Source: Peptococcaceae bacterium 1109 (lineage in GTDB: Bacteria; Bacillota; Limnochordia; Darwinibacteriales; Darwinibacteriaceae). Taken from it: a stretch of 64,000 bases of DNA. The notes under the pieces were generated by a model. That model was not told where the DNA came from, searched no databases, and worked only from the letters and a program-made list of their open reading frames with translations. This document shows, one piece after another, positions 1 to 64,000 of this stretch. Within the stretch, counting starts at the first letter, position 1, and the number at the start of each line of letters is the position of its first letter. The position numbers were made by a program, and so were the translations under genes. The stretch lies in contig LDJB01000001.1 in NCBI GenBank assembly GCA_001028815.1, positions 184,707 through 248,706 on the forward strand, given 5' to 3'.

Positions 1-231
1 TTCGGTGGCGACGTGGTAGTGGAAGTAACAGTGGCTGGTGGCAAGATCGCCAGCATCCAAGTGGTAGAGCACTCTGAGACACCCTTTGTGGCTGGCTCAG
101 CAATTGATAAGTTAGTGCCCGCCATGGTGGAAGCCCAAGGCCCTGTAGATGCATACAGCGGTGCCACCATGACCAGCGAAGCACTGTTTGCGGCGGTAGC
201 CGCCGCTGTGAGCGGAGAGGAGGGGCGATAG
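1..231 (+). CDS. rnfG: RnfG-like FMN-binding subunit, C-terminal end (5' truncated by window)
   Basis: Only the last 76 residues are visible; the reading frame is open from base 1. They contain the FMN-binding domain signature DAYSGATMTSEA, in which the second Thr of the S-G-A-T type motif is the residue that carries covalently bound FMN in RnfG/NqrC proteins. The protein normally sits on the outer face of the membrane, anchored by one N-terminal helix, and passes electrons within the Rnf ion-translocating complex. It ends TAG directly before rnfE, with a strong AGGAGGGG ribosome site inside its last codons. The FMN site appears intact, in contrast to the lost cysteine sites of the next two genes. 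The family assignment is firm; the complete subunit cannot be judged. Confidence 0.85.
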   Translation, partial: FGGDVVVEVTVAGGKIASIQVVEHSETPFVAGSAIDKLVPAMVEAQGPVDAYSGATMTSEALFAAVAAAVSGEEGR

Positions 232-819
232 ATGAAAACCATTGTGGATGGTATTTTCAAACAGAATCCCGTATTCAAGTTGGCGCTGGGCCTCGCGCCA
301 GCCGTTGCCGTAACCACCCTGGCGTACAACGGTTTGGTGTTAGGGGTTGCCACCGGGATCGTGCTGTTGGTGGCTGCGGTGATCAGCGCTTTGCTTGCCA
401 AAATGATTCCCCAGACTTCCCGGCCGGTAGTACACATAGGGATATTGGCTGTACTGACCATGGGAACCTATCAGGTGCTCTTAAGGCTTGATCCGCAGGC
501 CGTGGCCAGCCTGGGCATCTTCCTGCCCTTGATCGTGGTAAACGGCTTTGTCCTCCACAGCCTGGAGAGGAACAGCAGTGTATCAGAGGCGGCTAGCGAT
601 GCGGTAGGCAAAGGTGCAGGGTTCTTGATTGCCCTTGTGCTCGTTGGGGCCATCCGTGAGCTGCTGGCCTATGGTACCATCTTCGGAGCTACGATTTTTG
701 AATATCAGCTGCCGCCGTTTGCACTGGCGGCCTCGGTACCAGGAGGAATGGTTATCCTCGGCCTCCTGTTGGCGTTGTACAATGCTGTTACTGGACAAGG
801 GGGCGAGTTGAGTGACTAA
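232..819 (+). CDS. rnfE: Electron transport complex subunit RnfE (RsxE/NqrD family), cysteine-free
   Basis: A 195-residue polytopic membrane protein of the NqrD/RnfE family with about six helices; family landmarks such as LGIFLPLIVVN (residues 94-104) and GAIREL are easy to recognise. In characterised Rnf and NQR complexes RnfE and RnfA each supply two cysteines that bind a [2Fe-2S] cluster in the middle of the membrane. Here the first (LGLCP in E. coli RsxE) is Ala22 in LGLAP and the second (the Cys of the VTNC or VVNC motif) is Gly105 in VVNG; the protein contains no cysteine at all. ATG start, AGGAGGGG ribosome site 6 nt upstream, 3' end overlaps rnfA by 8 bp. Family is certain; normal electron transfer through it is doubtful. 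Confidence 0.88.
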   Translation: MKTIVDGIFKQNPVFKLALGLAPAVAVTTLAYNGLVLGVATGIVLLVAAVISALLAKMIPQTSRPVVHIGILAVLTMGTYQVLLRLDPQAVASLGIFLPLIVVNGFVLHSLERNSSVSEAASDAVGKGAGFLIALVLVGAIRELLAYGTIFGATIFEYQLPPFALAASVPGGMVILGLLLALYNAVTGQGGELSD

Positions 820-1342
820 CGGATTGGAGTTCCTCGGTAAGGGCTTGATCACGCAAAACCTCATTCTTCTACAGGGACTAGGGATGTATGCCCTAACCCG
901 GCACACCAAGACCGTCCCGGGGGCACTTAAGGCAGGATCCTCCATGCTAGCCGCTATGGTAACGGCAGGACTGGGAGCTTGGGCCCTGAGCTTCGTTGAC
1001 ATCCCAGAATCCCTGGCCTTTATCAGCTCTCTCGCAGTGGCCTGCCTTGCAGCGTTCTTGTGGCAGCGCCTCTTGCAGATGCCCCCTTCCCTTACGGGAG
1101 GCCTCCTGGACAGCGCCCTAGTTGGACTGCTGCTCCTGATGGGTAGGGACCAAGTCATGGGCTTTGCCGCGGTAAGTTACGCGCTAAGTGCGGGACTGGG
1201 ATATCTGCTGGCCTTGATCGTCGTGGCATATGTCCGCCATCGTTTGGAGCTAGCACCCATTCCCAAGGCGTTCAGGGGTGTTCCTCTCATCTTGATTACC
1301 GCAGGCCTGCTGGGAATGGCTCTGTTGGGTTTTAAACTCTGA
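812..1342 (+). CDS. rnfA: Divergent RnfA-like membrane subunit lacking Fe-S cysteine ligands
   Basis: A 176-residue membrane protein with about six helices. The C-terminus (PIPKAFRG, LITAGLLGMALLGF) matches the RnfA ending (VPAPFRG, LITAGLMSLAFMGF in E. coli RsxA), which fixes the family. The N-terminal LGLCPF motif reads LGMYAL here, and the central LPLITTNC region is replaced by a GLLDSALVG stretch, so both cluster-binding cysteines are gone; the only Cys (in VACLAAF) lies elsewhere. GTG start overlapping rnfE. In the usual order rnfCDGEAB an rnfB gene would follow; instead an intrinsic terminator follows 16 bp after the stop. I infer a remodelled Rnf-like complex. It is less conserved than rnfE, so a functional name should be used with care. 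Confidence 0.75.
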   Translation: MTNGLEFLGKGLITQNLILLQGLGMYALTRHTKTVPGALKAGSSMLAAMVTAGLGAWALSFVDIPESLAFISSLAVACLAAFLWQRLLQMPPSLTGGLLDSALVGLLLLMGRDQVMGFAAVSYALSAGLGYLLALIVVAYVRHRLELAPIPKAFRGVPLILITAGLLGMALLGFKL

Positions 1343-1358
1343 TCAGTAAGGCATACAC

Positions 1359-1391
1359 CATCGGCTCCGCTTTCGGGGCCGATGTTTTTTT
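1359..1391 (+). terminator. Intrinsic terminator of the rnf operon
   Basis: A 10-bp stem CATCGGCTCC / GGGGCCGATG (one T-G pair) with a 6-nt loop, followed by seven T. It closes the rnf operon directly after rnfA, before any rnfB. Confidence 0.88.
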
Positions 1392-1485
1392 GAGTACAGA
1401 ATACAGAAAACAACGAAAATAGGCAGGAGTTCCTTCTTTAGTGGCGAAGTTAGATAGAGCCCAAGGGAGGGTGAGGAGGAACTCC

Positions 1486-1848
1486 ATGCAGCCGAGGCAC
1501 AGAATCTTGGTGGTTGCTTTGATCCTGTTTGCCCTCTTGGGCCAAGGAGTACGCTGGGCCGCCCAAGGCGAGGGTGGGCTAAGGGCCAACTTTGAGAGCC
1601 AGGTGTCCGCTCAGGAGCTTAGTTCCAAGGAGCGTCACTGCGATTTGGTGCATGTAAACACTGCTGGTATAGCCGAACTGCAAACCTTGCCCGGTATCGG
1701 CCCTGTGTATGCTCAGCGCATCATTGAGGCCCGGGAAGAGCAGCCCTTTACCAAGGTTGAGGACCTTCTGCGAGTGTCTGGCATCGGCCCAAAGCGCTTG
1801 CAGGCCTTAATGGATTTGGTCTGTTTCCACATGCCTGGTGGTGAGTAG
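1486..1848 (+). CDS. comEA: Competence protein ComEA, short helix-hairpin-helix form
   Basis: A 120-residue protein with an N-terminal membrane anchor (about residues 5-22) and a C-terminal pair of helix-hairpin-helix motifs (VNTAGIAELQTLPGIGPVYA and VEDLLRVSGIGPKRLQAL) that bind duplex DNA at the cell surface during transformation and hand it to ComEC. The SLBB-type domain found in Bacillus ComEA is absent, so this is the short form. The ATG at 1486 is chosen because GAGGAGGA lies 5 nt upstream; a GTG at 1441 in the same frame has a weaker site. Its end overlaps the comEC start by 11 bp, implying coupled translation. HhH proteins are widespread, but the comEC neighbour settles the assignment. 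Confidence 0.9.
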   Translation: MQPRHRILVVALILFALLGQGVRWAAQGEGGLRANFESQVSAQELSSKERHCDLVHVNTAGIAELQTLPGIGPVYAQRIIEAREEQPFTKVEDLLRVSGIGPKRLQALMDLVCFHMPGGE

Positions 1849-4141
1849 AGCCGTGCGGTTTGCTCCCCTTTTTGGGGCAATTGTCCTGGGAACCGTTCTC
1901 GGTTCCCAGGACGTTGCCGTTGAGGGTCCTGCAGTATGGGGCTTGCTGGGCGGCACAGCCCTTACCTGGCTGTGGCTAGAGTTTCGCGGGAGCAGCTGGG
2001 CTCAGGGGCTGTTCTGGGTTGTTGTGGTGGCTGGGGCGTTCCTCAGGGCTGAGCTTGCCTTCCAAGAGGTGCAGTGGAGTACAGAACCTTACCAGGGCGT
2101 GGCTATCCAGGTTTCCCAGATAGAAGAGGCAGGGAGCTCCCTACGGGTCCTAGGAGACTATCCGCCCATGGGGGTCAAAGTAGCGGTACACCTGGCCCCT
2201 GACGAGGAGGTGGAGATCGGGGACACGGTGGTCTTCAGCGGGCTAGTAGGCACGCCACCGGAAGCTCCTAATCCTGGCGTTTTCTGTTACAAGACCTACT
2301 TGGCTGCCCGAGGAGCGGCAGGGGTGTGTTGGCCGGATCAATATGTGGTTCGGCGCGGCGCTGGTCCGCCCATACTGGCGCGCATACGCTCCTACTTCGC
2401 CCGGAATATCCAGGAGAGTCTGTCCAACCCCGGTTTGGTCCTATCCCTTGTTCTAGGAGACCGTTCTCAGCTTTCCAACGAGCAAAGCGAACGGTGGCGT
2501 GCACTTGGAACCGGGCACTTGCTAGCGATTTCTGGAACGCATCTAGGGCTGCTTGCTCTGGTTGTGGGCGTGGTGTTGAGCCGCTCCTCTCTGGGCCGAT
2601 TAGGCAGGTTTGTCGTACTCCAAGCCATCCTGGGCGGTTATGTACTGCTCGTCGGAGCGCGCCCGTCAACGCTGCGGGCGTTTTTGGCCGGGCTTGCTGG
2701 TGGGTGGGCTGGCGTGCGCCGCCGTCAGGCAAGTGGTTTGGAGATCTGGGCGCTAGTGGGATGTTTACTGCTCTTAGTAGAACCTCGGCTAGTTAGGGAT
2801 ATTAGCTTTCAGCTTTCCTTCGGAGCCGCCGGAGGTATTCTCCTGTGGGGGCCTCTGTTAAGGTTCTCCCGGGTTCGCCCAGCTCTGCGCTGGGTTCTTT
2901 CATCGCTAGCCGTCTCTGCAGCTGCACAGCTCAGCATCATGCCCCTGGTGCTTCAGCATTTTGGGAGTTTTCCCCTCTTGGGCACCGCGGCCACTCTCAT
3001 CATGCTGCCCTTTGTCACAGTCCTGTTAGGCGGCGGCATACTAATAGGCCTGGGAGCAGGTGCACTGGGTATTGCCCCTTTGCTGGAAATGCTCCTGGGA
3101 GTCCTGGAAATAATCGAGGTGGGGCTAGTCAAGTGGGCCGTGGCTTGGCAGCCCATGCGGATTGGCGTAGATGTGTGGCTTTTGTGGTGCTTCTTCATCT
3201 ATTCCGGATGGCGCTTGCGGCAGCCCCAGATTACCCGGCCCCGCATGACGCTGCGCCGCCTAAGCATTGGTGCCCTGTGTGTGGCCGTGGTGTTTTCCCT
3301 GCCTCCGCAGTGGAAGTATCCTCTGGAGGTGACGGCCCTCAATGTAGGGCAGGGGGACTGCCTCTTCATCTTGACTCCCTCCAACCAAACCATTCTCATC
3401 GATGGTGGGGGCGACTCCCTCTACTGGCAGGAGCGGGGGCGGAATGTGGGGTTAGAGCGGGTAGTGCCCTACCTCAAGCACCGCGGGGTGGAAAAGCTAG
3501 ATCTGGTAATCCTCAGCCATCCCCACGAAGACCACCTTTTCGGACTCTTGGCTGTCTTGGAAAATTTCCCCGTGGGCATGGTGTTGGATAACGGACAAGG
3601 GACAGACTCGCCAAGCTATGAGAAGTACTTAACCCTCCTAGCTGAAAAGGGTATTCATCCCCACCCGGTTCAGGCTGGGGATGAAATGGCCCTGGAGGGT
3701 GGAGTGCGGCTGAGGTTTCTTCACCCTCACAGGAGCACTCTAGAGTATCTCAGCCACAATGATGCCTCTGTGGTCGTCGCTCTGGACTTTCAGAGAAGCA
3801 CTATGCTGTTCACAGGTGATTTGGAGGCAGTGGGCCTTCTCGAACTTCTCCAGCGTATCGGCCCCAACGCGCTTAAGGCAGATGTGGTTAAAGTCCCCCA
3901 CCACGGCAGCCGTTCCTCGTTAGACCCCCGCCTCTATGAGGCCGTTGACCCTGCTTGGGCGCTCATCTGCGTAGGCCCTAACTCCTTTGGCCATCCACAT
4001 GGGGAGGTCTTAGCGCACCTCGAAGAACAAGGCATCCCGTGGCGTACTACGTCCAACGGGCCCGTTTCATTCTACTCCATCTTTGGTTTTGTCTGGGTAA
4101 GATGTGGGGAGGGGTTCCGCAACGGACAGGGAATCAACTAG
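1838..4141 (+). CDS. comEC: DNA internalization channel ComEC/Rec2
   Basis: A 767-residue membrane protein that forms the channel for single-stranded DNA uptake. N-terminal helices (1-70) precede an OB-like region, then the Competence domain begins near residue 195 with the family signature LAISGTHLGLLA (229-240) and runs through multiple helices to about 450. The C-terminal metallo-beta-lactamase-like domain has NVGQGD (502-507), LIDGGG and the metal-binding SHPHEDH (560-566), plus a late PHHGSRSS motif, so the presumed nuclease site looks intact. GTG start inside the end of comEA without a strong ribosome site, suggesting translational coupling. Length is typical for fused ComEC/Rec2. Confidence 0.95.
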   Translation: MVSRAVRFAPLFGAIVLGTVLGSQDVAVEGPAVWGLLGGTALTWLWLEFRGSSWAQGLFWVVVVAGAFLRAELAFQEVQWSTEPYQGVAIQVSQIEEAGSSLRVLGDYPPMGVKVAVHLAPDEEVEIGDTVVFSGLVGTPPEAPNPGVFCYKTYLAARGAAGVCWPDQYVVRRGAGPPILARIRSYFARNIQESLSNPGLVLSLVLGDRSQLSNEQSERWRALGTGHLLAISGTHLGLLALVVGVVLSRSSLGRLGRFVVLQAILGGYVLLVGARPSTLRAFLAGLAGGWAGVRRRQASGLEIWALVGCLLLLVEPRLVRDISFQLSFGAAGGILLWGPLLRFSRVRPALRWVLSSLAVSAAAQLSIMPLVLQHFGSFPLLGTAATLIMLPFVTVLLGGGILIGLGAGALGIAPLLEMLLGVLEIIEVGLVKWAVAWQPMRIGVDVWLLWCFFIYSGWRLRQPQITRPRMTLRRLSIGALCVAVVFSLPPQWKYPLEVTALNVGQGDCLFILTPSNQTILIDGGGDSLYWQERGRNVGLERVVPYLKHRGVEKLDLVILSHPHEDHLFGLLAVLENFPVGMVLDNGQGTDSPSYEKYLTLLAEKGIHPHPVQAGDEMALEGGVRLRFLHPHRSTLEYLSHNDASVVVALDFQRSTMLFTGDLEAVGLLELLQRIGPNALKADVVKVPHHGSRSSLDPRLYEAVDPAWALICVGPNSFGHPHGEVLAHLEEQGIPWRTTSNGPVSFYSIFGFVWVRCGEGFRNGQGIN

Positions 4142-5161
4142 GTGGAGGGGTATGAGTTGCAGAAGGTACTTGAGAGCATAAAAACTGGCCAGCTTCAGAA
4201 GGTTTACACTGTGCACGGCCCCGAGGCAGCATGGCATACCGCGGTGTACAAGGCTCTGCATGATCGAGTGGCCGAGAGTGGATTTGGAGACTGGAACTGG
4301 AGTGTTTACCACGGGAGTAAGGATTTCTTGGTGGACGAACTCCTTACTGACATGGCCACGCTGCCGTGGGGGAGCGGGGAAAAGGTTGCGGTTTTGAAGG
4401 ATGCCCACCTCGTTCCCGCGGAAGAACTTGAGCGCCTCGCGAAGTGGCTGAAGGAGCATGAGCCACCGGGGTGCTTGGCCGCGTTTTTTGGCAAGCTCGA
4501 TACGCGGTTGCGGTACGCAAAGCTTTTCTTGAGTTTGGGGATGGAGATTAACTGCAACCAATTGCAGGGGGAGGAGCTGTTGCGCCACATCGCCGGCTAC
4601 TGTATTGCGCGGGGGAAGTCTATTTCCCGGGCCGCGGGAGAGCTGTTCATGGAGATGGCAGGCAGCGATCTGCAGTTTATCCACAACGAGCTGGACAAGC
4701 TAATCAGTTATGCGGGGGAAGGGCAAGAGATCACACGGGAGATGGTACAGGAAGTAGCATCACTTGCCCCGGGAGAGGCGGAGCAAAATGCAGTGTTCGC
4801 CATGACCGAACAGATTGCAGCAGGGGATCAGAAAGCAGCCCTTGCCGCGCTGGACAGGCTCCTGGATGCGGGGGAGAACCCCTTTAGAATCCTGCCCCTC
4901 ATCGAGCGGGAGCTGCGCCTTCTCCTTGCTGCAAAGACTCACAGCGGAAACTTCGAGGATACGGCAAAAGCAATGGGGGAACGGAGCCCCTATCCCGTGC
5001 GGAAGGCAGCGAAGTACGCACCTCGTTTCTCCCTGGATCAGCTTTATCAGGGATTCGGTGCCGTGGTGGAGGCAGACCAGGAGATGAAGCTGGGTGCCTC
5101 CGGTGAAGCCGTGCTCCGGGATCTAGTGATTCGCCTGACGCTCCTGCCTCACGAAGGGTAG
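4142..5161 (+). CDS. holA: DNA polymerase III delta subunit
   Basis: A 339-residue clamp-loader delta subunit, which opens the beta sliding clamp within the tau-delta-delta' complex. The N-terminus (YELQKVLESIKTGQLQKVY followed by HGPE) matches the HolA start, where an inactive AAA-like fold lacks a P-loop; the C-terminal collar helices follow from about residue 215. It abuts the comEC stop. GTG 4142 keeps the conserved YEL residues; a TTG at 4157 has a better spaced GGAGGGG site and is a possible alternative. comEC-holA-rpsT is a classical Bacillota neighbourhood. Confidence 0.92.
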   Translation: MEGYELQKVLESIKTGQLQKVYTVHGPEAAWHTAVYKALHDRVAESGFGDWNWSVYHGSKDFLVDELLTDMATLPWGSGEKVAVLKDAHLVPAEELERLAKWLKEHEPPGCLAAFFGKLDTRLRYAKLFLSLGMEINCNQLQGEELLRHIAGYCIARGKSISRAAGELFMEMAGSDLQFIHNELDKLISYAGEGQEITREMVQEVASLAPGEAEQNAVFAMTEQIAAGDQKAALAALDRLLDAGENPFRILPLIERELRLLLAAKTHSGNFEDTAKAMGERSPYPVRKAAKYAPRFSLDQLYQGFGAVVEADQEMKLGASGEAVLRDLVIRLTLLPHEG

Positions 5162-5192
5162 AAAAAAACGCCTCTTCCATGCGGAGAAGCGT
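5162..5192 (-). terminator. Intrinsic terminator of rpsT (minus strand), possibly bidirectional
   Basis: Read on the minus strand, an imperfect stem beginning ACGCTTCT pairs with AGAGGCGT and is followed by seven T. It lies between the convergent ends of holA and rpsT and probably serves both. Confidence 0.75.
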
Positions 5193-5208
5193 CTGTTAAC
5201 ATGTATCC

Positions 5209-5466
5209 TTATGAACTAGCAAGTTTCTTGGTGAGCCGGGACTTGGTGCGGGCCGCGGCATTCTTGTGGATGATACCACGTGCTGCAGCCTTGTCCAACG
5301 CACGGATCGCCTTTTTCAGATTGTCCTGAGCGTTGGCCCGATCTCCCTCAAGAGATTGGAGATAGCGCTTAATGCTGGTTTTCAAAGCAGACTTATGCGC
5401 AACTTTAATGGCGCGCTTAGTGCGGTTTACCCGAATGCGCTTTTCCGCAGATTTGCTGTTAGCCAC
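5209..5466 (-). CDS. rpsT: Ribosomal protein S20
   Basis: An 85-residue basic protein of the small ribosomal subunit that binds the 5' domain of 16S rRNA. The N-terminus ANSKSAEKRIRVN and the Lys/Arg-rich alpha-helical sequence are characteristic. It starts with GTG, preceded by AAGGAGGTGA with good spacing. It is a single-gene unit on the minus strand, facing away from gpr and towards holA, with an extended -10 promoter upstream and a terminator after the stop. A GTG start has a translational-control precedent in other bacterial rpsT genes (E. coli uses UUG), but no control element is seen here. Confidence 0.96.
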   Translation of the reverse strand: MANSKSAEKRIRVNRTKRAIKVAHKSALKTSIKRYLQSLEGDRANAQDNLKKAIRALDKAAARGIIHKNAAARTKSRLTKKLASS

Positions 5467-5501
5467 TCCTGTTCACCTCCTTGGGGAAAATCACCTTTGA
5501 C

Positions 5502-5530
5502 ATTATATCATCCCAGAAACGTAAGTGCAA
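5502..5530 (-). promoter_or_regulatory. Sigma-A type promoter of rpsT with extended -10
   Basis: On the minus strand: TTGCAC, 17 bp, TATAAT, with TGA directly before TATAAT giving an extended -10. It lies about 40-65 bp upstream of the rpsT start codon. Confidence 0.82.
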
Positions 5531-5624
5531 GAGTGCGGGGACAAATTCCCGTGAAGTGGTTCAAGAGAATGAATTCGCCTCTCCTGGTTACCATAAGAGT
5601 AACATCGCCAGTTGGAGGGGTATT

Positions 5625-6704
5625 ATGCAGGAATACCGCGCACAGGAATTCTTTGAGAAATATAGTGTCCGCACAGACTTGGCCCTGGAGGCCCATGAAG
5701 TAGTGGTGGAACGGGAAGGGCCCTTGGAGCTCCCCGGAGTCAACGTATCTAGGGTAGAAAAGGAACAGGCGGTTATCAGCCGGGTAGTGGTGGAAAATGA
5801 AGTGGGGGCTCGCATGATCGGTAAAGCTCCTGGGCGCTACAGCACAATTGAGTCAAGAGCCCTTAGAGAGCACAACCGGGAGGTCCATGAAGACCTTGCC
5901 CGGTATCTAGCGGAGGAGCTGGATTGGTTTATCCAAGATACGCAGCTGGGGCCGGAAGATCCCATCTTAGTAGTGGGGCTTGGCAACTGGAATGCCACTC
6001 CAGATGCGCTTGGGCCTCGGGTGGTGCAGAACATAATGGTTACCCGCCACCTCTTAGGGATGACGCCTCCAGAGCTGCGTCACGGGCTCAGGCCCATCGC
6101 TGCCATCTCCCCTGGTGTTTTGGGGCTTACTGGCATTGAAACAGGAGAGATCATCATGGGAGTTACCGACCGGATTGGCGCGAAAGCGGTAATATGTATC
6201 GATGCCTTGGCGAGCCGTAGTGTAGAGCGGCTGTGCAGCACGATCCAGATTTCGGATACAGGGATTCACCCTGGGGCCGGTGTGGGGAACCGCCGCCTAG
6301 CCATCAACCAGGAGACCCTAGGCATCCCGGTGATCGCCATCGGGGTACCCACGGTAGTGCATGCAACCACAATTGTAGCGGATGCCATGGACCTTTTAGC
6401 AGGCCAGCGGCCCGCGAGCCACGTCCAGGAAAGTCCGCCGCAGCGCACCACATTCCGGGTTGACCCCCGTTCCTTCATGGGGCCCCAGGCAGAGCCTCAA
6501 CCCGCGGGCCAGCCGCAGATGAGCGGGGAGGAAAAGCACCGGCTATTCCAGGAAGTCCTAGCACCTTACATGGGCTCCATGATTGTCACGCCGAAAGAAA
6601 TCGACGTCCTCATTGAGGAAGTGACAGATGTTGTGGCTGGGGCTCTGAACATCGTGTTTCACGAAGGTGTGGACTACGATGAAGTGTTTCAGTATCTCAC
6701 CTAA
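5625..6704 (+). CDS. gpr: GPR endopeptidase, spore germination protease
   Basis: A 359-residue germination protease that degrades small acid-soluble spore proteins when the spore germinates. It is made as a zymogen and removes its own N-terminal propeptide. The start of the mature region (RTDLALEAHE) and the core VVGLGNWNATPDALGPRVV are family hallmarks; the latter contains one of the conserved acidic residues proposed for catalysis. ATG 5625 is chosen because GGAGGGG lies 4 nt upstream and the length then fits the family; the open frame extends back to 5481 without support. It lies between rpsT and spoIIP as in Bacillus and Clostridia. Strong evidence that the organism forms endospores. Confidence 0.96.
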   Translation: MQEYRAQEFFEKYSVRTDLALEAHEVVVEREGPLELPGVNVSRVEKEQAVISRVVVENEVGARMIGKAPGRYSTIESRALREHNREVHEDLARYLAEELDWFIQDTQLGPEDPILVVGLGNWNATPDALGPRVVQNIMVTRHLLGMTPPELRHGLRPIAAISPGVLGLTGIETGEIIMGVTDRIGAKAVICIDALASRSVERLCSTIQISDTGIHPGAGVGNRRLAINQETLGIPVIAIGVPTVVHATTIVADAMDLLAGQRPASHVQESPPQRTTFRVDPRSFMGPQAEPQPAGQPQMSGEEKHRLFQEVLAPYMGSMIVTPKEIDVLIEEVTDVVAGALNIVFHEGVDYDEVFQYLT

Positions 6705-6719
6705 CGCCAGAGGCGATCT

Positions 6720-6751
6720 GAGAGCCGTATAAAGGCTCTCCTTTTTATTTT
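6720..6751 (+). terminator. Intrinsic terminator of gpr
   Basis: Perfect 7-bp stem GAGAGCC / GGCTCTC with a 7-nt loop, followed by CTTTTTATTTT. The T tract contains the stop codon of the convergent minus-strand gene. Confidence 0.88.
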
Positions 6752-7266
6752 CCCGCTAAGGGCCTGTCAATCGCGACGTGGCCGCCGATGGTCTCCACCA
6801 TCTCTTCCTCGATCAAGATCTGTACTTGTTGGATCTGGGGAAACTGAGTCAAAGTATGTACGATTGCCTGCACCAGGTTTGATTCATTTTGCGACCCGCC
6901 AATGTAGTCTTCCCGCAGGGCCTTGCTGAAGCTCACAGTGGCAAGGCCCCCTTCTACGGTCAGGCTTTCCACCCTTGTGCGAGGCGAGATTGCTGGCCGC
7001 AAGCCCTCATCTGGCTTGGGCCCCTCAATCAGGAGCTCGAGGGCCTTTAGTGGAGTCGCGGGCCCAGAGACTTTACGGGCCACGGGGGTGAGGACAAAAT
7101 CGGTTGGTGTGTCCTTGACTAGGTAAATCGTGATGTCCGACTCCTGCAGGCCAGCTAGTTCCTTCTGAAGCTGCACCACCTCCCTTTCCAGAGTGTGGTT
7201 CCGCCAGAGTAAGTAACCGCCTGCCGCGATTAACAAAACTATCAGCAATATGCCAAAAGTACGCAT
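6745..7266 (-). CDS. GerMN-domain membrane-anchored protein
   Basis: A 173-residue protein with one N-terminal membrane helix (about residues 4-20), a short coiled-coil-like stretch (LEREVVQLQKELAGLQ), and a GerMN domain from about residue 48 to the end, recognisable by ITIYLV, the TPLKALELLIEGP stretch and VQILIEE. GerMN domains occur in GerM, which works in sporulation and germination, and in lipoproteins such as LpqB. It has no lipobox cysteine. ATG 7266 is chosen because GAGAGG lies 9 nt upstream; the ATG at 7275 would touch that site. It is divergent from spoIIP and convergent with gpr, so a sporulation role is likely by context but not shown. Confidence 0.8.
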   Translation of the reverse strand: MRTFGILLIVLLIAAGGYLLWRNHTLEREVVQLQKELAGLQESDITIYLVKDTPTDFVLTPVARKVSGPATPLKALELLIEGPKPDEGLRPAISPRTRVESLTVEGGLATVSFSKALREDYIGGSQNESNLVQAIVHTLTQFPQIQQVQILIEEEMVETIGGHVAIDRPLAGK

Positions 7267-7346
7267 GGCAACCATCCTCTCTCACACATAGTCTATCATA
7301 ATCCACTTCCTGGACAAATATATTACTGGTGGGAAGAGGTGGCAGG

Positions 7347-8432
7347 ATGCGCATGCGAACTTCTCGGCTGGCCCGGCGTTTACGCCGCAATTTCCGCAGT
7401 CTATCCGGCTCGAGCCAAAATTTGCTACCGCTGTTGTTCTTGGGTGTGCTTTCCGTACTTGTGGCGTACTTGGGCGTGCAGCTGTTCTTCGGCGGCGCAG
7501 GCCTGAACCACCAGGTGGCCAGGGCGGTGCTGAGCCTGGGAATGCCGCGGTCTGGCGAGTTTACGGAAGGTACTGGGCACATCGATCCTGTGCGCTCCTT
7601 AATCTATCTCCTCACAGACCTTGACCTGGCCAATCCTGTATCAATGGTAGAAAACAGTGTGTCTCGGGCAGTCCGTCGGGAACGGGCAGAACGCGTTTGG
7701 CCTGAACGGCCCTTTGTCTTTGTGCAAGAACTGACCTTCGCGCCAGATCCGGTCAAACCCGTTCCCTCTGGGGTGAGCAGGCAGGAAGTTGAAGCTCGCC
7801 CATCGCCTCGGGTCCTCATCTACCATTCCCACAACTCCGAAATGTATCTAGGCCGTCCTGCGCAGGGTAGGTATGACCGGGACGCGCACTACGTTTTTAA
7901 GAGCCAGGCTGATAGCACCATCACAGGCATCATGGAAGTGGGACGCCATCTTGCCAATGCCCTAGAGCGCTTGGGGATTCCCACAATCCATGAGACCCGC
8001 ATTCACGACCTGCCTACGTTGGACTATGCCTATGCCAACTCGGAGCGGACAGTGAAGAATCTCCTAAGCCAGCACCAATCCATCGAGGTGGTGCTGGACA
8101 TCCACCGGGACGCGAACGTGCCTGATCCCGTAGTGGAAATCGCGGGACGGCGTGTGGCACGGCTCTTAGTAGTTGTGGGCACGGCAGAAAGCATTCCCCT
8201 CAGCCATCCCGACTACCACAGCAACTCATCCTTTGCCGAAAGACTGTATGAGACAGCAAACAGCATGTACCCAGGGCTAATGCGCCCCATTCAGATACGC
8301 CGGGATGCCCGGTATAACCAGCATCTGCATCCAAGCAGCCTACTCATAGAGGTAGGTTCGGTGGAGAACACTTTAGAGGAGGCGCTCTTAGCCGCGGAAC
8401 TCCTCGCGCACATTCTCGCCCAGATGCTGTAA
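7347..8432 (+). CDS. spoIIP: Stage II sporulation protein P
   Basis: A 361-residue cell wall hydrolase (amidase and endopeptidase) that, with SpoIID and SpoIIM, thins septal peptidoglycan during engulfment. A basic N-terminus and one transmembrane helix (about 25-45 from this start) precede a linker, and the SpoIIP domain starts at RVLIYHSHNSEMYL. Conserved DIHRDAN and the LLIEVGSVENT ending carry the likely zinc and catalytic residues (His and Glu). ATG 7347 or ATG 7353 are both served by AGAGGTGG upstream; the open frame begins with a GTG at 7329. It stands alone between the GerMN gene and murJ, as often seen next to gpr in Clostridia. Confidence 0.94.
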   Translation: MRMRTSRLARRLRRNFRSLSGSSQNLLPLLFLGVLSVLVAYLGVQLFFGGAGLNHQVARAVLSLGMPRSGEFTEGTGHIDPVRSLIYLLTDLDLANPVSMVENSVSRAVRRERAERVWPERPFVFVQELTFAPDPVKPVPSGVSRQEVEARPSPRVLIYHSHNSEMYLGRPAQGRYDRDAHYVFKSQADSTITGIMEVGRHLANALERLGIPTIHETRIHDLPTLDYAYANSERTVKNLLSQHQSIEVVLDIHRDANVPDPVVEIAGRRVARLLVVVGTAESIPLSHPDYHSNSSFAERLYETANSMYPGLMRPIQIRRDARYNQHLHPSSLLIEVGSVENTLEEALLAAELLAHILAQML

Positions 8433-8496
8433 AAGGAAAAGGGCTTCTGGGGGGCGAATCTTTTTTGATGTGGACAAGCAGAAGGAGCTGTAGTAG

Positions 8497-10095
8497 ATGG
8501 AGAACCAGACATCGGGCCGCGTTGCCCGCGCGGCTGGCATTGTGATGTTCTTTATTTTGGTCAGCCGGATCTTAGGATTTGTGCGGGAACGGGCCATCGC
8601 AGAAGTTTTCGGACGGACAGGCGTCACAGATGTGTTCTTTGCAGCCTTTTCCATTCCTGATTTAATGTACCAATTGCTGGTGGGCGGGGCGCTGTCGTCC
8701 GCCTTCATTCCTGTCTTCACCCAGTATCTGGCGAAGGGTGAGGAAGAGGAAGCGTGGTATGCGGCCAGCGTTTTCTTAAACCTCATCGTCCTTGCCTTGG
8801 CAGTGTTCATGATCCTCGGCGTAATCTTCACGCCCAGTCTAGCACCGCTCGTGGGCATCGGGTTTGGTGGGGAACAGCGGGAGCTCTTAATCCTTTTGAT
8901 GCGTGTCACTTTCCCCGCTGTGTTTTTTACGGCCCTTTCGGGGCTCGCCATGGGTGTTCTTCACTCTTACCAGAGGTTCACCCTGCCCGCTCTAGGCCCT
9001 ATCATTTACAACCTTGGACAGATCCTCGGTGCTTACCTCTTAGGGCCGATTGTGGGCATCATGGGGATGGCTGTGGGCACGATCCTCGGTTCCATCGGCA
9101 GCTTTTCCCTGCAGTTGCCTCAGGTAATCCGCAAGGCAAAGGGTTATTACCGGCCTGTGATTGACCTTAGCCATCCAGGCATTCGGAGAATGGGGCGGCT
9201 GATGCTCCCTGCGGTAATTGGCCTGTCCATCTCGCAGATTAACATCATCGTCGGGCAGAACTTGGCGTCCCTCTTAGAAACCGGATCTATTGTGGCCTTA
9301 CGCCTGGCCAACCGCCTGATCAACTTCCCATTGGGGATCTTCGCCATGGGCATCTCCACCGCGATTTTCCCCACCTTGTCCAGTTTGGTGGCAAGGGGCG
9401 AAATGCTGGAGTTCCGGAGGACGTTTTCCTTTGGCCTCCGGGTAGTTTTCTTTATTACTATTCCTTCTGCGGTGGGGATGGCTTGCTTAAGTGTACCCAT
9501 CGTGCGGCTGTTATTCGAATCAGGGGAGTTCACTGCTGCGGACACAGCAGCTACCGCCTATGCACTGCTCTTTTACGCCCCGGGGCTTATCGCGCAAGCG
9601 GGCATCCAGATACTCACCCGGATTTATTACTCGCTGCAGGATACCATCACTCCCGTGAAGATCGGGCTGGTGACGGTGGTAATCAACTTCTTGCTGAGCT
9701 TTAGCCTGCTGAAGCTTACTGCCCTAAACCACGGTGCCATTGCCCTTGCGTATTCTATTACATCGATCATCAACATGCTGATTGCCCTCGTGATCCTCCG
9801 ACGGAAGCTAGGAGGCATTGACGGCCACCGGGTTGTGTTGACTGTCCTGAAGAGCACGGCGGCCGCCATCGTAATGGGGATTGGAGTGTACTATGCCGGC
9901 AGCTATCTGGGAGGTCGGGTCGACTTGGCCCGGGGCCTTGGGCGCCTGCTGCAAGTATCTGGGTCCATCTTTGTGGGGGTCATCTTGTATCTTGCGAGCG
10001 CGGCACTCCTCAAGATGGAAGAGCCTCGCTTTTTGTGGGTCACCTTTGCCGCACGCCTTATGAGGAAAAGGAGTGGGACAACAAGCGAACGCTGA
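8497..10095 (+). CDS. murJ: Lipid II flippase MurJ (MviN family)
   Basis: A 532-residue MOP-superfamily membrane protein with about 14 helices that exports lipid II for peptidoglycan synthesis. The N-terminal segment ILVSRILGFVRERAIAEVFG and later GALSSAFIPVF match MurJ. Helix 1 carries the conserved Arg pair that lines the central cavity. Length is typical for MurJ (about 510-530). ATG start with AAGGAG 9 nt upstream. It follows spoIIP by 64 bp with no clear terminator between, so read-through is possible. A spore-cortex specific paralogue is an alternative role given the neighbours, but the sequence does not show it. Confidence 0.92.
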   Translation: MENQTSGRVARAAGIVMFFILVSRILGFVRERAIAEVFGRTGVTDVFFAAFSIPDLMYQLLVGGALSSAFIPVFTQYLAKGEEEEAWYAASVFLNLIVLALAVFMILGVIFTPSLAPLVGIGFGGEQRELLILLMRVTFPAVFFTALSGLAMGVLHSYQRFTLPALGPIIYNLGQILGAYLLGPIVGIMGMAVGTILGSIGSFSLQLPQVIRKAKGYYRPVIDLSHPGIRRMGRLMLPAVIGLSISQINIIVGQNLASLLETGSIVALRLANRLINFPLGIFAMGISTAIFPTLSSLVARGEMLEFRRTFSFGLRVVFFITIPSAVGMACLSVPIVRLLFESGEFTAADTAATAYALLFYAPGLIAQAGIQILTRIYYSLQDTITPVKIGLVTVVINFLLSFSLLKLTALNHGAIALAYSITSIINMLIALVILRRKLGGIDGHRVVLTVLKSTAAAIVMGIGVYYAGSYLGGRVDLARGLGRLLQVSGSIFVGVILYLASAALLKMEEPRFLWVTFAARLMRKRSGTTSER

Positions 10096-10110
10096 GCCTC
10101 TGGGGTCGCC

Positions 10111-10140
10111 TTGTATTTCAGTGCGGTAAAATGCTATAAT
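10111..10140 (+). promoter_or_regulatory. Extended -10 promoter upstream of lepA
   Basis: TGCTATAAT (10132-10140) is a perfect extended -10; a weak -35 (TTGTAT) lies 18 bp upstream. It reads into lepA, whose ATG is 41 bp further on. Confidence 0.75.
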
Positions 10141-10180
10141 TAAGCCGCTGATACTCAAAGTAAAAGGAATTGGTTGCAGT

Positions 10181-11977
10181 ATGCCTAGGAAAAATGTGCG
10201 GAATTTCTGTATTATTGCCCATATTGACCATGGAAAGTCTACTCTCGCAGACAGGTTCTTGGAACACACCGGGGCGGTGGAACAGCGGGAGATGGAGGCC
10301 CAGGTATTAGATTCCATGGATCTGGAGCGGGAGCGGGGCATTACCATCAAACTTAAAGCGGTGCGCTTGCGCTATCAAGCTCGGGACGGCCAGGAATACA
10401 TCCTGAACCTCATTGATACCCCGGGCCACGTGGACTTCTCCTATGAAGTGTCCCGCAGCTTGGCCGCGTGTGACGGTGCGCTGTTGGTGATTGATGCTTC
10501 CCAGGGGATTGAAGCCCAGACCCTGGCTAACCTCTACCTTGCTCTAGAACACGATCTTGAGATCATCCCTGTTATTAATAAAATCGACCTGCCCAACGCG
10601 GACCCGGACCGGGTGAAGCGAGAACTCGAGGAGAGCGTGGGCCTGGATGCGGCAGACGCTATCTTGGTAAGTGCCAAGACCGGCCAGGGAATTGACGATG
10701 TCTTGGAAGCCGTTGTGCAGAAGATCCCCGCGCCTGTAGGGGACCCAGAGGCCCCCTTGCGCGCCTTGATCTTCGACTCCCACTACGACATGTATCGCGG
10801 CGGCGTTGCCTATTCCCGGATCGTGGATGGCACAGTGCGGGTAGGGGACAAGATCCAGATGATGAGTTCGGGGAGGACGTTTGAGGTAAACGCCCTAGCG
10901 GTGTTTGCCCCCATGATGACTGCTGTGGATGCTCTCTATGCTGGAGATGTTGGCTGCATTATGGCCAGCATGAAGGATGTGCGCGATACCCGCGTTGGTG
11001 ATACCATCACCTTGGCAGAACGGCCTGCGAAGGAACCCCTTCCTGGGTATCGGCCAGCGAAGCCCATGGTGTATTGCGGATTGTACCCGGTGATTAACGA
11101 AGAGTACGGCAGCCTCCGGGATGCCTTAGAAAAACTTCAGCTGAACGATGCGGCCCTGACCTTTGAAGCGGAATCTTCCGCGGCCTTAGGCTTTGGCTAT
11201 CGCTGTGGTTTCTTAGGGCTTCTCCACTTGGAAATCGTCCAGGAGCGGTTGGAACGGGAGTTCGACATTAACCTCATCACCACCGCACCTAGCGTGCAGT
11301 ACAAGGTTACGTTAACTGACGGAACTGTCCTAGAGGTGGATAACCCCTCGAAACTTCCTGATGTAGCCCTCATCGACCATGTGGAAGAACCGTACGTCCG
11401 GGCAACTATTATGGTGCCTACCGATTTCGTAGGGCCTGTAATGGAGATCTGCCAGGATAAGAGGGGCGAGTTCGTCCACATGGAGTACATCACCCCTGAG
11501 CGAGCCAAGCTAGAGTACGACATGCCCCTCGCGGAGATCCTTTTGGACTTCTTTGACAAGCTAAAATCCCGTACTAAAGGATACGCTTCCTTGGATTACG
11601 AGATCACAGGTTACCGGGAATCTGATGTCATCAAACTAGACATTCTCCTCAACGGTAAACCCGTGGATGCCCTCTCCTGCATCGTACACCGCAGCAAGGC
11701 CCAGTCCCGGGGGAGAAGCCTGGCAGAAAAACTTAAGGAAGTCATTCCCCGACAGCAGTTTGAAGTACCAATCCAAGCCGCGATCGGCAGCAAGATCATT
11801 GCCCGGGAAACCGTGAAGGCCCTGCGCAAGGACGTCTTAGCCAAGTGTTACGGCGGAGATATCTCCCGAAAACGCAAACTTTTGGAAAAGCAGAAGGAAG
11901 GCAAGAAGCGCATGAAGAATCTGGGGAATGTAGATGTTCCTCAAGAAGCATTTATGGCCATCCTCGAGGTGGAGTAA
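10181..11977 (+). CDS. lepA: Elongation factor 4 (LepA), back-translocating GTPase
   Basis: A 598-residue ribosome-bound GTPase that remodels stalled ribosomes and helps 30S assembly. The G-domain motifs are all present: AHIDHGKST (G1), DTPGHVDF (G3), NKIDLP (G4). Domains II, III and V follow as in EF-G, and the LepA-specific C-terminal domain ends with [12 protein letters not shown], a family signature. Length matches the usual 600. It begins a probable operon lepA-hemW, with hemW starting directly at the lepA stop. The ribosome site AAGGA is 12 nt from the ATG, a rather long spacing. Confidence 0.97.
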
Positions 11978-13135
11978 GTGAAAGAACCTGCGGGGGTTTA
12001 TGTGCATATCCCCTTCTGCCAGCGTAAATGTGAATACTGTGATTTTCATTCGATAGTTGTCAGTGACCGCCAGAGATTCTTGGCGGTTGTTGACAGCTAT
12101 CTTTGTGCTGTTCAGCGGGAGGCGCGCCACTACGCCCATTGGACCGATGAGTACGAGTTCACAACCCTCTTCCTAGGGGGTGGAACGCCCACGTTAGTTC
12201 CCCCAGATCGGCTGGGAGAACTGGTTGTTTTCCTCAAACAAGAGTTGCAGCTGCCCTCTGATGCTGAAGTGACCTGTGAGGCTAATCCAAAGACCATTTC
12301 CTGTTCTAGCCTAGAGAGACTGCGTGAGGCGGGAGTAAACCGCCTTAGCCTCGGCGCCCAAGCTTTCCAGGACTCTCTCCTTCACGTCCTTGGAAGAACC
12401 CACCGCGCGGCGGATGTTTACGCGAGTGTAGAAGCTCTTCACGCCGCGGGGTTCACCAACTTCAGTTTGGACCTCATGTTCGGACTGCCTGGCCAAACCC
12501 TTGCTGATTGGCAGGAGACTTTGGAGCAGGCAGTGTCCCTCAGACCCGCCCACCTTTCGTGTTACAGCTTGATTGTGGAAGAAGGCACCCCCTTTTATGA
12601 CTCATTTCTTGCGGGAAGCCTTGACCTTCCAGGAGAAGACCTAGAGGCAGACATGTTTGAGCTTGCCCAGGACTATCTCACAGGTGTAGGCTACTGCCAG
12701 TACGAGGTTTCCAATTTTGCCCTGCCGGGTTGTGAATGCGCCCACAACCTGCATTATTGGCACAACCGGCCTTATCTCGGCTTGGGAAGCGGGGCATCAG
12801 GGCGGTTGGGCAGTGTGCGCTACTCAAATGGTGCTGATGTAGAGGGATACACTAGGGCTTGGGAGAAGTACGAGCCGTTTATTGCCTATCAGGAGTCTAT
12901 TGACGAGGATTTGGCTATGGATGAGACCCTGATCTGCGGCCTCAGGCTCCTGGACGGGGTCAGCGACACAGCGTTCTTTGCGCGCTTCGGCTGCCACCTA
13001 GGGGATGTCTATGCGGAGCAGATCAGCAGATTGGAGGGCAGGGGCCTTGTGCATTATCACGAGGGACGGTTAAGGGTTACACGGAAGGGGCTCTTCTTGG
13101 GTAACGTGGTTTTTTCGGAGTTCTTGCGAAGCTAA
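11978..13135 (+). CDS. hemW: HemW, radical SAM heme chaperone
   Basis: A 385-residue radical SAM protein of the HemN-like family. The cluster motif is CQRKCEYC (C-X3-C-X2-C) in VHIPFCQRKCEYCDFHS, followed by LFLGGGTPT, the SAM-binding glycine-rich strand. The HNLHYWHNRPYLGLG stretch is typical of HemW, which binds and transfers heme rather than oxidising coproporphyrinogen III. GTG start immediately after the lepA stop; lepA-hemW-hrcA is a classical order. A second family member (HemZ) is encoded at 50271-51767. True coproporphyrinogen oxidase activity is unlikely. Confidence 0.93.
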   Translation: MKEPAGVYVHIPFCQRKCEYCDFHSIVVSDRQRFLAVVDSYLCAVQREARHYAHWTDEYEFTTLFLGGGTPTLVPPDRLGELVVFLKQELQLPSDAEVTCEANPKTISCSSLERLREAGVNRLSLGAQAFQDSLLHVLGRTHRAADVYASVEALHAAGFTNFSLDLMFGLPGQTLADWQETLEQAVSLRPAHLSCYSLIVEEGTPFYDSFLAGSLDLPGEDLEADMFELAQDYLTGVGYCQYEVSNFALPGCECAHNLHYWHNRPYLGLGSGASGRLGSVRYSNGADVEGYTRAWEKYEPFIAYQESIDEDLAMDETLICGLRLLDGVSDTAFFARFGCHLGDVYAEQISRLEGRGLVHYHEGRLRVTRKGLFLGNVVFSEFLRS

Positions 13136-13152
13136 GATTGGGGGATTTTGTT

Positions 13153-14420
13153 GTGAAAGGTATTGCCATAGGGATTTTTGTACTGACATATGTGCTTCTT
13201 CTGGCCCTGCCCAAAGTGCGCGCCTATGTAGCGCTCGGTGCAGCTGCCCTGTTTGTGGTTTTAGGTATCTTGCCTCTGAGCGAGATTTTTTCTGCCATCG
13301 ATTGGAACGTCCTCCTCATGATCGGAGGTACTATGGGTGTGGTGGCTCTGTTTATTGAGTCTCGGATGCCATCGCTCTTGGCGGATCTAATCATCGCCAA
13401 GACACCGAATGTGAAATGGGCAATTGTTGCCCTGTCATTATTTTCAGGAGTGATCTCCGCTTTTGTAGACAACGTAGCAACGGTATTGATGGTTGCCCCT
13501 GTAGCCCTAACTATTTCTAACAAGCTAGATATTTCGCCTGTGCCCAGTGTTATTGCGATCGCGGTGGCATCAAATCTGCAGGGTGCCGCAACGCTGGTGG
13601 GGGATACAACCTCAATCCTGCTCGGCGGATACGCCCACATGGACTTCCTCGACTTTTTTTCTTTAAAGGGAGGATGGGTTTGTTCTGGGTAGTACAACTT
13701 GGTGCGCTCGCGGCAACCGTTGTGCTGCTGTTCATCCTCAGGAGCCTGAATCAGCCCATTAGCACGGAAGGCCGCACCGAGATTAAGGATTATTTCCCTT
13801 CGTATCTCTTGGTAGGGATGATTGTCCTGCTTATCCTAGCCTCGTTCATCCCCAATAAACCGGCCATCACCAACGGCCTAATTGCCATAGGCCTGCTTAT
13901 TATTGGTATCTTCCGTGAGGTTGTGATTAAGGGAAACCGGGCGGCTTTCAAAGATACCCTTGCAGAAATCGACTTTTTTACCATCCTGTTATTGGCGGGA
14001 ATATTCATGCTGATCGGCGGCTTGACAGAAGTAGGGGTTATCCGAGACATTGCCAACTTGTTTGTTAGAGTCGGGGGAGATAACATTTTCGTCATCTATA
14101 CGCTGATCGTATGGGCTTCAGTGTTAGCCTCCGCCTTTGTGGACAACATCCCCTATGTGGCCACCATGCTTCCGGTCGCCACAGGCATCGCACAGCTGCT
14201 CGGGGTTGAACCCTACGTGCTTTACTACGGCTTGCTTGTGGGAGCCACCTTAGGTGGAAACCTCACTCCCATTGGGGCTTCTGCGAACATCACTGCCCTA
14301 GGCATCTTGCGGAAAGAAGGGTATGAAGTCTCTGCAGGCAGATTTATGCGGATTGGTGTTCCTTTTACGCTATCAGCTGTGCTCACCGGCTATATCCTTG
14401 TATGGCTGTTGTGGCGCTGA
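13153..14420 (+). pseudogene. ArsB/NhaD-superfamily (SLC13-like) permease split by a -1 base frameshift
   Basis: Two overlapping reading frames together make one permease of about 420 residues with roughly 11-12 helices. The first (to 13692) holds the N-terminal half with DNVATVLMVAP and GDTTSILLG; the second (from about 13653 to 14420) holds the C-terminal half with FVDNIPYVATMLPVA and GGNLTPIGASANI. These paired DN-x-A/P motifs are typical of ArsB/NhaD and SLC13-like ion transporters. The frames join at a run of seven T (13654-13660): an eighth T would give a continuous protein reading DFFFFKGRMGLFW. Start taken at GTG 13153 with GGGGGA 7 nt upstream. It could be a real pseudogene, a sequencing error, or slippage-dependent expression. 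The substrate is unknown. Confidence 0.8.
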
Positions 14421-14421
14421 C

Positions 14422-14448
14422 TTGACAAAGCGCGGGCGAAGTGATAAT
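14422..14448 (+). promoter_or_regulatory. Promoter of the hrcA heat-shock operon
   Basis: A perfect -35 TTGACA (14422-14427) is followed by GATAAT (14443-14448) at 15 bp, or by TAATTT at 17 bp. The CIRCE operator begins 17 bp downstream, so the transcription start lies at or just before the operator. Confidence 0.8.
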
Positions 14449-14464
14449 TTATGGGTAAACAGTG

Positions 14465-14491
14465 TTAGCACTCAAAGGCGTTGAGTGCTAA
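14465..14491 (+). promoter_or_regulatory. CIRCE operator (HrcA binding site)
   Basis: A perfect CIRCE element: TTAGCACTC, 9 bp, GAGTGCTAA. It is the known binding site of the HrcA repressor and sits between the promoter and the hrcA ribosome site, as in class I heat-shock operons. Confidence 0.98.
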
Positions 14492-14506
14492 AAGGAGGAG
14501 AGCGAG

Positions 14507-15520
14507 GTGTTGGATGACCGGAAAAGTCGAGTTCTCAGGGCAGTCATCGAGGACTATATAGAGACGGCTGAGCCGGTCGGGTCGCGCACGATTGCTCGCA
14601 AACACCGTCTAGGGGTTTCTCCAGCCACGATCCGCAATGAAATGGCCGATTTGGAAGAAACGGGTTACCTTGAACAGCCCCATGTTTCCGCTGGCCGTAT
14701 CCCTTCCGACAAAGGTTATCGGTTCTATGTGGATGCCCTGATGGAGCCCATGTCATTTACACTAGAACAATACCGGCAGGTATACAGTGAGATGATCAAG
14801 CACTATCGGGAGATGGAGAGACTAATTCAGGAAGCAGGCAAACTGCTCGCGTCCTTGACGCAGTCAGCCGCCATTGTGGTGGCGCCCCCAATTGAACAGC
14901 TCACCTTTCAGCATGTCCAGCTCATTCCCGTTGATGAACGGGACGTCCTAGTGGTCCTGCTGCTCCACCCCAATGTGGTGAAGAACAAGATCGTTAGGAC
15001 CGAGCGAGCTTTCAGCAGCGCAGAGTTGATTCAGTTGTCCGTGGGCTTAAACCAGAAGCTTAAGGGTATTACCTACCGAGACTTAGGCCCAACTGTCTTA
15101 CGAGAAATCGTAGGGGAGTTCGGCGAAATCGGGCAGGTTATGGTCGAGCTTCTAGTCAGAGGTTTATCTTCAGAGAAGGACGAACAGGTTTATTCCTCAG
15201 GAATGACGCATATCTTGAACCAGCCTGAGTTTAAGGATGTGGAAAAGGCTAAGGCGTTCTTGGAAGCCTTCGAACAGAAGGAACTCTGGCTGAACCTGTT
15301 GGGAGAAGACTCCCAAGGAGTCCGCGTGAAGATAGGCAAGGAGAACTTCCATTCGGATATCCAAGACTGCAGTTTGGTAACGGCTACCTACCACGTAGGG
15401 GGCCATGTGATAGGGAGTTTGGGGATAGTTGGGCCTACACGTATGGAATATGCCCGCATGGTAGCCATGGTTGAGCTCATCGCAAGCACCTTGAGCGAGC
15501 TTCTCACAGACATGAAATAG
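14507..15520 (+). CDS. hrcA: Heat-inducible transcription repressor HrcA
   Basis: A 337-residue repressor that binds CIRCE and controls this operon. The N-terminal winged helix (residues 1-80) contains EPVGSRTIARK and VSPATIRNEMADLEE, the recognition region; a GAF-like dimerization domain follows and the C-terminus has GPTRMEYARM. Folding of HrcA is known to depend on GroEL, which couples repression to chaperone supply. GTG start with AAAGGAGGAG 7 nt upstream. First gene of hrcA-grpE-dnaK-dnaJ, autoregulated through the operator at 14465-14491. Confidence 0.97.
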   Translation: MLDDRKSRVLRAVIEDYIETAEPVGSRTIARKHRLGVSPATIRNEMADLEETGYLEQPHVSAGRIPSDKGYRFYVDALMEPMSFTLEQYRQVYSEMIKHYREMERLIQEAGKLLASLTQSAAIVVAPPIEQLTFQHVQLIPVDERDVLVVLLLHPNVVKNKIVRTERAFSSAELIQLSVGLNQKLKGITYRDLGPTVLREIVGEFGEIGQVMVELLVRGLSSEKDEQVYSSGMTHILNQPEFKDVEKAKAFLEAFEQKELWLNLLGEDSQGVRVKIGKENFHSDIQDCSLVTATYHVGGHVIGSLGIVGPTRMEYARMVAMVELIASTLSELLTDMK

Positions 15521-15526
15521 CCAGGC

Positions 15527-15546
15527 GGCCCGCTGCAAGGCGGGCC
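15527..15546 (+). other. GC-rich hairpin between hrcA and grpE
   Basis: Perfect 7-bp stem GGCCCGC / GCGGGCC with a 6-nt loop, followed by CCTTGT rather than a T run. It is not a normal terminator. It may act as a partial attenuator or a processing/stability signal that separates repressor mRNA from chaperone mRNA. Confidence 0.5.
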
Positions 15547-15573
15547 CCTTGTATGCTGGAGGGAGGTGCAGAC

Positions 15574-16161
15574 GTGGAAGAAATGCACAAACCAGAGTCT
15601 GCAGAAACAGTACACGAAGCAGTGGAAGAGCACGTTGAGGACTGTGAGGTTGAGGAAAGGGCAGAGCAAGCAGGAGAGCAAGCACCCGCGGAGACAGAAC
15701 TCAAAGAGCAGTGCGAACAGCTAGAACGCCTCAATGCCGAACTAGCCAACCAGCTTCTGCGGTTAAGGGCAGATTTCGAAAACTACAGGCGCCGCACTCG
15801 CTCGCAAATTGAGGAGATCAAGGCCCAAGCTTCCGCCGATCTGATGATGGACCTGCTGCCGATCCTCGATGATTTTGAGCGGGCTGTTCAGTCCGCTGAG
15901 CAAACGGACCAGGTTGAGGCGCTGGCTCAAGGCATTACGATGGTCTTTAGTAAGATGCTGCATGTCCTAGGCTCACACGGCCTTGCGAGAATCGAGGCAA
16001 CCGGTGAGCCCTTTGATGCCAATCTCCATGAAGCAGTAAGCGTGATTGGCGATACAGACGGCCCGCTGCATGTCCTACAGGAACTGCAGACGGGATATAC
16101 CCTAAATGGTAAGGTTATTCGGCATACCAAGGTTCAAGTTGGTGAACTAAAGGGGGATTAG
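15574..16161 (+). CDS. grpE: Nucleotide exchange factor GrpE
   Basis: A 195-residue co-chaperone that releases ADP from DnaK. An acidic, low-complexity N-terminus (1-50) leads into a long dimer-forming helix containing LRLRADFENYRRRT, and the C-terminal beta domain holds the family signature in GEPFDANLHEAV and a glycine-rich end. GTG 15574 is chosen because GGGAGGTG lies 6 nt upstream; an ATG at 15553 in frame precedes that site and is less likely. It ends 3 bp before dnaK, consistent with coupled translation. Confidence 0.96.
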   Translation: MEEMHKPESAETVHEAVEEHVEDCEVEERAEQAGEQAPAETELKEQCEQLERLNAELANQLLRLRADFENYRRRTRSQIEEIKAQASADLMMDLLPILDDFERAVQSAEQTDQVEALAQGITMVFSKMLHVLGSHGLARIEATGEPFDANLHEAVSVIGDTDGPLHVLQELQTGYTLNGKVIRHTKVQVGELKGD

Positions 16162-16164
16162 TTA

Positions 16165-17994
16165 ATGGCAAAAGTCGTGGGAATTGACTTAGGGACGACA
16201 AACTCGGTAGTGGCAGTCCTGGAAGGGGGCGAACCGGTAATTATCCCCAACAGTGAAGGGTCTCGCACTACCCCTTCTGTAGTGGCCTTTACAAAGGAAG
16301 GCGACCGCATCGTTGGGCAGGTTGCTAAGCGCCAGGCTGTAACCAACCCCGACCGGACCATTATGTCCATTAAGCGGCATATGGGGACAGACCACAAGGT
16401 GCGGATTGATGGGAGAGACTATTCTCCACAAGAAATCTCCGCCATCATCCTGCGCAAACTGAAAGAAGAAGCGGAAAACTACTTAGGTGAAAAGGTAACA
16501 CAAGCGGTAATTACCGTACCAGCGTATTTCACGGACGCCCAGCGCCAAGCCACAAAAGACGCGGGCACCATCGCGGGCTTGGAAGTGCTGCGCATCATTA
16601 ACGAACCAACTGCCGCGGCCTTAAGTTACGGGCTGGACAAAGACCACGAGCAAACAGTGTTAGTCTTTGACTTAGGCGGCGGTACCTTCGATGTGTCGAT
16701 CTTAGAGATCGATGAGGGTTACATCGGCGTTAAGGCCACATCAGGGAACAACCGCTTAGGCGGCGATGATTTTGACCAGCGGTTGGTGGAATACCTTGCC
16801 AGCGAATTCCAAAAGGAAACCGGCATTGATCTGCGGAAGGATCGCATGGCCATGCAGAGGCTGCGGGAAGCCGCGGAGAAGGCAAAGATTGAGCTTTCGG
16901 GCCTGCCCCAGACAAACGTGAACTTGCCGTTTATCAGTGTTACTCCTGAAGGGCCAGCCCACCTCGATATGACCATCACCCGGGCGAAGTTTAACGAGCT
17001 TACCGCTGATCTGGTTGAGGCAACCTTGGGCCCAACGAGAAGGGCATTGGAGGATGCGGGCCTCAAGCCTGGTGAAGTAGATCGGGTTATCTTGGTAGGG
17101 GGCTCAACCCGGATTCCCGCGGTGCAGGAAGCCATCGCTAAGCTCATGGGCAAGGAACCTTACAAAGGGGTCAACCCTGATGAGGTAGTGGCAATGGGTG
17201 CAGCTATCCAGGCTGGCGTTCTTGCAGGGGAGTTCGCCGATGGAGGCGGACTAGTGCTGGTGGATGTGACGCCCTTGTCCTTGGGCATTGAGACCCTAGG
17301 CGGCGTTATGACCCGCCTCATCGAACGGAACACGGCAATTCCATGCCGAAAATCGCAGATCTTTACGACTGCTGCAGATAATCAGCCCGCTGTGGACGTC
17401 CACGTCCTCCAAGGTGAACGGCCCATGGCTGCAGATAACGTCACCCTCGGCAGATTCCAATTAACCGGTATTCCACCGGCGCCCCGGGGTGTACCTCAAA
17501 TCGAGGTGACCTTCGACATTGACCGCAACGGCATTGTCAATGTATCCGCAAAGGACTTGGGCACTGGCCGAGAGCAGAAGATCACCGTTACCTCTTCCAC
17601 GGGCCTGACCAAAGAGGATATCGACAGGCTCGTCAAAGAGGCTGAGGTACATGCGGAAGAAGATAAGAAGAAACGGGAACAGGTGGAACTTCGTAATCAA
17701 GCAGAGAACTCTCTGTGGGCAGTGGACCGCTCCTTGAACGAACTAGGAGATAAAGTTACTGCCGAGCAAAGGTCGCAAATCGAGGCGGCAAAGCAAGAAC
17801 TCCGGGATGCCCTGGAGAAGGACGATATGGAAGCCATCAAGGCGAAAATGAAGGCCCTTGATGGAGTAATGCACGGCATCTCCCAGAAACTGTATGAGCA
17901 GGCACAGGCGCAAGGCCAAAGCCAGGCGGGCCCAGCTGGAGGCGCTTCGCCCGGTGAAGATGTTGTTGATGCCGATTTCACTGAAGAGAAGTAA
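16165..17994 (+). CDS. dnaK: Chaperone DnaK (Hsp70)
   Basis: A 609-residue Hsp70. The ATPase domain (1-370) shows [13 protein letters not shown], the phosphate loop [11 protein letters not shown] and [10 protein letters not shown]; the interdomain linker region [12 protein letters not shown]-like sequence ([15 protein letters not shown]) and the peptide-binding domain follow, then a helical lid and a Gly/Ala/Gln-rich tail ending VVDADFTEE. The length and the absence of the extra ATPase-domain segment of proteobacterial DnaK fit Gram-positive DnaK. Third gene of the CIRCE operon. It works with DnaJ and GrpE. Confidence 0.98.
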
Positions 17995-18022
17995 AGTGCT
18001 GCAGGCAAAGGTGGTGTAATTC

Positions 18023-19153
18023 TTGGCCAAACGAGATTACTATGAAGTGCTGGGTGTTGCCCGGGATGCGTCGGACGAGGATATCAAGAAGGCCTACCGG
18101 CGCTTGGCCAGGAAATACCATCCCGATGTCAACCAGTCCGAAGGTGCGGAAGAGCGGTTTAAGGAGATCAATGAAGCCTACGCTGTCTTAGGCGATGCAG
18201 AGCGGCGAGCCAAATACGACCAGTTCGGCCACGCGGCGTTTGAGGGCGGAGCGGACCAAGGTGGCTTCGGCGGCTTCGGCGGTTTCGGCGGGTTTGAGGA
18301 TTTGGGCGATCTGTTCTCCGATCTTTTTTTCGGCGGGGCTTTTGGGGGCCGCCCTTCGCAGCGGCCCCGCCGGGGTGCGGACATCCACTATGACATGACT
18401 ATTAGCTTTGAGGAAGCGGCTTTTGGGCTCGAAACCTCAGTGGAAGTGCCCCGTACAGTGGTCTGTGACCACTGCCACGGCAATCAGGCGGAGCCGGGAA
18501 CGCCTATTAAGAACTGCCCTGACTGCCAAGGTACTGGACAAATGCGCTATGTGCAGAACACACCGTTGGGCCAGTTTGCCACGACTAGGACCTGCACCCG
18601 CTGCCGCGGTGAGGGCAAGGTCGTTGAAACTCCCTGTCGGGAATGTGGCGGTGCAGGTACGGTGCGCCGCAGCAGCCGGTTGAAGGTGAAGATCCCTGCG
18701 GGAATAGACAACGGCCAGTTCGTGCGGCTCGCAGGCCAAGGGGAAGCAGGCTACCGTGGTGGTCCTCCTGGGGACCTCTTAATAGTGGTGCATGTGCGGC
18801 CCCATGAGCTTTTCACTCGCCAAGGAAACGATGTCCTTTGCGAAGTCCCCATCTCCTTTGTGCAAGCCGCTTTAGGCGATGAGGTTGAGGTGCCTACCCT
18901 GGATGGGCCGGTGAAACTCCGTGTCCCAGAAGGTACGCAATCGGGCAAGGTTATGCGGTTGAGGGGTAAAGGGGTACAAGATGTGCGCGGATATGGCCGC
19001 GGTGATCAGCTTGTGACACTGCGCGTGGTAACCCCCACCAAGCTCACTGCAAAACAGAAGGAGCTATTGCGGGAGTTCGCACAGGAATCGGGCCAGGATG
19101 TCCAAACGGGAAGCAAAGGCTTTTTTGAACGCATGAAGGATGCCTTGCGTTAA
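18023..19153 (+). CDS. dnaJ: Chaperone DnaJ (Hsp40)
   Basis: A 376-residue type I Hsp40 that delivers substrates to DnaK and stimulates its ATPase. The J domain (1-70) has the HPD tripeptide in YHPDVN, then a Gly/Phe-rich stretch (repeated GGFGGFGG), a zinc domain with four cysteine pairs ([32 protein letters not shown]) and the C-terminal substrate-binding domains. The first pair departs from C-X2-C-X-G-X-G at its glycines, while all eight cysteines remain. TTG start with AAAGGTGGTG upstream. Last gene of the operon, followed by a terminator. Confidence 0.97.
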
Positions 19154-19160
19154 CACTAGC

Positions 19161-19188
19161 GTGCCCTGTACTACACAGGGCACTTTTT
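19161..19188 (+). terminator. Intrinsic terminator of the hrcA-grpE-dnaK-dnaJ operon
   Basis: Perfect 9-bp stem GTGCCCTGT / ACAGGGCAC with a 5-nt loop, followed by TTTTT. Confidence 0.92.
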
Positions 19189-19207
19189 GCCGCAGGAGGG
19201 GTAGAAG

Positions 19208-20125
19208 ATGAAGGCATGGCAGGAAGTCCGCATTGAGGTGAATCAAGAGGTTGAGGAAGCCTTGTATGCCCTGTTGGCTGAATTTGGCGCACAAGGTGTC
19301 GCGGTGGACGACCCGTCCCTGGTGGATTTCGCCAGGGATGCGGGGCTCGGGGATTATTTTCCCGATGCTGTGCAGGACGGCCGCATCAGGATGACCTGTT
19401 ACTTCCCAGATCACAAGGGAGCCGCTGAGTTGGCCAAGCTAAAGGCAGATATCGCCGGGCTGGTGGAGTACGGGCTGAACCCAGGCGAGATCCTTCTCTC
19501 AACAGGCTTTGTCCAGGAGGAAGACTGGGCCCATGCCTGGAAGCAGTATTACCATTCTCTGCGCATAGGCCGGATCGTCATTCAACCATCGTGGGAAGAT
19601 GCCCCAGAGGAAGTACAGGACCAAGACGTGGTTATAGTCTTGGATCCAGGTATGGCCTTTGGTACCGGCACACATCCGACGACCTCCATGTGCCTCGAGT
19701 TTCTCCAGGAACTGGATTTAACAGGGAAAACGGTGTGGGATGTGGGTACGGGGTCTGGCATCTTGGCTATCGCATGTGCCAAGCTGGGGGCTCGTGTTGA
19801 AGCTGTTGATGTGGACGCCACGGCTGTTCGGACTTCCGCAGAAAACAGGGACCTGAACCATGTATCTTTTACAGTGAACCAAGGAAGCATCGAGAGCCTC
19901 AAAGGCAGCCCAGATATTATTGTGGCAAATATTATTGCCGACGTGATTGTGGACATCCTGCCTCAAGTGGCTGCTGCACTGACCCAAGGTGGCTTGTTTG
20001 TGGCCGGCGGGATCATCCAGGGGCGAGCTGAGGATGTTGAGGCCGCGGCTCGGCAGTGCGGCTTACTTCTTAAGGGACGCAGAGAAGTCCAGGAATGGGT
20101 TGGCTACTGCTTTGCAAAGGAGTAG
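19208..20125 (+). CDS. prmA: Ribosomal protein L11 methyltransferase
   Basis: A 305-residue SAM-dependent enzyme that trimethylates several amino groups of ribosomal protein L11. An N-terminal substrate-recognition domain (1-100) is followed by a Rossmann-fold methyltransferase domain with DPGMAFGTGTHPTT (family signature) and the SAM-binding motif VWDVGTGSGILAIA. NIIADVI (the N-P/I-P-P-like catalytic strand of PrmA) is visible near residue 240. ATG start with AGGAGGGG 6 nt upstream. dnaJ-prmA-rsmE is a conserved Bacillota order; the dnaJ terminator suggests a separate transcript, but no clear promoter is seen in the short gap. Confidence 0.95.
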   Translation: MKAWQEVRIEVNQEVEEALYALLAEFGAQGVAVDDPSLVDFARDAGLGDYFPDAVQDGRIRMTCYFPDHKGAAELAKLKADIAGLVEYGLNPGEILLSTGFVQEEDWAHAWKQYYHSLRIGRIVIQPSWEDAPEEVQDQDVVIVLDPGMAFGTGTHPTTSMCLEFLQELDLTGKTVWDVGTGSGILAIACAKLGARVEAVDVDATAVRTSAENRDLNHVSFTVNQGSIESLKGSPDIIVANIIADVIVDILPQVAAALTQGGLFVAGGIIQGRAEDVEAAARQCGLLLKGRREVQEWVGYCFAKE

Positions 20126-20130
20126 GAAGA

Positions 20131-20874
20131 GTGGCGCGCTTTTTTTTAACAGACCAAAATGTAATTGGGGAAAAGGTCCGCATCACAGGGGAAGATGCCC
20201 ACCACATCACCCGTGTCCTTCGCTTGCAGGCAGGCGACCATGTTGAAGTGGCTTTTGGTTCGGGTGAGATCGGGATTGTGGAGCTTACGTCCGTGAAGAG
20301 CGATGGGGTGGAAGGGGACGTGGTGCAGCGCTTCCGATCCTACCAGGAGCCCCCCATCAGGCTGCGCCTCTATCAAGGGCTGGCCAAAGGAGATAAGATG
20401 GACTTTGTGATCCAAAAAGCTGTGGAACTGGGCGTCAAGGAGATCGTCCCCTTTACATCCCAGTATACCGTGGTCAAGCTCGAGGCTTCCGCGGCTGAGA
20501 AACGCCTGCGGCGTTGGCAGAGGATTGCCGATGAAGCCGCAAAGCAATGTCTCAGGGCCGAGCTGCCTGTGGTGAGGCCCCTAATCAGCTTTGAGCAGGT
20601 CTTGGCCGATCTGAAAGAAGGGCCCAAAGATGAACTAGTGCTCCTTCCCTATGAACATGAGGAGAAGCAAGGGATCAAGAGCGTGCCCACGGGGGAGTGG
20701 GGCGCTGTTTCGATTATCATCGGCCCTGAGGGGGGCTTTCATCCCGCAGAAGTGGAGGCTGCCCGCGAAAACGGGGCGAAGGTAGTATCCTTGGGGCCCC
20801 GCATTTTACGTACTGAAACCGCAGGGCTAGTTGCCTTAAGTTTAGTCGGTTATCGCTGGGGGGATTTGGGATAG
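20131..20874 (+). CDS. rsmE: 16S rRNA m3U1498 methyltransferase RsmE
   Basis: A 247-residue SPOUT-class enzyme that methylates N3 of U1498 in 16S rRNA. The N-terminal PUA-like part carries GEDAHHITRVLRLQAGD and the C-terminal knotted SPOUT domain has IIGPEGGFHPAEVEAA and LGPRILRTETAGLVAL, which form the SAM pocket. GTG 20131 is chosen because AAGGAG lies 8 nt upstream, within the end of prmA, and the protein then begins with the usual RFF. The open frame extends back to 20095 without support. It overlaps mtaB by one base. Confidence 0.95.
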   Translation: MARFFLTDQNVIGEKVRITGEDAHHITRVLRLQAGDHVEVAFGSGEIGIVELTSVKSDGVEGDVVQRFRSYQEPPIRLRLYQGLAKGDKMDFVIQKAVELGVKEIVPFTSQYTVVKLEASAAEKRLRRWQRIADEAAKQCLRAELPVVRPLISFEQVLADLKEGPKDELVLLPYEHEEKQGIKSVPTGEWGAVSIIIGPEGGFHPAEVEAARENGAKVVSLGPRILRTETAGLVALSLVGYRWGDLG

Positions 20875-22187
20875 TGCAGCAGAGAAAAACCATTGCGGTC
20901 TGCACTTTAGGCTGTAAGGTAAACCAGTATGATAGCGATGCTGTCCTGGTACAGTTCCGGGAGGCAGGCTATGAGGTGGTTGACTTTCACGAAAAAGCAG
21001 ACGTCTATCTGATTAACACATGTACAGTGACAAATACAGGCGACCGCAAGTCTAGGCAGATGATCCGCCGGGCACACCGGGCCAACCCCAAGGCGCGGGT
21101 AGTTGTCATGGGCTGCCTCGCGCAAGCTTCACCTGAGGAGATTGTGGAGATTGAGGGGGTAAGCTTGGTGGTAGGCACTCACCAGCGTCACGAACTGCTG
21201 CGCCTGGTGGAATCTTTGCCCGACGAGAACCACGCACCCCTATCGGCAGTGGTAGATGACATCTTCACGGTGGAGGACTTCGAAGAGCTGCCTGTGAGTA
21301 CCTTTGAAGGGAGAACCAGGGCAACTCTGAAAATCCAAGACGGGTGCAATCAGTTTTGTGCTTACTGCCGCGTCCCCTATGCCAGGGGTAAACCCCGCAG
21401 CCGGAGCCTTGCTTCGGTGGTAGATCAAGCCCGGGCCATTTCGGAGCAAGGTTACCAGGAGATCGTCCTTACAGGTATTCACCTCGGTGCCTATGGGCTA
21501 GATCTTGATCCAAAGCTGCACCTCGCTGATGCCATCAAGGCGTTGATCCCCATTCCGGGACTGACTCGGATTCGCATCAGTTCCATTGATCCCCATGAGA
21601 TCACCCAGGAACTCTTGGAACTCATAGCCAATGGGGAGAAGGTCTGTGCTCACCTCCACATCCCGCTCCAGAGCGGATCTGATACAGTTCTAGAGCGGAT
21701 GCGGCGCCGCTACACAACAGCAGAATACCGCCAGATCGTGGAGGATGCCCGCAGGCAGATACCTGGCCTTGCTGTGACGACCGATATAATCGTGGGCTTT
21801 CCCGGCGAGACGGATGCGGAGTTTGCGGAAACTATGCAGTTTGTGGAAGAAATGGGCTACAGCCGTCTCCATGTGTTCCGCTATTCACGCCGCTCGGGTA
21901 CCCCTGCTGCCCGCTTCCCCAACCAGATCCCCGCTTCCATTAAGGAAGAGCGGAGCCGGGCTCTGATCAGCCTTGGCCAACAGCTTGCTGCCTCGTTTCA
22001 CCAGGGCTACGTGGACAAGGAGCTCACTGTGCTGGTGGAAGAGGTTCGTGCCGGCACCGCGGTAGGCCTCACTGGAAACTACATGCGGGTGGAGTTCCCT
22101 GCAGACTCAGATTCCTTGGTGGGAAAACTGGTGCAGGTACAAGGGAAAACCGCTGACGAGAAAGGGATTCAGGGAGTCCTTGTCTAA
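20874..22187 (+). CDS. mtaB: tRNA (N6-threonylcarbamoyladenosine(37)-C2)-methylthiotransferase MtaB
   Basis: A 437-residue radical SAM enzyme that converts t6A37 to ms2t6A37 in ANN-decoding tRNAs. Domains: UPF0004 with three cluster cysteines (TLGCKVNQYD, NTCTVT, MGCLAQ), the radical SAM domain with CNQFCAYC (C-X3-C-X2-C) and a C-terminal TRAM domain. The TLGCKVN start separates MtaB from MiaB. GTG start overlapping the rsmE stop. It follows prmA-rsmE as in many Bacillota. Confidence 0.95.
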   Translation: MQQRKTIAVCTLGCKVNQYDSDAVLVQFREAGYEVVDFHEKADVYLINTCTVTNTGDRKSRQMIRRAHRANPKARVVVMGCLAQASPEEIVEIEGVSLVVGTHQRHELLRLVESLPDENHAPLSAVVDDIFTVEDFEELPVSTFEGRTRATLKIQDGCNQFCAYCRVPYARGKPRSRSLASVVDQARAISEQGYQEIVLTGIHLGAYGLDLDPKLHLADAIKALIPIPGLTRIRISSIDPHEITQELLELIANGEKVCAHLHIPLQSGSDTVLERMRRRYTTAEYRQIVEDARRQIPGLAVTTDIIVGFPGETDAEFAETMQFVEEMGYSRLHVFRYSRRSGTPAARFPNQIPASIKEERSRALISLGQQLAASFHQGYVDKELTVLVEEVRAGTAVGLTGNYMRVEFPADSDSLVGKLVQVQGKTADEKGIQGVLV

Positions 22188-22226
22188 TTTTGGATCTGGA
22201 AGCCTTGCTGGGAAGGAGGTGGCGCT

Positions 22227-22571
22227 GTGAATAAGGATTGCCTGTTCTGCAGGATAGCCGCCGGAGAGATCCCTTCGGACATCGTCTTTGAGAACGAACG
22301 GATCGTTGCTTTTCGTGACATCAACCCTGTAGCACCTGTGCATATTTTAGTGATTCCCAAGGAGCACATTGCAAGTATGGCTCACCTTAAGGAAGAACAC
22401 CAGGCCCTCATGGGGGAGATCATGACCAGTATCCAGAAACTCGCAGAGCAAGAAAAGCTGGACGATGGGTTCCGGGTTGTGGTAAACACCGGCCGAGATG
22501 GGGGGCAGACCGTATCCCACCTGCATTTCCATCTTATCGGTGGCCGCGGCCTGCAATGGCCTCCAGGTTAA
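22227..22571 (+). CDS. HIT family nucleotide hydrolase (HinT-like)
   Basis: A 114-residue purine nucleotide-binding protein. The active-site triad motif HLHFHLIGG (H-phi-H-phi-H) is at the C-terminus, and CLFC near the N-terminus is a zinc-binding pair found in HinT-type proteins. These enzymes hydrolyse AMP-lysine type phosphoramidates and are used to clear aminoacyl-adenylates. GTG start with AAGGAGG upstream. The position between mtaB and rpsU is common in Clostridia. Confidence 0.94.
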   Translation: MNKDCLFCRIAAGEIPSDIVFENERIVAFRDINPVAPVHILVIPKEHIASMAHLKEEHQALMGEIMTSIQKLAEQEKLDDGFRVVVNTGRDGGQTVSHLHFHLIGGRGLQWPPG

Positions 22572-22591
22572 GGCAAGCATTATCAGTCATA

Positions 22592-22620
22592 TTGACCGGT
22601 AATGGGATATCGTTTATAAT
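22592..22620 (+). promoter_or_regulatory. Sigma-A type promoter upstream of rpsU
   Basis: TTGACC, 17 bp, TATAAT: near-consensus. The leader to the rpsU start is about 70 nt. No stable leader structure is obvious. Confidence 0.88.
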
Positions 22621-22697
22621 AAACAAAGACATCATGCGGAAACCGTGTTATTCGTTTTTTGAGGCACAGGTGGTCGGCATTGGAAGGAGGGATACTG

Positions 22698-22874
22698 GTG
22701 GCAGAAGTCAAAGTAGGTAAGAACGAGTCCCTCGATAATGCTTTACGCCGTTTTAAGAAGCAAATCCGGATGTCTGGTGTTCTTTCTGAGCTGAGGAAGC
22801 GTGAACACTATGAGAAGCCTAGTGTGAGACGGAAGAAGAAGTCTGAAGCGGCTCGCAAGAGGAAGTATCGCTAG
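22698..22874 (+). CDS. rpsU: Ribosomal protein S21
   Basis: A 58-residue, highly basic small-subunit protein; the sequence [15 protein letters not shown] and the Lys/Arg-rich tail ([15 protein letters not shown]) are diagnostic. GTG 22698 is chosen because AAGGAGGG lies 8 nt upstream and the length fits; the open frame extends back to 22659 without support. It has its own strong promoter and a terminator directly after. The yqeY gene that follows rpsU in Bacillus is absent here. Confidence 0.97.
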
Positions 22875-22887
22875 TTGTGGTATATAG

Positions 22888-22926
22888 AAGGGTTCGATGT
22901 CGTATGGGATATCGGGCCCTTTTTTA
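22888..22926 (+). terminator. Intrinsic terminator of rpsU
   Basis: Stem GGGTTCGAT / ATCGGGCCC (two T-G pairs) with a 12-nt loop, followed by a run of six T. It separates rpsU from nfeD. Confidence 0.82.
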
Positions 22927-22946
22927 GAACAGAAAGTGGGTGAGCC

Positions 22947-24263
22947 ATGCGCAAATTTGCTGTTATATTGTTGGCCTGCTTGATTATATGGCCCGCACTA
23001 CCCGCAATGAGTGCAATGGGCCAGCAACCCCAGGGGAGTAACATAGTCTACGTTGTGCCAGTCACGGGAGAAATCGACTTTGGCCTGGCAGCCTTCGTCC
23101 GCCGGGGCCTGGCCACGGCTGAACAGGCCGGCGCAGCGGTGTTGCTGGAGGTAAACACCTTTGGGGGCCAGGTCGCGGCGGCCACTGAAATCCGCGATGC
23201 GATAATTCGGGCAAAGGTGCCAGTTATCAGTTATGTTACTGACCGCGCGTGGTCTGCGGGGGCCCTGATCACCCTCGCCACACCCGCGATTGCCATGGCT
23301 CCTGGGAGCAGCATGGGAGCTGCGGAGCCGCGGCCCGCGGAGGAAAAAACAGTTTCGGCTGTCAGGGCTGAGTTTGAGGCTACAGCGCAGCGCACCGGGC
23401 GCGATCCCCTCATCGCCGCCGCCATGGTGGATGCGGATGTGGTTGTAGAAGAACTCTCTCCCCAGGGTAAAATACTAACGCTATCTGCACAGAACGCCAT
23501 GGAACGGGGCTTTGCCGATGTGATTGCCGACTCCCGAGAGGACGCATTAGCTTACTTCGGCTACGGCCAGGCGCGGGTAGAGGAACTGACCCTCGGCTGG
23601 GCAGAGCACTTAGCCCGGTTTGTCACAAACTCCGTTGTTAGTTCACTTCTTCTGGTCTTAGGGTTCTTAGGCCTCATCTTTGAGATAACCACCCCCGGTT
23701 GGGGAGTGCCTGGCACAGGGGGCCTGATTTCGCTGGCGTTGTTTTTTGGCGGCCGCTATCTTGCAGGCTTGGTGGGGATTGAGGCAATCGGCCTTTTTGT
23801 CCTTGGCCTAGTCCTGCTTGCCATTGAAGTTCTTGCTGTGCCTGGCTTTGGCATCACAGGGGTGTTAGGGTTAGGTGGGATGGCAGTTGGGATCATTATG
23901 GCGTTTGGGAACGTTAGAACTGGCTTAATGGCTTTTACCCTTGCTCTAGCTGCTAGTATTGTCGCAATTGTCCTGTTGTGGAGCCGCATTACAAAGTCTC
24001 GCCTCTTCCGGAAGTTGGTACTGACGCACCGTGAGGAGCAAAGCCTTGGTTACCAAGGCCCCCGGGACTTCCAGCACCTCTTGGGGAAGGGGGGTACGAC
24101 ACTGACCCCGCTTCGCCCCGCGGGCACGGCTGCCATTGCGGGGGAAAGGTACGATGTGGTTTCTGAAGGCGGGTTTATCGATCCAAATAAACCCATTAGA
24201 GTGGTGAGAGTTGAAGGAACTCGTGTGGTAGTTCGAGAAATAGGCGGTGAGCCTGAATCCTAA
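22947..24263 (+). CDS. NfeD-type membrane protein with ClpP-class serine protease domain
   Basis: A 438-residue long-form NfeD protein (Bacillus YqeZ type). A signal peptide (1-24) is followed by a ClpP-like serine protease domain with the nucleophile in RAWSAGALITLA and the later APGSSMGAAEP segment, then four to five transmembrane helices (about 225-350) and a C-terminal OB-fold NfeD domain (about 375-435). Long NfeD proteins are encoded with flotillin homologues and act at membrane microdomains in envelope stress protection. Here floA follows after 12 bp, matching that pairing. GTGAG is a weak ribosome site. No promoter is obvious between the rpsU terminator and this gene. Confidence 0.9.
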   Translation: MRKFAVILLACLIIWPALPAMSAMGQQPQGSNIVYVVPVTGEIDFGLAAFVRRGLATAEQAGAAVLLEVNTFGGQVAAATEIRDAIIRAKVPVISYVTDRAWSAGALITLATPAIAMAPGSSMGAAEPRPAEEKTVSAVRAEFEATAQRTGRDPLIAAAMVDADVVVEELSPQGKILTLSAQNAMERGFADVIADSREDALAYFGYGQARVEELTLGWAEHLARFVTNSVVSSLLLVLGFLGLIFEITTPGWGVPGTGGLISLALFFGGRYLAGLVGIEAIGLFVLGLVLLAIEVLAVPGFGITGVLGLGGMAVGIIMAFGNVRTGLMAFTLALAASIVAIVLLWSRITKSRLFRKLVLTHREEQSLGYQGPRDFQHLLGKGGTTLTPLRPAGTAAIAGERYDVVSEGGFIDPNKPIRVVRVEGTRVVVREIGGEPES

Positions 24264-24275
24264 GGAGGTACGTGC

Positions 24276-25271
24276 ATGGAGGGAGTTTTCATTACCGCAA
24301 TACCCCTGTTGATCATCATCTTGCTGCTGTGGTTCTTCTTTACCATCGTTCCGGTGGGATTGTGGATTTCCGCAATCGCGGCTGGTGTGAACGTGAGCAT
24401 CATGACTTTAGTGGGGATGCGACTTAGGCGGGTGCCCCCGTCCAGGATCATCCTCCCCTTCATCAAGGCGCAGAAGGCAGGAGTCGAAACCACCATTGAC
24501 AAGCTTGAGGCCCACTATCTAGCTGGTGGAAACGTGGATAATGTGGTGGATGCCCTAATTGCCGCCCAGCGAGCTGACATTGAGCTTTCGTTTGAGCGGG
24601 CGGCTGCCATTGACTTGGCAGGTAGGAACGTGCTGGAAGCAGTGCAGATGAGCGTTAACCCTCGAGTGATCGAAACCCCCATCATCTCCGCCGTGGCAAA
24701 AAACGGTATCGAGCTTAAAGTAAAGGCCCGGGTTACGGTGCGGGCAAACATTGACCGCTTGGTGGGGGGAGCCGGTGAAGCTACCATCATCGCCCGGGTG
24801 GGCGAAGGTATCGTCACTACCGTTGGTTCCAGCGAGACTCATGAGGACGTTCTCGAGAACCCCGACGCTATTTCCCGCACCGTCCTCCAGAAGGGGCTGG
24901 ATGCAGGTACTGCTTTTGAGATTCTGTCCATCGATATTGCCGACGTGGATGTTGGCCGGAACATTGGTGCCACTCTCCAGATCGATCAAGCTGAGGCAGA
25001 CAAGAACATCGCTATGGCCAAGGCCGCAGAGCGACGGTTTGCTGCGCAAGCCATGGAACAGGAGATGCGGGCGCGGGTTGAGGAAATGCGGGCCCGGGTT
25101 GTGGAAGCGGAAGCGGAGATCCCCTTAGCACTTGCTGCGGCCCTCAAGGAAGGCAAGCTGGGTGTGATGGATTACTACCACATGCAGAATATCCTCGCTG
25201 ATACCAAAATGCGAGAGCGCATCGGCAGCGATGACGAGGAGCAGCCACCCCAAGCTGAGCCTCGGAAGTAG
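24276..25271 (+). CDS. floA: Flotillin-like protein FloA
   Basis: A 331-residue membrane microdomain scaffold. An N-terminal hairpin or re-entrant hydrophobic region (3-45) precedes a PHB/SPFH-like domain (about 55-235) and a flotillin region with Glu/Ala-rich coiled coil ([18 protein letters not shown] and following). It matches YqfA/FloA of Bacillus in length and in sequence (for example [18 protein letters not shown]). ATG start with AAGGAGG upstream. It pairs with the NfeD gene before it. Confidence 0.96.
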
Positions 25272-25279
25272 GTGAGGAC

Positions 25280-25630
25280 GTGGAGTTTATAGTCCCCATA
25301 GGGATCATCATCTATATTGTCATGGCGGTGGTTAGTGCAGTGCTGAAGGCCTTCAGCAACCAACAGGCCACCGTCCCGCAGCCAAGCCCGGTGCCTATGG
25401 AGGTTACGGAAAAACCTATCCAGGCAGAAGTAGAGCCCCGTCCAAAGAAGGTCGACGCAGAGTATACACCAAAGGACACCCAAAGACCTAGGCCAATACA
25501 GAGGCCAGCTTCGTCCATGGACGGGCGGGGCCGAGGCCTCAGGGTCACTAAGGATGATCTGAAGCGGGCCGTTGTGATGAGCGAGGTCTTGCGGGAGCCC
25601 CGGGCAAGGCGTCCCTGGCCTGTCCGCTGA
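25280..25630 (+). CDS. Small membrane-anchored protein of unknown function
   Basis: A 116-residue protein with one N-terminal transmembrane helix (about 4-24, IVPIGIIIYIVMAVVSAV) followed by a Pro/Glu/Lys-rich, probably disordered stretch (30-80) and a short basic C-terminal segment with a possible helix (LRVTKDDLKRAVVMSEVL). I do not recognise a family. GTG start 8 bp after floA, so it is probably the last gene of the nfeD-floA unit and could be a partner or anchor protein of that system. Bacillus has yqfB at the same place, but I cannot claim homology. Confidence 0.75.
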   Translation: MEFIVPIGIIIYIVMAVVSAVLKAFSNQQATVPQPSPVPMEVTEKPIQAEVEPRPKKVDAEYTPKDTQRPRPIQRPASSMDGRGRGLRVTKDDLKRAVVMSEVLREPRARRPWPVR

Positions 25631-25642
25631 TCACTGTTCAGC

Positions 25643-25685
25643 TTGCTTATGGAAGAACAATCCTTTATAATTAAAGTGTTATAAT
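25643..25685 (+). promoter_or_regulatory. Promoter region of the Gfo/Idh/MocA gene with two -10 boxes
   Basis: TTGCTT, 17 bp, TATAAT (25666-25671) is a good sigma-A match. A second TATAAT lies at 25680-25685 without a clear -35. The start codon at 25717 is 31 bp after the second box. Confidence 0.8.
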
Positions 25686-25716
25686 ACAGGAAAACTACTA
25701 CGGAGGGATTGTGGGA

Positions 25717-26820
25717 ATGGCACAGACGAAGCTTAGAGTTGGTATCATCGGTTGTGGCGGTATTGCAAATGGCAAGCACATGCCCGCCCTGGCCAAGCTG
25801 GACACTGTGGAAATGGTGGCATTTTGCGATACCCGTGAGGAACGGGCTGTGAAGGCCGCTAAAGATTATGGTACTGCCGATGCAAAAACTTACACGGATT
25901 ACCGTGAGCTTCTAGCAGATGAGACCATTGATGTGGTGCACGTGTGTACCCCTAACAGCTCCCATGCGGAGATTTCTATTGCCGCTCTGGAAGCTGGCAA
26001 ACACGTGATGTGCGAGAAACCCATGGCAAAGACAGCTGCGGAGGCTCGCCGCATGGTGGAAGCGGCAGAACGGACTGGCAAGAAGCTTACCATTGGGTAT
26101 CAAAACCGGCAGCGCGCTGACAGCCAGTATTTGTACAATGCTTGCCGCCGGGGCGACCTGGGCGACATCTACATGGCCAAAGCCCGGGCTATCCGCAGAA
26201 GGGCCGTTCCCACATGGGGTGTTTTCCTTGACAAAGAAAAGCAAGGCGGCGGGCCATTGATCGATATCGGTACCCATGCTCTGGACCTTACCCTGTGGAT
26301 GATGAACAACTACAGGCCGAAGTATGCAGTGGGAACTGTGTATCACAAGCTCGGCCAGCGGGAAAACTCCGCTAATGCTTGGGGCCCCTGGGATCCGAAG
26401 AAGTTCCAGGTGGAGGATTCCGCTTTTGGCTTCATCGTGATGGAAGATGGCGCCACCATTTACCTTGAATCCAGCTGGGCACTGAACTCCCTGGAGGTTG
26501 GGGAAGGCCGGACAATTCTCTGCGGAACCGAAGGTGGAGCAGATATGGAGGATGGCCTCCGCATTAACGGGGAAGAGTTTGGCAAGCTCTATACGAAGAA
26601 GCCAGAGCTTGGTGCAGGCGGCGTAGACTTCTACGAGGGCGATTCTGAATCCCCTGGCGACCGGGAAGCTCGCTTGTGGATTGAAAGCATCTTAGAGGAC
26701 AAAGACCCCGTTGTCCTACCAGAGCAGGCCTTGGTTGTAACGGAGATTCTGGAAGCGATCTATGAATCTGCCCGTACCGGTAAGCCAGTATACTTTGAAA
26801 ACGGCAGGAAGTTGGACTAA
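25717..26820 (+). CDS. Gfo/Idh/MocA family oxidoreductase
   Basis: A 367-residue NAD(P)-dependent dehydrogenase of unknown substrate. The N-terminal Rossmann fold (1-125) has GIIGCGGIANGKHMPAL; the family motif for Lys-containing catalysis is CEKPMAKT near residue 105; the C-terminal alpha/beta domain contains GGGPLIDIGTHALDLTLWM, with the conserved Asp and His of the active site. Members oxidise or reduce sugars, inositols and related compounds. ATG 25717 has GGAGGG 9 nt upstream. It carries its own promoter and terminator and interrupts the otherwise syntenic floA-yqfC order, so it looks like an inserted metabolic gene. No sugar transport or kinase gene is nearby to suggest a substrate. Confidence 0.92.
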   Translation: MAQTKLRVGIIGCGGIANGKHMPALAKLDTVEMVAFCDTREERAVKAAKDYGTADAKTYTDYRELLADETIDVVHVCTPNSSHAEISIAALEAGKHVMCEKPMAKTAAEARRMVEAAERTGKKLTIGYQNRQRADSQYLYNACRRGDLGDIYMAKARAIRRRAVPTWGVFLDKEKQGGGPLIDIGTHALDLTLWMMNNYRPKYAVGTVYHKLGQRENSANAWGPWDPKKFQVEDSAFGFIVMEDGATIYLESSWALNSLEVGEGRTILCGTEGGADMEDGLRINGEEFGKLYTKKPELGAGGVDFYEGDSESPGDREARLWIESILEDKDPVVLPEQALVVTEILEAIYESARTGKPVYFENGRKLD

Positions 26821-26832
26821 ACAGAGCACTAT

Positions 26833-26862
26833 GAGGCGGACTCTTGGAGCCCGCCTCTTTTT
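26833..26862 (+). terminator. Intrinsic terminator of the Gfo/Idh/MocA gene
   Basis: Stem GAGGCGG / CCGCCTC with an inner CTC/GAG pairing, followed by TTTTT. Confidence 0.92.
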
Positions 26863-26920
26863 CGCGCTGTAATTCCTTGGGCAAGTGCGGCATAGGTTTA
26901 GGTGAAGGAGGAGTGGCCGC

Positions 26921-27193
26921 ATGCCCAGGACTATGAAGCTCAAAAGGCACTTTGCTCAGCTGATGGATCTGCCCCCTGAAGCAGTGATGAACACAGCACT
27001 CATCAAGGTGGTAGGCAATCTGGAGATCACTATTTCCAACCATCGCGGCCTGCGCCAGTACACCACCACAGCGGTAAGGGTTGACTCGCCTCAAGGGAGT
27101 ATTGTGGTGAGCGGAGCTGGCCTCTTTATTCAGTACCTCTCCCATGATGAGATCAGAGTGGCCGGGAAGATCACCGGCATTGAACTCGAGTGA
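26921..27193 (+). CDS. yqfC: Sporulation protein YqfC
   Basis: A 90-residue protein of the YqfC/YabP family, one of the conserved sporulation proteins that is made in the mother cell in Bacillus. Recognisable features are the VGNLEITISNHRGLRQYT stretch and the following small beta-rich domain (VRVDSPQGSIVVSG). It has no signal peptide. ATG start with GAAGGAGGAG upstream. It is followed by yqfD after 16 bp, as in Bacillus. It is the first gene after the Gfo/Idh/MocA terminator. Confidence 0.9.
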   Translation: MPRTMKLKRHFAQLMDLPPEAVMNTALIKVVGNLEITISNHRGLRQYTTTAVRVDSPQGSIVVSGAGLFIQYLSHDEIRVAGKITGIELE

Positions 27194-27209
27194 TGGGGAG
27201 GGCGGCGCG

Positions 27210-28379
27210 ATGACCGGGTCTGTTTGGACATGGCTCATAGGATATCTGGTGGTGCGCTTTAAGGGCCTAGAGGTGGAGCGGGCCCTAAACGCCGCGGCTC
27301 AGGCCGGCATCCCTCTCTGGGCAGTTGAACGCCTCACCACTGATATTGTCATAGCTCGCCTGGCTGTGCGCGATTTCCGCAAACTCCGCCCCATCCTGCG
27401 CAGGTACCGGGTTAGGGCCGCCATTTTTGAGCGGGAAGGGTTCCCCTTTGTTTTGAGTGGGCTCAGCCGCAGGTTGTTTTTCATCGGAGGGCTCATCCTA
27501 GCTTGCCTGATTATTCTGTACCTATCATCCTTTGTGTGGTTTATTGAAGTTACAGGGAACGCCGAGATCCCTGCTGAGGATATTCTGAATGCTGCGGTCA
27601 GCTTTGGCCTGGTCAGCGGCTTGCCGAAGCGGGCGCTAAACCCATCGGATTTAGAAGCGGCCTTACTTGGCCGCTTCCCCGACCTTGCTTGGGCTCGCGT
27701 GCGCGTGACAGGCACTAGAGTTGTAATAGAAGTGGTGGAGCGGCAGCGGGAAGAGTACGATCCCAACAGGCACGGGGATATTGTGGCACGGTACGGCGGG
27801 GTAGTGACCGATGTGTTCGTAGCGCGGGGCACGCCTCAGGTACGGGCCGGTGATGAGGTACAGCCTGGGGACGTGCTTATTTCCGGAACGTATTACGACC
27901 GGGGGGGTAGAAGGCAAGAGGGAAGAGCCCAGGGCGCGGTGTGGGCACAGGTGTGGCGGGAGTCCTTCGCTGAGGCCTCCTTGCATGAAAGCTACCAGGT
28001 GGACACGGGCCGCACTCGGAAGCAGCTCCGCATCAGGCTCGGGAAGTATCTCGTACCCCTAGGCCCGAGCAAGCCATTTCAGGCCTACCGCACCCAGGAC
28101 CGCCTTTGGCAGCTCAAACTTGGGAAGATCAGCCTACCGGTGCAGTTCGTCCAGCGCACGTTCTTTGAGGTTGAGCACGAGACCCGGTTTCTCCACCGCT
28201 CCGCCGCCGTGGAGCGAGCACTTGAGGAGGCATGGCGCAAGCTCGAGGCCGATGGAGTGGACCGGAGTAAGACAAGCCAAGTGCAGGTGGCCACTGTGGA
28301 CGTCCCTGATGCAGAGGCTGTGCGGGTCATTTTGCGAGTCTACTTGGAGCAGAATATTGGTGAGTTTCAGGAGCACTGA
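27210..28379 (+). CDS. yqfD: Sporulation protein YqfD
   Basis: A 389-residue sporulation membrane protein. A cytoplasmic N-terminus (1-90) is followed by one transmembrane helix (about 92-112, FFIGGLILACLIILYLSSF) and a large extracytoplasmic C-terminal region. The first part of that region (VTGNAEIPAEDIL, FPDLAWARVRVTG) resembles a POTRA-like fold. In Bacillus it belongs to the sigma-E regulon and its exact role is poorly known. ATG 27210 is chosen because GGGGAGGG lies 7 nt upstream; the open frame extends back into yqfC without support. Confidence 0.9.
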   Translation: MTGSVWTWLIGYLVVRFKGLEVERALNAAAQAGIPLWAVERLTTDIVIARLAVRDFRKLRPILRRYRVRAAIFEREGFPFVLSGLSRRLFFIGGLILACLIILYLSSFVWFIEVTGNAEIPAEDILNAAVSFGLVSGLPKRALNPSDLEAALLGRFPDLAWARVRVTGTRVVIEVVERQREEYDPNRHGDIVARYGGVVTDVFVARGTPQVRAGDEVQPGDVLISGTYYDRGGRRQEGRAQGAVWAQVWRESFAEASLHESYQVDTGRTRKQLRIRLGKYLVPLGPSKPFQAYRTQDRLWQLKLGKISLPVQFVQRTFFEVEHETRFLHRSAAVERALEEAWRKLEADGVDRSKTSQVQVATVDVPDAEAVRVILRVYLEQNIGEFQEH

Positions 28380-28383
28380 CAGT

Positions 28384-28412
28384 TTGCATCTGGGTCTCGA
28401 TTTGCTTATAAT
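28384..28412 (+). promoter_or_regulatory. Promoter between yqfD and phoH
   Basis: TTGCAT, 17 bp, TATAAT, starting 5 bp after the yqfD stop. It would allow vegetative expression of the phoH-era genes independently of the sporulation genes upstream. Confidence 0.8.
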
Positions 28413-28449
28413 AATTGCAGACGACATATCTGGGAGGGTTAGTAAAGTA

Positions 28450-29397
28450 TTGACGGAAACCTTCTATCTACGTGATAACGAACAGGCTCAGATTGTGAGC
28501 GGCAAGCATGATGCCCATCTGCGCATGATTGAGGCCGCTCTCAATGTCCGCATTGTCCCTCGTGGGCTGGAGCTGGCCATATCTGGCGATACTACTGAAG
28601 TCTCTAAGGCCGCGTGGGTCCTGCGGAACCTTGCTTCACTGGGCCCCGACCTGACCGGCCATGATGTCCATTATGCGATTAAGCTGGCCGAGACGGGTGA
28701 CAGGACCACCCTCCAGGAGATCAGCGGCGAGACTGTGGTCACAACCCATCGGGGGAAGCAGATCCGCCCCAAGACCACAGGCCAGCGGCGCTACATAAGT
28801 GCCATTGCCGAGAATGATATTGTCTTTGGAATCGGGCCTGCGGGTACAGGCAAGACTTACTTGGCCATGGCCGCGGCTATTGCGGCCTTAAAGCGTAAAG
28901 AAGTGGAGCGCATCATTCTCACCAGGCCCGCGGTGGAGGCCGGGGAACATCTGGGGTTTTTGCCTGGGGATTTGCAGGACAAAGTTGACCCTTACCTCAG
29001 GCCGCTTTACGATGCCCTCTTTGATGTGTTAGGCCAGGAGACGTTCTTGAAGTATCGGGAAAAAGGAATAGTGGAAGTGGCACCCCTTGCTTACATGCGA
29101 GGCCGGACCCTAGATGATTCTTTCATCATCCTGGATGAAGCCCAGAATGCCACGACAGAGCAGATGAAGATGTTTCTAACCCGCTTGGGGTTCGGCTCCA
29201 AGGCAGTGGTAACTGGGGACATTACCCAAGTGGATTTACCTCGTGGGAAGTATTCTGGCCTCATTGCCGTTCAGAAGATCCTCAGGGAAGTGCCTGGGAT
29301 TGCTTTTTGTTACTTCAGGGACAGTGATGTGGTGCGGCATCCGCTAGTTCAGCGGATCATTCAAGCATACCAGGCCTACGAGGAACGGCAGGGTTAG
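28450..29397 (+). CDS. phoH: PhoH-family ATPase (PhoH/YbeZ type)
   Basis: A 315-residue protein with an N-terminal KH-like/RNA-binding segment (1-100) and an ATPase domain resembling the helicase superfamily I core, with Walker A GPAGTGKTYLA and Walker B FIILDEAQNATTEQMK. It is encoded beside ybeY in most bacteria and is linked with rRNA maturation and RNA decay. I chose TTG 28450 with GGGAGGG 11 nt upstream, which gives the usual length; no ATG or GTG lies nearby, and the frame extends back into yqfD without support. It has its own promoter. Confidence 0.93.
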   Translation: MTETFYLRDNEQAQIVSGKHDAHLRMIEAALNVRIVPRGLELAISGDTTEVSKAAWVLRNLASLGPDLTGHDVHYAIKLAETGDRTTLQEISGETVVTTHRGKQIRPKTTGQRRYISAIAENDIVFGIGPAGTGKTYLAMAAAIAALKRKEVERIILTRPAVEAGEHLGFLPGDLQDKVDPYLRPLYDALFDVLGQETFLKYREKGIVEVAPLAYMRGRTLDDSFIILDEAQNATTEQMKMFLTRLGFGSKAVVTGDITQVDLPRGKYSGLIAVQKILREVPGIAFCYFRDSDVVRHPLVQRIIQAYQAYEERQG

Positions 29398-29416
29398 CCG
29401 CCAAAGGAGGATAATT

Positions 29417-31564
29417 GTGGCCAGACAAAAGAGCAGTGCCAGATTCTGGCAGCGATGGGCCGATGTTCTCCGTAAGGGGACAGTGCGGCAGTGGCTGTTG
29501 GGCCTGGTTGTATTCGTTGGCCTATTGGGCGTACTCATGGTGGACCTTTTGCCAACTGGCGTGTCTGTAGAAGTTGGACAGGTCGCCCGCCGTGATATTG
29601 AGGCCCCCCGCACTGCGATCAACAGTGCTGAAACAGAGAGACTTAGGGAAGAGGCAGGGCGCCGAGCCTTGCTGGAAGCCAATGATAACCCAGAGTTTTA
29701 CCGCATCAACCACGCCACCGTGGTGAAGGTGGAGGAGAGTATCACAGCCATCCTCAACCTCCTCCGGACAACTATTCCCGCGCCTGGAGAGGGAGAAGAG
29801 CCCCTGGCTGTTACCGAGGCAGATAGGCGTTTGATCCGGGATTACGGCGTGGACTTGCCTCCCGCGAACTTGGCTCATATCGCGGAACTTAGCCTCCCAG
29901 AATTTGATGTCTTTGCTCAGAATGTGACCGATGCTATCCTGGCCCAGATGAACGAGGAAATCAGCGAAGATGGGCTGCGGGATGCTTGGGATCAGTACGA
30001 GCTGCGCATTGGTGCCAGCAAGATGGACCCACAGCTTGAGCATACAGCCATCGTCTTGGGCCGGCAGCTAATTCAACCCAACTTGGTGATCGATACCAAT
30101 AAAGTTAACCAAGTGCGTGAAGAGGCTATGGCTGCGGTGGAGCCTGTGACCATCATGCGGGGAGAGATTATCCTGCGGAAAGGGGACGTGGTGCGGGAAG
30201 AGCATATCGGCGTCTTGCAGGATCTAGGCTTGATTAAGACCGGCATCGATTACCTCGCCCTGATCGGGCTTGTGGTCCTAGTTGCCCTGATGGTTTACGG
30301 CATGGGGATCTTTGCTTTTCAAAATCGGCCAAGCATCATTGAGAGCGAAGGGAAAATCGCCCTCCTTGGTGTGATTATCCTTGTTGTTGCCATAGTAGGC
30401 AAGATCCTGTCACTGATTCACTGGCCCCTAGCCCCATATCTAGCTCCCACCGCATGGGCGGGGCTGCTCCTTACCCTTTTGGTGGACTCCAAACTCGCGG
30501 TAACCGCCGTTACTCTGCTGGCAATGGTCCTAGCCGTGATGAATGATTTCAGCTTGAACATAGCGTTCCTAGCCTTGACAGGCGGGTTAACTGCCATCCT
30601 CAGTATTTCAAAAGTGAGCCAGCGGGGAGACCTAATGCGGGCTGGGTTTATCGTAGGAGGAATCAATTTCGCCACTATGGTGGGCCTGGGGCTGATCCAG
30701 CAGGATTCTCGCCTGGTGATCCACAGCTATCTAGGGGTGCTGAACGGCGTCTTTTCGTCCATTACTGCCATCGGAGTCCTTCCTTACTTGGAGAGCCTGT
30801 TTGGCATTACGTCCGCGATTCGTCTCTTGGAACTGTCCAATCCGAACCATCCCTTGTTGCGCAGGATGATGTTGGAAGCGCCAGGCACCTACCACCACAG
30901 CATCCTTGTGGGCAACTTGGCGGAAGCGGCAGCGGAAGCAGTGGGAGGCGATGGCCTGCTGGCCCGGGTGGGGGCACACTATCATGATATTGGTAAGCTC
31001 AAGCGCCCCTACTTCTTCGTGGAAAACCAAATCGGCATGGAGAATCCTCATGACAAGATGGCTCCAACGCTGTCTACGTTGATTGTCACTTCCCACGTGA
31101 AAGACGGTTTGGAGCTCGCTCGGGAGTACAAGCTGCCCGATGTGGTTACGCAGTTTATTGCGCAACACCACGGCACTGATCTGGTGAAATTCTTCTATCA
31201 CCGGGCTCTGGAAGCAAATGAAGGAGCCGTGGAGGAACAGGAGTTCCGCTATCCAGGCCCTAAGCCTCAGAGTAAGGAAGTAGCCATCGTTTCCCTCGCA
31301 GATGCCACTGAGGCTGCTGTACGTTCCCTAGCCAAGCCCAATCCCGGCAAAATCGAGGCTTTGGTTCGGAAGATCATTAAGGACCGTCTCAACTCTGGTG
31401 AGTTGGATCAAAGCGATCTCACTTTCCAAGATCTGGACAGAATCGCGAATGCCTTTGTAAAGGTTATTATCGGGATGTTCCACGCTCGGGTCGAATATCC
31501 TGAAGAGGTAACCAAAGAAGATATTGAAGGGAAGCGTGGCCGCGGTGGATCTTCTTCTAAATAA
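29417..31564 (+). CDS. pgpH: Cyclic di-AMP phosphodiesterase PgpH (7TMR-HD family, YqfF)
   Basis: A 715-residue membrane enzyme. One N-terminal helix (about 25-45), an extracellular 7TMR-HDED domain (about 50-275), a block of seven helices (about 280-475) and a cytoplasmic HD domain (about 490-690) with YHHSILVGNLAEAA and the metal-binding HYHDIGKL. PgpH hydrolyses c-di-AMP to pApA and so influences potassium balance and wall stress. GTG start with AAAGGAGG 7 nt upstream. It lies in the conserved phoH-pgpH-ybeY-dgkA order and its 3' end overlaps ybeY. Confidence 0.95.
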   Translation: MARQKSSARFWQRWADVLRKGTVRQWLLGLVVFVGLLGVLMVDLLPTGVSVEVGQVARRDIEAPRTAINSAETERLREEAGRRALLEANDNPEFYRINHATVVKVEESITAILNLLRTTIPAPGEGEEPLAVTEADRRLIRDYGVDLPPANLAHIAELSLPEFDVFAQNVTDAILAQMNEEISEDGLRDAWDQYELRIGASKMDPQLEHTAIVLGRQLIQPNLVIDTNKVNQVREEAMAAVEPVTIMRGEIILRKGDVVREEHIGVLQDLGLIKTGIDYLALIGLVVLVALMVYGMGIFAFQNRPSIIESEGKIALLGVIILVVAIVGKILSLIHWPLAPYLAPTAWAGLLLTLLVDSKLAVTAVTLLAMVLAVMNDFSLNIAFLALTGGLTAILSISKVSQRGDLMRAGFIVGGINFATMVGLGLIQQDSRLVIHSYLGVLNGVFSSITAIGVLPYLESLFGITSAIRLLELSNPNHPLLRRMMLEAPGTYHHSILVGNLAEAAAEAVGGDGLLARVGAHYHDIGKLKRPYFFVENQIGMENPHDKMAPTLSTLIVTSHVKDGLELAREYKLPDVVTQFIAQHHGTDLVKFFYHRALEANEGAVEEQEFRYPGPKPQSKEVAIVSLADATEAAVRSLAKPNPGKIEALVRKIIKDRLNSGELDQSDLTFQDLDRIANAFVKVIIGMFHARVEYPEEVTKEDIEGKRGRGGSSSK

Positions 31565-32009
31565 TGAGCAGTCCCATTATGATATTGAACCCTTCCGGGA
31601 CCTGATTACCCGGGCTTTTCTGGAAGTGTTAGCTCGGGAGGGAGCAGATCCAGATGTGGAAGTTAGCTTGACATTTGTAGATGATGAACAAATCAGGGTC
31701 CTGAATCGGGAGTACCGGGCCAAAGACACAGCCACCGATGTGCTGTCCTTTCCCCAAGATGATGAAGATGGCTTCATGTCTATCCCAGGTATGCCCCAGG
31801 TATTAGGGGATATCGTCATATCCCTTCCCCGGGCCGAGGAGCAGGCGGAAACCTTTGGCCATTCCTTGGAGCGGGAAGTGGTATATTTGGCCGTTCACGG
31901 CCTGCTGCACCTGCTGGGCTTTGACCACGAAGATGAGGAGGGCCGAGCAGAGATGCGCGCCAGGGAAGAGGCGGTAATGGAGGCAATAGGACTGAGGAGA
32001 GGGGAGTAA
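31545..32009 (+). CDS. ybeY: Endoribonuclease YbeY (16S rRNA maturation)
   Basis: A 154-residue zinc-dependent RNase involved in 16S rRNA 3'-end maturation and ribosome quality control. The signature H-G-X-L-H-L-X-G-(Y/F)-D-H is present as HGLLHLLGFDH, holding the three zinc histidines; NREYRAKDTATDVLSFP is another landmark. Three in-frame starts exist (TTG 31524, GTG 31536, GTG 31545); the last is preferred because AAGGGAAG lies 10 nt upstream and the protein begins close to the family start. It overlaps the end of pgpH by 20 bp and abuts the next gene. Confidence 0.94.
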   Translation: MDLLLNNEQSHYDIEPFRDLITRAFLEVLAREGADPDVEVSLTFVDDEQIRVLNREYRAKDTATDVLSFPQDDEDGFMSIPGMPQVLGDIVISLPRAEEQAETFGHSLEREVVYLAVHGLLHLLGFDHEDEEGRAEMRAREEAVMEAIGLRRGE

Positions 32010-33585
<1,576 letters not shown>

Positions 33586-33590
33586 ATGGC

Positions 33591-34478
33591 ATGGGTAAGT
33601 TTCGCTCGGGGTTTGTGGCTGTAGTGGGCCGCCCGAATGTGGGCAAGTCCACTCTGCTCAATGCCCTGATTGGGCAGAAGATCGCGATCGTTTCAGATAA
33701 ACCGCAGACTACCCGGAACACGATTCAGTGCGTGCTCACCACCGCAGAGGCTCAGATTGTCTTCCTAGATACACCAGGAATACATAAACCCCTGCACAAG
33801 CTGGGTGAATACATGGTGGAGTCGGCCTTAAGTGCCCTAAACGAGGTAGATGCGGTTCTGTGGCTGGTGGAAATGGGCAATTGGACTAAGGCTGACGAGC
33901 ATATTCTACGAGAGCTGCAGCCAGTTACGCCGCCCATAGTCTTGGTGGCCAACAAGGCTGATCTGGTTCCAGCTGAGCGGCGGGCGGAGTTTATGGAGCT
34001 GGCAGCAGGCAAGCGCCAATTTGCGGAGCTAGTTGCTGTCTCGGCACTAACAGGCGAGAATTTAAAGGCGCTGGTAGATCTGCTAATAGGATTTTTGCCA
34101 GAGGGGCCGAAGTATTATCCTGATGACTGGATTACAGATCACCCTGAGCGCTTTGTGTTCGCTGAGTTTATCCGTGAAGAGATTCTCAAACTCACTGAAG
34201 AAGAAGTGCCCCATTCGGTTGCCGTGGATGTAGACGAAGTGAAAGAAGACCCACAGAAGAACTTGGTGAGAATCCGGGCCACTATCTATGTGGAGCGGGA
34301 TTCTCAGAAGGGGATTATCATCGGCAAGCAGGGTTCCATGTTGAAAGCCATCGGCACAGGGGCCCGCAAGCAGATCGAAGGGCTTCTCGGGGTACAGGTG
34401 TTTCTTGACCTATGGGTGAAGGTGAAAAAAGACTGGCGCAACAAACCCGGGGCACTGCAGGAATTTGGGTACAAGTAG
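33591..34478 (+). CDS. era: GTPase Era
   Basis: A 295-residue GTPase needed for 30S maturation, binding the 3' end of 16S rRNA. G motifs: GRPNVGKST (G1), DTPGIHKP (G3) and NKADL (G4). The C-terminal KH domain (about 205-290) has IIIGKQGSMLKAIG. Length is typical. It follows the acetyltransferase by 5 bp and ends the yqfC-era block. recO, the usual next gene in Bacillota, is replaced here by sigI. Confidence 0.97.
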   Translation: MGKFRSGFVAVVGRPNVGKSTLLNALIGQKIAIVSDKPQTTRNTIQCVLTTAEAQIVFLDTPGIHKPLHKLGEYMVESALSALNEVDAVLWLVEMGNWTKADEHILRELQPVTPPIVLVANKADLVPAERRAEFMELAAGKRQFAELVAVSALTGENLKALVDLLIGFLPEGPKYYPDDWITDHPERFVFAEFIREEILKLTEEEVPHSVAVDVDEVKEDPQKNLVRIRATIYVERDSQKGIIIGKQGSMLKAIGTGARKQIEGLLGVQVFLDLWVKVKKDWRNKPGALQEFGYK

Positions 34479-34532
34479 CTTACCCTCACAATCCCCTGGG
34501 GCGAGGCGAAAGTTGTCAAGGGAGGAACCAAG

Positions 34533-35279
34533 ATGGCCAAAAGTGCAGTGCGGGCAGAAGAACCGAAACTTGAGCTAGGGGATTTAGTGGCCAAAGCAAG
34601 GGCTGGTGATGATCGAGCACGGGAGAGAATCCTCCATGAGTATCGGCCATTCTTTCTGCGAGTTGCCTCAAGTGTCTGCCGGAAGTATCTGGTTTTAGGC
34701 CGCGATGATGAAGCCAGTATCGCAATGATTGCTTTTAATGAGGCTATTGATGCCTATGATGATACCGCGGGAGCGTCATTTCTCAGCTTTGCGGAAATTG
34801 TCATTAAGCGGCGGATGGTCGATTTCTTTCGGCGCAGGACTAGGCGGCAAGAGGAAGTGCCCATCTCCAGTTTTGAAACTGAAGATAACGAAGATAATGT
34901 GATTAAGAAGATCGAATCCAAAGAGGCAATTGCCACTCTCCAGATCCAGTTAGAGGCGGAGGAACGGCGGGAAGAGATCTTTCGCCTGAATCAGCTTCTC
35001 AGCCACTACGGGATCAGTTTCTCCGATTTGGTGAAGGCCTCCCCAAAACACCAGGATGCTCGTGAACGAGCTCTGGAGGTGGCGAGGATACTGACGAAGG
35101 ATCCGGTGCTGCTGCAGTATCTCACCAGCAAGAAGGCTCTGCCCCTGAAGGAACTCCAGCAGCGGGTGAATGTGAGCCGCAAGACCTTGGAGAGGCAGCG
35201 GAAGTACATAATTGCCTTGACATTGATCTTGATTGGGGAATTCTACTATCTACAGGAGTATCTTAAGAGACCTGAGTAA
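34533..35279 (+). CDS. sigI: RNA polymerase sigma factor SigI
   Basis: A 248-residue sigma-70-like factor of the SigI family. Region 2 (about 20-95) includes YRPFFLRVASSVCRKY, DDEASIAMIAFNEAIDAYD and SFLSFAEIVIKRRMVDFFR; the C-terminal part (180-240) has an unusual helix-turn-helix (LKELQQRVNVSRKTLERQRK) specific for SigI rather than a standard region 4. SigI answers heat stress in Bacillus and polysaccharide signals in cellulolytic Clostridia. ATG start with AAGGGAGG 7 nt upstream. It is followed by its cognate anti-sigma gene rsgI. Confidence 0.94.
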   Translation: MAKSAVRAEEPKLELGDLVAKARAGDDRARERILHEYRPFFLRVASSVCRKYLVLGRDDEASIAMIAFNEAIDAYDDTAGASFLSFAEIVIKRRMVDFFRRRTRRQEEVPISSFETEDNEDNVIKKIESKEAIATLQIQLEAEERREEIFRLNQLLSHYGISFSDLVKASPKHQDARERALEVARILTKDPVLLQYLTSKKALPLKELQQRVNVSRKTLERQRKYIIALTLILIGEFYYLQEYLKRPE

Positions 35280-35293
35280 AGGAGGGAGCCAGT

Positions 35294-36214
35294 GTGCGGA
35301 ACAGAGGGGTTGTCGTGGAGATCGCCAAACGCAATCACATCATCGTCATGACTTCCCGCGGCGAGTTCGTACAGGTTCCATTTAAGAAGCAGGTCTATGT
35401 GGGTCAGGAAGTCTCGTTTAAGCAGAAAGAGCGCATCACGCCGTGGCAGGTAGGTGCGGCTGCCATGTTGTTCCTCGCACTTGTCAGTTCTTGGAACATG
35501 TTCATCGGCAATCTTGTTCCTGGCATGAATACCCCGGCCTTCTTGATCACTCTTGATTTCAATCCCAGCATTGAACTGTCTGTAAGTGAGGCACACAAGG
35601 TGCTGGCCGCCTCCGGTTTGAATGATGATGGCGAGGCTCTCATCAGCCGCATCAATGTGGTAGGCGAACCTCTCACCTTAGCCTTGGAGCGCATCAGCAC
35701 CCAGGCAGAGCAAGACGGTTATTTGCGGCAGGGGGCTGGCGAGATCATTGTCACCATTGCCGCACGGGACAGCCAAGATACCACCTTCGTGGAGCTGAAG
35801 AACAGCCGCACTGGTGACCACAGCAAGTTAGAACAGGCCATCGTGGGAGCTCTTACCCAAAACTCCCTCGCCCAGGTGCGGATATGGCAGGTCCCAACCC
35901 AGGTGTTAGTTGATGCAAAGACCGCGGGCATTACGCCCGCTCGCTATATTGCCATCCGCCAGCAGGCCCAAGCCATAGTCCCCCAGCGCATCGAAGCTCG
36001 CCTTACTACGGCTGAACGCCAAGAGCGGGCCCAAGAGCCGGAGGGCGGCGAGGCTATTGCAGCTGCGGCCGCGTTCGGGTCGGCGCCCCGCCCGGTGCTC
36101 ACCCCACTGCAGTGGACTAACACGGCTTCAGCACACACTGTATCGGATCGGCCGTCCCAACTACCGTTTTCGTTTTCAAACCGTATGAAAGGGGCACTCA
36201 GCTACAGCGAATGA
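35294..36214 (+). CDS. rsgI: Anti-sigma-I factor RsgI-type membrane protein
   Basis: A 306-residue protein: a cytoplasmic RsgI N-domain (1-48) that would hold SigI, one transmembrane helix (about 52-72) and an extracytoplasmic domain. LITLDFNPSIEL (84-95) contains the Asn90-Pro91 step at which RsgI family proteins are known to cleave themselves before regulated intramembrane proteolysis. The rest of the outer part ends at residue 306 without any carbohydrate-binding or glycoside hydrolase domain, unlike clostridial RsgI proteins, so the signal is probably not a polysaccharide. The tail (about 235-306) is Ala/Pro-rich and may be disordered. GTG start 14 bp after sigI. Its stop overlaps the queA start. 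Confidence 0.9.
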   Translation: MRNRGVVVEIAKRNHIIVMTSRGEFVQVPFKKQVYVGQEVSFKQKERITPWQVGAAAMLFLALVSSWNMFIGNLVPGMNTPAFLITLDFNPSIELSVSEAHKVLAASGLNDDGEALISRINVVGEPLTLALERISTQAEQDGYLRQGAGEIIVTIAARDSQDTTFVELKNSRTGDHSKLEQAIVGALTQNSLAQVRIWQVPTQVLVDAKTAGITPARYIAIRQQAQAIVPQRIEARLTTAERQERAQEPEGGEAIAAAAAFGSAPRPVLTPLQWTNTASAHTVSDRPSQLPFSFSNRMKGALSYSE

Positions 36215-37242
36215 ATGTTAGTGACTTTGACTTTTACCTTCCGCCAGAACTCATTGCCCAGACACCCCTGAAAGAACGGGACGCATCCCGGCTTTTGGTC
36301 ACCGAACGCTGGGGCAACCGCTTGGAGGATCGGCAGTTTCGGGATATTGTAGACTACTTCCAGGCCGGTGATGTGCTGGTCATCAACGAGACTCGGGTCA
36401 TTCCCGCCAGGCTGTTTGGGGTTAGGGCTGATACGGGCGGATCAGTGGAACTACTGCTCCTGAGGCCCTTCGGCAATGGACGCTGGGAAGTGTTGGTCAA
36501 ACCAGGGCGGCGGGCTCGTGTGGGGATGCGCATTGAGTTTTCATCGCAGCTGGCTTGCACAGTCGTGGATGTGACTCCTGTTGGCGGCCGCTTGGTGGAT
36601 TTTGAGTTTAGCGGTGATTTCGACCAGATTTTGGAGGAGTTGGGGGAGACCCCCCTGCCACCGTATATACACGCAAGGCTGGACGACAAAGAGCGCTACC
36701 AGACGGTGTATTCCAAGGACCCAGGTTCCGTTGCTGCACCCACCGCAGGACTGCACTTTACCCCCCAGCTCTTAGACGAGATTCGGGGCCGAGGGACAAG
36801 AATTGTCCCTTTAATACTGCATGTAGGGTTGGGCACTTTCCGCCCTGTGCAGACAGAACGGGTTGAAGACCACAAGATGCACGCCGAGTATTTCGAGCTT
36901 TCTCCAGAAAGTGCCGAGGCAATCAATGCCTGTCGCACTCAGGGAGGGCGAGTATGGGCTGTAGGCACCACCACGGTGCGGGTGTTGGAAACGCAGGCGG
37001 AGCCCTCTGCTGGGGGTTGGATGGTCCGGCCTGGATCAGGTTGGACCGATATTTTCATTTATCCTGGATGTGAGTTTCGGATTGTGGATGTCTTGGTGAC
37101 GAATTTCCACCTCCCGAAGTCTAGCCTGATCATGCTGGTGGCGGCCTTTGCAGGCCTAGATACAGTAAAGCACGCCTATGCCCATGCTGTTGCGGAGCGC
37201 TACCGATTCTTCAGTTTTGGCGATGCCATGTTACTTCTCTAG
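36211..37242 (+). CDS. queA: S-adenosylmethionine:tRNA ribosyltransferase-isomerase QueA
   Basis: A 343-residue enzyme that transfers and isomerises the ribose of SAM onto preQ1 in tRNA to make epoxyqueuosine. Landmarks: FDFYLPPELIAQTP at the N-terminus, NETRVIPARLFG, and SVAAPTAGLHFT around residue 175. Length is typical. ATG overlaps the rsgI stop by four bases, so it is coupled to sigI-rsgI. tgt follows within 20 bp. The ruvAB genes that usually precede queA in Bacillota are not here. Confidence 0.96.
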   Translation: MNVSDFDFYLPPELIAQTPLKERDASRLLVTERWGNRLEDRQFRDIVDYFQAGDVLVINETRVIPARLFGVRADTGGSVELLLLRPFGNGRWEVLVKPGRRARVGMRIEFSSQLACTVVDVTPVGGRLVDFEFSGDFDQILEELGETPLPPYIHARLDDKERYQTVYSKDPGSVAAPTAGLHFTPQLLDEIRGRGTRIVPLILHVGLGTFRPVQTERVEDHKMHAEYFELSPESAEAINACRTQGGRVWAVGTTTVRVLETQAEPSAGGWMVRPGSGWTDIFIYPGCEFRIVDVLVTNFHLPKSSLIMLVAAFAGLDTVKHAYAHAVAERYRFFSFGDAMLLL

Positions 37243-38379
<1,137 letters not shown>

Positions 38380-38443
38380 GAGGATCTGAGCCTGTGTGGT
38401 AGAACCAAGGTTAGAATGCACATTTATCTAAGGAGGTTGCTTG

Positions 38444-38734
38444 ATGTTTTTCTTGGAGGCTGAAGTGCCCGCAGGCGCGCAGATGATTCAGCTGTTTATG
38501 CCGTTCATTATCGTCATAGGGGTATTCTACTTTATGGTAATCCGTCCCCAACAGAAGCAGCAGAAACAGCGGCGGGAAATGTTGGATGCGCTGAAAAAGG
38601 GTGACCGGGTTGTGACGATTGGCGGCATCTACGGTGAGATCACACTTCTAAAAGAAGACTATGTAACACTAAAAGTTGCCGACAAGGTGGAAATCAAGGT
38701 TCGCCGTTCTGGAATTGAGTCTGTGCAAAGCTAA
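38444..38734 (+). CDS. yajC: Preprotein translocase subunit YajC
   Basis: A 96-residue Sec accessory protein with one N-terminal transmembrane helix (about 14-34, MPFIIVIGVFYFMVIRPQQ) and a cytoplasmic basic domain containing LKKGDRVVTIGGIYGEI. In bacteria it associates with SecDF. ATG 38444 has AGGAGG 7 nt upstream. It follows tgt and precedes the secDF genes, but with five unrelated genes in between here. Confidence 0.95.
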   Translation: MFFLEAEVPAGAQMIQLFMPFIIVIGVFYFMVIRPQQKQQKQRREMLDALKKGDRVVTIGGIYGEITLLKEDYVTLKVADKVEIKVRRSGIESVQS

Positions 38735-38759
38735 AACCACCACAAGGTGGTTTTCTTTT
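38733..38759 (+). terminator. Intrinsic terminator after yajC
   Basis: Perfect 9-bp stem AAAACCACC / GGTGGTTTT with a 4-nt loop, followed by CTTTT. Confidence 0.8.
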
Positions 38760-38801
38760 CAAGGAGGTCAGACTGAATACGCGAGAGAGGAGTTGAGAGA
38801 G

Positions 38802-39344
38802 ATGCGGAGAGCAATCATATGCTTTGTTACTTGCCTGATTTTGATTACTGCTGTACTGCCTGCATCTGCAGCAGGAACATTCTACCTCCATGACCATCCT
38901 GACTACTGGTGGTATGTCCTTTCTGATGTGCCCTTCAGTGCTGTAGTCCCTTCTGGTGCTCAATACTACGTGGAGCGCAACGTGTTCGGTATGAACATCC
39001 TGGAGATCTTAATGGATAACGGCAGTGTGTCCATTGAAGTTGCTTCCATGAAAAACTCCACAATTGATGCAGTGCGGAAGAGCATAGAAGAACGCTTTAA
39101 ACCGGCGGTAAAGGACATTTCTGTGAAGGCCAACCGTATGATCACTACTTCCAACAATCTGCAGTGTCACTTTTACCACTATGAGGCCACAGGGAATCAC
39201 GGCCGAAAGGTGATGCTCAGGACCGTGATTTTTGAGCGGAATGGGAACGTGGTAAGCCTGAGCTTGTTCCTGGACTCCAGCAAGTATGTGGGAGATGTGC
39301 AGCAGTATTGGCTGAGGCTGGTCAACGATTCGGAGTGGAACTAA
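38802..39344 (+). CDS. Secreted protein of unknown function
   Basis: A 180-residue protein with a clear signal peptide (about 1-23, ending PASAAG, cleavage likely after ASA). The mature part has an aromatic-rich start (HDHPDYWWYV) and a domain rich in hydrophobic beta strands (VVPSGAQYYVE, VMLRTVIFERNGNVVSLSLF). I do not recognise the family; PsbP/MOG1-like or DUF1795-like folds have similar patterns and could be tested. ATG start with GAGAGGAG upstream. It lies between yajC and the phosphatase gene; it may be exported through the nearby Sec genes, but no specific role can be read. Confidence 0.8.
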   Translation: MRRAIICFVTCLILITAVLPASAAGTFYLHDHPDYWWYVLSDVPFSAVVPSGAQYYVERNVFGMNILEILMDNGSVSIEVASMKNSTIDAVRKSIEERFKPAVKDISVKANRMITTSNNLQCHFYHYEATGNHGRKVMLRTVIFERNGNVVSLSLFLDSSKYVGDVQQYWLRLVNDSEWN

Positions 39345-39358
39345 ATCTGTAGAGGGAG

Positions 39359-40066
39359 ATGGGAGTGGAGATTCGAGTTGGCATCGCCAAGGTGGGTAAG
39401 TATGGCGTGGGTGTAGGCGGGGATTCTGTGGAGGTAGTGGAGCGGCCCCGAGGGGGTTTATCCGTTGTACTTGTGGATGGCCAGGGGCACGGTGCCGCAG
39501 CAAAGCGTACCAGCCACATGGTGGCAGCAAAGGCTTCTGCCCTCATTGGGGACGGAGCCCGGGATGGGGCGGTTATGAGGGCGATCAGCGATTTTCTCTA
39601 TGCTCAGCGCGATGGCAAGGTTTCCTCAACGGTCACCATCCTCAGCGCTGATCTGGATCACAAGTCGCTTGTGATTTCTCGCAACACAAATTCTCCGGTG
39701 ATTATCGGACACAGCGATGGTTCGAGTTGCATTGATTCTGAAGTAAACCCCATTGGAGTGCACCGCCTCAACAGGCCGGCCATATCCCACTGGCCGTTGT
39801 TTCCAGGTACTGTCTTGGTAGGATTCACCGATGGGGTAACTCACGCTGGGCGGTACCACGGCGGAAAGTTCGAGCTGGACTTTGTCGCCGGGCTTCTCCA
39901 AACAGGCGTGGAGGATGTGCAAAGGCTTGCCGATGAGATCCTCGACCACGCCATCACCCTTGATAAAGGGCGGCCCGCAGATGATATGGCTGCTGCAGTT
40001 CTAGCAGTTTTACCACTGGATAAGGGCTTGGGGATTCGGCGCATGGCGGTGCACTATCCATTCTAG
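39359..40066 (+). CDS. SpoIIE/PP2C-type serine/threonine phosphatase
   Basis: A 235-residue single-domain phosphatase of the SpoIIE (PPM) type. Metal-binding motifs: VDGQGHG (Asp40), FTDGVTHAG (Asp158) and PADDMAAAV (Asp208/209). It lacks the membrane helices of SpoIIE itself and resembles the size of RsbX or RsbU catalytic domains, which dephosphorylate anti-anti-sigma factors. No kinase or STAS-domain partner is encoded in the window. ATG start with AGAGGGAG upstream. The next two genes (P-loop, HD) follow closely and look like one unit with it. The substrate is unknown. Confidence 0.88.
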   Translation: MGVEIRVGIAKVGKYGVGVGGDSVEVVERPRGGLSVVLVDGQGHGAAAKRTSHMVAAKASALIGDGARDGAVMRAISDFLYAQRDGKVSSTVTILSADLDHKSLVISRNTNSPVIIGHSDGSSCIDSEVNPIGVHRLNRPAISHWPLFPGTVLVGFTDGVTHAGRYHGGKFELDFVAGLLQTGVEDVQRLADEILDHAITLDKGRPADDMAAAVLAVLPLDKGLGIRRMAVHYPF

Positions 40067-40082
40067 CTTGGTGGTGAGATCC

Positions 40083-40493
40083 GTGGTTGGCACGGACACG
40101 GCAAGGACAGCCCCCCTAATCTTGATTGTGGGAGTTTGCGCTTCGGGCAAGACTACCCTGTCCGGTGGCTTACGGGCCCTGGGCTATAATGCCCGCAGCC
40201 TGGCTCAGGAACACTCGGTGAGTCCCCGGTTCTGGCGCAGGCGCCAGCCGGATTTTCTCATTCTCTTGCATTGTGAGCTGAGCACCATCAAGGCTCGGAA
40301 AGGCGTTACTTGGGGAATGAGCAGCTATGAGCAGCAGAAGGACGTCTTGAGGGACGCTCGTGAGCATGCGGACCTGGTGGTAACAACCGATGGCCTCACC
40401 CCTGAGCAGCTCATCCGCTACGTCCACCAAACCCTGCAAGAGCATGGGATCTACCCATCCCAAGGAGGTGAAGGGCATGACTGTCAGCTTTAA
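40083..40493 (+). CDS. Small P-loop NTPase-like protein
   Basis: A 136-residue protein with a Walker A motif GVCASGKTT (residues 17-25), as in small kinases. The rest is too short for a full kinase: it has no evident LID or second nucleotide motif beyond a hydrophobic strand LILLHCE and the VVTTDGLTPEQL region, a pattern seen in shikimate/AAA-like kinases. GTG 40083 is chosen because GGTGGTGA lies 4 nt upstream; TTG 40068 is the upper limit. Its end overlaps the start of the HD gene by 17 bp. I cannot name a function; a regulatory NTPase coupled to the phosphatase and HD proteins is a guess. Confidence 0.75.
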   Translation: MVGTDTARTAPLILIVGVCASGKTTLSGGLRALGYNARSLAQEHSVSPRFWRRRQPDFLILLHCELSTIKARKGVTWGMSSYEQQKDVLRDAREHADLVVTTDGLTPEQLIRYVHQTLQEHGIYPSQGGEGHDCQL

Positions 40494-41139
40494 AGATGTG
40501 CAAAGCCACCCCTTCGTGGAGGCTTTCGTCAACCAAGCAGATGCTAATCTAGAGGCATTGGGTTATACCGAGCACGGCAAGCGCCATGTGGGGCTGGTCT
40601 CGTCAATAGCCCGTAACATCCTCCGCCGCTTGGGCTATCCGGAGCGCACTGCCGAACTGGCGGCTATCGCCGGTTATGTGCATGATATCGGCAACTCCGT
40701 CAGCCGGATTCACCATGGGCCCACAGCTGCAGTGCTCATCGCCCCTGTTTTGCAGGAGCTGCAGATGCCTCCTCACGAGATAGCCCAAGTCCTCAGTGCT
40801 GTGGGTAATCACGAAGAGGAGACGGGCCACCCTGTAAATGCGGTGGCAGCCGCGCTGATCCTGGCTGATAAATCCGATGTGCACCGGACTCGCACCAGGA
40901 GCAAAGAACTGACCAGCTTTGATATCCACGACCGGGTAAACTACGCCGCGGTCAAGTCGTTTCTTGATGTGGATGAAACAGAGCGGGTTATCAGTCTGAA
41001 TGTTACCATTGATACTGAGATCTGCCCCATCATGGAGTACTTTGAGATTTTCCTCCAGAGGATGCTCATGTGCCGCAGGGCGGCAGAGTTCTTAGGATGC
41101 CAGTTCAAGCTGAACATCAACGATACACCACTTCTGTAA
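40477..41139 (+). CDS. HD-domain phosphohydrolase
   Basis: A 220-residue cytoplasmic HD-superfamily protein. The metal site is H37, H69-D70 in GYVHDIGN, and later His in the VGNHEEETG region, with LADKSD completing the motif. Such proteins hydrolyse nucleotides or cyclic dinucleotides; the substrate is not known. No membrane segment or sensor domain. ATG 40477 has CAAGGAGGTGA upstream. Proteins of this type beside secD occur in Clostridia. It ends 26 bp before secD. Confidence 0.88.
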   Translation: MTVSFKDVQSHPFVEAFVNQADANLEALGYTEHGKRHVGLVSSIARNILRRLGYPERTAELAAIAGYVHDIGNSVSRIHHGPTAAVLIAPVLQELQMPPHEIAQVLSAVGNHEEETGHPVNAVAAALILADKSDVHRTRTRSKELTSFDIHDRVNYAAVKSFLDVDETERVISLNVTIDTEICPIMEYFEIFLQRMLMCRRAAEFLGCQFKLNINDTPLL

Positions 41140-41165
41140 GAGATGCAGGATAAAGGAGGAAGCCA

Positions 41166-42371
41166 ATGGGGCGGAATATTTGGCGCATTGCACTAATTGT
41201 TGGCGTTGTGGCTGTCAGCGCAGCCATGCTGTACTTCACCCCGTTCAACCTGGGCCTGGACCTAAAGGGCGGGGTACATGTAGTTCTTGAGGCCCAGCAA
41301 AGGGAAAGGGCTGTGACCGCGGAGGATATGCAAGGGGCTCTTACCATCATCGAGCGCAGGGTAAATGCGCTAGGTGTCTCGGAGCCCGTGATTCAAAGGC
41401 AGGGGTCTCACCGCATTATCTTGCAGCTTCCGGGCATTCACGATCAGCAGCAAGCTGTGGACACCATCGGTAAGACAGCGCTGTTGGAGTTCAAAGATCC
41501 CTTTGGCAGGACCGTGCTCACCGGTGCCAATCTAAAGGGCGTGCAGCTTGGTACAGATCGGTTTGGGCGTCCCGCGATCGACCTGGAGTTTGACCGGGAA
41601 GGGACGGAACGCTTTGCAGATATGACCATCCGCTATCAGGGGCAGATTACTCAAATTCTCCTTGATGGAGAGATCTTACAGGAAGTAATGATCAATGAGC
41701 CCATCTTAGAAGGCAAAGCACAGATCACTGGTTCCTTTACCCTTGATGAAGCCCGCAATTATGTCATCTTGTTCCAAGAAGGGGCACTGCCCATTCCTAT
41801 GAAAATTATGGAGATCCGCAATGTAGGCCCCACACTGGGCCAAGATTCTGTGAGTACGAGCTTTAGAGCGGGAACTGTGGGCGTGCTCTTGGTTTTGGCT
41901 CTTATGGCTTTTTACTACAAAGCCCCTGGGCTTGTTGCCGATCTGGCTTTGGTGCTCTATGTGGTTATTGCCCTGGGAGTACTCTCTGGGATGAATGCTG
42001 TGCTTACCCTTCCAGGAATCGCCGGCTTCATTCTTTCCATCGGAATGGCTGTGGACGCTAATGTCTTGATCTTTGAGCGAATTAAAGAAGAGGCTGCGAG
42101 CGGAAAGCGATTACGCTCCGCGGTGCAGGCTGGGTTTAAGCGGGCCTTTGGCACCATCTTGGACTCGAATATCACCACCCTGATCTCTGCCGCTGTGCTC
42201 TTTTATCTGGGGACGGGAGCGATTAAGGGATATGCAGTGACATTAGCGGTGGGAATTCTGACGAGCATGTTCACGGCGGTGTTCGTGACTCGGGTGCTAT
42301 TGGAGGCCATGGTTAACCGCTTCCACGAGCGGATGGCGAGGGACCTTGGCGTGCAGGGGGTGGCGAAGTGA
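41166..42371 (+). CDS. secD: Protein translocase subunit SecD
   Basis: A 401-residue RND-type membrane protein that uses proton motive force to pull exported proteins from SecYEG. It has the family D1 motif LGLDLKGGVHVVLE at 30-45, a periplasmic first domain, and a six-helix membrane block with SIGMAVDANVLIFERI (D4 motif, around 285-300). ATG start with AAAGGAGG upstream. secF overlaps its stop by 4 bp. Length fits the Bacillota SecD, when separate from SecF. Confidence 0.95.
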   Translation: MGRNIWRIALIVGVVAVSAAMLYFTPFNLGLDLKGGVHVVLEAQQRERAVTAEDMQGALTIIERRVNALGVSEPVIQRQGSHRIILQLPGIHDQQQAVDTIGKTALLEFKDPFGRTVLTGANLKGVQLGTDRFGRPAIDLEFDREGTERFADMTIRYQGQITQILLDGEILQEVMINEPILEGKAQITGSFTLDEARNYVILFQEGALPIPMKIMEIRNVGPTLGQDSVSTSFRAGTVGVLLVLALMAFYYKAPGLVADLALVLYVVIALGVLSGMNAVLTLPGIAGFILSIGMAVDANVLIFERIKEEAASGKRLRSAVQAGFKRAFGTILDSNITTLISAAVLFYLGTGAIKGYAVTLAVGILTSMFTAVFVTRVLLEAMVNRFHERMARDLGVQGVAK

Positions 42372-43243
42372 GTTTTGTAAGCATTGGCAGAAAGAGCGTG
42401 ATGATCTCCGGGATCGTTGTAGTGTTGTGCCTTGTGCTTCTCCTGTGGCCAGGCCTTAATTGGGGCGTTGACTTCACTGGCGGCACAATCTTGGAGCGCA
42501 GAGTGGGGCGGGGAGTCTCCACTGGAGAGATCGGTGCTGTCATGGATGGAGCTGTGCCAGAGATGAACCTGTCCCGCTCAGCGATTCAGCTGGTAGATGG
42601 GGATCGGGAGTTTATCGTGCGCACACACGAGCTATCTAACGATGAGATTCTCCGAATTGATAAAGCCTTTGAGGAGGCGTTCGGCGGACTGGTAGAGCTG
42701 CGGACTGAAGTGGTTGGCCCGGTCATAGGCCGGGAACTTGTGCGGAACGCGGTTCTCGCGGTAGTCGTTGCCTCCATAGGAATTCTTCTCTACGTGGCCT
42801 ACCGCTTTGAGCACCGGTTCGCGGTGGTAGCCGTGGCTGCATTGTTCCACGACGTAGTTCTGGTCCTGGGTTGTTTTGTCCTCCTGAGGCGGGAAATCAA
42901 CAGTCCTTTTGTAGCGTCAGTCCTAACGGTGGTGGGCTATTCTATCAATAACACCATCGTGATTTTCGACCGCATGCGGGAAAACCTTAAGCTTTCCCCA
43001 AAAGAGCCCCTGCCGGAGCTGGTTGAGGGGAGCATCAGGCAGAGCCTGACCCGTACTATCAACACCAGCATAACGACTCTTCTGACAGTACTCATGCTGG
43101 TGATCTTCGGTGGAAGCGCCATCCGGGATTTTGCCCTAGCCCTGCTAATTGGAGTGGTGGTAGGCACCTATTCCTCCGTTCTGGTTTCCGGGCCCCTGTG
43201 GCTGATGTGGACGGAACGGCAGCGTAAGCCAAAGATGGCATAA
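42368..43243 (+). CDS. secF: Protein translocase subunit SecF
   Basis: A 291-residue partner of SecD. It carries WGVDFTGGTILE near the N-terminus and the membrane block with SVLTVVGYSINNTIVIFDRMREN around 175-200. GTG start overlapping the secD stop by four bases. It ends at a palindromic terminator shared with the convergent hpt gene. Confidence 0.95.
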   Translation: MSFVSIGRKSVMISGIVVVLCLVLLLWPGLNWGVDFTGGTILERRVGRGVSTGEIGAVMDGAVPEMNLSRSAIQLVDGDREFIVRTHELSNDEILRIDKAFEEAFGGLVELRTEVVGPVIGRELVRNAVLAVVVASIGILLYVAYRFEHRFAVVAVAALFHDVVLVLGCFVLLRREINSPFVASVLTVVGYSINNTIVIFDRMRENLKLSPKEPLPELVEGSIRQSLTRTINTSITTLLTVLMLVIFGGSAIRDFALALLIGVVVGTYSSVLVSGPLWLMWTERQRKPKMA

Positions 43244-43244
43244 G

Positions 43245-43274
43245 AAAACTGGAGGCCTCAGGCCTCCAGTTTTT
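43245..43274. terminator. Bidirectional terminator between secF and hpt
   Basis: A perfect inverted repeat AAAACTGGAGGCC / GGCCTCCAGTTTT with a 3-nt loop, A-rich on one side and T-rich on the other, so it can stop transcription from both convergent genes. Confidence 0.93.
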
Positions 43275-43282
43275 GATCTCCG

Positions 43283-43831
43283 CTATTCTTCACTGCTTGT
43301 TGTGTAATACTTAGGATTCAGGACAAATATGTAGGGGAAGTTTCGATATAGTTGTTGGTAATCCAGGCCGTAGCCGACGAGGAATTCGTTGGGAACCGTG
43401 AATCCCACGTAATCCACGGGGATTTCCACTCTCCGGTTATCGGGCTTGTCCAACAAAGTACAGATCCTCAGGGAGGCAGGGTTGCGGCTGTGGAGGTTGT
43501 TCAGCAAGTAGCTTAAAGTAAGCCCTGTATCAATTATGTCCTCCACAATGATGATGTCCTTACCCTCAATGCTTTCTTCCAGGTCCTTTGTGATCCGCAC
43601 AACGCCAGAAGATTGGGTAGAGTCACCATAGCTGGAGACGGACATAAAATCGTATTTCACAGGCACTGTAATGTGCTTGGCCAAATCGCAGAGAAACATC
43701 AGGCCGCCTTTGAGAATACACACCAGCGTGACGGTTTTGCCTGCGTAATCCTTGGAGATCTGTTCGCCTAACTCCTTGACCCGTTGTTCAATGGTTGGCT
43801 GATCGATTAAGATGCGGTCAATAACGTCCAC
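43283..43831 (-). CDS. hpt: Hypoxanthine phosphoribosyltransferase
   Basis: A 182-residue purine salvage enzyme that makes IMP or GMP from PRPP. The PRPP-binding motif is IIIVEDIIDTGLTLSYL; YDFMSVSSYG near residue 70 and YGLDYQQLYRNFPYI near the end are family signatures. GTG 43831 is chosen because GAGGGG lies 7 nt upstream and gives the usual length; an ATG at 43864 or 43891 would add residues with no support. It is alone on the minus strand between secF and recJ, an insertion into the usual secDF-recJ order. Confidence 0.93.
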   Translation of the reverse strand: MDVIDRILIDQPTIEQRVKELGEQISKDYAGKTVTLVCILKGGLMFLCDLAKHITVPVKYDFMSVSSYGDSTQSSGVVRITKDLEESIEGKDIIIVEDIIDTGLTLSYLLNNLHSRNPASLRICTLLDKPDNRRVEIPVDYVGFTVPNEFLVGYGLDYQQLYRNFPYIFVLNPKYYTTSSEE

Positions 43832-43943
43832 GAGTATACCCCTCTGCGTAGATTTCCCTTCCATGATACTATCAGGGCGGGGAAAAATCAAGTGCAGGAA
43901 ATGGCCTTGCCCGTGTAGAATGGGCTAGCAGTGGAGGTGCTCA

Positions 43944-46520
43944 ATGGGAGATTTACAATGGATTTTGCAGATGAAAGATACTGCCCGGGCAGCCCAACTT
44001 GCCCGGGCTTTAGGCATCTCGCCCTTACTGGCTCAGCTGATGATCAAACGGGGGATTGCCCATCTTGATGATGCCCGGCGGTTCCTCGCTTGCGACTTGT
44101 CATCCCTTGCTGATCCATTCGCCATGTTAGATATGGACAAGGCAGTGGACAGGATCGAAAAGGCCCTGCACCATGGGGAGCCGATGGTGGTGTACGGCGA
44201 CTATGATGTGGACGGGCAGACCGCGGCAGCAGTGCTCGTGAGCGTGCTGAGGGAACTGAGCGCCGATCCCAGCGCGGTTTCTTTTTACATCCCTAACCGC
44301 ATGGATGAGGGATACGGGCTCCACCGCGAAGCGCTCCAATCCTTAGTGGGCCAGGCCAAACTGGTCATTACGGTGGACTGTGGCATCACTTCTGTAGAGG
44401 AAGCCCGTTTAGCCAGACGCTGGGGGCTTGACTTAATTATCACCGACCACCACCAGCCTGGGCCTGAAATTCCCGATGCGGTGGCAGTCCTGAATCCTAA
44501 GCGGCCGGGTTGTCCATATCCAGAAAAGCAGCTTGCGGGAGTGGGGATTGCGTTTCGCCTCGCTCAAGCCTTAGGCCAGAGCCGGGGGAGGGACTTCCAC
44601 GAGTATCTTGATCTCGTTGCTTTGGGAACAGTGGCAGACCTTGTACCACTTCAAGGGGAGAACCGCATTTTGGCAAAGCGAGGCCTAGAGCGGATGGCCC
44701 GGACATCCCGCATTGGGCTGCAAGCGTTGATGGAAGTGGCCGGCGTGGGCCAGGAAGTTCAAGCCAGCCACCTTGGCTTTCGCCTTGGCCCAAGGCTCAA
44801 CGCGGCGGGGCGGCTGAGCGATGCCAGCCTAGGAGTACAGCTCCTCCTGACAGATGATCCGAGAGTGGCCCAAGAACTTGCCGCTCAACTAGATGCAGAA
44901 AACACAACCCGTCAGGAAATTGAGCGGCGGATTACTGTCGAGGCGTGTGAGGCGATTGTAAAACACGAGCTTCACAAAGAGTCAGGTATCGTCATCGCGG
45001 GCGAAGGCTGGCACCCGGGGGTCATTGGCATCGTCGCCTCCCGCTTGGTGGAAGAGTTTTACCGCCCCACTGTGGTTGTGAGCCTCGCGGAGGGGATCGG
45101 AACGGGATCGGCCCGGAGTATTGCCGGCTTTGACCTCCATGGAGGCCTGGTGCAGTGCAGCCACTTGCTTGAGCGCTTTGGCGGCCACACCATGGCAGCT
45201 GGCTTAACGGTGCGGGAAGACATGCTTCCCGCTTTTACCGAGAAGTTCATTGGGGTGTGCGCTGCATCCCTCAGCGAGGATCAGCTCCGCCCCCGTCTGC
45301 TTGTCGATGCGGAAGTGCAGCTCAGAGACGTCACAGAAAGCCTGGTGGCAGACCTTGCTTTGCTGGAGCCCACTGGCTTTGGCAATCCGCCGCCGCTCCT
45401 GCAGGTGGAGGGGAGCGTTGTGGACATGCGGTGCGTGGGGAAACAGGGCACCCACCTGAAGTTCACCTTGCGAGGGGCAGATGACTGTGAGCGAGATGCC
45501 ATCGCCTTCGGTTTCGCAGAGCAGGCAGGGGCGCTCCAAGGTTATCAGGAGAGTGCCATGGTGGCCTTTGTCCCAACCATCAATGACTGGCGCGATCAGC
45601 GCTCAGTTCAGCTGCAAGTTAAGGCAGTGACTGCTGGCCCCCAGGGGCAAGACTTTGTAAGCAGGGCGTTGGCCTCCTATCCGTGGCAGTTGGGGAGTGA
45701 GTACCATATGAGCCCCTTTGTGAAGCAGGCTCTGGCCGCGGACGGGCCGGAGAGCACAGGCTTGGAGGCTAATCCCCCCCACACCCTCGACCTCCGGGGT
45801 ACTTGGAACAAAGTCAGAGCCGTGGAGGAGCACGCCGGGGCGCAGGGTAGCGTTCTTATTCTGGTCAACACGCCAGCGGAAGCCATGGAAGTTTGCCGGC
45901 AGCTTAGGATCGAGTTCCCTGGACGCAGGGAGAAGATTGGGTTCGTCCATGAGCTCCTTGCAGGGGAAAGTATCGCAGAGATCCAGGACATGCCTGTGGA
46001 GTGGTTAGTGAGCACAGGCTTGGGAGTACCCAAGGGCCGTAGCTGGGAATCGGTGTGGCTTTGGCATCCCCCTCTCACGGAGGCAAACTGGGAAGCCTGG
46101 CGGGAACAGGCAGGGAGAGGGGGACTGGTGGTACTGGCTTTTGGGTCCAAGGATGTGCGGGATGTTCAGCTCAGCCTGTGCAAGAGCCTCCCTGATCGCC
46201 GAGGCCTGGCTCGGATCTACGCGGTCCTGAGGGATCGGTCGGCCAATGGCAGCCTGGAGGAAAGAACAGCCCTGGAGTACCTGGGCGAGCTGGGCCTGGA
46301 ACGAGGTTTGTGGTTTGCCGCGAAAGTATTTGCAGAGCTTGGTTTGTGGAGTGTGGAGCAGGGTAGAATCGCCTTCCTCCCCGCACCGGCGAAGAAGCTA
46401 GACTTGTATGATGCTGTTTTGTATAATAGGGGTATGAATATTCGCAGACAAACTTCCCTGTACCTGAGGGAATGTCTAAAAAGGGGATTTACTGACCATG
46501 GATTTACGGCAGAAAATTAG
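43944..46520 (+). CDS. recJ: Single-stranded-DNA-specific exonuclease RecJ, long form
   Basis: An 858-residue DHH-family 5'-3' exonuclease for recombination and mismatch repair. Catalytic metal residues: YGDYDVDG (Asp86, Asp88, Asp90), VDCGITS (Asp145), TDHHQPG (168-170). The DHHA1 region has GRLSDASLG and RFGGHTMAAG, then an OB-like domain near 460-560. A C-terminal extension of about 290 residues (570-858), typical for Bacillota RecJ and of unclear role, ends with an Arg-rich helix. ATG 43944 with GGAGGTG upstream. Its 3' end overlaps apt by 23 bp. Compared with the Bacillus protein it is about 70 residues longer. Confidence 0.95.
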   Translation: MGDLQWILQMKDTARAAQLARALGISPLLAQLMIKRGIAHLDDARRFLACDLSSLADPFAMLDMDKAVDRIEKALHHGEPMVVYGDYDVDGQTAAAVLVSVLRELSADPSAVSFYIPNRMDEGYGLHREALQSLVGQAKLVITVDCGITSVEEARLARRWGLDLIITDHHQPGPEIPDAVAVLNPKRPGCPYPEKQLAGVGIAFRLAQALGQSRGRDFHEYLDLVALGTVADLVPLQGENRILAKRGLERMARTSRIGLQALMEVAGVGQEVQASHLGFRLGPRLNAAGRLSDASLGVQLLLTDDPRVAQELAAQLDAENTTRQEIERRITVEACEAIVKHELHKESGIVIAGEGWHPGVIGIVASRLVEEFYRPTVVVSLAEGIGTGSARSIAGFDLHGGLVQCSHLLERFGGHTMAAGLTVREDMLPAFTEKFIGVCAASLSEDQLRPRLLVDAEVQLRDVTESLVADLALLEPTGFGNPPPLLQVEGSVVDMRCVGKQGTHLKFTLRGADDCERDAIAFGFAEQAGALQGYQESAMVAFVPTINDWRDQRSVQLQVKAVTAGPQGQDFVSRALASYPWQLGSEYHMSPFVKQALAADGPESTGLEANPPHTLDLRGTWNKVRAVEEHAGAQGSVLILVNTPAEAMEVCRQLRIEFPGRREKIGFVHELLAGESIAEIQDMPVEWLVSTGLGVPKGRSWESVWLWHPPLTEANWEAWREQAGRGGLVVLAFGSKDVRDVQLSLCKSLPDRRGLARIYAVLRDRSANGSLEERTALEYLGELGLERGLWFAAKVFAELGLWSVEQGRIAFLPAPAKKLDLYDAVLYNRGMNIRRQTSLYLRECLKRGFTDHGFTAEN

Positions 46521-47016
46521 AGTGATACCCGATTTCCCAAAGCCTGGGATCAGTTTTAAGGATATTACCACACTGCTGCGAGATGGAGAGGCTCTTCACT
46601 ACGCTATCAAACGTATGGCTGAGCATTTCCGCGGAAAGAACATCGATATGGTGGTCGGGGTTGAATCACGAGGCTTCATTTTAGGAGCACCCCTGGCCTA
46701 CGAGATGGGACTGGGTTTTACCCTCATCCGCAAACCAGGGAAGCTCCCTGGCGAGGTACTCAAGGTGGAGTACGATCTGGAGTACGGTACAGATGGTTTG
46801 GAAATCCACAAAGATGCCTTCAGCCCTGGTACCAGGGTCTTGATTGTGGACGATCTATTGGCCACAGGAGGCACCATTCTTGCCGCGTTGGAGCTCATCG
46901 AAAAGCTCGGCGGCGAGGTGGGGGGATTGGCGTTCTTGATTGAACTCGCGTACCTCGAAGGGAGAGAACGCCTCAAGGACTACGATATCCTCACCCTTGT
47001 GAGTTACTCTGAGTAA
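46498..47016 (+). CDS. apt: Adenine phosphoribosyltransferase
   Basis: A 172-residue purine salvage enzyme converting adenine and PRPP to AMP. Signatures: FPKPGISFKDITTLL at the N-terminus, GVESRGFILG, and the PRPP motif VLIVDDLLATGGT. ATG lies inside the end of recJ, with AAGGGG upstream. recJ-apt-rel is the classical Bacillota order. Length is typical. Confidence 0.97.
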   Translation: MDLRQKIRVIPDFPKPGISFKDITTLLRDGEALHYAIKRMAEHFRGKNIDMVVGVESRGFILGAPLAYEMGLGFTLIRKPGKLPGEVLKVEYDLEYGTDGLEIHKDAFSPGTRVLIVDDLLATGGTILAALELIEKLGGEVGGLAFLIELAYLEGRERLKDYDILTLVSYSE

Positions 47017-47039
47017 TTCTTCTTCAGGAAGGTGACTAG

Positions 47040-49181
47040 GTGAATCTGCAGGCTTTGGTGGAGCGCGTAACTTCATATTATCCCCAAGCAGATGTAGGTA
47101 TGATCGAAAAGGCATACCACTATTCTCAGCGCGCCCATCAAGGCCAGCTGCGGGAGTCGGGAGAACCTTATTTTCAGCATCCTTTTGAGGTTGCTATGAT
47201 CCTAGCGGAGCTAGAGTTGGATGTGGAGACCATTGTTGCAGGTCTACTCCACGATGTTCTGGAGGATACAGAGGTGACCAGGGCCGAGATGGAGCGGGAG
47301 TTTGGCCACAGCATCCTTTCCTTGGTGGAGGGTGTGACCAAACTTGATAAGCTCCCCTTCCGAAACCGCTTTGAGCGTCAAGCAGAGAACCTCCGGAAGA
47401 TGATCCTGGCCATGGCAGAGGATATCCGGGTGATCTTGATCAAGCTAGCGGATCGCTTGCACAACATGCGGACCTTGCGCCATGTATCCCTAGAGAAGCA
47501 GAGGATTATTGCTCAGGAGACTCTCGATATTTTCGCTCCCCTCGCTCACCGCTTAGGTATTTGGAAGATCAAATTCGAAATGGAAGACCTTGCCTTCCGC
47601 CATCTTTATCCGGATGAGTACTATAATCTGGTCAACGCGATTGCCCGCAAGCGCAAGGAGCGGGAAGGGGACCTGCAAAACGTGATGGACATCATCAAGC
47701 GCAAGCTTGATGAGATCAATGTGCGGTGCGATATCCAAGGACGGCCCAAGCACTTCTACAGTATCTACCAGAAGATGGTCCGGCAGAACAAGACACTTGA
47801 TGAAATCTACGATCTCATGGCTGTACGGATTATAGTGGATACTGTCCGGGAGTGCTATGCCATCCTAGGGGTCATCCACGCTGCCTGGAAGCCCATACCT
47901 GGCCGTTTTAAGGACTATATTGCAATGCCCAAGTCCAACATGTACCAGTCTCTCCACACCACCATTATTGGCCCTAGGGGCGAACCGTACGAGATCCAGA
48001 TTCGAACATGGGAGATGCACCGCATCGCAGAAAAGGGTGTTGCCGCCCACTGGCTGTACAAAGAAGGCCAGAGCAAGAACAAGGGCGAGCAAGCGAAGGT
48101 GGAGTGGCTCCGGGAAGCTGTGGAGTGGCTGCAGGAGACGAAGGATCCCCAGGAGTTCATGGACACCTTGAAAATCGACCTCTTTGAAGATGAGGTGTTC
48201 GTGTTTACGCCGAAGGGCGATGTGAAGTCCCTGCCCAACGGCGCCACGCCCGTAGATTTCGCGTTCGATGTCCACACCGACATCGGCCTTACGTGCGTTG
48301 GTGCGAAAGTGAACGGCAGGATTGTACCCCTCGACTATGTCCTGCGCAATGGGGAGTTTGTTGAGATCCTCACCAGTAAGAACGCCCGGCCCAGCCGGGA
48401 CTGGCTGAACGTCGTCAAAACCTCCAAAGCTCGCAGTAAGATCAGGGCCTATCTCAAAGAAGAACAGCGGGAAGAAAGCCTCCTCCGGGGGCGGGAGCTC
48501 CTGGAGCGGGAAGCTAAGAAGGCTAACCTTGATCCCAGAGAAGTCCTAGCCCCTGATAAACTGGATCAGGTGGCACGAAAATATGGCGTGGGCAATGGTG
48601 ATGAGCTTTTAGCCACAATCGGCTTCGGGCGGGTCACTGCGCAGCAGGTACTCCAGAAGATCGCCGGGAAAGAAGCACTCGGCACTAAGCAAGCAAAGCC
48701 TGCACCAGTCCGCAAGCACCGCAAGGGCGATGCGAAAGGCGTCTCAATTAAAGGGGTTGACAATCTCTTAGTCCGCCTATCCAAGTGCTGCAATCCAGTG
48801 CCTGGTGATGATATCGTCGGGTACATTACCCGGGGGCGAGGTGTCTCCATTCACCGCACTGACTGCCCCAATATCGCTTCCCTCAGTTCCGATTCAAACA
48901 GGCAGATTGAGGTGGCTTGGAATACCACTGAATCTGATTCATATCCTGTGGAAATCGAAATCGAGGCGGTTGATCGGCCTAATCTTTTAGCTAATATTAT
49001 GAACAACGTCGCAGAGAGCAAGACGAACATCGAGGCGGTGAGCGCCCGCACAACCAAAGAGGATGCTGCCTCTATCCAATTAGTGGTGGATATCCACGAT
49101 GTGGCTCACCTCAACAATGTCATTAACAAACTGCGGCAGGTAGAGGGCGTGATCAGTGTGCGGAGGTCGAGTCCCACATAA
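47040..49181 (+). CDS. rel: Bifunctional (p)ppGpp synthetase/hydrolase Rel
   Basis: A 713-residue RSH protein for the stringent response. The HD hydrolase domain (about 30-160) has FQHPFEVA and LLHDVLEDT; the synthetase domain (about 215-345) has GRPKHFYSIYQKM, RFKDYIA, YQSLHTT and EIQIRT; the TGS domain (about 385-445) has VFVFTPKGDVKSLPNG; a zinc-finger/RIS part has LSKCCNPVPGDDIVGYI; and an ACT domain ends the protein. Key residues of both enzymes are intact, so it should be bifunctional. GTG start with AGGAAGGTGA upstream. It shares an operon with apt and dtd. Confidence 0.95.
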   Translation: MNLQALVERVTSYYPQADVGMIEKAYHYSQRAHQGQLRESGEPYFQHPFEVAMILAELELDVETIVAGLLHDVLEDTEVTRAEMEREFGHSILSLVEGVTKLDKLPFRNRFERQAENLRKMILAMAEDIRVILIKLADRLHNMRTLRHVSLEKQRIIAQETLDIFAPLAHRLGIWKIKFEMEDLAFRHLYPDEYYNLVNAIARKRKEREGDLQNVMDIIKRKLDEINVRCDIQGRPKHFYSIYQKMVRQNKTLDEIYDLMAVRIIVDTVRECYAILGVIHAAWKPIPGRFKDYIAMPKSNMYQSLHTTIIGPRGEPYEIQIRTWEMHRIAEKGVAAHWLYKEGQSKNKGEQAKVEWLREAVEWLQETKDPQEFMDTLKIDLFEDEVFVFTPKGDVKSLPNGATPVDFAFDVHTDIGLTCVGAKVNGRIVPLDYVLRNGEFVEILTSKNARPSRDWLNVVKTSKARSKIRAYLKEEQREESLLRGRELLEREAKKANLDPREVLAPDKLDQVARKYGVGNGDELLATIGFGRVTAQQVLQKIAGKEALGTKQAKPAPVRKHRKGDAKGVSIKGVDNLLVRLSKCCNPVPGDDIVGYITRGRGVSIHRTDCPNIASLSSDSNRQIEVAWNTTESDSYPVEIEIEAVDRPNLLANIMNNVAESKTNIEAVSARTTKEDAASIQLVVDIHDVAHLNNVINKLRQVEGVISVRRSSPT

Positions 49182-49197
49182 GGTAGAGGTGTAGTGA

Positions 49198-49647
49198 TTG
49201 AGAGCAGTAGTTCAGCGTGTGACGGAAGCGGCAGTTGCAGTTGATGGTGAAACGAAGGCCAGAATCGGGGAGGGGATACTGGTTCTCCTCGGGGTGGGCC
49301 AGGAAGATACAGAAGCGGATGCCGCCTATCTGGCGGACAAGGTGGCTAATTTGCGCATCTTTTCTGATGGGGAAGGCCGCCTTAACTTAAGCGTGCAAGA
49401 TGTGCAGGGCGAGGTTTTGGTAGTCTCCCAGTTTACCCTGTATGGCGACTGCCGCAAGGGTCGGCGGCCTAGCTTCAGCAGTGCAGCTCCTCCAGCATTA
49501 GCTCGGGAACTATATGAAACCTTTGCTGCCCGCCTGCGTGCCCTAGGTATCCCTGTGGCAACCGGCGTTTTCCAGGCGCACATGGATGTGAGCCTCACCA
49601 ACGATGGGCCGGTGACCCTCATCATGAGTTCACAAGGAGAGTTTTGA
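49198..49647 (+). CDS. dtd: D-aminoacyl-tRNA deacylase
   Basis: A 149-residue homodimeric enzyme that removes D-amino acids (and glycine mischarged on tRNA-Ala) from tRNA. The N-terminus [17 protein letters not shown] is diagnostic; the catalytic loop [11 protein letters not shown] corresponds to the S-Q-X-P motif region and the Gly-Pro pair appears as [11 protein letters not shown] start with GGTAGAGGTG upstream. Its stop overlaps the next gene by one base. rel-dtd is a standard pair in Bacillota. Confidence 0.95.
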
Positions 49648-50255
49648 TGATCGTCAAACGGTTTTCCACAAACGAACTAGCAGCCAACTGCTACGTTGTA
49701 CACTCTGGCCGCGAGGCCATTATTGTTGATCCCGGGGGGGAAGCCCCTGAAGTCCTCGAATACCTGCAGGCACAGCAGCTCAACGTGATTGCTCTTGTGA
49801 ACACCCACGGCCATGCAGACCACATTGGCGGGAATCACTGGTTCGTGGAGCAGACGGGCGCACCGGTATGGATCCACCGCTTAGACGCCCCTTATTTGGC
49901 TGATGAGTCGTTGAACCTCGCACCCTACGTAGGGCAGACCTTCCCACGAGTTGAGCCTGGGCGTCTCCTGGAAGACGGAGACGAGATTTCTCTCGGGAGT
50001 GAGACAATCACCGTCTTGCACACGCCGGGACATACTCCCGGCGGGATCAGCTTGCATTGGGAAGGCCATCTAATTACTGGTGATACCCTCTTCCGGGAAG
50101 GAGTAGGGCGCACTGACCTCCCTGGAGGGGATGGTACAGTCCTCCGGCAAAGCCTGGTCAGGCTCGGACGGTTGCCCTTAGACACAGTAGTCTATCCCGG
50201 CCACGGGGAGAGGACCACCATCGAACATGAGATTCGCAGGAATCCATACCTGTAG
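49647..50255 (+). CDS. MBL-fold metallohydrolase (glyoxalase II-like)
   Basis: A 202-residue metallo-beta-lactamase-fold hydrolase with the metal motif NTHGHADHIGG (H-X-H-X-D-H), then LHTPGHTPGGISLH and a late YPGHGERTT. The length (about 200) is typical of the YcbL/glyoxalase II-like group. The substrate is unknown; a thioester role is possible. ATG 49647 has AAGGAGAG 5 nt upstream. It continues the operon dtd-MBL-hemZ, a common order in Clostridia. Confidence 0.92.
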   Translation: MIVKRFSTNELAANCYVVHSGREAIIVDPGGEAPEVLEYLQAQQLNVIALVNTHGHADHIGGNHWFVEQTGAPVWIHRLDAPYLADESLNLAPYVGQTFPRVEPGRLLEDGDEISLGSETITVLHTPGHTPGGISLHWEGHLITGDTLFREGVGRTDLPGGDGTVLRQSLVRLGRLPLDTVVYPGHGERTTIEHEIRRNPYL

Positions 50256-50270
50256 TAATGCTTAGGGGAA

Positions 50271-51767
50271 GTGTTATCCATACCGATCCCAGTTCGCTTT
50301 GATGAGATTTCGTTTCAGATTGAGGCTCCAGCGAGCCTTCATCCCTCTGTTGAAGCAGCGGTCCGCAGCATGCTGCCCAACGCCCGCTTTGGCGAGGGGC
50401 GGCTTCTGCGGGTGAGTGTCTCGCACGAACCCAAGGAGCCCATTGGCTGCGAAGTTGTTCTTGAGTGCGGGCCCACTTGGCAAATAGAAGATGGGGAGAT
50501 CCTGCGGGAGGTTTATGGGCCGGGGGACCGAACGCAGCGGGTCAAAGAGCGGGTCCGCCTAGGCGTGTTGAAGGTAATCAGCTCCGCCTACGATCTCCCT
50601 ATGAGCCCATGGGGAATTCTAACCGGTGTACGTCCTACAAAGCTCATCCACAACTTGCTCGATCGGGGCCTAACCCACGGCGAGATACGAGAGCTGTTGC
50701 TCACGGTGTATGCTGTGTCGCCGGAGCGAGTGGAACTTGTACAAAAGGTCGCCAATTGGCAAAGGCGGTTTTTCCACTCCAGCCCTAATCAGCCTGCGGG
50801 AGTGTATATTGGGATTCCATTCTGCCCAACGCGCTGTACGTACTGTTCCTTTGCTGCGTATCCCATTGGCACCCACGGCCACCTCATGAGGGGCTTTCAC
50901 GAAGCGCTCTCCTTCGAGATTGAGGCCATTGGGCGCCTTCTCAAGCGGCTTGGTGTTGCGGTGGAAAGCGTGTATGTAGGCGGTGGGACGCCCACAACCT
51001 TTCAAGGGGAAGAGCTCACGGCCCTTTTGGCCCTTGCCCGGGAGTGGTTCGTCTCTCCGAGTACCGTGGAGTTCACTGTGGAAGCGGGAAGGCCGGAGAC
51101 TATCACCCCTGAAACGAGTGAAATCTTGGCAGAGATGGGAGTTAACCGGGTGAGCGTCAATCCCCAAACTATGCATGACGCTACGCTAAAGCGAGTGGGG
51201 AGGGCCCACACCGCGGAGGATACTCGAAGGGCAGTGGAACTGGTGCGCCGCGCTGGGATCCCTGTAGTAAACATGGACATTATTCTGGGCCTCCCGGGGG
51301 AGGGCCTTGCTGATGTGGAAGCCACCCTCGAAGCCATAGGAGAGCTGCGCCCAGAGAATCTCACTGTGCACAGCTTGGCCATGAAACGGGCCTCAGAACT
51401 TCGCAAGAATATTCAAGATTCTGCTATAGCTCAGGAACAGGGGGAAGCTATGGCACATGCGGCAGCCCGCAGTGCCCAGGCGTGGGGGCTGAACCCGTAC
51501 TATTTGTACCGCCAGCGCTACATTCTCAGCGATTTGGAGAACATCGGCTATGCAAGGCCCCACACTGCATCCGTTTACAATGTGCAGATGATGGAGGAGC
51601 GACAGACGATCATCTCTTTAGGGGGAGGGGGGATCACTAAACTGGTGTCGCCAGACCTCAGGTTAGTGCGGCTTGCGAACCCTAAATGTCCCGCCACTTA
51701 TGCCCAGCAACTGCGAACAGTGCTGCCGGCCAAATTGTGGCATATCCATGAACACTTCGCTGTTTGA
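50271..51767 (+). CDS. hemZ: HemZ-type coproporphyrinogen dehydrogenase-like radical SAM protein
   Basis: A 498-residue radical SAM protein with an extra N-terminal region (1-165). The cluster motif is GIPFCPTRCTYCSF (C-X3-C-X2-C), preceding VYVGGGTPTTF. The N-terminal part (VLTGVRPTKLIHNLL region, here GILTGVRPTKLIH) is typical of HemZ, which differs from HemN and HemW and whose true reaction is uncertain. GTG 50271 is directly after AGGGGAA, an atypically short spacing, so the true start could differ, although no other candidate fits. dtd-MBL-hemZ-hisS is a known Clostridia order. A promoter for the next gene overlaps its stop. Confidence 0.92.
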   Translation: MLSIPIPVRFDEISFQIEAPASLHPSVEAAVRSMLPNARFGEGRLLRVSVSHEPKEPIGCEVVLECGPTWQIEDGEILREVYGPGDRTQRVKERVRLGVLKVISSAYDLPMSPWGILTGVRPTKLIHNLLDRGLTHGEIRELLLTVYAVSPERVELVQKVANWQRRFFHSSPNQPAGVYIGIPFCPTRCTYCSFAAYPIGTHGHLMRGFHEALSFEIEAIGRLLKRLGVAVESVYVGGGTPTTFQGEELTALLALAREWFVSPSTVEFTVEAGRPETITPETSEILAEMGVNRVSVNPQTMHDATLKRVGRAHTAEDTRRAVELVRRAGIPVVNMDIILGLPGEGLADVEATLEAIGELRPENLTVHSLAMKRASELRKNIQDSAIAQEQGEAMAHAAARSAQAWGLNPYYLYRQRYILSDLENIGYARPHTASVYNVQMMEERQTIISLGGGGITKLVSPDLRLVRLANPKCPATYAQQLRTVLPAKLWHIHEHFAV

Positions 51768-51793
51768 CAAGGCTGGTTGAGATACAGTACAAT
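51764..51793 (+). promoter_or_regulatory. Sigma-A type promoter of the parvulin-TPR gene
   Basis: TTGACA (perfect -35), 18 bp, TACAAT. It overlaps the hemZ stop codon and precedes the start of the parvulin gene by about 40 bp. Confidence 0.87.
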
Positions 51794-51834
51794 AAGCATG
51801 TCTATTTTTGTGAAGTTGGAAGGGACTGGTTAAG

Positions 51835-53319
51835 ATGTTTTTTAGAAAGATGCGCAAGCAGACAAAGACCATCGTCATTATCGTCTGCGTTGCTATTCTA
51901 GCTGGGCTGTTGTATACAGGTGGCGTGGCGCTGTTTGGCGGGGGGGCCCAGCAGGGAGCCATGGCCGCTGTGGCCAAGGTAAACGGCAAGACCATTACCT
52001 ACTATGAGCTGCAGCAGGTTTTCTTTTCTGAGCTTCAGGAGCTTGCTCAGCAAAAGGGAAGCATTTCCGGGAGAGACTATGAAGTCGCTCGTTACCGGGC
52101 ACTAGATGCTCTCATCGGCCGTAACCTTATCTTTGACGAGATCCAAAACAGGAAGATTACCGTCCCTGAACGGGAGATAAATGCGGAGTACGAAGAACTT
52201 GTTAATCTGTTCGCCAGCAAGGAAGAGTTCCAAGAGCAGATTACCGCTATGGGATGGACTGAGCGCACGCTGAAGAACGCCTTAGGGGAGCAGCTTAAGG
52301 TGGAGAAGCTTCAGGAACAGATTGCGGGCGATGTGGCCATCTCTGAAGAAGAGATCAAGTCCTTGTATGAAGAGGTCAAGGCTAGCCATATTCTCATTCG
52401 CCCCGATGGTGATGGGGACGAGGCCTGGGAGGCAGCTCGGGCAGAGGCGGAAGCCCTCTGGGCGGAACTCACACCAGAAAACTTCGCGGAACTGGCACAG
52501 GCCCATTCTGATGACCTGAGCGCAGCCAATGGCGGCGATCTAGGATTCTTCAAGCGTGGCGTCATGATCTCTGAGTTTGAAGAAGCGGCCTTTGCCCTCC
52601 AGGTGAATGAGATCAGCAAGCCGATTCGTTCTCAATTTGGGTATCATATTATTATGGTAACTGACAGGAAGGATGCCGCAGGGGAGGATTTCGATGCGGT
52701 ACGGGCCGATCTGGAGGCTCAGTTGAAGGATGCACGCATTCGTGAGCGGTTCAACGAGTGGTACACCGAGAAGCGGGCTGCCGCGAATGTGGAAGTGATT
52801 GACCATCAGATCCGCGCATTCCAGCATCGCATCAATGACGAACTGGAAGAAGCAGCCCATTACTATCAGCTGGCCTTGGAGGAAACCCCTGATGATGGTT
52901 ACCTCTATGCTTCCCTCGGAGACGTGTATTACAGCATGGACAATCTTGACGAGGCGATTGCCCACTATGAGAAAGCAGTGGACATGGTGCCTGGGGATGT
53001 GACCCTGTTTGTAGACCTAGGGCTCTTGTACAGGGAAGTGGAGCGGTATGATGAAGCTGCCGCCGCCCTTGTAAAAGCCTCGGACCTTGCGCCAAATGAC
53101 ATCTATACTCAGCTAGTGCTGTACAACTATCTCCTTGACATGGAACGGACGGAGGAAGCAGAACTTGTCGCCGAGAAGATAACGGCGTATCAAGAACGGC
53201 AAGCCGAACTCCAGAAGCAGCTCTTAGAGGCGCAAGGAGAGGAAGCTGAGGCTGAAGCGGAGGCGGAGGATGAGGCGGAACCAGCCACTGAAGTGGAGGC
53301 CGCTGAAACAGAAGACTAG
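51835..53319 (+). CDS. Membrane-anchored parvulin-type peptidyl-prolyl isomerase with TPR repeats
   Basis: A 494-residue protein that probably folds or delivers exported proteins. An N-terminal helix anchor (12-33) is not followed by a lipobox cysteine; a SurA N-like chaperone domain (about 45-165) is followed by a parvulin domain (182-276) with ASHILI, HSDDLSAANGGDLGFF and FGYHIIMV, then three or so TPR units (333-452; for example LGDVYYSMDNLDEAIAHYEKA) and an acidic Glu/Ala tail (466-494). PrsA-type proteins are usually lipoproteins without TPR repeats, so the architecture is unusual. Own promoter upstream, terminator downstream. ATG 51835 follows GGAAGGGACT. It sits between hemZ and hisS. 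Confidence 0.9.
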   Translation: MFFRKMRKQTKTIVIIVCVAILAGLLYTGGVALFGGGAQQGAMAAVAKVNGKTITYYELQQVFFSELQELAQQKGSISGRDYEVARYRALDALIGRNLIFDEIQNRKITVPEREINAEYEELVNLFASKEEFQEQITAMGWTERTLKNALGEQLKVEKLQEQIAGDVAISEEEIKSLYEEVKASHILIRPDGDGDEAWEAARAEAEALWAELTPENFAELAQAHSDDLSAANGGDLGFFKRGVMISEFEEAAFALQVNEISKPIRSQFGYHIIMVTDRKDAAGEDFDAVRADLEAQLKDARIRERFNEWYTEKRAAANVEVIDHQIRAFQHRINDELEEAAHYYQLALEETPDDGYLYASLGDVYYSMDNLDEAIAHYEKAVDMVPGDVTLFVDLGLLYREVERYDEAAAALVKASDLAPNDIYTQLVLYNYLLDMERTEEAELVAEKITAYQERQAELQKQLLEAQGEEAEAEAEAEDEAEPATEVEAAETED

Positions 53320-53327
53320 GATTAAGT

Positions 53328-53359
53328 GCGAGTGATGCAGCCCATCACTCGCTTTTCTT
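53328..53359 (+). terminator. Intrinsic terminator after the parvulin-TPR gene
   Basis: Perfect 10-bp stem GCGAGTGATG / CATCACTCGC with a 5-nt loop, followed by TTTTCTT. Confidence 0.85.
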
Positions 53360-53378
53360 ACAGAAAGGGAGAAACGGT

Positions 53379-54644
53379 ATGGCTTTAACGACAAGTCCGA
53401 GAGGTACAGCGGATATTTTCGGGAGTAACCTTGAAACCTGGTTGAAGCTTGAGGGGTACATCAGGGATATCTGTCGCACCTATGGATACCAAGAACTGCG
53501 GACGCCTATGTTTGAGCACACCGAGCTGTTCCAGCGGGGCATCGGCGAGACTACTGACATTGTGGAAAAGGAGATGTACACCTTTACAGATCGGGGCGGG
53601 CGGAGCATCACGCTGCGCCCGGAAGGGACTGCTCCCGTGGTGAGAGCCTTCCTTGAGCACAACATGGGGCAGGGCCCTCTGCCAGTTAAGCTGTTTTACC
53701 TCGGCCCCATGTTCCGCTATGAGCGGCCGCAAGCCGGGCGCTACCGCCAGTTTCATCAGTTCGGTTTAGAGGTTTTGGGTTCCGCGGATCCGCTCCTGGA
53801 TGTGGAGACCATCTTGCTCCCAGTGGAGCTCTACAAAACCTGTGGGTTAGAGGGTTTTGTGGTGGAACTGAACAGCATTGGCTGCCCTGAGTGCCGGCCC
53901 CGCTACAGGGATGAACTGAAAGAGTACATCCGGCCACACATTGGTGAGATGTGCTCCAGTTGCCAAGCTCGCTTCGAACGGAACCCCATGCGCCTCTTGG
54001 ACTGCAAGAACGAGGGTTGCCGAAAGGTATTGGCAGGTGCCCCAGTTATCACCGACTACCTCTGTCCTGGATGCGCGGAGCACTTTGCCCAGGTAAGGTC
54101 ATATTTGGACGTCTTGGAAGTAGAATACGTACTTAACCCGAAGCTCGTGCGGGGCTTTGATTACTACACCCGCACAGTGTTTGAAGTGACCTTTGCTGGC
54201 CTGGGCGCACAGAACGCCATCGGGGCGGGCGGCAGGTATGATGGGCTGATTGAAGAGGTGGGCGGCAGCCCCACTCCAGCGGTGGGATTCGCTGTGGGAG
54301 TGGAGCGTCTGCTATTAGCCCTTGAGAGTGAAGGGAGCTTCGCCCCTGAGGCCCGGCGTCCCGATGCCTTTATTGTCCAATTTGGTGGAGAAACGAAGGT
54401 CAGGGCGGCCAAGCTTATGTACGAGCTGCGCCGGGCGGGTTTGCATGCAGAAATGGATCACCTGAGCCGCAGCGTGCGAGCGCAGATGAAGGCCGCAAAC
54501 CGGCTAAACGCCCGCTGGGTGTTAATCCTCGGAGAAGAAGAGCTCTTGGCTGGGCAGGCTAAACTCAAAGATATGGATCGGGGAACGGAAGAACTAGTGG
54601 ACCTTGCAGTAGTGAGACAACACATCCAGGTTGGGGAGGAATAA
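53379..54644 (+). CDS. hisS: Histidine-tRNA ligase
   Basis: A 421-residue class II aminoacyl-tRNA synthetase. Motif 2 region RPEGTAPVVRAFLEH and FRYERPQAGRYRQFHQFG, the histidine motif VRGFDYYTRTVFEV, and the C-terminal anticodon-binding domain (about 325-421) are clear. ATG with GAAAGGGAG upstream. hisS-aspS is the classical order. No T-box leader fits in the short gap upstream, which holds the preceding gene's terminator; no promoter was found in it. Confidence 0.97.
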   Translation: MALTTSPRGTADIFGSNLETWLKLEGYIRDICRTYGYQELRTPMFEHTELFQRGIGETTDIVEKEMYTFTDRGGRSITLRPEGTAPVVRAFLEHNMGQGPLPVKLFYLGPMFRYERPQAGRYRQFHQFGLEVLGSADPLLDVETILLPVELYKTCGLEGFVVELNSIGCPECRPRYRDELKEYIRPHIGEMCSSCQARFERNPMRLLDCKNEGCRKVLAGAPVITDYLCPGCAEHFAQVRSYLDVLEVEYVLNPKLVRGFDYYTRTVFEVTFAGLGAQNAIGAGGRYDGLIEEVGGSPTPAVGFAVGVERLLLALESEGSFAPEARRPDAFIVQFGGETKVRAAKLMYELRRAGLHAEMDHLSRSVRAQMKAANRLNARWVLILGEEELLAGQAKLKDMDRGTEELVDLAVVRQHIQVGEE

Positions 54645-54646
54645 GA

Positions 54647-56413
54647 ATGGAGTGGCGGAGAACGCACTTTTGTGGCGTAGTTACGGAAGAACTGGCAGGA
54701 CAGGAAGTCACACTCAACGGATGGGTAAACCGGCGCCGGGATCTGGGCGGCATGATCTTTGTGGATCTCCGGGATCGCTTTGGCCTTATTCAAATTGTCT
54801 TTGACCCCAGCAATCTTTCTGAAGAGGTGTTTGCCCAGGCAGAACAGCTCCGCAGTGAGTTCGTCATCGCCGTTCAGGGCCTGGTCCAATTGCGCCCAGA
54901 AGGCCAGGCAAACCCCCATTTGCCTACAGGCAAGGTGGAGGTCCATGCCCGGAACCTTACCATTCTTTCGCAGGCCAAGACCCCTCCGTTTGAGATCGAG
55001 CGGGCAGAGGCGGTAGATGAGAGCCTGCGCTTGAAATACCGCTATTTGCACCTGCGGAGTAGGGAACTGCAGGACGCCATCGCACTCCGGCACGGGGTAA
55101 TGCAGGAAGCCCGCAACTTCCTGAACAAGCATCACTTTTTGGAGATTGAGACGCCCCTGTTGATTCGCTCCACTCCTGAAGGGGCCCGAGACTTTATTGT
55201 GCCCAGCCGAGTTCATCCCGGGGAGTTTTACGCGCTTCCCCAGTCGCCCCAGATGTTCAAACAGCTTCTCATGATCAGCGGTTTTGACCGGTACTACCAG
55301 ATGGCCCGCTGTTTCCGGGACGAAGACCTAAGGGCAGACCGCCAGCCGGAATTTACCCAAATTGACGTGGAGATGTCCTTCGTGGAGCGGGAAGATGTGA
55401 TGAGCCTCATGGAAGAAATGATTCTCCACATTATAGAGAAAATAAAGGGTATAACTATTAATGGGCCTGTTCCTCGCATGACCTATGATGAGGCTATCCG
55501 GAGGTTCGGTTCTGACAAGCCCGACACCCGTTTTGGTTTAGAGCTGGTTGACCTAACAGACCTTCTCCAGGGCAGCGGTTTCCGGGTTTTCTCCAGTACC
55601 ATTTCCCAGGGGGGCGCCATTCGCGGGCTCAACGGGGAAACGTGCGGAAACTTCACCCGGCGGGAGATTGATGAACTCGCAGACAAGGCTGAGCAGTGGG
55701 GGGCAAAGGGCCTGATCTGGATGGCTGTGGAGGAAGACAAGGTTCGTTCACCCATAGCCAAGTTCCTTACGGAAGAGGAACTGCAGGCTATCGTCGGGCG
55801 CCTTCAAGGGAAGCCAGGGGACTTACTTCTCATTGTGGCAGATGAGTATAAGCTTGCCAGCGAGGTTTTGGGCCGCCTCCGCTTGCTTTTGGCAGAGCGC
55901 TTAGGGCTGATCCCCGAGGGACGATACGATCTCCTCTGGGTTGTGGATTGGCCGCTTTTGGAGTATGACGAAGAGGCAGGCCGGTATGTGGCTGCCCACC
56001 ATCCTTTCACTGCCCCTGTAGATGAGGATCTCGCCTTGCTGGAGTCCGATCCTGGGAGAGTGAGGGCAAAGGCCTATGACCTTGTGATGAACGGCGTAGA
56101 GCTTGGCGGAGGCAGCATCCGCATCGCGAACCGTGCAACGCAGGAGAAGATGTTTAAAGCCCTGGGCATGTCCATGGAAGAGGCGGCCGCGCAGTTCGGA
56201 TACTTCATGGAGGCCTTTGAATACGGAGCACCACCCCACGGCGGAATCGCCTTTGGATTCGACCGCTTGGTGATGCTCCTGTCAGGCAGAGATTCCATTA
56301 GGGACGTTATTGCCTTCCCCAAGACTGTGAGTGCACGGGACCTTATGATCGATGCCCCAGCACCAGTCAGCGCAGGACAGCTCAATGAGTTGAAGATTAA
56401 GATGCAAGATTAA
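54647..56413 (+). CDS. aspS: Aspartate-tRNA ligase
   Basis: A 588-residue class IIb synthetase: an N-terminal OB anticodon-binding domain (1-110) with GWVNRRRDLGGMIFVDLRD, the class II core with FLEIETPLLIRSTPEGARDF, RCFRDEDLRADRQPEFTQID, a GAD insertion domain (about 290-420), and GIAFGFDRLVMLLSG (motif 3). Bacterial type. Whether it is discriminating or also charges Asn-tRNA cannot be told without gatCAB knowledge. ATG 54647 lies 2 bp after the hisS stop, with GGGGAGG upstream. Its last 17 bp overlap the 3' end of the minus-strand holin-like gene. Confidence 0.97.
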   Translation: MEWRRTHFCGVVTEELAGQEVTLNGWVNRRRDLGGMIFVDLRDRFGLIQIVFDPSNLSEEVFAQAEQLRSEFVIAVQGLVQLRPEGQANPHLPTGKVEVHARNLTILSQAKTPPFEIERAEAVDESLRLKYRYLHLRSRELQDAIALRHGVMQEARNFLNKHHFLEIETPLLIRSTPEGARDFIVPSRVHPGEFYALPQSPQMFKQLLMISGFDRYYQMARCFRDEDLRADRQPEFTQIDVEMSFVEREDVMSLMEEMILHIIEKIKGITINGPVPRMTYDEAIRRFGSDKPDTRFGLELVDLTDLLQGSGFRVFSSTISQGGAIRGLNGETCGNFTRREIDELADKAEQWGAKGLIWMAVEEDKVRSPIAKFLTEEELQAIVGRLQGKPGDLLLIVADEYKLASEVLGRLRLLLAERLGLIPEGRYDLLWVVDWPLLEYDEEAGRYVAAHHPFTAPVDEDLALLESDPGRVRAKAYDLVMNGVELGGGSIRIANRATQEKMFKALGMSMEEAAAQFGYFMEAFEYGAPPHGGIAFGFDRLVMLLSGRDSIRDVIAFPKTVSARDLMIDAPAPVSAGQLNELKIKMQD

Positions 56414-56678
56414 GTGTCTTAGCAAGGTCATGCACGATGTTGGCGCCTCGAGAGATAAGTACGCCTGTGATGAGATAATCAACGTAATCAAATTGGACTG
56501 GCATTTCCAGGGCGTGGAGCACTCCTGTGCGGGTGATGAATGCTACCAGCACGCCGAGGACGCCTGCAACTATTGTGATGTGGCGTTTATCCAGGCTGGG
56601 AACGAGAGATTTGACCGCATTAGTGAGGACCTCCACCAAGAAAGCGATGGCGGTGATCTTCGCGAGCACAACATCCAT
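56397..56678 (-). CDS. Small holin-like membrane protein
   Basis: A 93-residue hydrophobic protein with three potential helices: about 5-22, 32-53 (IVAGVLGVLVAFITRTGVL) and 62-80 (YVDYLITGVLISRGANIV). The size and the short charged ends resemble phage holins, but no endolysin or phage gene is nearby. ATG 56678 has GGGGAGGG 6 nt upstream on the minus strand; the open frame extends to 56741 without support. It is convergent with aspS, overlapping its end by 17 bp. The name holin-like is tentative. Confidence 0.7.
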   Translation of the reverse strand: MDVVLAKITAIAFLVEVLTNAVKSLVPSLDKRHITIVAGVLGVLVAFITRTGVLHALEMPVQFDYVDYLITGVLISRGANIVHDLAKTLNLAS

Positions 56679-56761
56679 TCTAAACCCTCCCCGTGTTTTT
56701 GTCCTATTACTATGCCAGGATGTCTCGCCTAAGAACAGCAAAGAATGGCATCGGGTCTGGG

Positions 56762-56790
56762 TTGAAACGCATTAGCCTGTGTGGTATGAT
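56762..56790 (+). promoter_or_regulatory. Promoter of the 6S RNA candidate
   Basis: TTGAAA, 17 bp, TATGAT, with TGG directly before the -10 (extended -10). It precedes the structured, gene-free region 56797-57019. Confidence 0.78.
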
Positions 56791-56796
56791 CTACGT

Positions 56797-57019
56797 AGCA
56801 AGATGGAAACCCTGCCGTGTTCGTGGTCAAGCTGGCTTTGTTATGAGCCAACATCATAACAAAGGGATCCTGATCTCTGGCTGTGGCGATCACGCCCCCT
56901 GTGCGGGGACGGTCAAAGCAGTTAGGAGGGAACCCACCTGCTGGGAGCAGGTTCATTCAAGTCAGGATCAGCGACACGGCGGGGGTGCGGTTCCGCCCCA
57001 TGAGAGTGGGGCGGTTTTT
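56797..57019 (+). ncRNA. ssrS: 6S RNA candidate
   Basis: A gene-free stretch between aspS and tcdA, the place where Bacillus carries its 6S-1 RNA gene (bsrA). It has its own promoter upstream and a terminator at its end. The ends pair (GCCGTGT near 56815 with ACACGGC near 56974), a second long-range pairing is GATCCTGA with TCAGGATC, and there are inner hairpins CTTTGTTATGA/TCATAACAAAG and ACCTGCT/AGCAGGT, the latter at the place of the 3' bubble hairpin of known 6S RNAs. 6S RNA binds sigma-A RNA polymerase in stationary phase. Context and shape support it; a covariance-model search was not possible. Exact ends are approximate. Confidence 0.7.
56993..57019 (+). terminator. Terminator of the 6S RNA candidate
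   Basis: Perfect 8-bp stem CCGCCCCA / TGGGGCGG with a 6-nt loop, followed by TTTTT. Confidence 0.88.
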
Positions 57020-57036
57020 CATATGGAGGGAATTAA

Positions 57037-57756
57037 GTGGAACGCTTTGCCAGGACCAAATTGATCATTGGCGAAGAGGGCCTAGAGGCCTTAAATAGCG
57101 CGCATGTAGCTGTATTCGGCATTGGCGGTGTGGGTGGGGCTGCCTGCGAAGCACTAGCCCGGAGCGGCATCGGCACGTTGACCTTAGTTGACTACGATGT
57201 GGTAGATGTGACCAACATCAACCGACAAATCGTGGCTTTAGATTCCACCATTGGACAGCCAAAGGTGGAGGTAATGGCTGCTCGGATACAGGAGATCAAC
57301 CCCCACTGCCGAGTGATTACATACCGGGAGTTTTACGATGCAGCCCGCAGTGATGAGTTTCTCCACGATGATCTAGATTACGTGGTAGACGCCATCGACA
57401 GCGTGGCTAGCAAGTTGGACTTGATTGTCCAGTGCAAGAGGCGGGGAATCCCCATCGTGTCTGCAATGGGTGCCGGCAACAAACTGGATCCAACACAGCT
57501 TAAGGTGGCGGATATCTCTGAAACTCACACATGCCCATTGGCCAAAGTTGTCCGGGTTGGCCTCAGAAAGCAGGGCATTATCAGCGGAGTGCAAGCGGTG
57601 TTTTCCACTGAGCGCCCGCAGCGCTTGGTGCCAGGAAGGACGCCAGGGAGCACAGCCTTTGTGCCGCCTGCAGCTGGAATGATCCTAGCCAGCGTTGTGG
57701 TTCGACAGCTTTTGCAGAGGAGTGAAGGCGGTGGAACTCTTTCGTCAGATGGATGA
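57037..57756 (+). CDS. tcdA: tRNA threonylcarbamoyladenosine dehydratase TcdA (ThiF/E1-like)
   Basis: A 239-residue E1-like enzyme that uses ATP to cyclise t6A37 in tRNA to ct6A. The nucleotide-binding motif is AVFGIGGVGGAACEALARSG, followed by LVDYDVVDVTNINRQ and VVDAIDSV. It lacks the catalytic-Cys domain features of ubiquitin-like E1 proteins. GTG start with GGAGGG 7 nt upstream. Bacillus yrvM stands at the same place after aspS and 6S RNA. Its stop lies inside the start of rarA. MtaB (20874-22187) modifies the same adenosine in other ways. Confidence 0.93.
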   Translation: MERFARTKLIIGEEGLEALNSAHVAVFGIGGVGGAACEALARSGIGTLTLVDYDVVDVTNINRQIVALDSTIGQPKVEVMAARIQEINPHCRVITYREFYDAARSDEFLHDDLDYVVDAIDSVASKLDLIVQCKRRGIPIVSAMGAGNKLDPTQLKVADISETHTCPLAKVVRVGLRKQGIISGVQAVFSTERPQRLVPGRTPGSTAFVPPAAGMILASVVVRQLLQRSEGGGTLSSDG

Positions 57757-59053
57757 TGGGGGCTTAGCGCCTCTGGCCGTGCGCATGCGCCCCAAGACTC
57801 TCACGGAGTACGTGGGCCAAGAGCATATTCTAGGTGAAGGAAGCCTATTGCGACGGGCAATCGCCGGGGATTACCTCCGTTCGGTGATCTTGTACGGGCC
57901 TCCAGGTGTAGGGAAAACCACCCTTGCCTATGTCATGTCCCAGACCGGTAAGGGTGAATTCATTACAGTGAGTGCTACCACGACCGGGGTAAGCGAGCTC
58001 AAGCAGATCATCGCTCAAGCCAGGGAAAAACGGGCTTTCTACGGTACCCGTACCACCTTGTTTATTGATGAGATTCAGAGACTCAACAAGGGACAGCAAG
58101 ATGTCCTGCTTCCCGCGGTAGAGGATGGGGTTGTGATCTTGATCGGGGCCACCACCGAGAACCCGTTCTTCGAAGTGAACCCAGCTCTCCTCAGTAGGTC
58201 CCAGATCTACCAGCTAAAACCTCTATCGAATGAGAATTTGCGTACTTTGGTGTCACGAGCCCTATCATCAGATGAGGAGCTAGCACACCTAAGGGTGGAG
58301 ATAGACCCAGATGCCCTAGAGCATCTCATCGCAGTGTGCAGCGGAGATGCCCGGGTTCTCCTTAATACCTTGGAATTTGCGGCCGTGACGACCACTCCGG
58401 ACAAGGATGGCGTACGCCGCCTGACCCTAGCCATAGTAGAAGAAGCAGCGCAAGCGCCACGGGTTAACTATGACAAGAGCGGTGACAATCACTACGACGT
58501 GATATCCGCATTTATCAAGTCCATGCGGGGCAGTGACCCCGATGCGGCACTGTACTGGTTTGCCCGCATGTTGTACGCAAATGAGGATCCCAGGTTTATC
58601 GTGCGGCGGATTATTGTCCATGCCTCAGAAGATGTGGGGATGGCAGATCCCAATGCCATGCTCATAGCTCATGCTGCTGCCAACGCCCTGGAGTGGCTGG
58701 GCATGCCTGAAGCCCGCATTCCCATCGCCCAAGCAATTATCTATGTGGCCACGGCCCCCAAGAGCAATTCTGTAGTCACTGCCATCGACAGCGCCATCAA
58801 AACTGTCTCTGAGACAGGTGGAGAGCCCGTACCCAAGCATCTAAGGGATGCCCACTACAAAGGCGCGGCCCGGCTCGGCCACGGCATCGGCTACGCATAC
58901 CCCCACGACTATCCCCACCACTATGTGAGACAACAGTATATGCCGGACAAGCTGCAAGGCACCAAGCTCTACCAGCCTTCGGATCAGGGGCGGGAGAAGC
59001 TGATCGGAGAAAGGCTCGAATGGTTCGAGAAGTTCGGGGCTGACAAAAAATAG
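57731..59053 (+). CDS. rarA: Replication-associated recombination protein A (RarA/MgsA) AAA ATPase
   Basis: A 440-residue AAA+ ATPase related to clamp loaders that acts at stalled replication forks. N-terminal [18 protein letters not shown], Walker [13 protein letters not shown], Walker [10 protein letters not shown], sensor 1 ATTENPF and the C-terminal MgsA domain with [25 protein letters not shown] 57731 is chosen with GAGGAGTGAAGG upstream; it lies inside the end of tcdA (26-bp overlap). The open frame extends back to 57695 without support. Length fits the family. Confidence 0.95.
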
Positions 59054-59076
59054 TTGGGCGTTTAGACTTGTGTCTC

Positions 59077-59105
59077 TTGACACAATCATGCTTCCGTGCT
59101 AATAT
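59077..59105 (+). promoter_or_regulatory. Promoter of the isc cluster with extended -10
   Basis: TTGACA (perfect -35), 17 bp, TAATAT, with TGC before it (extended -10). It precedes iscR by about 50 bp. Confidence 0.85.
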
Positions 59106-59113
59106 TATGTCGG

Positions 59114-59140
59114 TAATTCCCATGGATTTAGTCGGAATTA
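59114..59140 (+). promoter_or_regulatory. Inverted repeat, candidate Rrf2-type operator
   Basis: TAATTCC, 13 bp, GGAATTA: a 7-bp inverted repeat just downstream of the -10, over the likely transcription start and up to the ribosome site. It is a candidate autoregulatory site for the Rrf2 protein encoded next. Not tested against known IscR or CymR sites. Confidence 0.6.
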
Positions 59141-59155
59141 GGAGGAGGCGGTGGC

Positions 59156-59593
59156 GTGCGCATTTCGACCCGTGGTGAGTATGGCGTTAGAGCTATGTTC
59201 CACCTTACTCTTCACTACGGAAAGGGCCCGATTCCTGTCCGCACTATTGCCGAACAGCAGGGAATTCCAGAGTATTATTTGGAACAGCTGATTGGTGCCC
59301 TCCGCCGGGCAGGCCTGGTGACCAGTATCCGCGGGGCCCAAGGTGGCTATACCTTAGCCCATCCGCCAGAGGATATCACGGTGGGGGATGTGATCCGGGT
59401 GCTTGAGGGGCCCATTACACCGATGGAGTGCTTAGATAAAGCGGGGGCAGAAACAGAGTGCGGCGTACTTGGCCCTTGTGCCATGCGGAAAATGTGGCAG
59501 CGCCTGAAAGACAGTATGGAAAGGGTGCTTGATACAACTACTCTTGCATCCTTGGTGCAGGAGTCACTGTTCTGCGAGGAGGAACCTGTCTGA
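59156..59593 (+). CDS. iscR: Rrf2-family transcription regulator, IscR-like
   Basis: A 145-residue winged-helix regulator. The N-terminal DNA-binding domain has MRISTRGEYGVRAMFHLT and SIRGAQGGYTLAHP; three cysteines, C92, C102 and C108 (C-X9-C-X5-C), can bind an Fe-S cluster as in IscR (E. coli C92, C98, C104). CymR, the cysteine-metabolism regulator of Bacillus at this locus, lacks such cysteines. So this is likely an Fe-S sensing repressor of its own operon. GTG start with AGGAGGAGG upstream. Followed by iscS with a one-base overlap. Confidence 0.92.
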   Translation: MRISTRGEYGVRAMFHLTLHYGKGPIPVRTIAEQQGIPEYYLEQLIGALRRAGLVTSIRGAQGGYTLAHPPEDITVGDVIRVLEGPITPMECLDKAGAETECGVLGPCAMRKMWQRLKDSMERVLDTTTLASLVQESLFCEEEPV

Positions 59594-60750
59594 TGCAGCG
59601 GATATACTTAGATTATGCAGCGACCACGCCTGTCCTGCCAGAAGTATTGGAGGCTATGGTGCCCTATTTCAGTGGCGAGTTCGGCAATGCTTCTGGGGTC
59701 TACAGTTGGTCTAGGACAGCGCGGCAAGCCCTCGACCAGGCAAGGGATCAGGTGGCGAAGGTACTTGGCGCACAGCCCGAGGAAATAGTGTTTACTGGTG
59801 GAGGCTCTGAGTCAGATAACCTTGCCATAAAGGGTGCTGCATGGGCTTACCGCGATCGGGGTAGGCACATCATCACGAGCGCCATCGAACACCATGCGGT
59901 GCTGGAGGCCTGCCACTGGCTTGAGGGTCAGGGCTTCGAGGTGACTTATCTGCCGGTTAATGGGGAAGGGCTGGTGGATCCCCAATCAGTGAAAGAGGCC
60001 CTCCGTCCCGATACGATCTTGGTCACAATCATGCATGCGAACAACGAGGTAGGTACCATCCAGCCCATTGCGGAGATCGGCGAAATCGTCCGGGACACCA
60101 AGGCAGTATTCCACACGGATGCGGTACAGACGGCGGGTGTACTTGATATCAATGTTGACCACCTCAATGTAGACCTGCTTACGTTATCTGGCCACAAGCT
60201 TTATGGCCCAAAAGGCGTGGGTGCCCTCTACGTGCGCAAAGGCACTAGGCTGGTTCCAATGATTCACGGTGGAGGCCACGAACGGCGGCGGCGGGCCGGT
60301 ACAGAGAATGTCCCAGGTATCGTAGGCCTGGCCCGGGCTTTGGAAATCACCCACAGCGAGCGGGAATCTGAGAACGCAAGGCTGCAAGCTTTACGGGACA
60401 AGTTGATTTCGGGCCTCAGTGCTATTCCCTACACCAGGGTGAATGGGAGCCTCGCCCAGCGCTTGCCCAATAATGTGAATGTGTGTTTTGAGTTTATTGA
60501 GGGCGAATCGCTCCTCTTAACACTTGATATGCGGGGCGTGGCGGCTTCTAGCGGTTCTGCTTGCACCTCTGGTTCCTTGGAACCATCCCATGTACTGTTG
60601 GCCATGGGCTTGCCCCATGAGATTGCCCACGGGTCACTGCGCCTCACGCTAGGGCGGGGAACTACCGAGGCTGATGTTGATTACGTGCTGGGGGAGATCC
60701 CTCAAATAGTTGAGCGCTTGCGGGCCATGTCGCCCTTATACCGTGGATAG
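59593..60750 (+). CDS. iscS: Cysteine desulfurase (IscS/NifS family)
   Basis: A 385-residue PLP enzyme that removes sulfur from cysteine for Fe-S clusters and thiolated tRNA. The PLP lysine is K202 in LSGHKLYGPKG and the catalytic cysteine is C324 in SSGSACTSGSLEPS, on a short class I type loop. N-terminal IYLDYAATTP is diagnostic. ATG 59593 overlaps the iscR stop by one base. The following gene is iscU, its scaffold partner. mnmA (trmU), which often follows in Bacillota, is absent. Confidence 0.96.
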   Translation: MQRIYLDYAATTPVLPEVLEAMVPYFSGEFGNASGVYSWSRTARQALDQARDQVAKVLGAQPEEIVFTGGGSESDNLAIKGAAWAYRDRGRHIITSAIEHHAVLEACHWLEGQGFEVTYLPVNGEGLVDPQSVKEALRPDTILVTIMHANNEVGTIQPIAEIGEIVRDTKAVFHTDAVQTAGVLDINVDHLNVDLLTLSGHKLYGPKGVGALYVRKGTRLVPMIHGGGHERRRRAGTENVPGIVGLARALEITHSERESENARLQALRDKLISGLSAIPYTRVNGSLAQRLPNNVNVCFEFIEGESLLLTLDMRGVAASSGSACTSGSLEPSHVLLAMGLPHEIAHGSLRLTLGRGTTEADVDYVLGEIPQIVERLRAMSPLYRG

Positions 60751-60765
60751 GAGGGCTTTTCAAAG

Positions 60766-61134
60766 ATGTACTCAGAAAAGGTAATGGAACACTTTCAGAA
60801 TCCTCGCAACGTAGGGGAGATCGATGATGCCAGCGGCGTGGGAGAAGTGGGGAATGCCCGGTGCGGCGACATCATGAAACTCTGGATTAAAGTGGAAGAC
60901 GGCATCATCAAAGACATCAAGTTCAAGACCTTCGGTTGCGGCGCAGCCATCGCCACATCCAGCATGGTCACTGAGCTGGCCCTAGGCAAGACCCTAGAAG
61001 AAGCGGAGCAGATTAGCAATCAGGCAGTGGCCGAGGCCCTGGATGGGCTGCCGCCTATCAAGATGCACTGCTCGAACCTAGCAGCGGATGCACTGCATGC
61101 CGCCATCCAGGACTACCGCAGGAGAAATGGCTAA
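60766..61134 (+). CDS. iscU: Fe-S cluster assembly scaffold IscU/NifU N-terminal type
   Basis: A 122-residue scaffold protein. Three conserved cysteines, C33 (NARCGD), C58 (TFGCGAA) and C102 (KMHCSN), plus Asp35 bind the nascent cluster. The N-terminus YSEKVMEHFQNPRNVGEID is diagnostic. It lacks the NifU ferredoxin and Nfu domains. ATG with AGGAGGG upstream, 15 bp after iscS. The later chaperones HscA/HscB are not here; a terminator follows. Confidence 0.96.
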   Translation: MYSEKVMEHFQNPRNVGEIDDASGVGEVGNARCGDIMKLWIKVEDGIIKDIKFKTFGCGAAIATSSMVTELALGKTLEEAEQISNQAVAEALDGLPPIKMHCSNLAADALHAAIQDYRRRNG

Positions 61135-61140
61135 ATTATA

Positions 61141-61174
61141 CCCGCGATCCCAATAGGGCTCGCGGTGTTTTTTT
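61141..61174 (+). terminator. Intrinsic terminator of the isc operon
   Basis: Stem CCGCGA / TCGCGG with an inner CCC/GGG pairing (one mismatch between), followed by TGTTTTTTT. Confidence 0.88.
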
Positions 61175-61222
61175 GACTTCCTTGGGCAAGCTACTAGCAA
61201 GAACCGCTTGAGAGGTGATTCT

Positions 61223-61399
61223 ATGACCAGCACTCGGAGTGTATTTCTGGCTGGTATGATCGGAATGGTAGTTGGCCTTTACGTTGGGATTACAATGCAG
61301 CACAGCCCTGCTTCCCGGCAGATCCGTATGACTAGCGAAAACCTCTGGCGGCGAGCCCGTGGGCTTGTGCAGGGCGGGGCCAATTCGTGGGTGGACTAG
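61223..61399 (+). CDS. Small membrane protein, possibly YtxH-like
   Basis: A 58-residue protein with one transmembrane helix near the N-terminus (about 8-25, LAGMIGMVVGLYVG) and a basic C-terminal tail. The GMIGMVVGLYVG glycine pattern resembles YtxH-type small proteins. ATG 61223 has GAGAGGTGA upstream; the open frame extends back to 61208. It lies 9 bp before the PerM-type transporter, possibly in one transcript. Function unknown. Confidence 0.7.
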   Translation: MTSTRSVFLAGMIGMVVGLYVGITMQHSPASRQIRMTSENLWRRARGLVQGGANSWVD

Positions 61400-61408
61400 A
61401 GGGCTGCT

Positions 61409-62425
61409 TTGCACCGTAGTTTGTGGCTCCTAGCTGCCGCGGGAGCAACTATCTATCTTACCATCAGGGTCAGGGCTGTTCTGACCCCCTTCTTATTCGC
61501 GGCGGTCATTGCGTACTTGGCATACCCAGTAGTACAGATTTTTGAACAGCGCTTTGTGCCTCGCCCCGCGGCCATCCTTCTGGTCTACGCAGTGATCGGT
61601 ACGGTTTTGGGCGTGGCCTTCTGGGTTATGCTGCCTCAGCTTGTACAGGAAATGGACGAAATCCTTGCCATGATCCCGTCCCAAACAGAAAAGCTGGAAG
61701 ACTTGGGGCAGGGAGCTATGAGAAAGCTCGAGCGCATCGCCATCCCCCGGATCGCGCAGGAGATCGCTGCCACCGTGGCCCAGCGCGCCCAAGAGCTCCT
61801 GGAGGACCTGGCAGCCCGCCTTGCCCAGGGTATCCTAGGGGCCATTTCTCATTTGGCCGGCCTTTTGCTCTCCCCGGTCCTGGCCTTCTATATGCTGCGC
61901 GACCATGAAGAAATGCGGGAGAGGTTGTTTCTGTACATTCCCCTCGAGTACCGTACCCCCATTAAGAACGTGCTTCGGGAAGTCAACCGGGCCCTAAACG
62001 GCTTTTTCCGAGGCCAGCTCCTCATATCCGGTGCGGTAGGCTTGTTGATTTACATTGGCCTCAGCATTCTCAAGGTACGCTACGCGTTGTTCATCGGCTT
62101 CATCGCAGGACTGTTTGACATTATCCCCTACTTCGGGCCCATCATCGGTTTTATCCCCGCGGCCGCCTTTGCCCTCCTCCGTTCTCCCATCTCCGTGCTG
62201 TGGGTTTTGGCGATCTTCGTCTTAGCCAATCAACTTGAGAGCAGTATCATCGCGCCGAAGATTATTGGCGATCGGGTGGGCCTTCATCCCCTCGCAGTGA
62301 TCTTCGCCGTTTTGGTCGGCGGTGAACTCTTGGGCATCACCGGGATGCTCGTCGCGGTGCCCGCGGCTTCCATCGTACGCGTACTGCTCCATTACTTCCT
62401 CGTTAGCAGGCATGCCTCCAGCTAA
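61409..62425 (+). CDS. AI-2E family (PerM/YrrI) transporter-like membrane protein
   Basis: A 338-residue membrane protein with about seven or eight helices and a large central soluble region (about 85-150) typical of the AI-2E/PerM family. IVGLF-like FIAGLFDIIPYFGPIIGFIP and ANQLESSIIAPKIIGDRVGLHP are family hallmarks. The family has been linked to autoinducer-2 export and Na+ (Li+)/H+ antiport; the substrate is not known. TTG start, with no strong ribosome site; translation may be coupled with the small gene before it. Bacillus has yrrI upstream of alaS in the same way. Confidence 0.9.
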   Translation: MHRSLWLLAAAGATIYLTIRVRAVLTPFLFAAVIAYLAYPVVQIFEQRFVPRPAAILLVYAVIGTVLGVAFWVMLPQLVQEMDEILAMIPSQTEKLEDLGQGAMRKLERIAIPRIAQEIAATVAQRAQELLEDLAARLAQGILGAISHLAGLLLSPVLAFYMLRDHEEMRERLFLYIPLEYRTPIKNVLREVNRALNGFFRGQLLISGAVGLLIYIGLSILKVRYALFIGFIAGLFDIIPYFGPIIGFIPAAAFALLRSPISVLWVLAIFVLANQLESSIIAPKIIGDRVGLHPLAVIFAVLVGGELLGITGMLVAVPAASIVRVLLHYFLVSRHASS

Positions 62426-62439
62426 ACTCTCCTGGGCTG

Positions 62440-62468
62440 TTGACAACTTTCACCCCATTCGATAAGAT
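62440..62468 (+). promoter_or_regulatory. Promoter of alaS
   Basis: TTGACA (perfect -35), 17 bp, TAAGAT. A second perfect TATAAT (62482-62487) lacks a good -35. The leader is short, and I see no T-box. Confidence 0.82.
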
Positions 62469-62496
62469 CAAAAAACGAGGGTATAATGGTTAGAAT

Positions 62497-62526
62497 GGGA
62501 GGGAACCGCTGTCAGCGGCCGCTATG
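62497..62526 (+). promoter_or_regulatory. Shine-Dalgarno separated from the alaS ATG by a hairpin
   Basis: GGGAGGG (62497-62503) lies 20 nt from the ATG at 62524. Between them is a small hairpin, CCGCTG T CAGCGG (62506-62518). If it folds, the remaining linear gap is 7 nt, the optimum. An alternative is a CTG start at 62509, in frame and 5 nt from GGGAGGG. Confidence 0.6.
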
Positions 62527-64000
62527 AGATATCGCACAGTAGATGAGATTCGTGATTTATACCTTAACTTTTTCCGAGACAAGCAGCATAAGATCCTGCC
62601 AAGTGCATCTTTGATTCCCCACGGAGACCCCACTCTGCTCTTGACAGTTGCGGGCATGGTGCCTTTCAAGCACTATTTTTTGGGCCTGGAGAAACCTGAA
62701 TCGAAGCGGGTTACCACTTGTCAGCGGTGTATCCGCACGGCAGATATTGAGAACGTAGGGCAGACAGACCGGCACGGTACCTTTTTTGAAATGCTGGGCA
62801 ACTTCTCCTTTGGCGACTACTTCAAGGCGGAGGTTATTCCCTGGGCTTGGGAACTTGTTACCGAACACCTGGAGTTCCCTGAGGACCGCCTGTGGGTGAG
62901 TGTCTTTCACGAGGACGATGAAGCCTATGATATCTGGAACAAGGTAGTTGGCGTCCCTGCCGAGCGCATTGTGCGCTTGGGCAAAGAGGACAACTTCTGG
63001 GAGACAGGTCACGGCCCCTGCGGCCCCTGTTCCGAAATCTACCTTGACCGGGGGCCTGAGTACGGCTGTGGCAGCCCAGATTGTAAGCCAGGCTGTGAAT
63101 GCGAACGGTTCTTAGAGTTTTGGAACCTTGTGTTCATCCAGTTCCACCAAGAGGGGGATACTTACACTCCCTTGGAAAAGCGCAGTATTGACACGGGGAT
63201 GGGCCTAGAGCGTGTAGCCGCGCTTTTGCAGGGGACAACCAGCATCTTTGAAATAGACAACATGCGCCCCATCGTGGATGGGATCAGCCAGATCGCGGGC
63301 CAAGCCTATGGCAGCAAGCGGGAAGTAGATGTGTCACTGCGAGTGATTGCCGACCACCTTCGGGCTGTAACCTTCCTTGTTATGGACGGCGTCCTCCCCA
63401 GCAACGAAGGGCGGGGCTATGTCCTCCGTCGCCTGATCAGAAGAGCCATCCGTCATGGACGTCTGCTGGGTATTAAGCGCGCCTTCTTAAGCGATGGCAT
63501 TGACCTAGTCGCGGAACAGATGGGAAGAGCCTATCCGGAGCTGAATGGACGCCTGGACTACATTAAGCGAGTGGTGGGCCTGGAGGAAGAGCGCTTCAGC
63601 CAGACTCTAGACCAGGGCATGCACCTCTTGCAGGAGCTGATCGAGGAAGCCCAAGGGGATGGCGGCACCCTGATCAGCGGTAAAGCCGTTTTTCAGCTGT
63701 ACGACACCTTCGGTTTTCCATTGGAGCTGACCAAGGAAATCCTTGGGGAAAAGGGGCTCAATGTTGATGAAGCTGAATTTAAGGCTTCCATGGAGGCTCA
63801 GCGGCAGAGAGCCAGGGCTGCCCGGGGAGAACAAGGGTATCTAGACAGCAGCTTAGAAGTGTTCAACGACATCGCCGGTACCCTCGAAGTACGCTTTACT
63901 GGGTACGAAGTCACTGCAGATGAGGGCAGGATTGTTGCCCTAATTAAAGATGGTAAAATGGTAGATCAGGTCGAGGCAGGGGATTCAGCCACCGTCGTGC
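62524..64000 (+). CDS. alaS: Alanine-tRNA ligase, N-terminal part (3' truncated by window)
   Basis: The first 492 codons of alaS are visible and run open to the window edge. The N-terminal catalytic domain has LNFFRDKQHKILPSASLIPH, TVAGMVPFK, FEMLGNFSFGDYFK and DTGMGLERVAALLQG, the class II motifs 1-3 with the AlaRS features. GHGPCGPCSEIY follows the same layout. The tRNA-recognition region with VLRRLIRRAIRHGRLLG appears next. The editing domain and C-Ala lie beyond the window. ATG 62524 fits the family's N-terminus, although the ribosome site is unusually far. Confidence 0.95.
   Translation, partial: MRYRTVDEIRDLYLNFFRDKQHKILPSASLIPHGDPTLLLTVAGMVPFKHYFLGLEKPESKRVTTCQRCIRTADIENVGQTDRHGTFFEMLGNFSFGDYFKAEVIPWAWELVTEHLEFPEDRLWVSVFHEDDEAYDIWNKVVGVPAERIVRLGKEDNFWETGHGPCGPCSEIYLDRGPEYGCGSPDCKPGCECERFLEFWNLVFIQFHQEGDTYTPLEKRSIDTGMGLERVAALLQGTTSIFEIDNMRPIVDGISQIAGQAYGSKREVDVSLRVIADHLRAVTFLVMDGVLPSNEGRGYVLRRLIRRAIRHGRLLGIKRAFLSDGIDLVAEQMGRAYPELNGRLDYIKRVVGLEEERFSQTLDQGMHLLQELIEEAQGDGGTLISGKAVFQLYDTFGFPLELTKEILGEKGLNVDEAEFKASMEAQRQRARAARGEQGYLDSSLEVFNDIAGTLEVRFTGYEVTADEGRIVALIKDGKMVDQVEAGDSATVV

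Follow-up and report, generated by a model that had tools for sequence, protein, structure and literature searches.

Bacterial SpoIIE-type phosphatases belong to the PP2C (PPM) class, and one account treats them chiefly in their role of regulating STAS anti-anti-sigma factors (PMC11418112). A second account describes how such phosphatases are controlled via their switch helices by regulatory domains or partner proteins, as RsbP is by RsbQ, and gives the metal ligands of SpoIIE as D628, D746, D795, and the carbonyl of G629 (PMC5468089).

The gene pair described here recalls several of these systems without matching any of them. Like the partner-switching modules SpoIIE-SpoIIAA-SpoIIAB and RsbU-RsbV-RsbW, it couples a PP2C phosphatase with a putative ATP-binding protein, but that protein has a predicted P-loop fold rather than the fold of a HATPase-type kinase, and there is no STAS gene in the unit. 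Like PrkC/PrpC, it joins the gene of a kinase-like protein to a PP2C gene, although the Hanks kinase fold is lacking. The pair is real and conserved, and no library or paper that we searched assigns it a function; our literature search found no paper on the phosphatase/P-loop pair or on its locus. Most economically, the P-loop protein would serve the phosphatase as a dedicated functional partner, whether as writer, regulator, or substrate.

Organization of the Locus

In the window (the whole 64-kb stretch of DNA that was analyzed, from a genome of 2.7 Mb in 11 contigs that, to judge by named relatives, is a member of a Limnochordia-type order of Bacillota), ORF calling places four genes, all on the + strand, between yajC (38441-38734, +), which encodes a preprotein translocase subunit, and secD (41166-42371, +), which is followed by secF (42368-43243, +). 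The names yajC, secD, secF, tgt, queA, recJ, era, mutS, and mutL are presumed identifications on our part. The four genes specify, in order, a secreted protein of 180 aa (38802-39344, +), a stand-alone SpoIIE-type PP2C phosphatase of 235 aa (39359-40066, +), a minimal P-loop protein with a predicted kinase fold (40083-40493, +), and an HD-domain protein of 220 aa (40477-41139, +), whose gene overlaps that of the P-loop protein by 17 nt. A preliminary description had noticed four closely spaced genes between yajC and secDF, and the open reading frames bear this out. Orthologs of the four, 37-89% identical depending on the gene, keep the same order in relatives, and the arrangement is therefore more than chance; yajC has similarly placed orthologs, and secF also has orthologs in relatives. 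A terminator-like hairpin followed by a T run is predicted 3' of yajC (38739-38751, +), but three such sites were found in the region against 4.4 expected from shuffling; their number is not above chance, so the hairpin does not establish separate transcription.

The four genes are nevertheless a composite and not one unit. The phosphatase and P-loop genes, here called the core genes, form an obligate pair, and the HD and secreted-protein genes are gained and lost independently of it. The small signalling module proposed earlier for the locus thus holds for a widely conserved pair, and the other two genes fall outside it.

Elsewhere in the window (34533-36214), a gene for a sigma-70 region 2 protein is followed by one for an RsgI_N/RsgI_M anti-sigma protein. 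These SigI-RsgI-type genes adjoin queA on its upstream side, a position kept across the order.

Co-Inheritance of the Phosphatase and P-Loop Genes

Profile searches of 348 Bacillota genomes, one even draw of the phylum, found the P-loop protein in 42 and an ortholog of the phosphatase in 41. All 41 phosphatase-positive genomes also hold the P-loop gene, and neither gene occurs in 306. In each of the 41, both genes lie on one contig and strand with the phosphatase first, and the profile matches are separated by -11 to 159 nt. Assignment of phosphatase orthologs was aided by a bimodal distribution of scores, in which orthologs reach 208-372 bits and the next best match 100 bits. A single genome (G287) holds the P-loop gene alone, the phosphatase match there being weak. 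Both genes are jointly absent from some members of three families that otherwise hold the pair (f3, f25, and f54). The hypergeometric value for co-occurrence (1e-52) takes no account of relatedness, and we do not treat it as a probability.

Closer to the window genome, a phosphatase ortholog (54-100% identity) is present in 22 of 60 genomes, its own included, all other matches scoring 52 bits or less; these orthologs come from 14 of 22 genomes of the family, 8 of 14 in the rest of the order, and 0 of 24 in the rest of the class. We compared the window with 21 further loci (20 longer stretches and L025), in every one of which the phosphatase is followed by the P-loop gene. For the P-loop protein, a scan of named genomes yielded 125 relatives, and the 80 kept as named loci come from Limnochordia-type bacteria, Negativicutes, Halobacteroidaceae, other Bacillota, Anaerolineae, Ktedonobacter, and Sphaerobacter. 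The phosphatase lies directly upstream of the P-loop gene in 79 of the 80 (in Bacillota, Chloroflexota, and Thermomicrobiota), and in the exception (L082/G399) the two genes are on different contigs. The two genes are thus nearly always inherited together and adjacent, and conservation in other genomes, which had been set beforehand as the test of the earlier proposal, was found for the pair in both the Bacillota draw and the named loci.

In one metagenome-assembled genome of Selenomonas bovis (L086:5275-6354), the phosphatase and P-loop domains share a single open frame of 360 codons, whereas in cultured S. bovis (L119) the genes are separate, with a stop between them. Found in one MAG only, the fusion may be a recent event or an assembly fault.

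The HD and Secreted Proteins

The HD protein exceeds the Pfam HD cut-off (27.1 bits against 22), and its residues H37, H69, D70, H112, and D131 are invariant in 20 of 20 aligned sequences. Its family occurs in 180 of the 348 Bacillota genomes; the usual site is between yajC and secD (loci L178-L205), and in most cases the gene adjoins secD where the pair is lacking. The HD gene follows the pair in 11 of the 21 compared loci and is kept in four genomes of one genus (g11) that lack the pair; of the 41 pair-bearing Bacillota genomes, at least 22 have it directly after the P-loop gene, among the matches listed. It was accordingly rejected as a core member, being a widespread neighbor of secD that occurs independently of the pair, and the trio that had been put forward with it does not survive as a unit. 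A profile search of solved structures gave no credible match for the HD protein, and a literature search aimed at the family found no paper.

The secreted protein has a hydrophobic segment at its N-terminus and no credible match to Pfam or equivalog profiles. Its predicted structure (pLDDT 92.5), one of two models that the preliminary description had called for, is recognizable as a PsbP/Mog1-like sandwich and superimposes on 2xb3 with a VIA Z of 14.1 and an rmsd of 3.2 over 139 residues. The gene precedes the phosphatase in 19 of the 21 compared loci, the other two stretches starting at or near the phosphatase. It too was rejected as a core member, since a profile search of the 80 named loci found nothing at E 10 outside the Limnochordia-type order. 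Relative to the pair, both the PsbP-like secreted protein and the HD protein count as local additions.

The Phosphatase

The phosphatase scores 81.2 bits against a Pfam SpoIIE cut-off of 25, and the residues that we equate by motif with the metal ligands of SpoIIE (D40, G41, D158, D208, and D209) are invariant in 59 of 59 aligned sequences. To judge from its sequence, it retains the residues with which active PP2C enzymes bind metal. A solved ortholog, 3pu9, matches the phosphatase profile at E 1.9e-64; part of one account identifies 3PU9 as Sthe_0969 of Sphaerobacter and cites it among M2-containing structures (PMC5468089).

In its SpoIIE domain, metal ligands, and 3PU9 ortholog, the protein resembles the PP2C enzymes SpoIIE, RsbU, and RsbX. 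Unlike them, it consists of a bare domain of 235 aa without an N-terminal regulatory or membrane part, has invariant motifs of its own (R-D-G, R-N, and a C-terminal P), and has an obligate P-loop partner, a STAS partner not being required. Identity with SpoIIE proper was rejected, as the match to the TIGR02865 equivalog reaches 65.3 bits against a cut-off of 490.8 and is confined to the C-terminal part. The significance of the pair lies partly here: the orthologous group of 3PU9, which has no assigned function in the literature found, is obligately paired with a protein of another fold and lives in genomes that need not encode a STAS protein.

The P-Loop Protein

The P-loop protein has 136 aa if translation begins at the GTG at 40083, or 141 aa from the TTG at 40068; the start is uncertain, and in relatives it lies near residue 10-16 of the 141-aa form. 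Its Walker A motif, G-x-C-A-x-G-K-[ST], has G22, C24, A25, G27, and K28 in 67 of 67 aligned family members, and E48, H49, S50, R77, and T107 are likewise invariant in all 67. The invariant residues are grouped in four places, namely the P-loop, a Q-E-H-S motif that follows strand two, R77, and T107-D108; by analogy, E48 is likely to be the catalytic acid.

The structure model (pLDDT 87.7), the second of those called for, has a kinase-type alpha/beta fold in which the substrate-binding part is predicted to be much reduced, in keeping with the earlier remark that the protein is very short for a kinase. The top Foldseek match of the model is RapZ (1.6e-05), and it superimposes on shikimate kinase 2pt5_A with a VIA Z of 14.2 and an rmsd of 2.1 over 110 residues; the protein is accordingly modelled as a minimal fold of the shikimate-kinase/RapZ-N type. 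A search of a viral structure library returned weak matches only, several of them kinases.

With RapZ/YvcJ N-domains and kinases of the shikimate-kinase type, the protein shares the Walker A motif and the predicted alpha/beta kinase fold; it differs in its length of about 120 residues, in lacking the RapZ C-terminal domain, in carrying Q-E-H-S after the second strand, and in belonging to no curated family. RapZ itself was rejected (PRK05416 equivalog, 11.7 bits against 244), as the protein ends after the part resembling the N-domain; 13 of the 67 family members match RapZ-like_N at E 0.01 or better. The window protein falls below the AAA_18 cut-off of Pfam (27.5 against 29.4) and reaches no curated cut-off among Pfam, equivalog, and other family profiles, so known kinases were rejected as its identity.

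Because the pair is co-inherited and, in one MAG, fused, the phosphatase keeps its metal residues, and the partner has a predicted kinase-type fold, we tentatively favor, at somewhat less than even confidence, a two-protein phospho-signalling module in which the kinase-fold protein and the phosphatase oppose each other on one phosphoprotein. The P-loop protein would phosphorylate serine or threonine of a protein, either a partner or itself, using ATP or GTP, and the phosphatase would strip that phosphate, the two acting as opposing arms of one switch. P-loop kinase folds mostly serve small-molecule enzymes or nucleotide-binding adaptors such as RapZ, and the protein-kinase role is for this reason a guess.

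The invariant residues also bear on a quite unlikely variant, in which the P-loop protein would double as the phosphoprotein, autophosphorylating (for example, on the invariant S50) and being reset by the phosphatase. The presence of S50 beside E48-H49 in all 67 sequences and the obligate pairing would agree with such an arrangement, but S50 may merely bind substrate or metal.

Candidate Kinases and Partner Switching

Partners of known type were sought in 49 pair-bearing genomes. STAS, counted by PF01740 alone of the STAS profiles, was matched in 38 and HATPase_c_2 (PF13581, E 1e-8) in 41, leaving 11 and 8 genomes, respectively, without a match, and 7 of the 49 match neither. In view of these seven, the pair does not require a partner switch of the classical sigma-factor type. 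Action of the phosphatase on a STAS anti-anti-sigma factor that is the target of an RsbW/SpoIIAB-type kinase would suit the family membership of the enzyme and the window genome, in which one STAS gene lies beside one HATPase_c_2 gene, elsewhere than the locus; these, however, are presumably spoIIAA and spoIIAB, serving a separate full-length SpoIIE, and with the STAS-less genomes they make such a switch highly unlikely. The earlier observation that the window holds no partner kinase or STAS gene agrees with what is seen near the locus, the STAS, HATPase_c_2, and Hanks genes all lying elsewhere in the genome.

A Hanks-type kinase was matched in all 49 pair-bearing genomes, and in the window genome it lies about 3 kb from another PP2C. 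The P-loop protein was for this reason rejected as the sole Ser/Thr kinase candidate, and a PrkC-like Hanks kinase could be the writer of the phosphate. The finding lends weight to a possible, if doubtful, explanation in which the P-loop protein is a nucleotide-binding regulatory subunit that contacts the phosphatase at its switch helices and turns it on or off, while another kinase, such as the Hanks kinase, phosphorylates the substrate. A bare phosphatase domain whose only constant partner is the P-loop protein fits such an arrangement, as does the presence of RapZ, an adaptor, among the nearest folds of the model. Against it, the invariant E48-H49-S50 and R77 appear to resemble a phosphotransferase active site, going beyond nucleotide binding, and the listing of ortholog 3PU9 as M2-containing in part of one account (PMC5468089) suggests that an activator may be unneeded.

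Association With secDF

Where the named loci leave room for the comparison, secD lies within 2.5 kb downstream of the pair in 52 of 69, comprising 9 of 18 loci of the Limnochordia-type order, 36 of 38 of other Bacillota, and 7 of 13 of Chloroflexota and Thermomicrobiota. A strict link was rejected, no secD being found within 2.5 kb in the other 17, and secDF is absent at the locus from several of the 21 compared loci, including most of genus g4. The pair stands amid other genes in L079, L083, L107, and L123 and, together with the HD gene, upstream of genes resembling mutS and mutL in L078 and L085; because of these six loci, the association, strong as it is, is not obligatory. In loci L049-L053, mostly of genus g4, yajC and the HD gene are kept and secDF is missing.

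The usual position before secDF hints at a target of the pair that may have ties to the Sec translocon or to growth-coupled membrane assembly. For the earlier idea of a link with secretion, the basis is gene neighborhood, which is frequent but not universal. A bolder form of the two-arm switch, in which the P-loop protein is a new, minimal type of protein kinase of about 120 residues with a shikimate-kinase/RapZ-like fold that, with the PP2C phosphatase, reversibly phosphorylates a part of the SecDF-YajC translocon or a component linked to it in an ancient system of Bacillota and Chloroflexota, we consider unlikely. Identification of the phosphoprotein would define a new partner class for the SpoIIE-type family, might reveal a new protein-kinase fold, and would put to the test the idea that phosphorylation controls protein export by SecDF.

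The frequency of secD downstream could also mean that a small-molecule kinase and an unrelated phosphatase are joined merely by operon inheritance with secDF, and metabolite kinases are indeed the top structural neighbors of the P-loop model. This is improbable, however, as the two genes stay joined in the six loci away from secDF and are absent together. Distance correlation between the phosphatase and the P-loop protein, given secD, is moderate (0.49), against 0.72 between the phosphatase and secD, given the P-loop protein. We count this comparison against the two-arm switch, together with the Hanks matches, the solitary P-loop gene of G287, the separated genes of L082/G399, and the fusion being single.

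Chloroflexota and the Descent of the Pair

The P-loop gene is present in 35 of 201 Chloroflexota genomes. Of the 30 Chloroflexota loci examined, 28 have the phosphatase on the same stretch; L228 has none, and L237 lies at a contig end. In a tree of the joined pair, Bacillota are separated from Chloroflexota plus Thermomicrobiota with support of 99/96, a split that fits old vertical descent of the pair with many losses.

In six Chloroflexota loci (L216, L218, L221, L224, L230, and L238), the gene of a membrane protein lies between the phosphatase and P-loop genes, and in all of these except L238 a secD-like gene lies downstream. The intervening protein of L218, the one locus for which Pfam was run, has TrkA-N and TrkA-C domains, and a TrkA-type membrane protein between the genes of the pair makes a link to ion transport possible.
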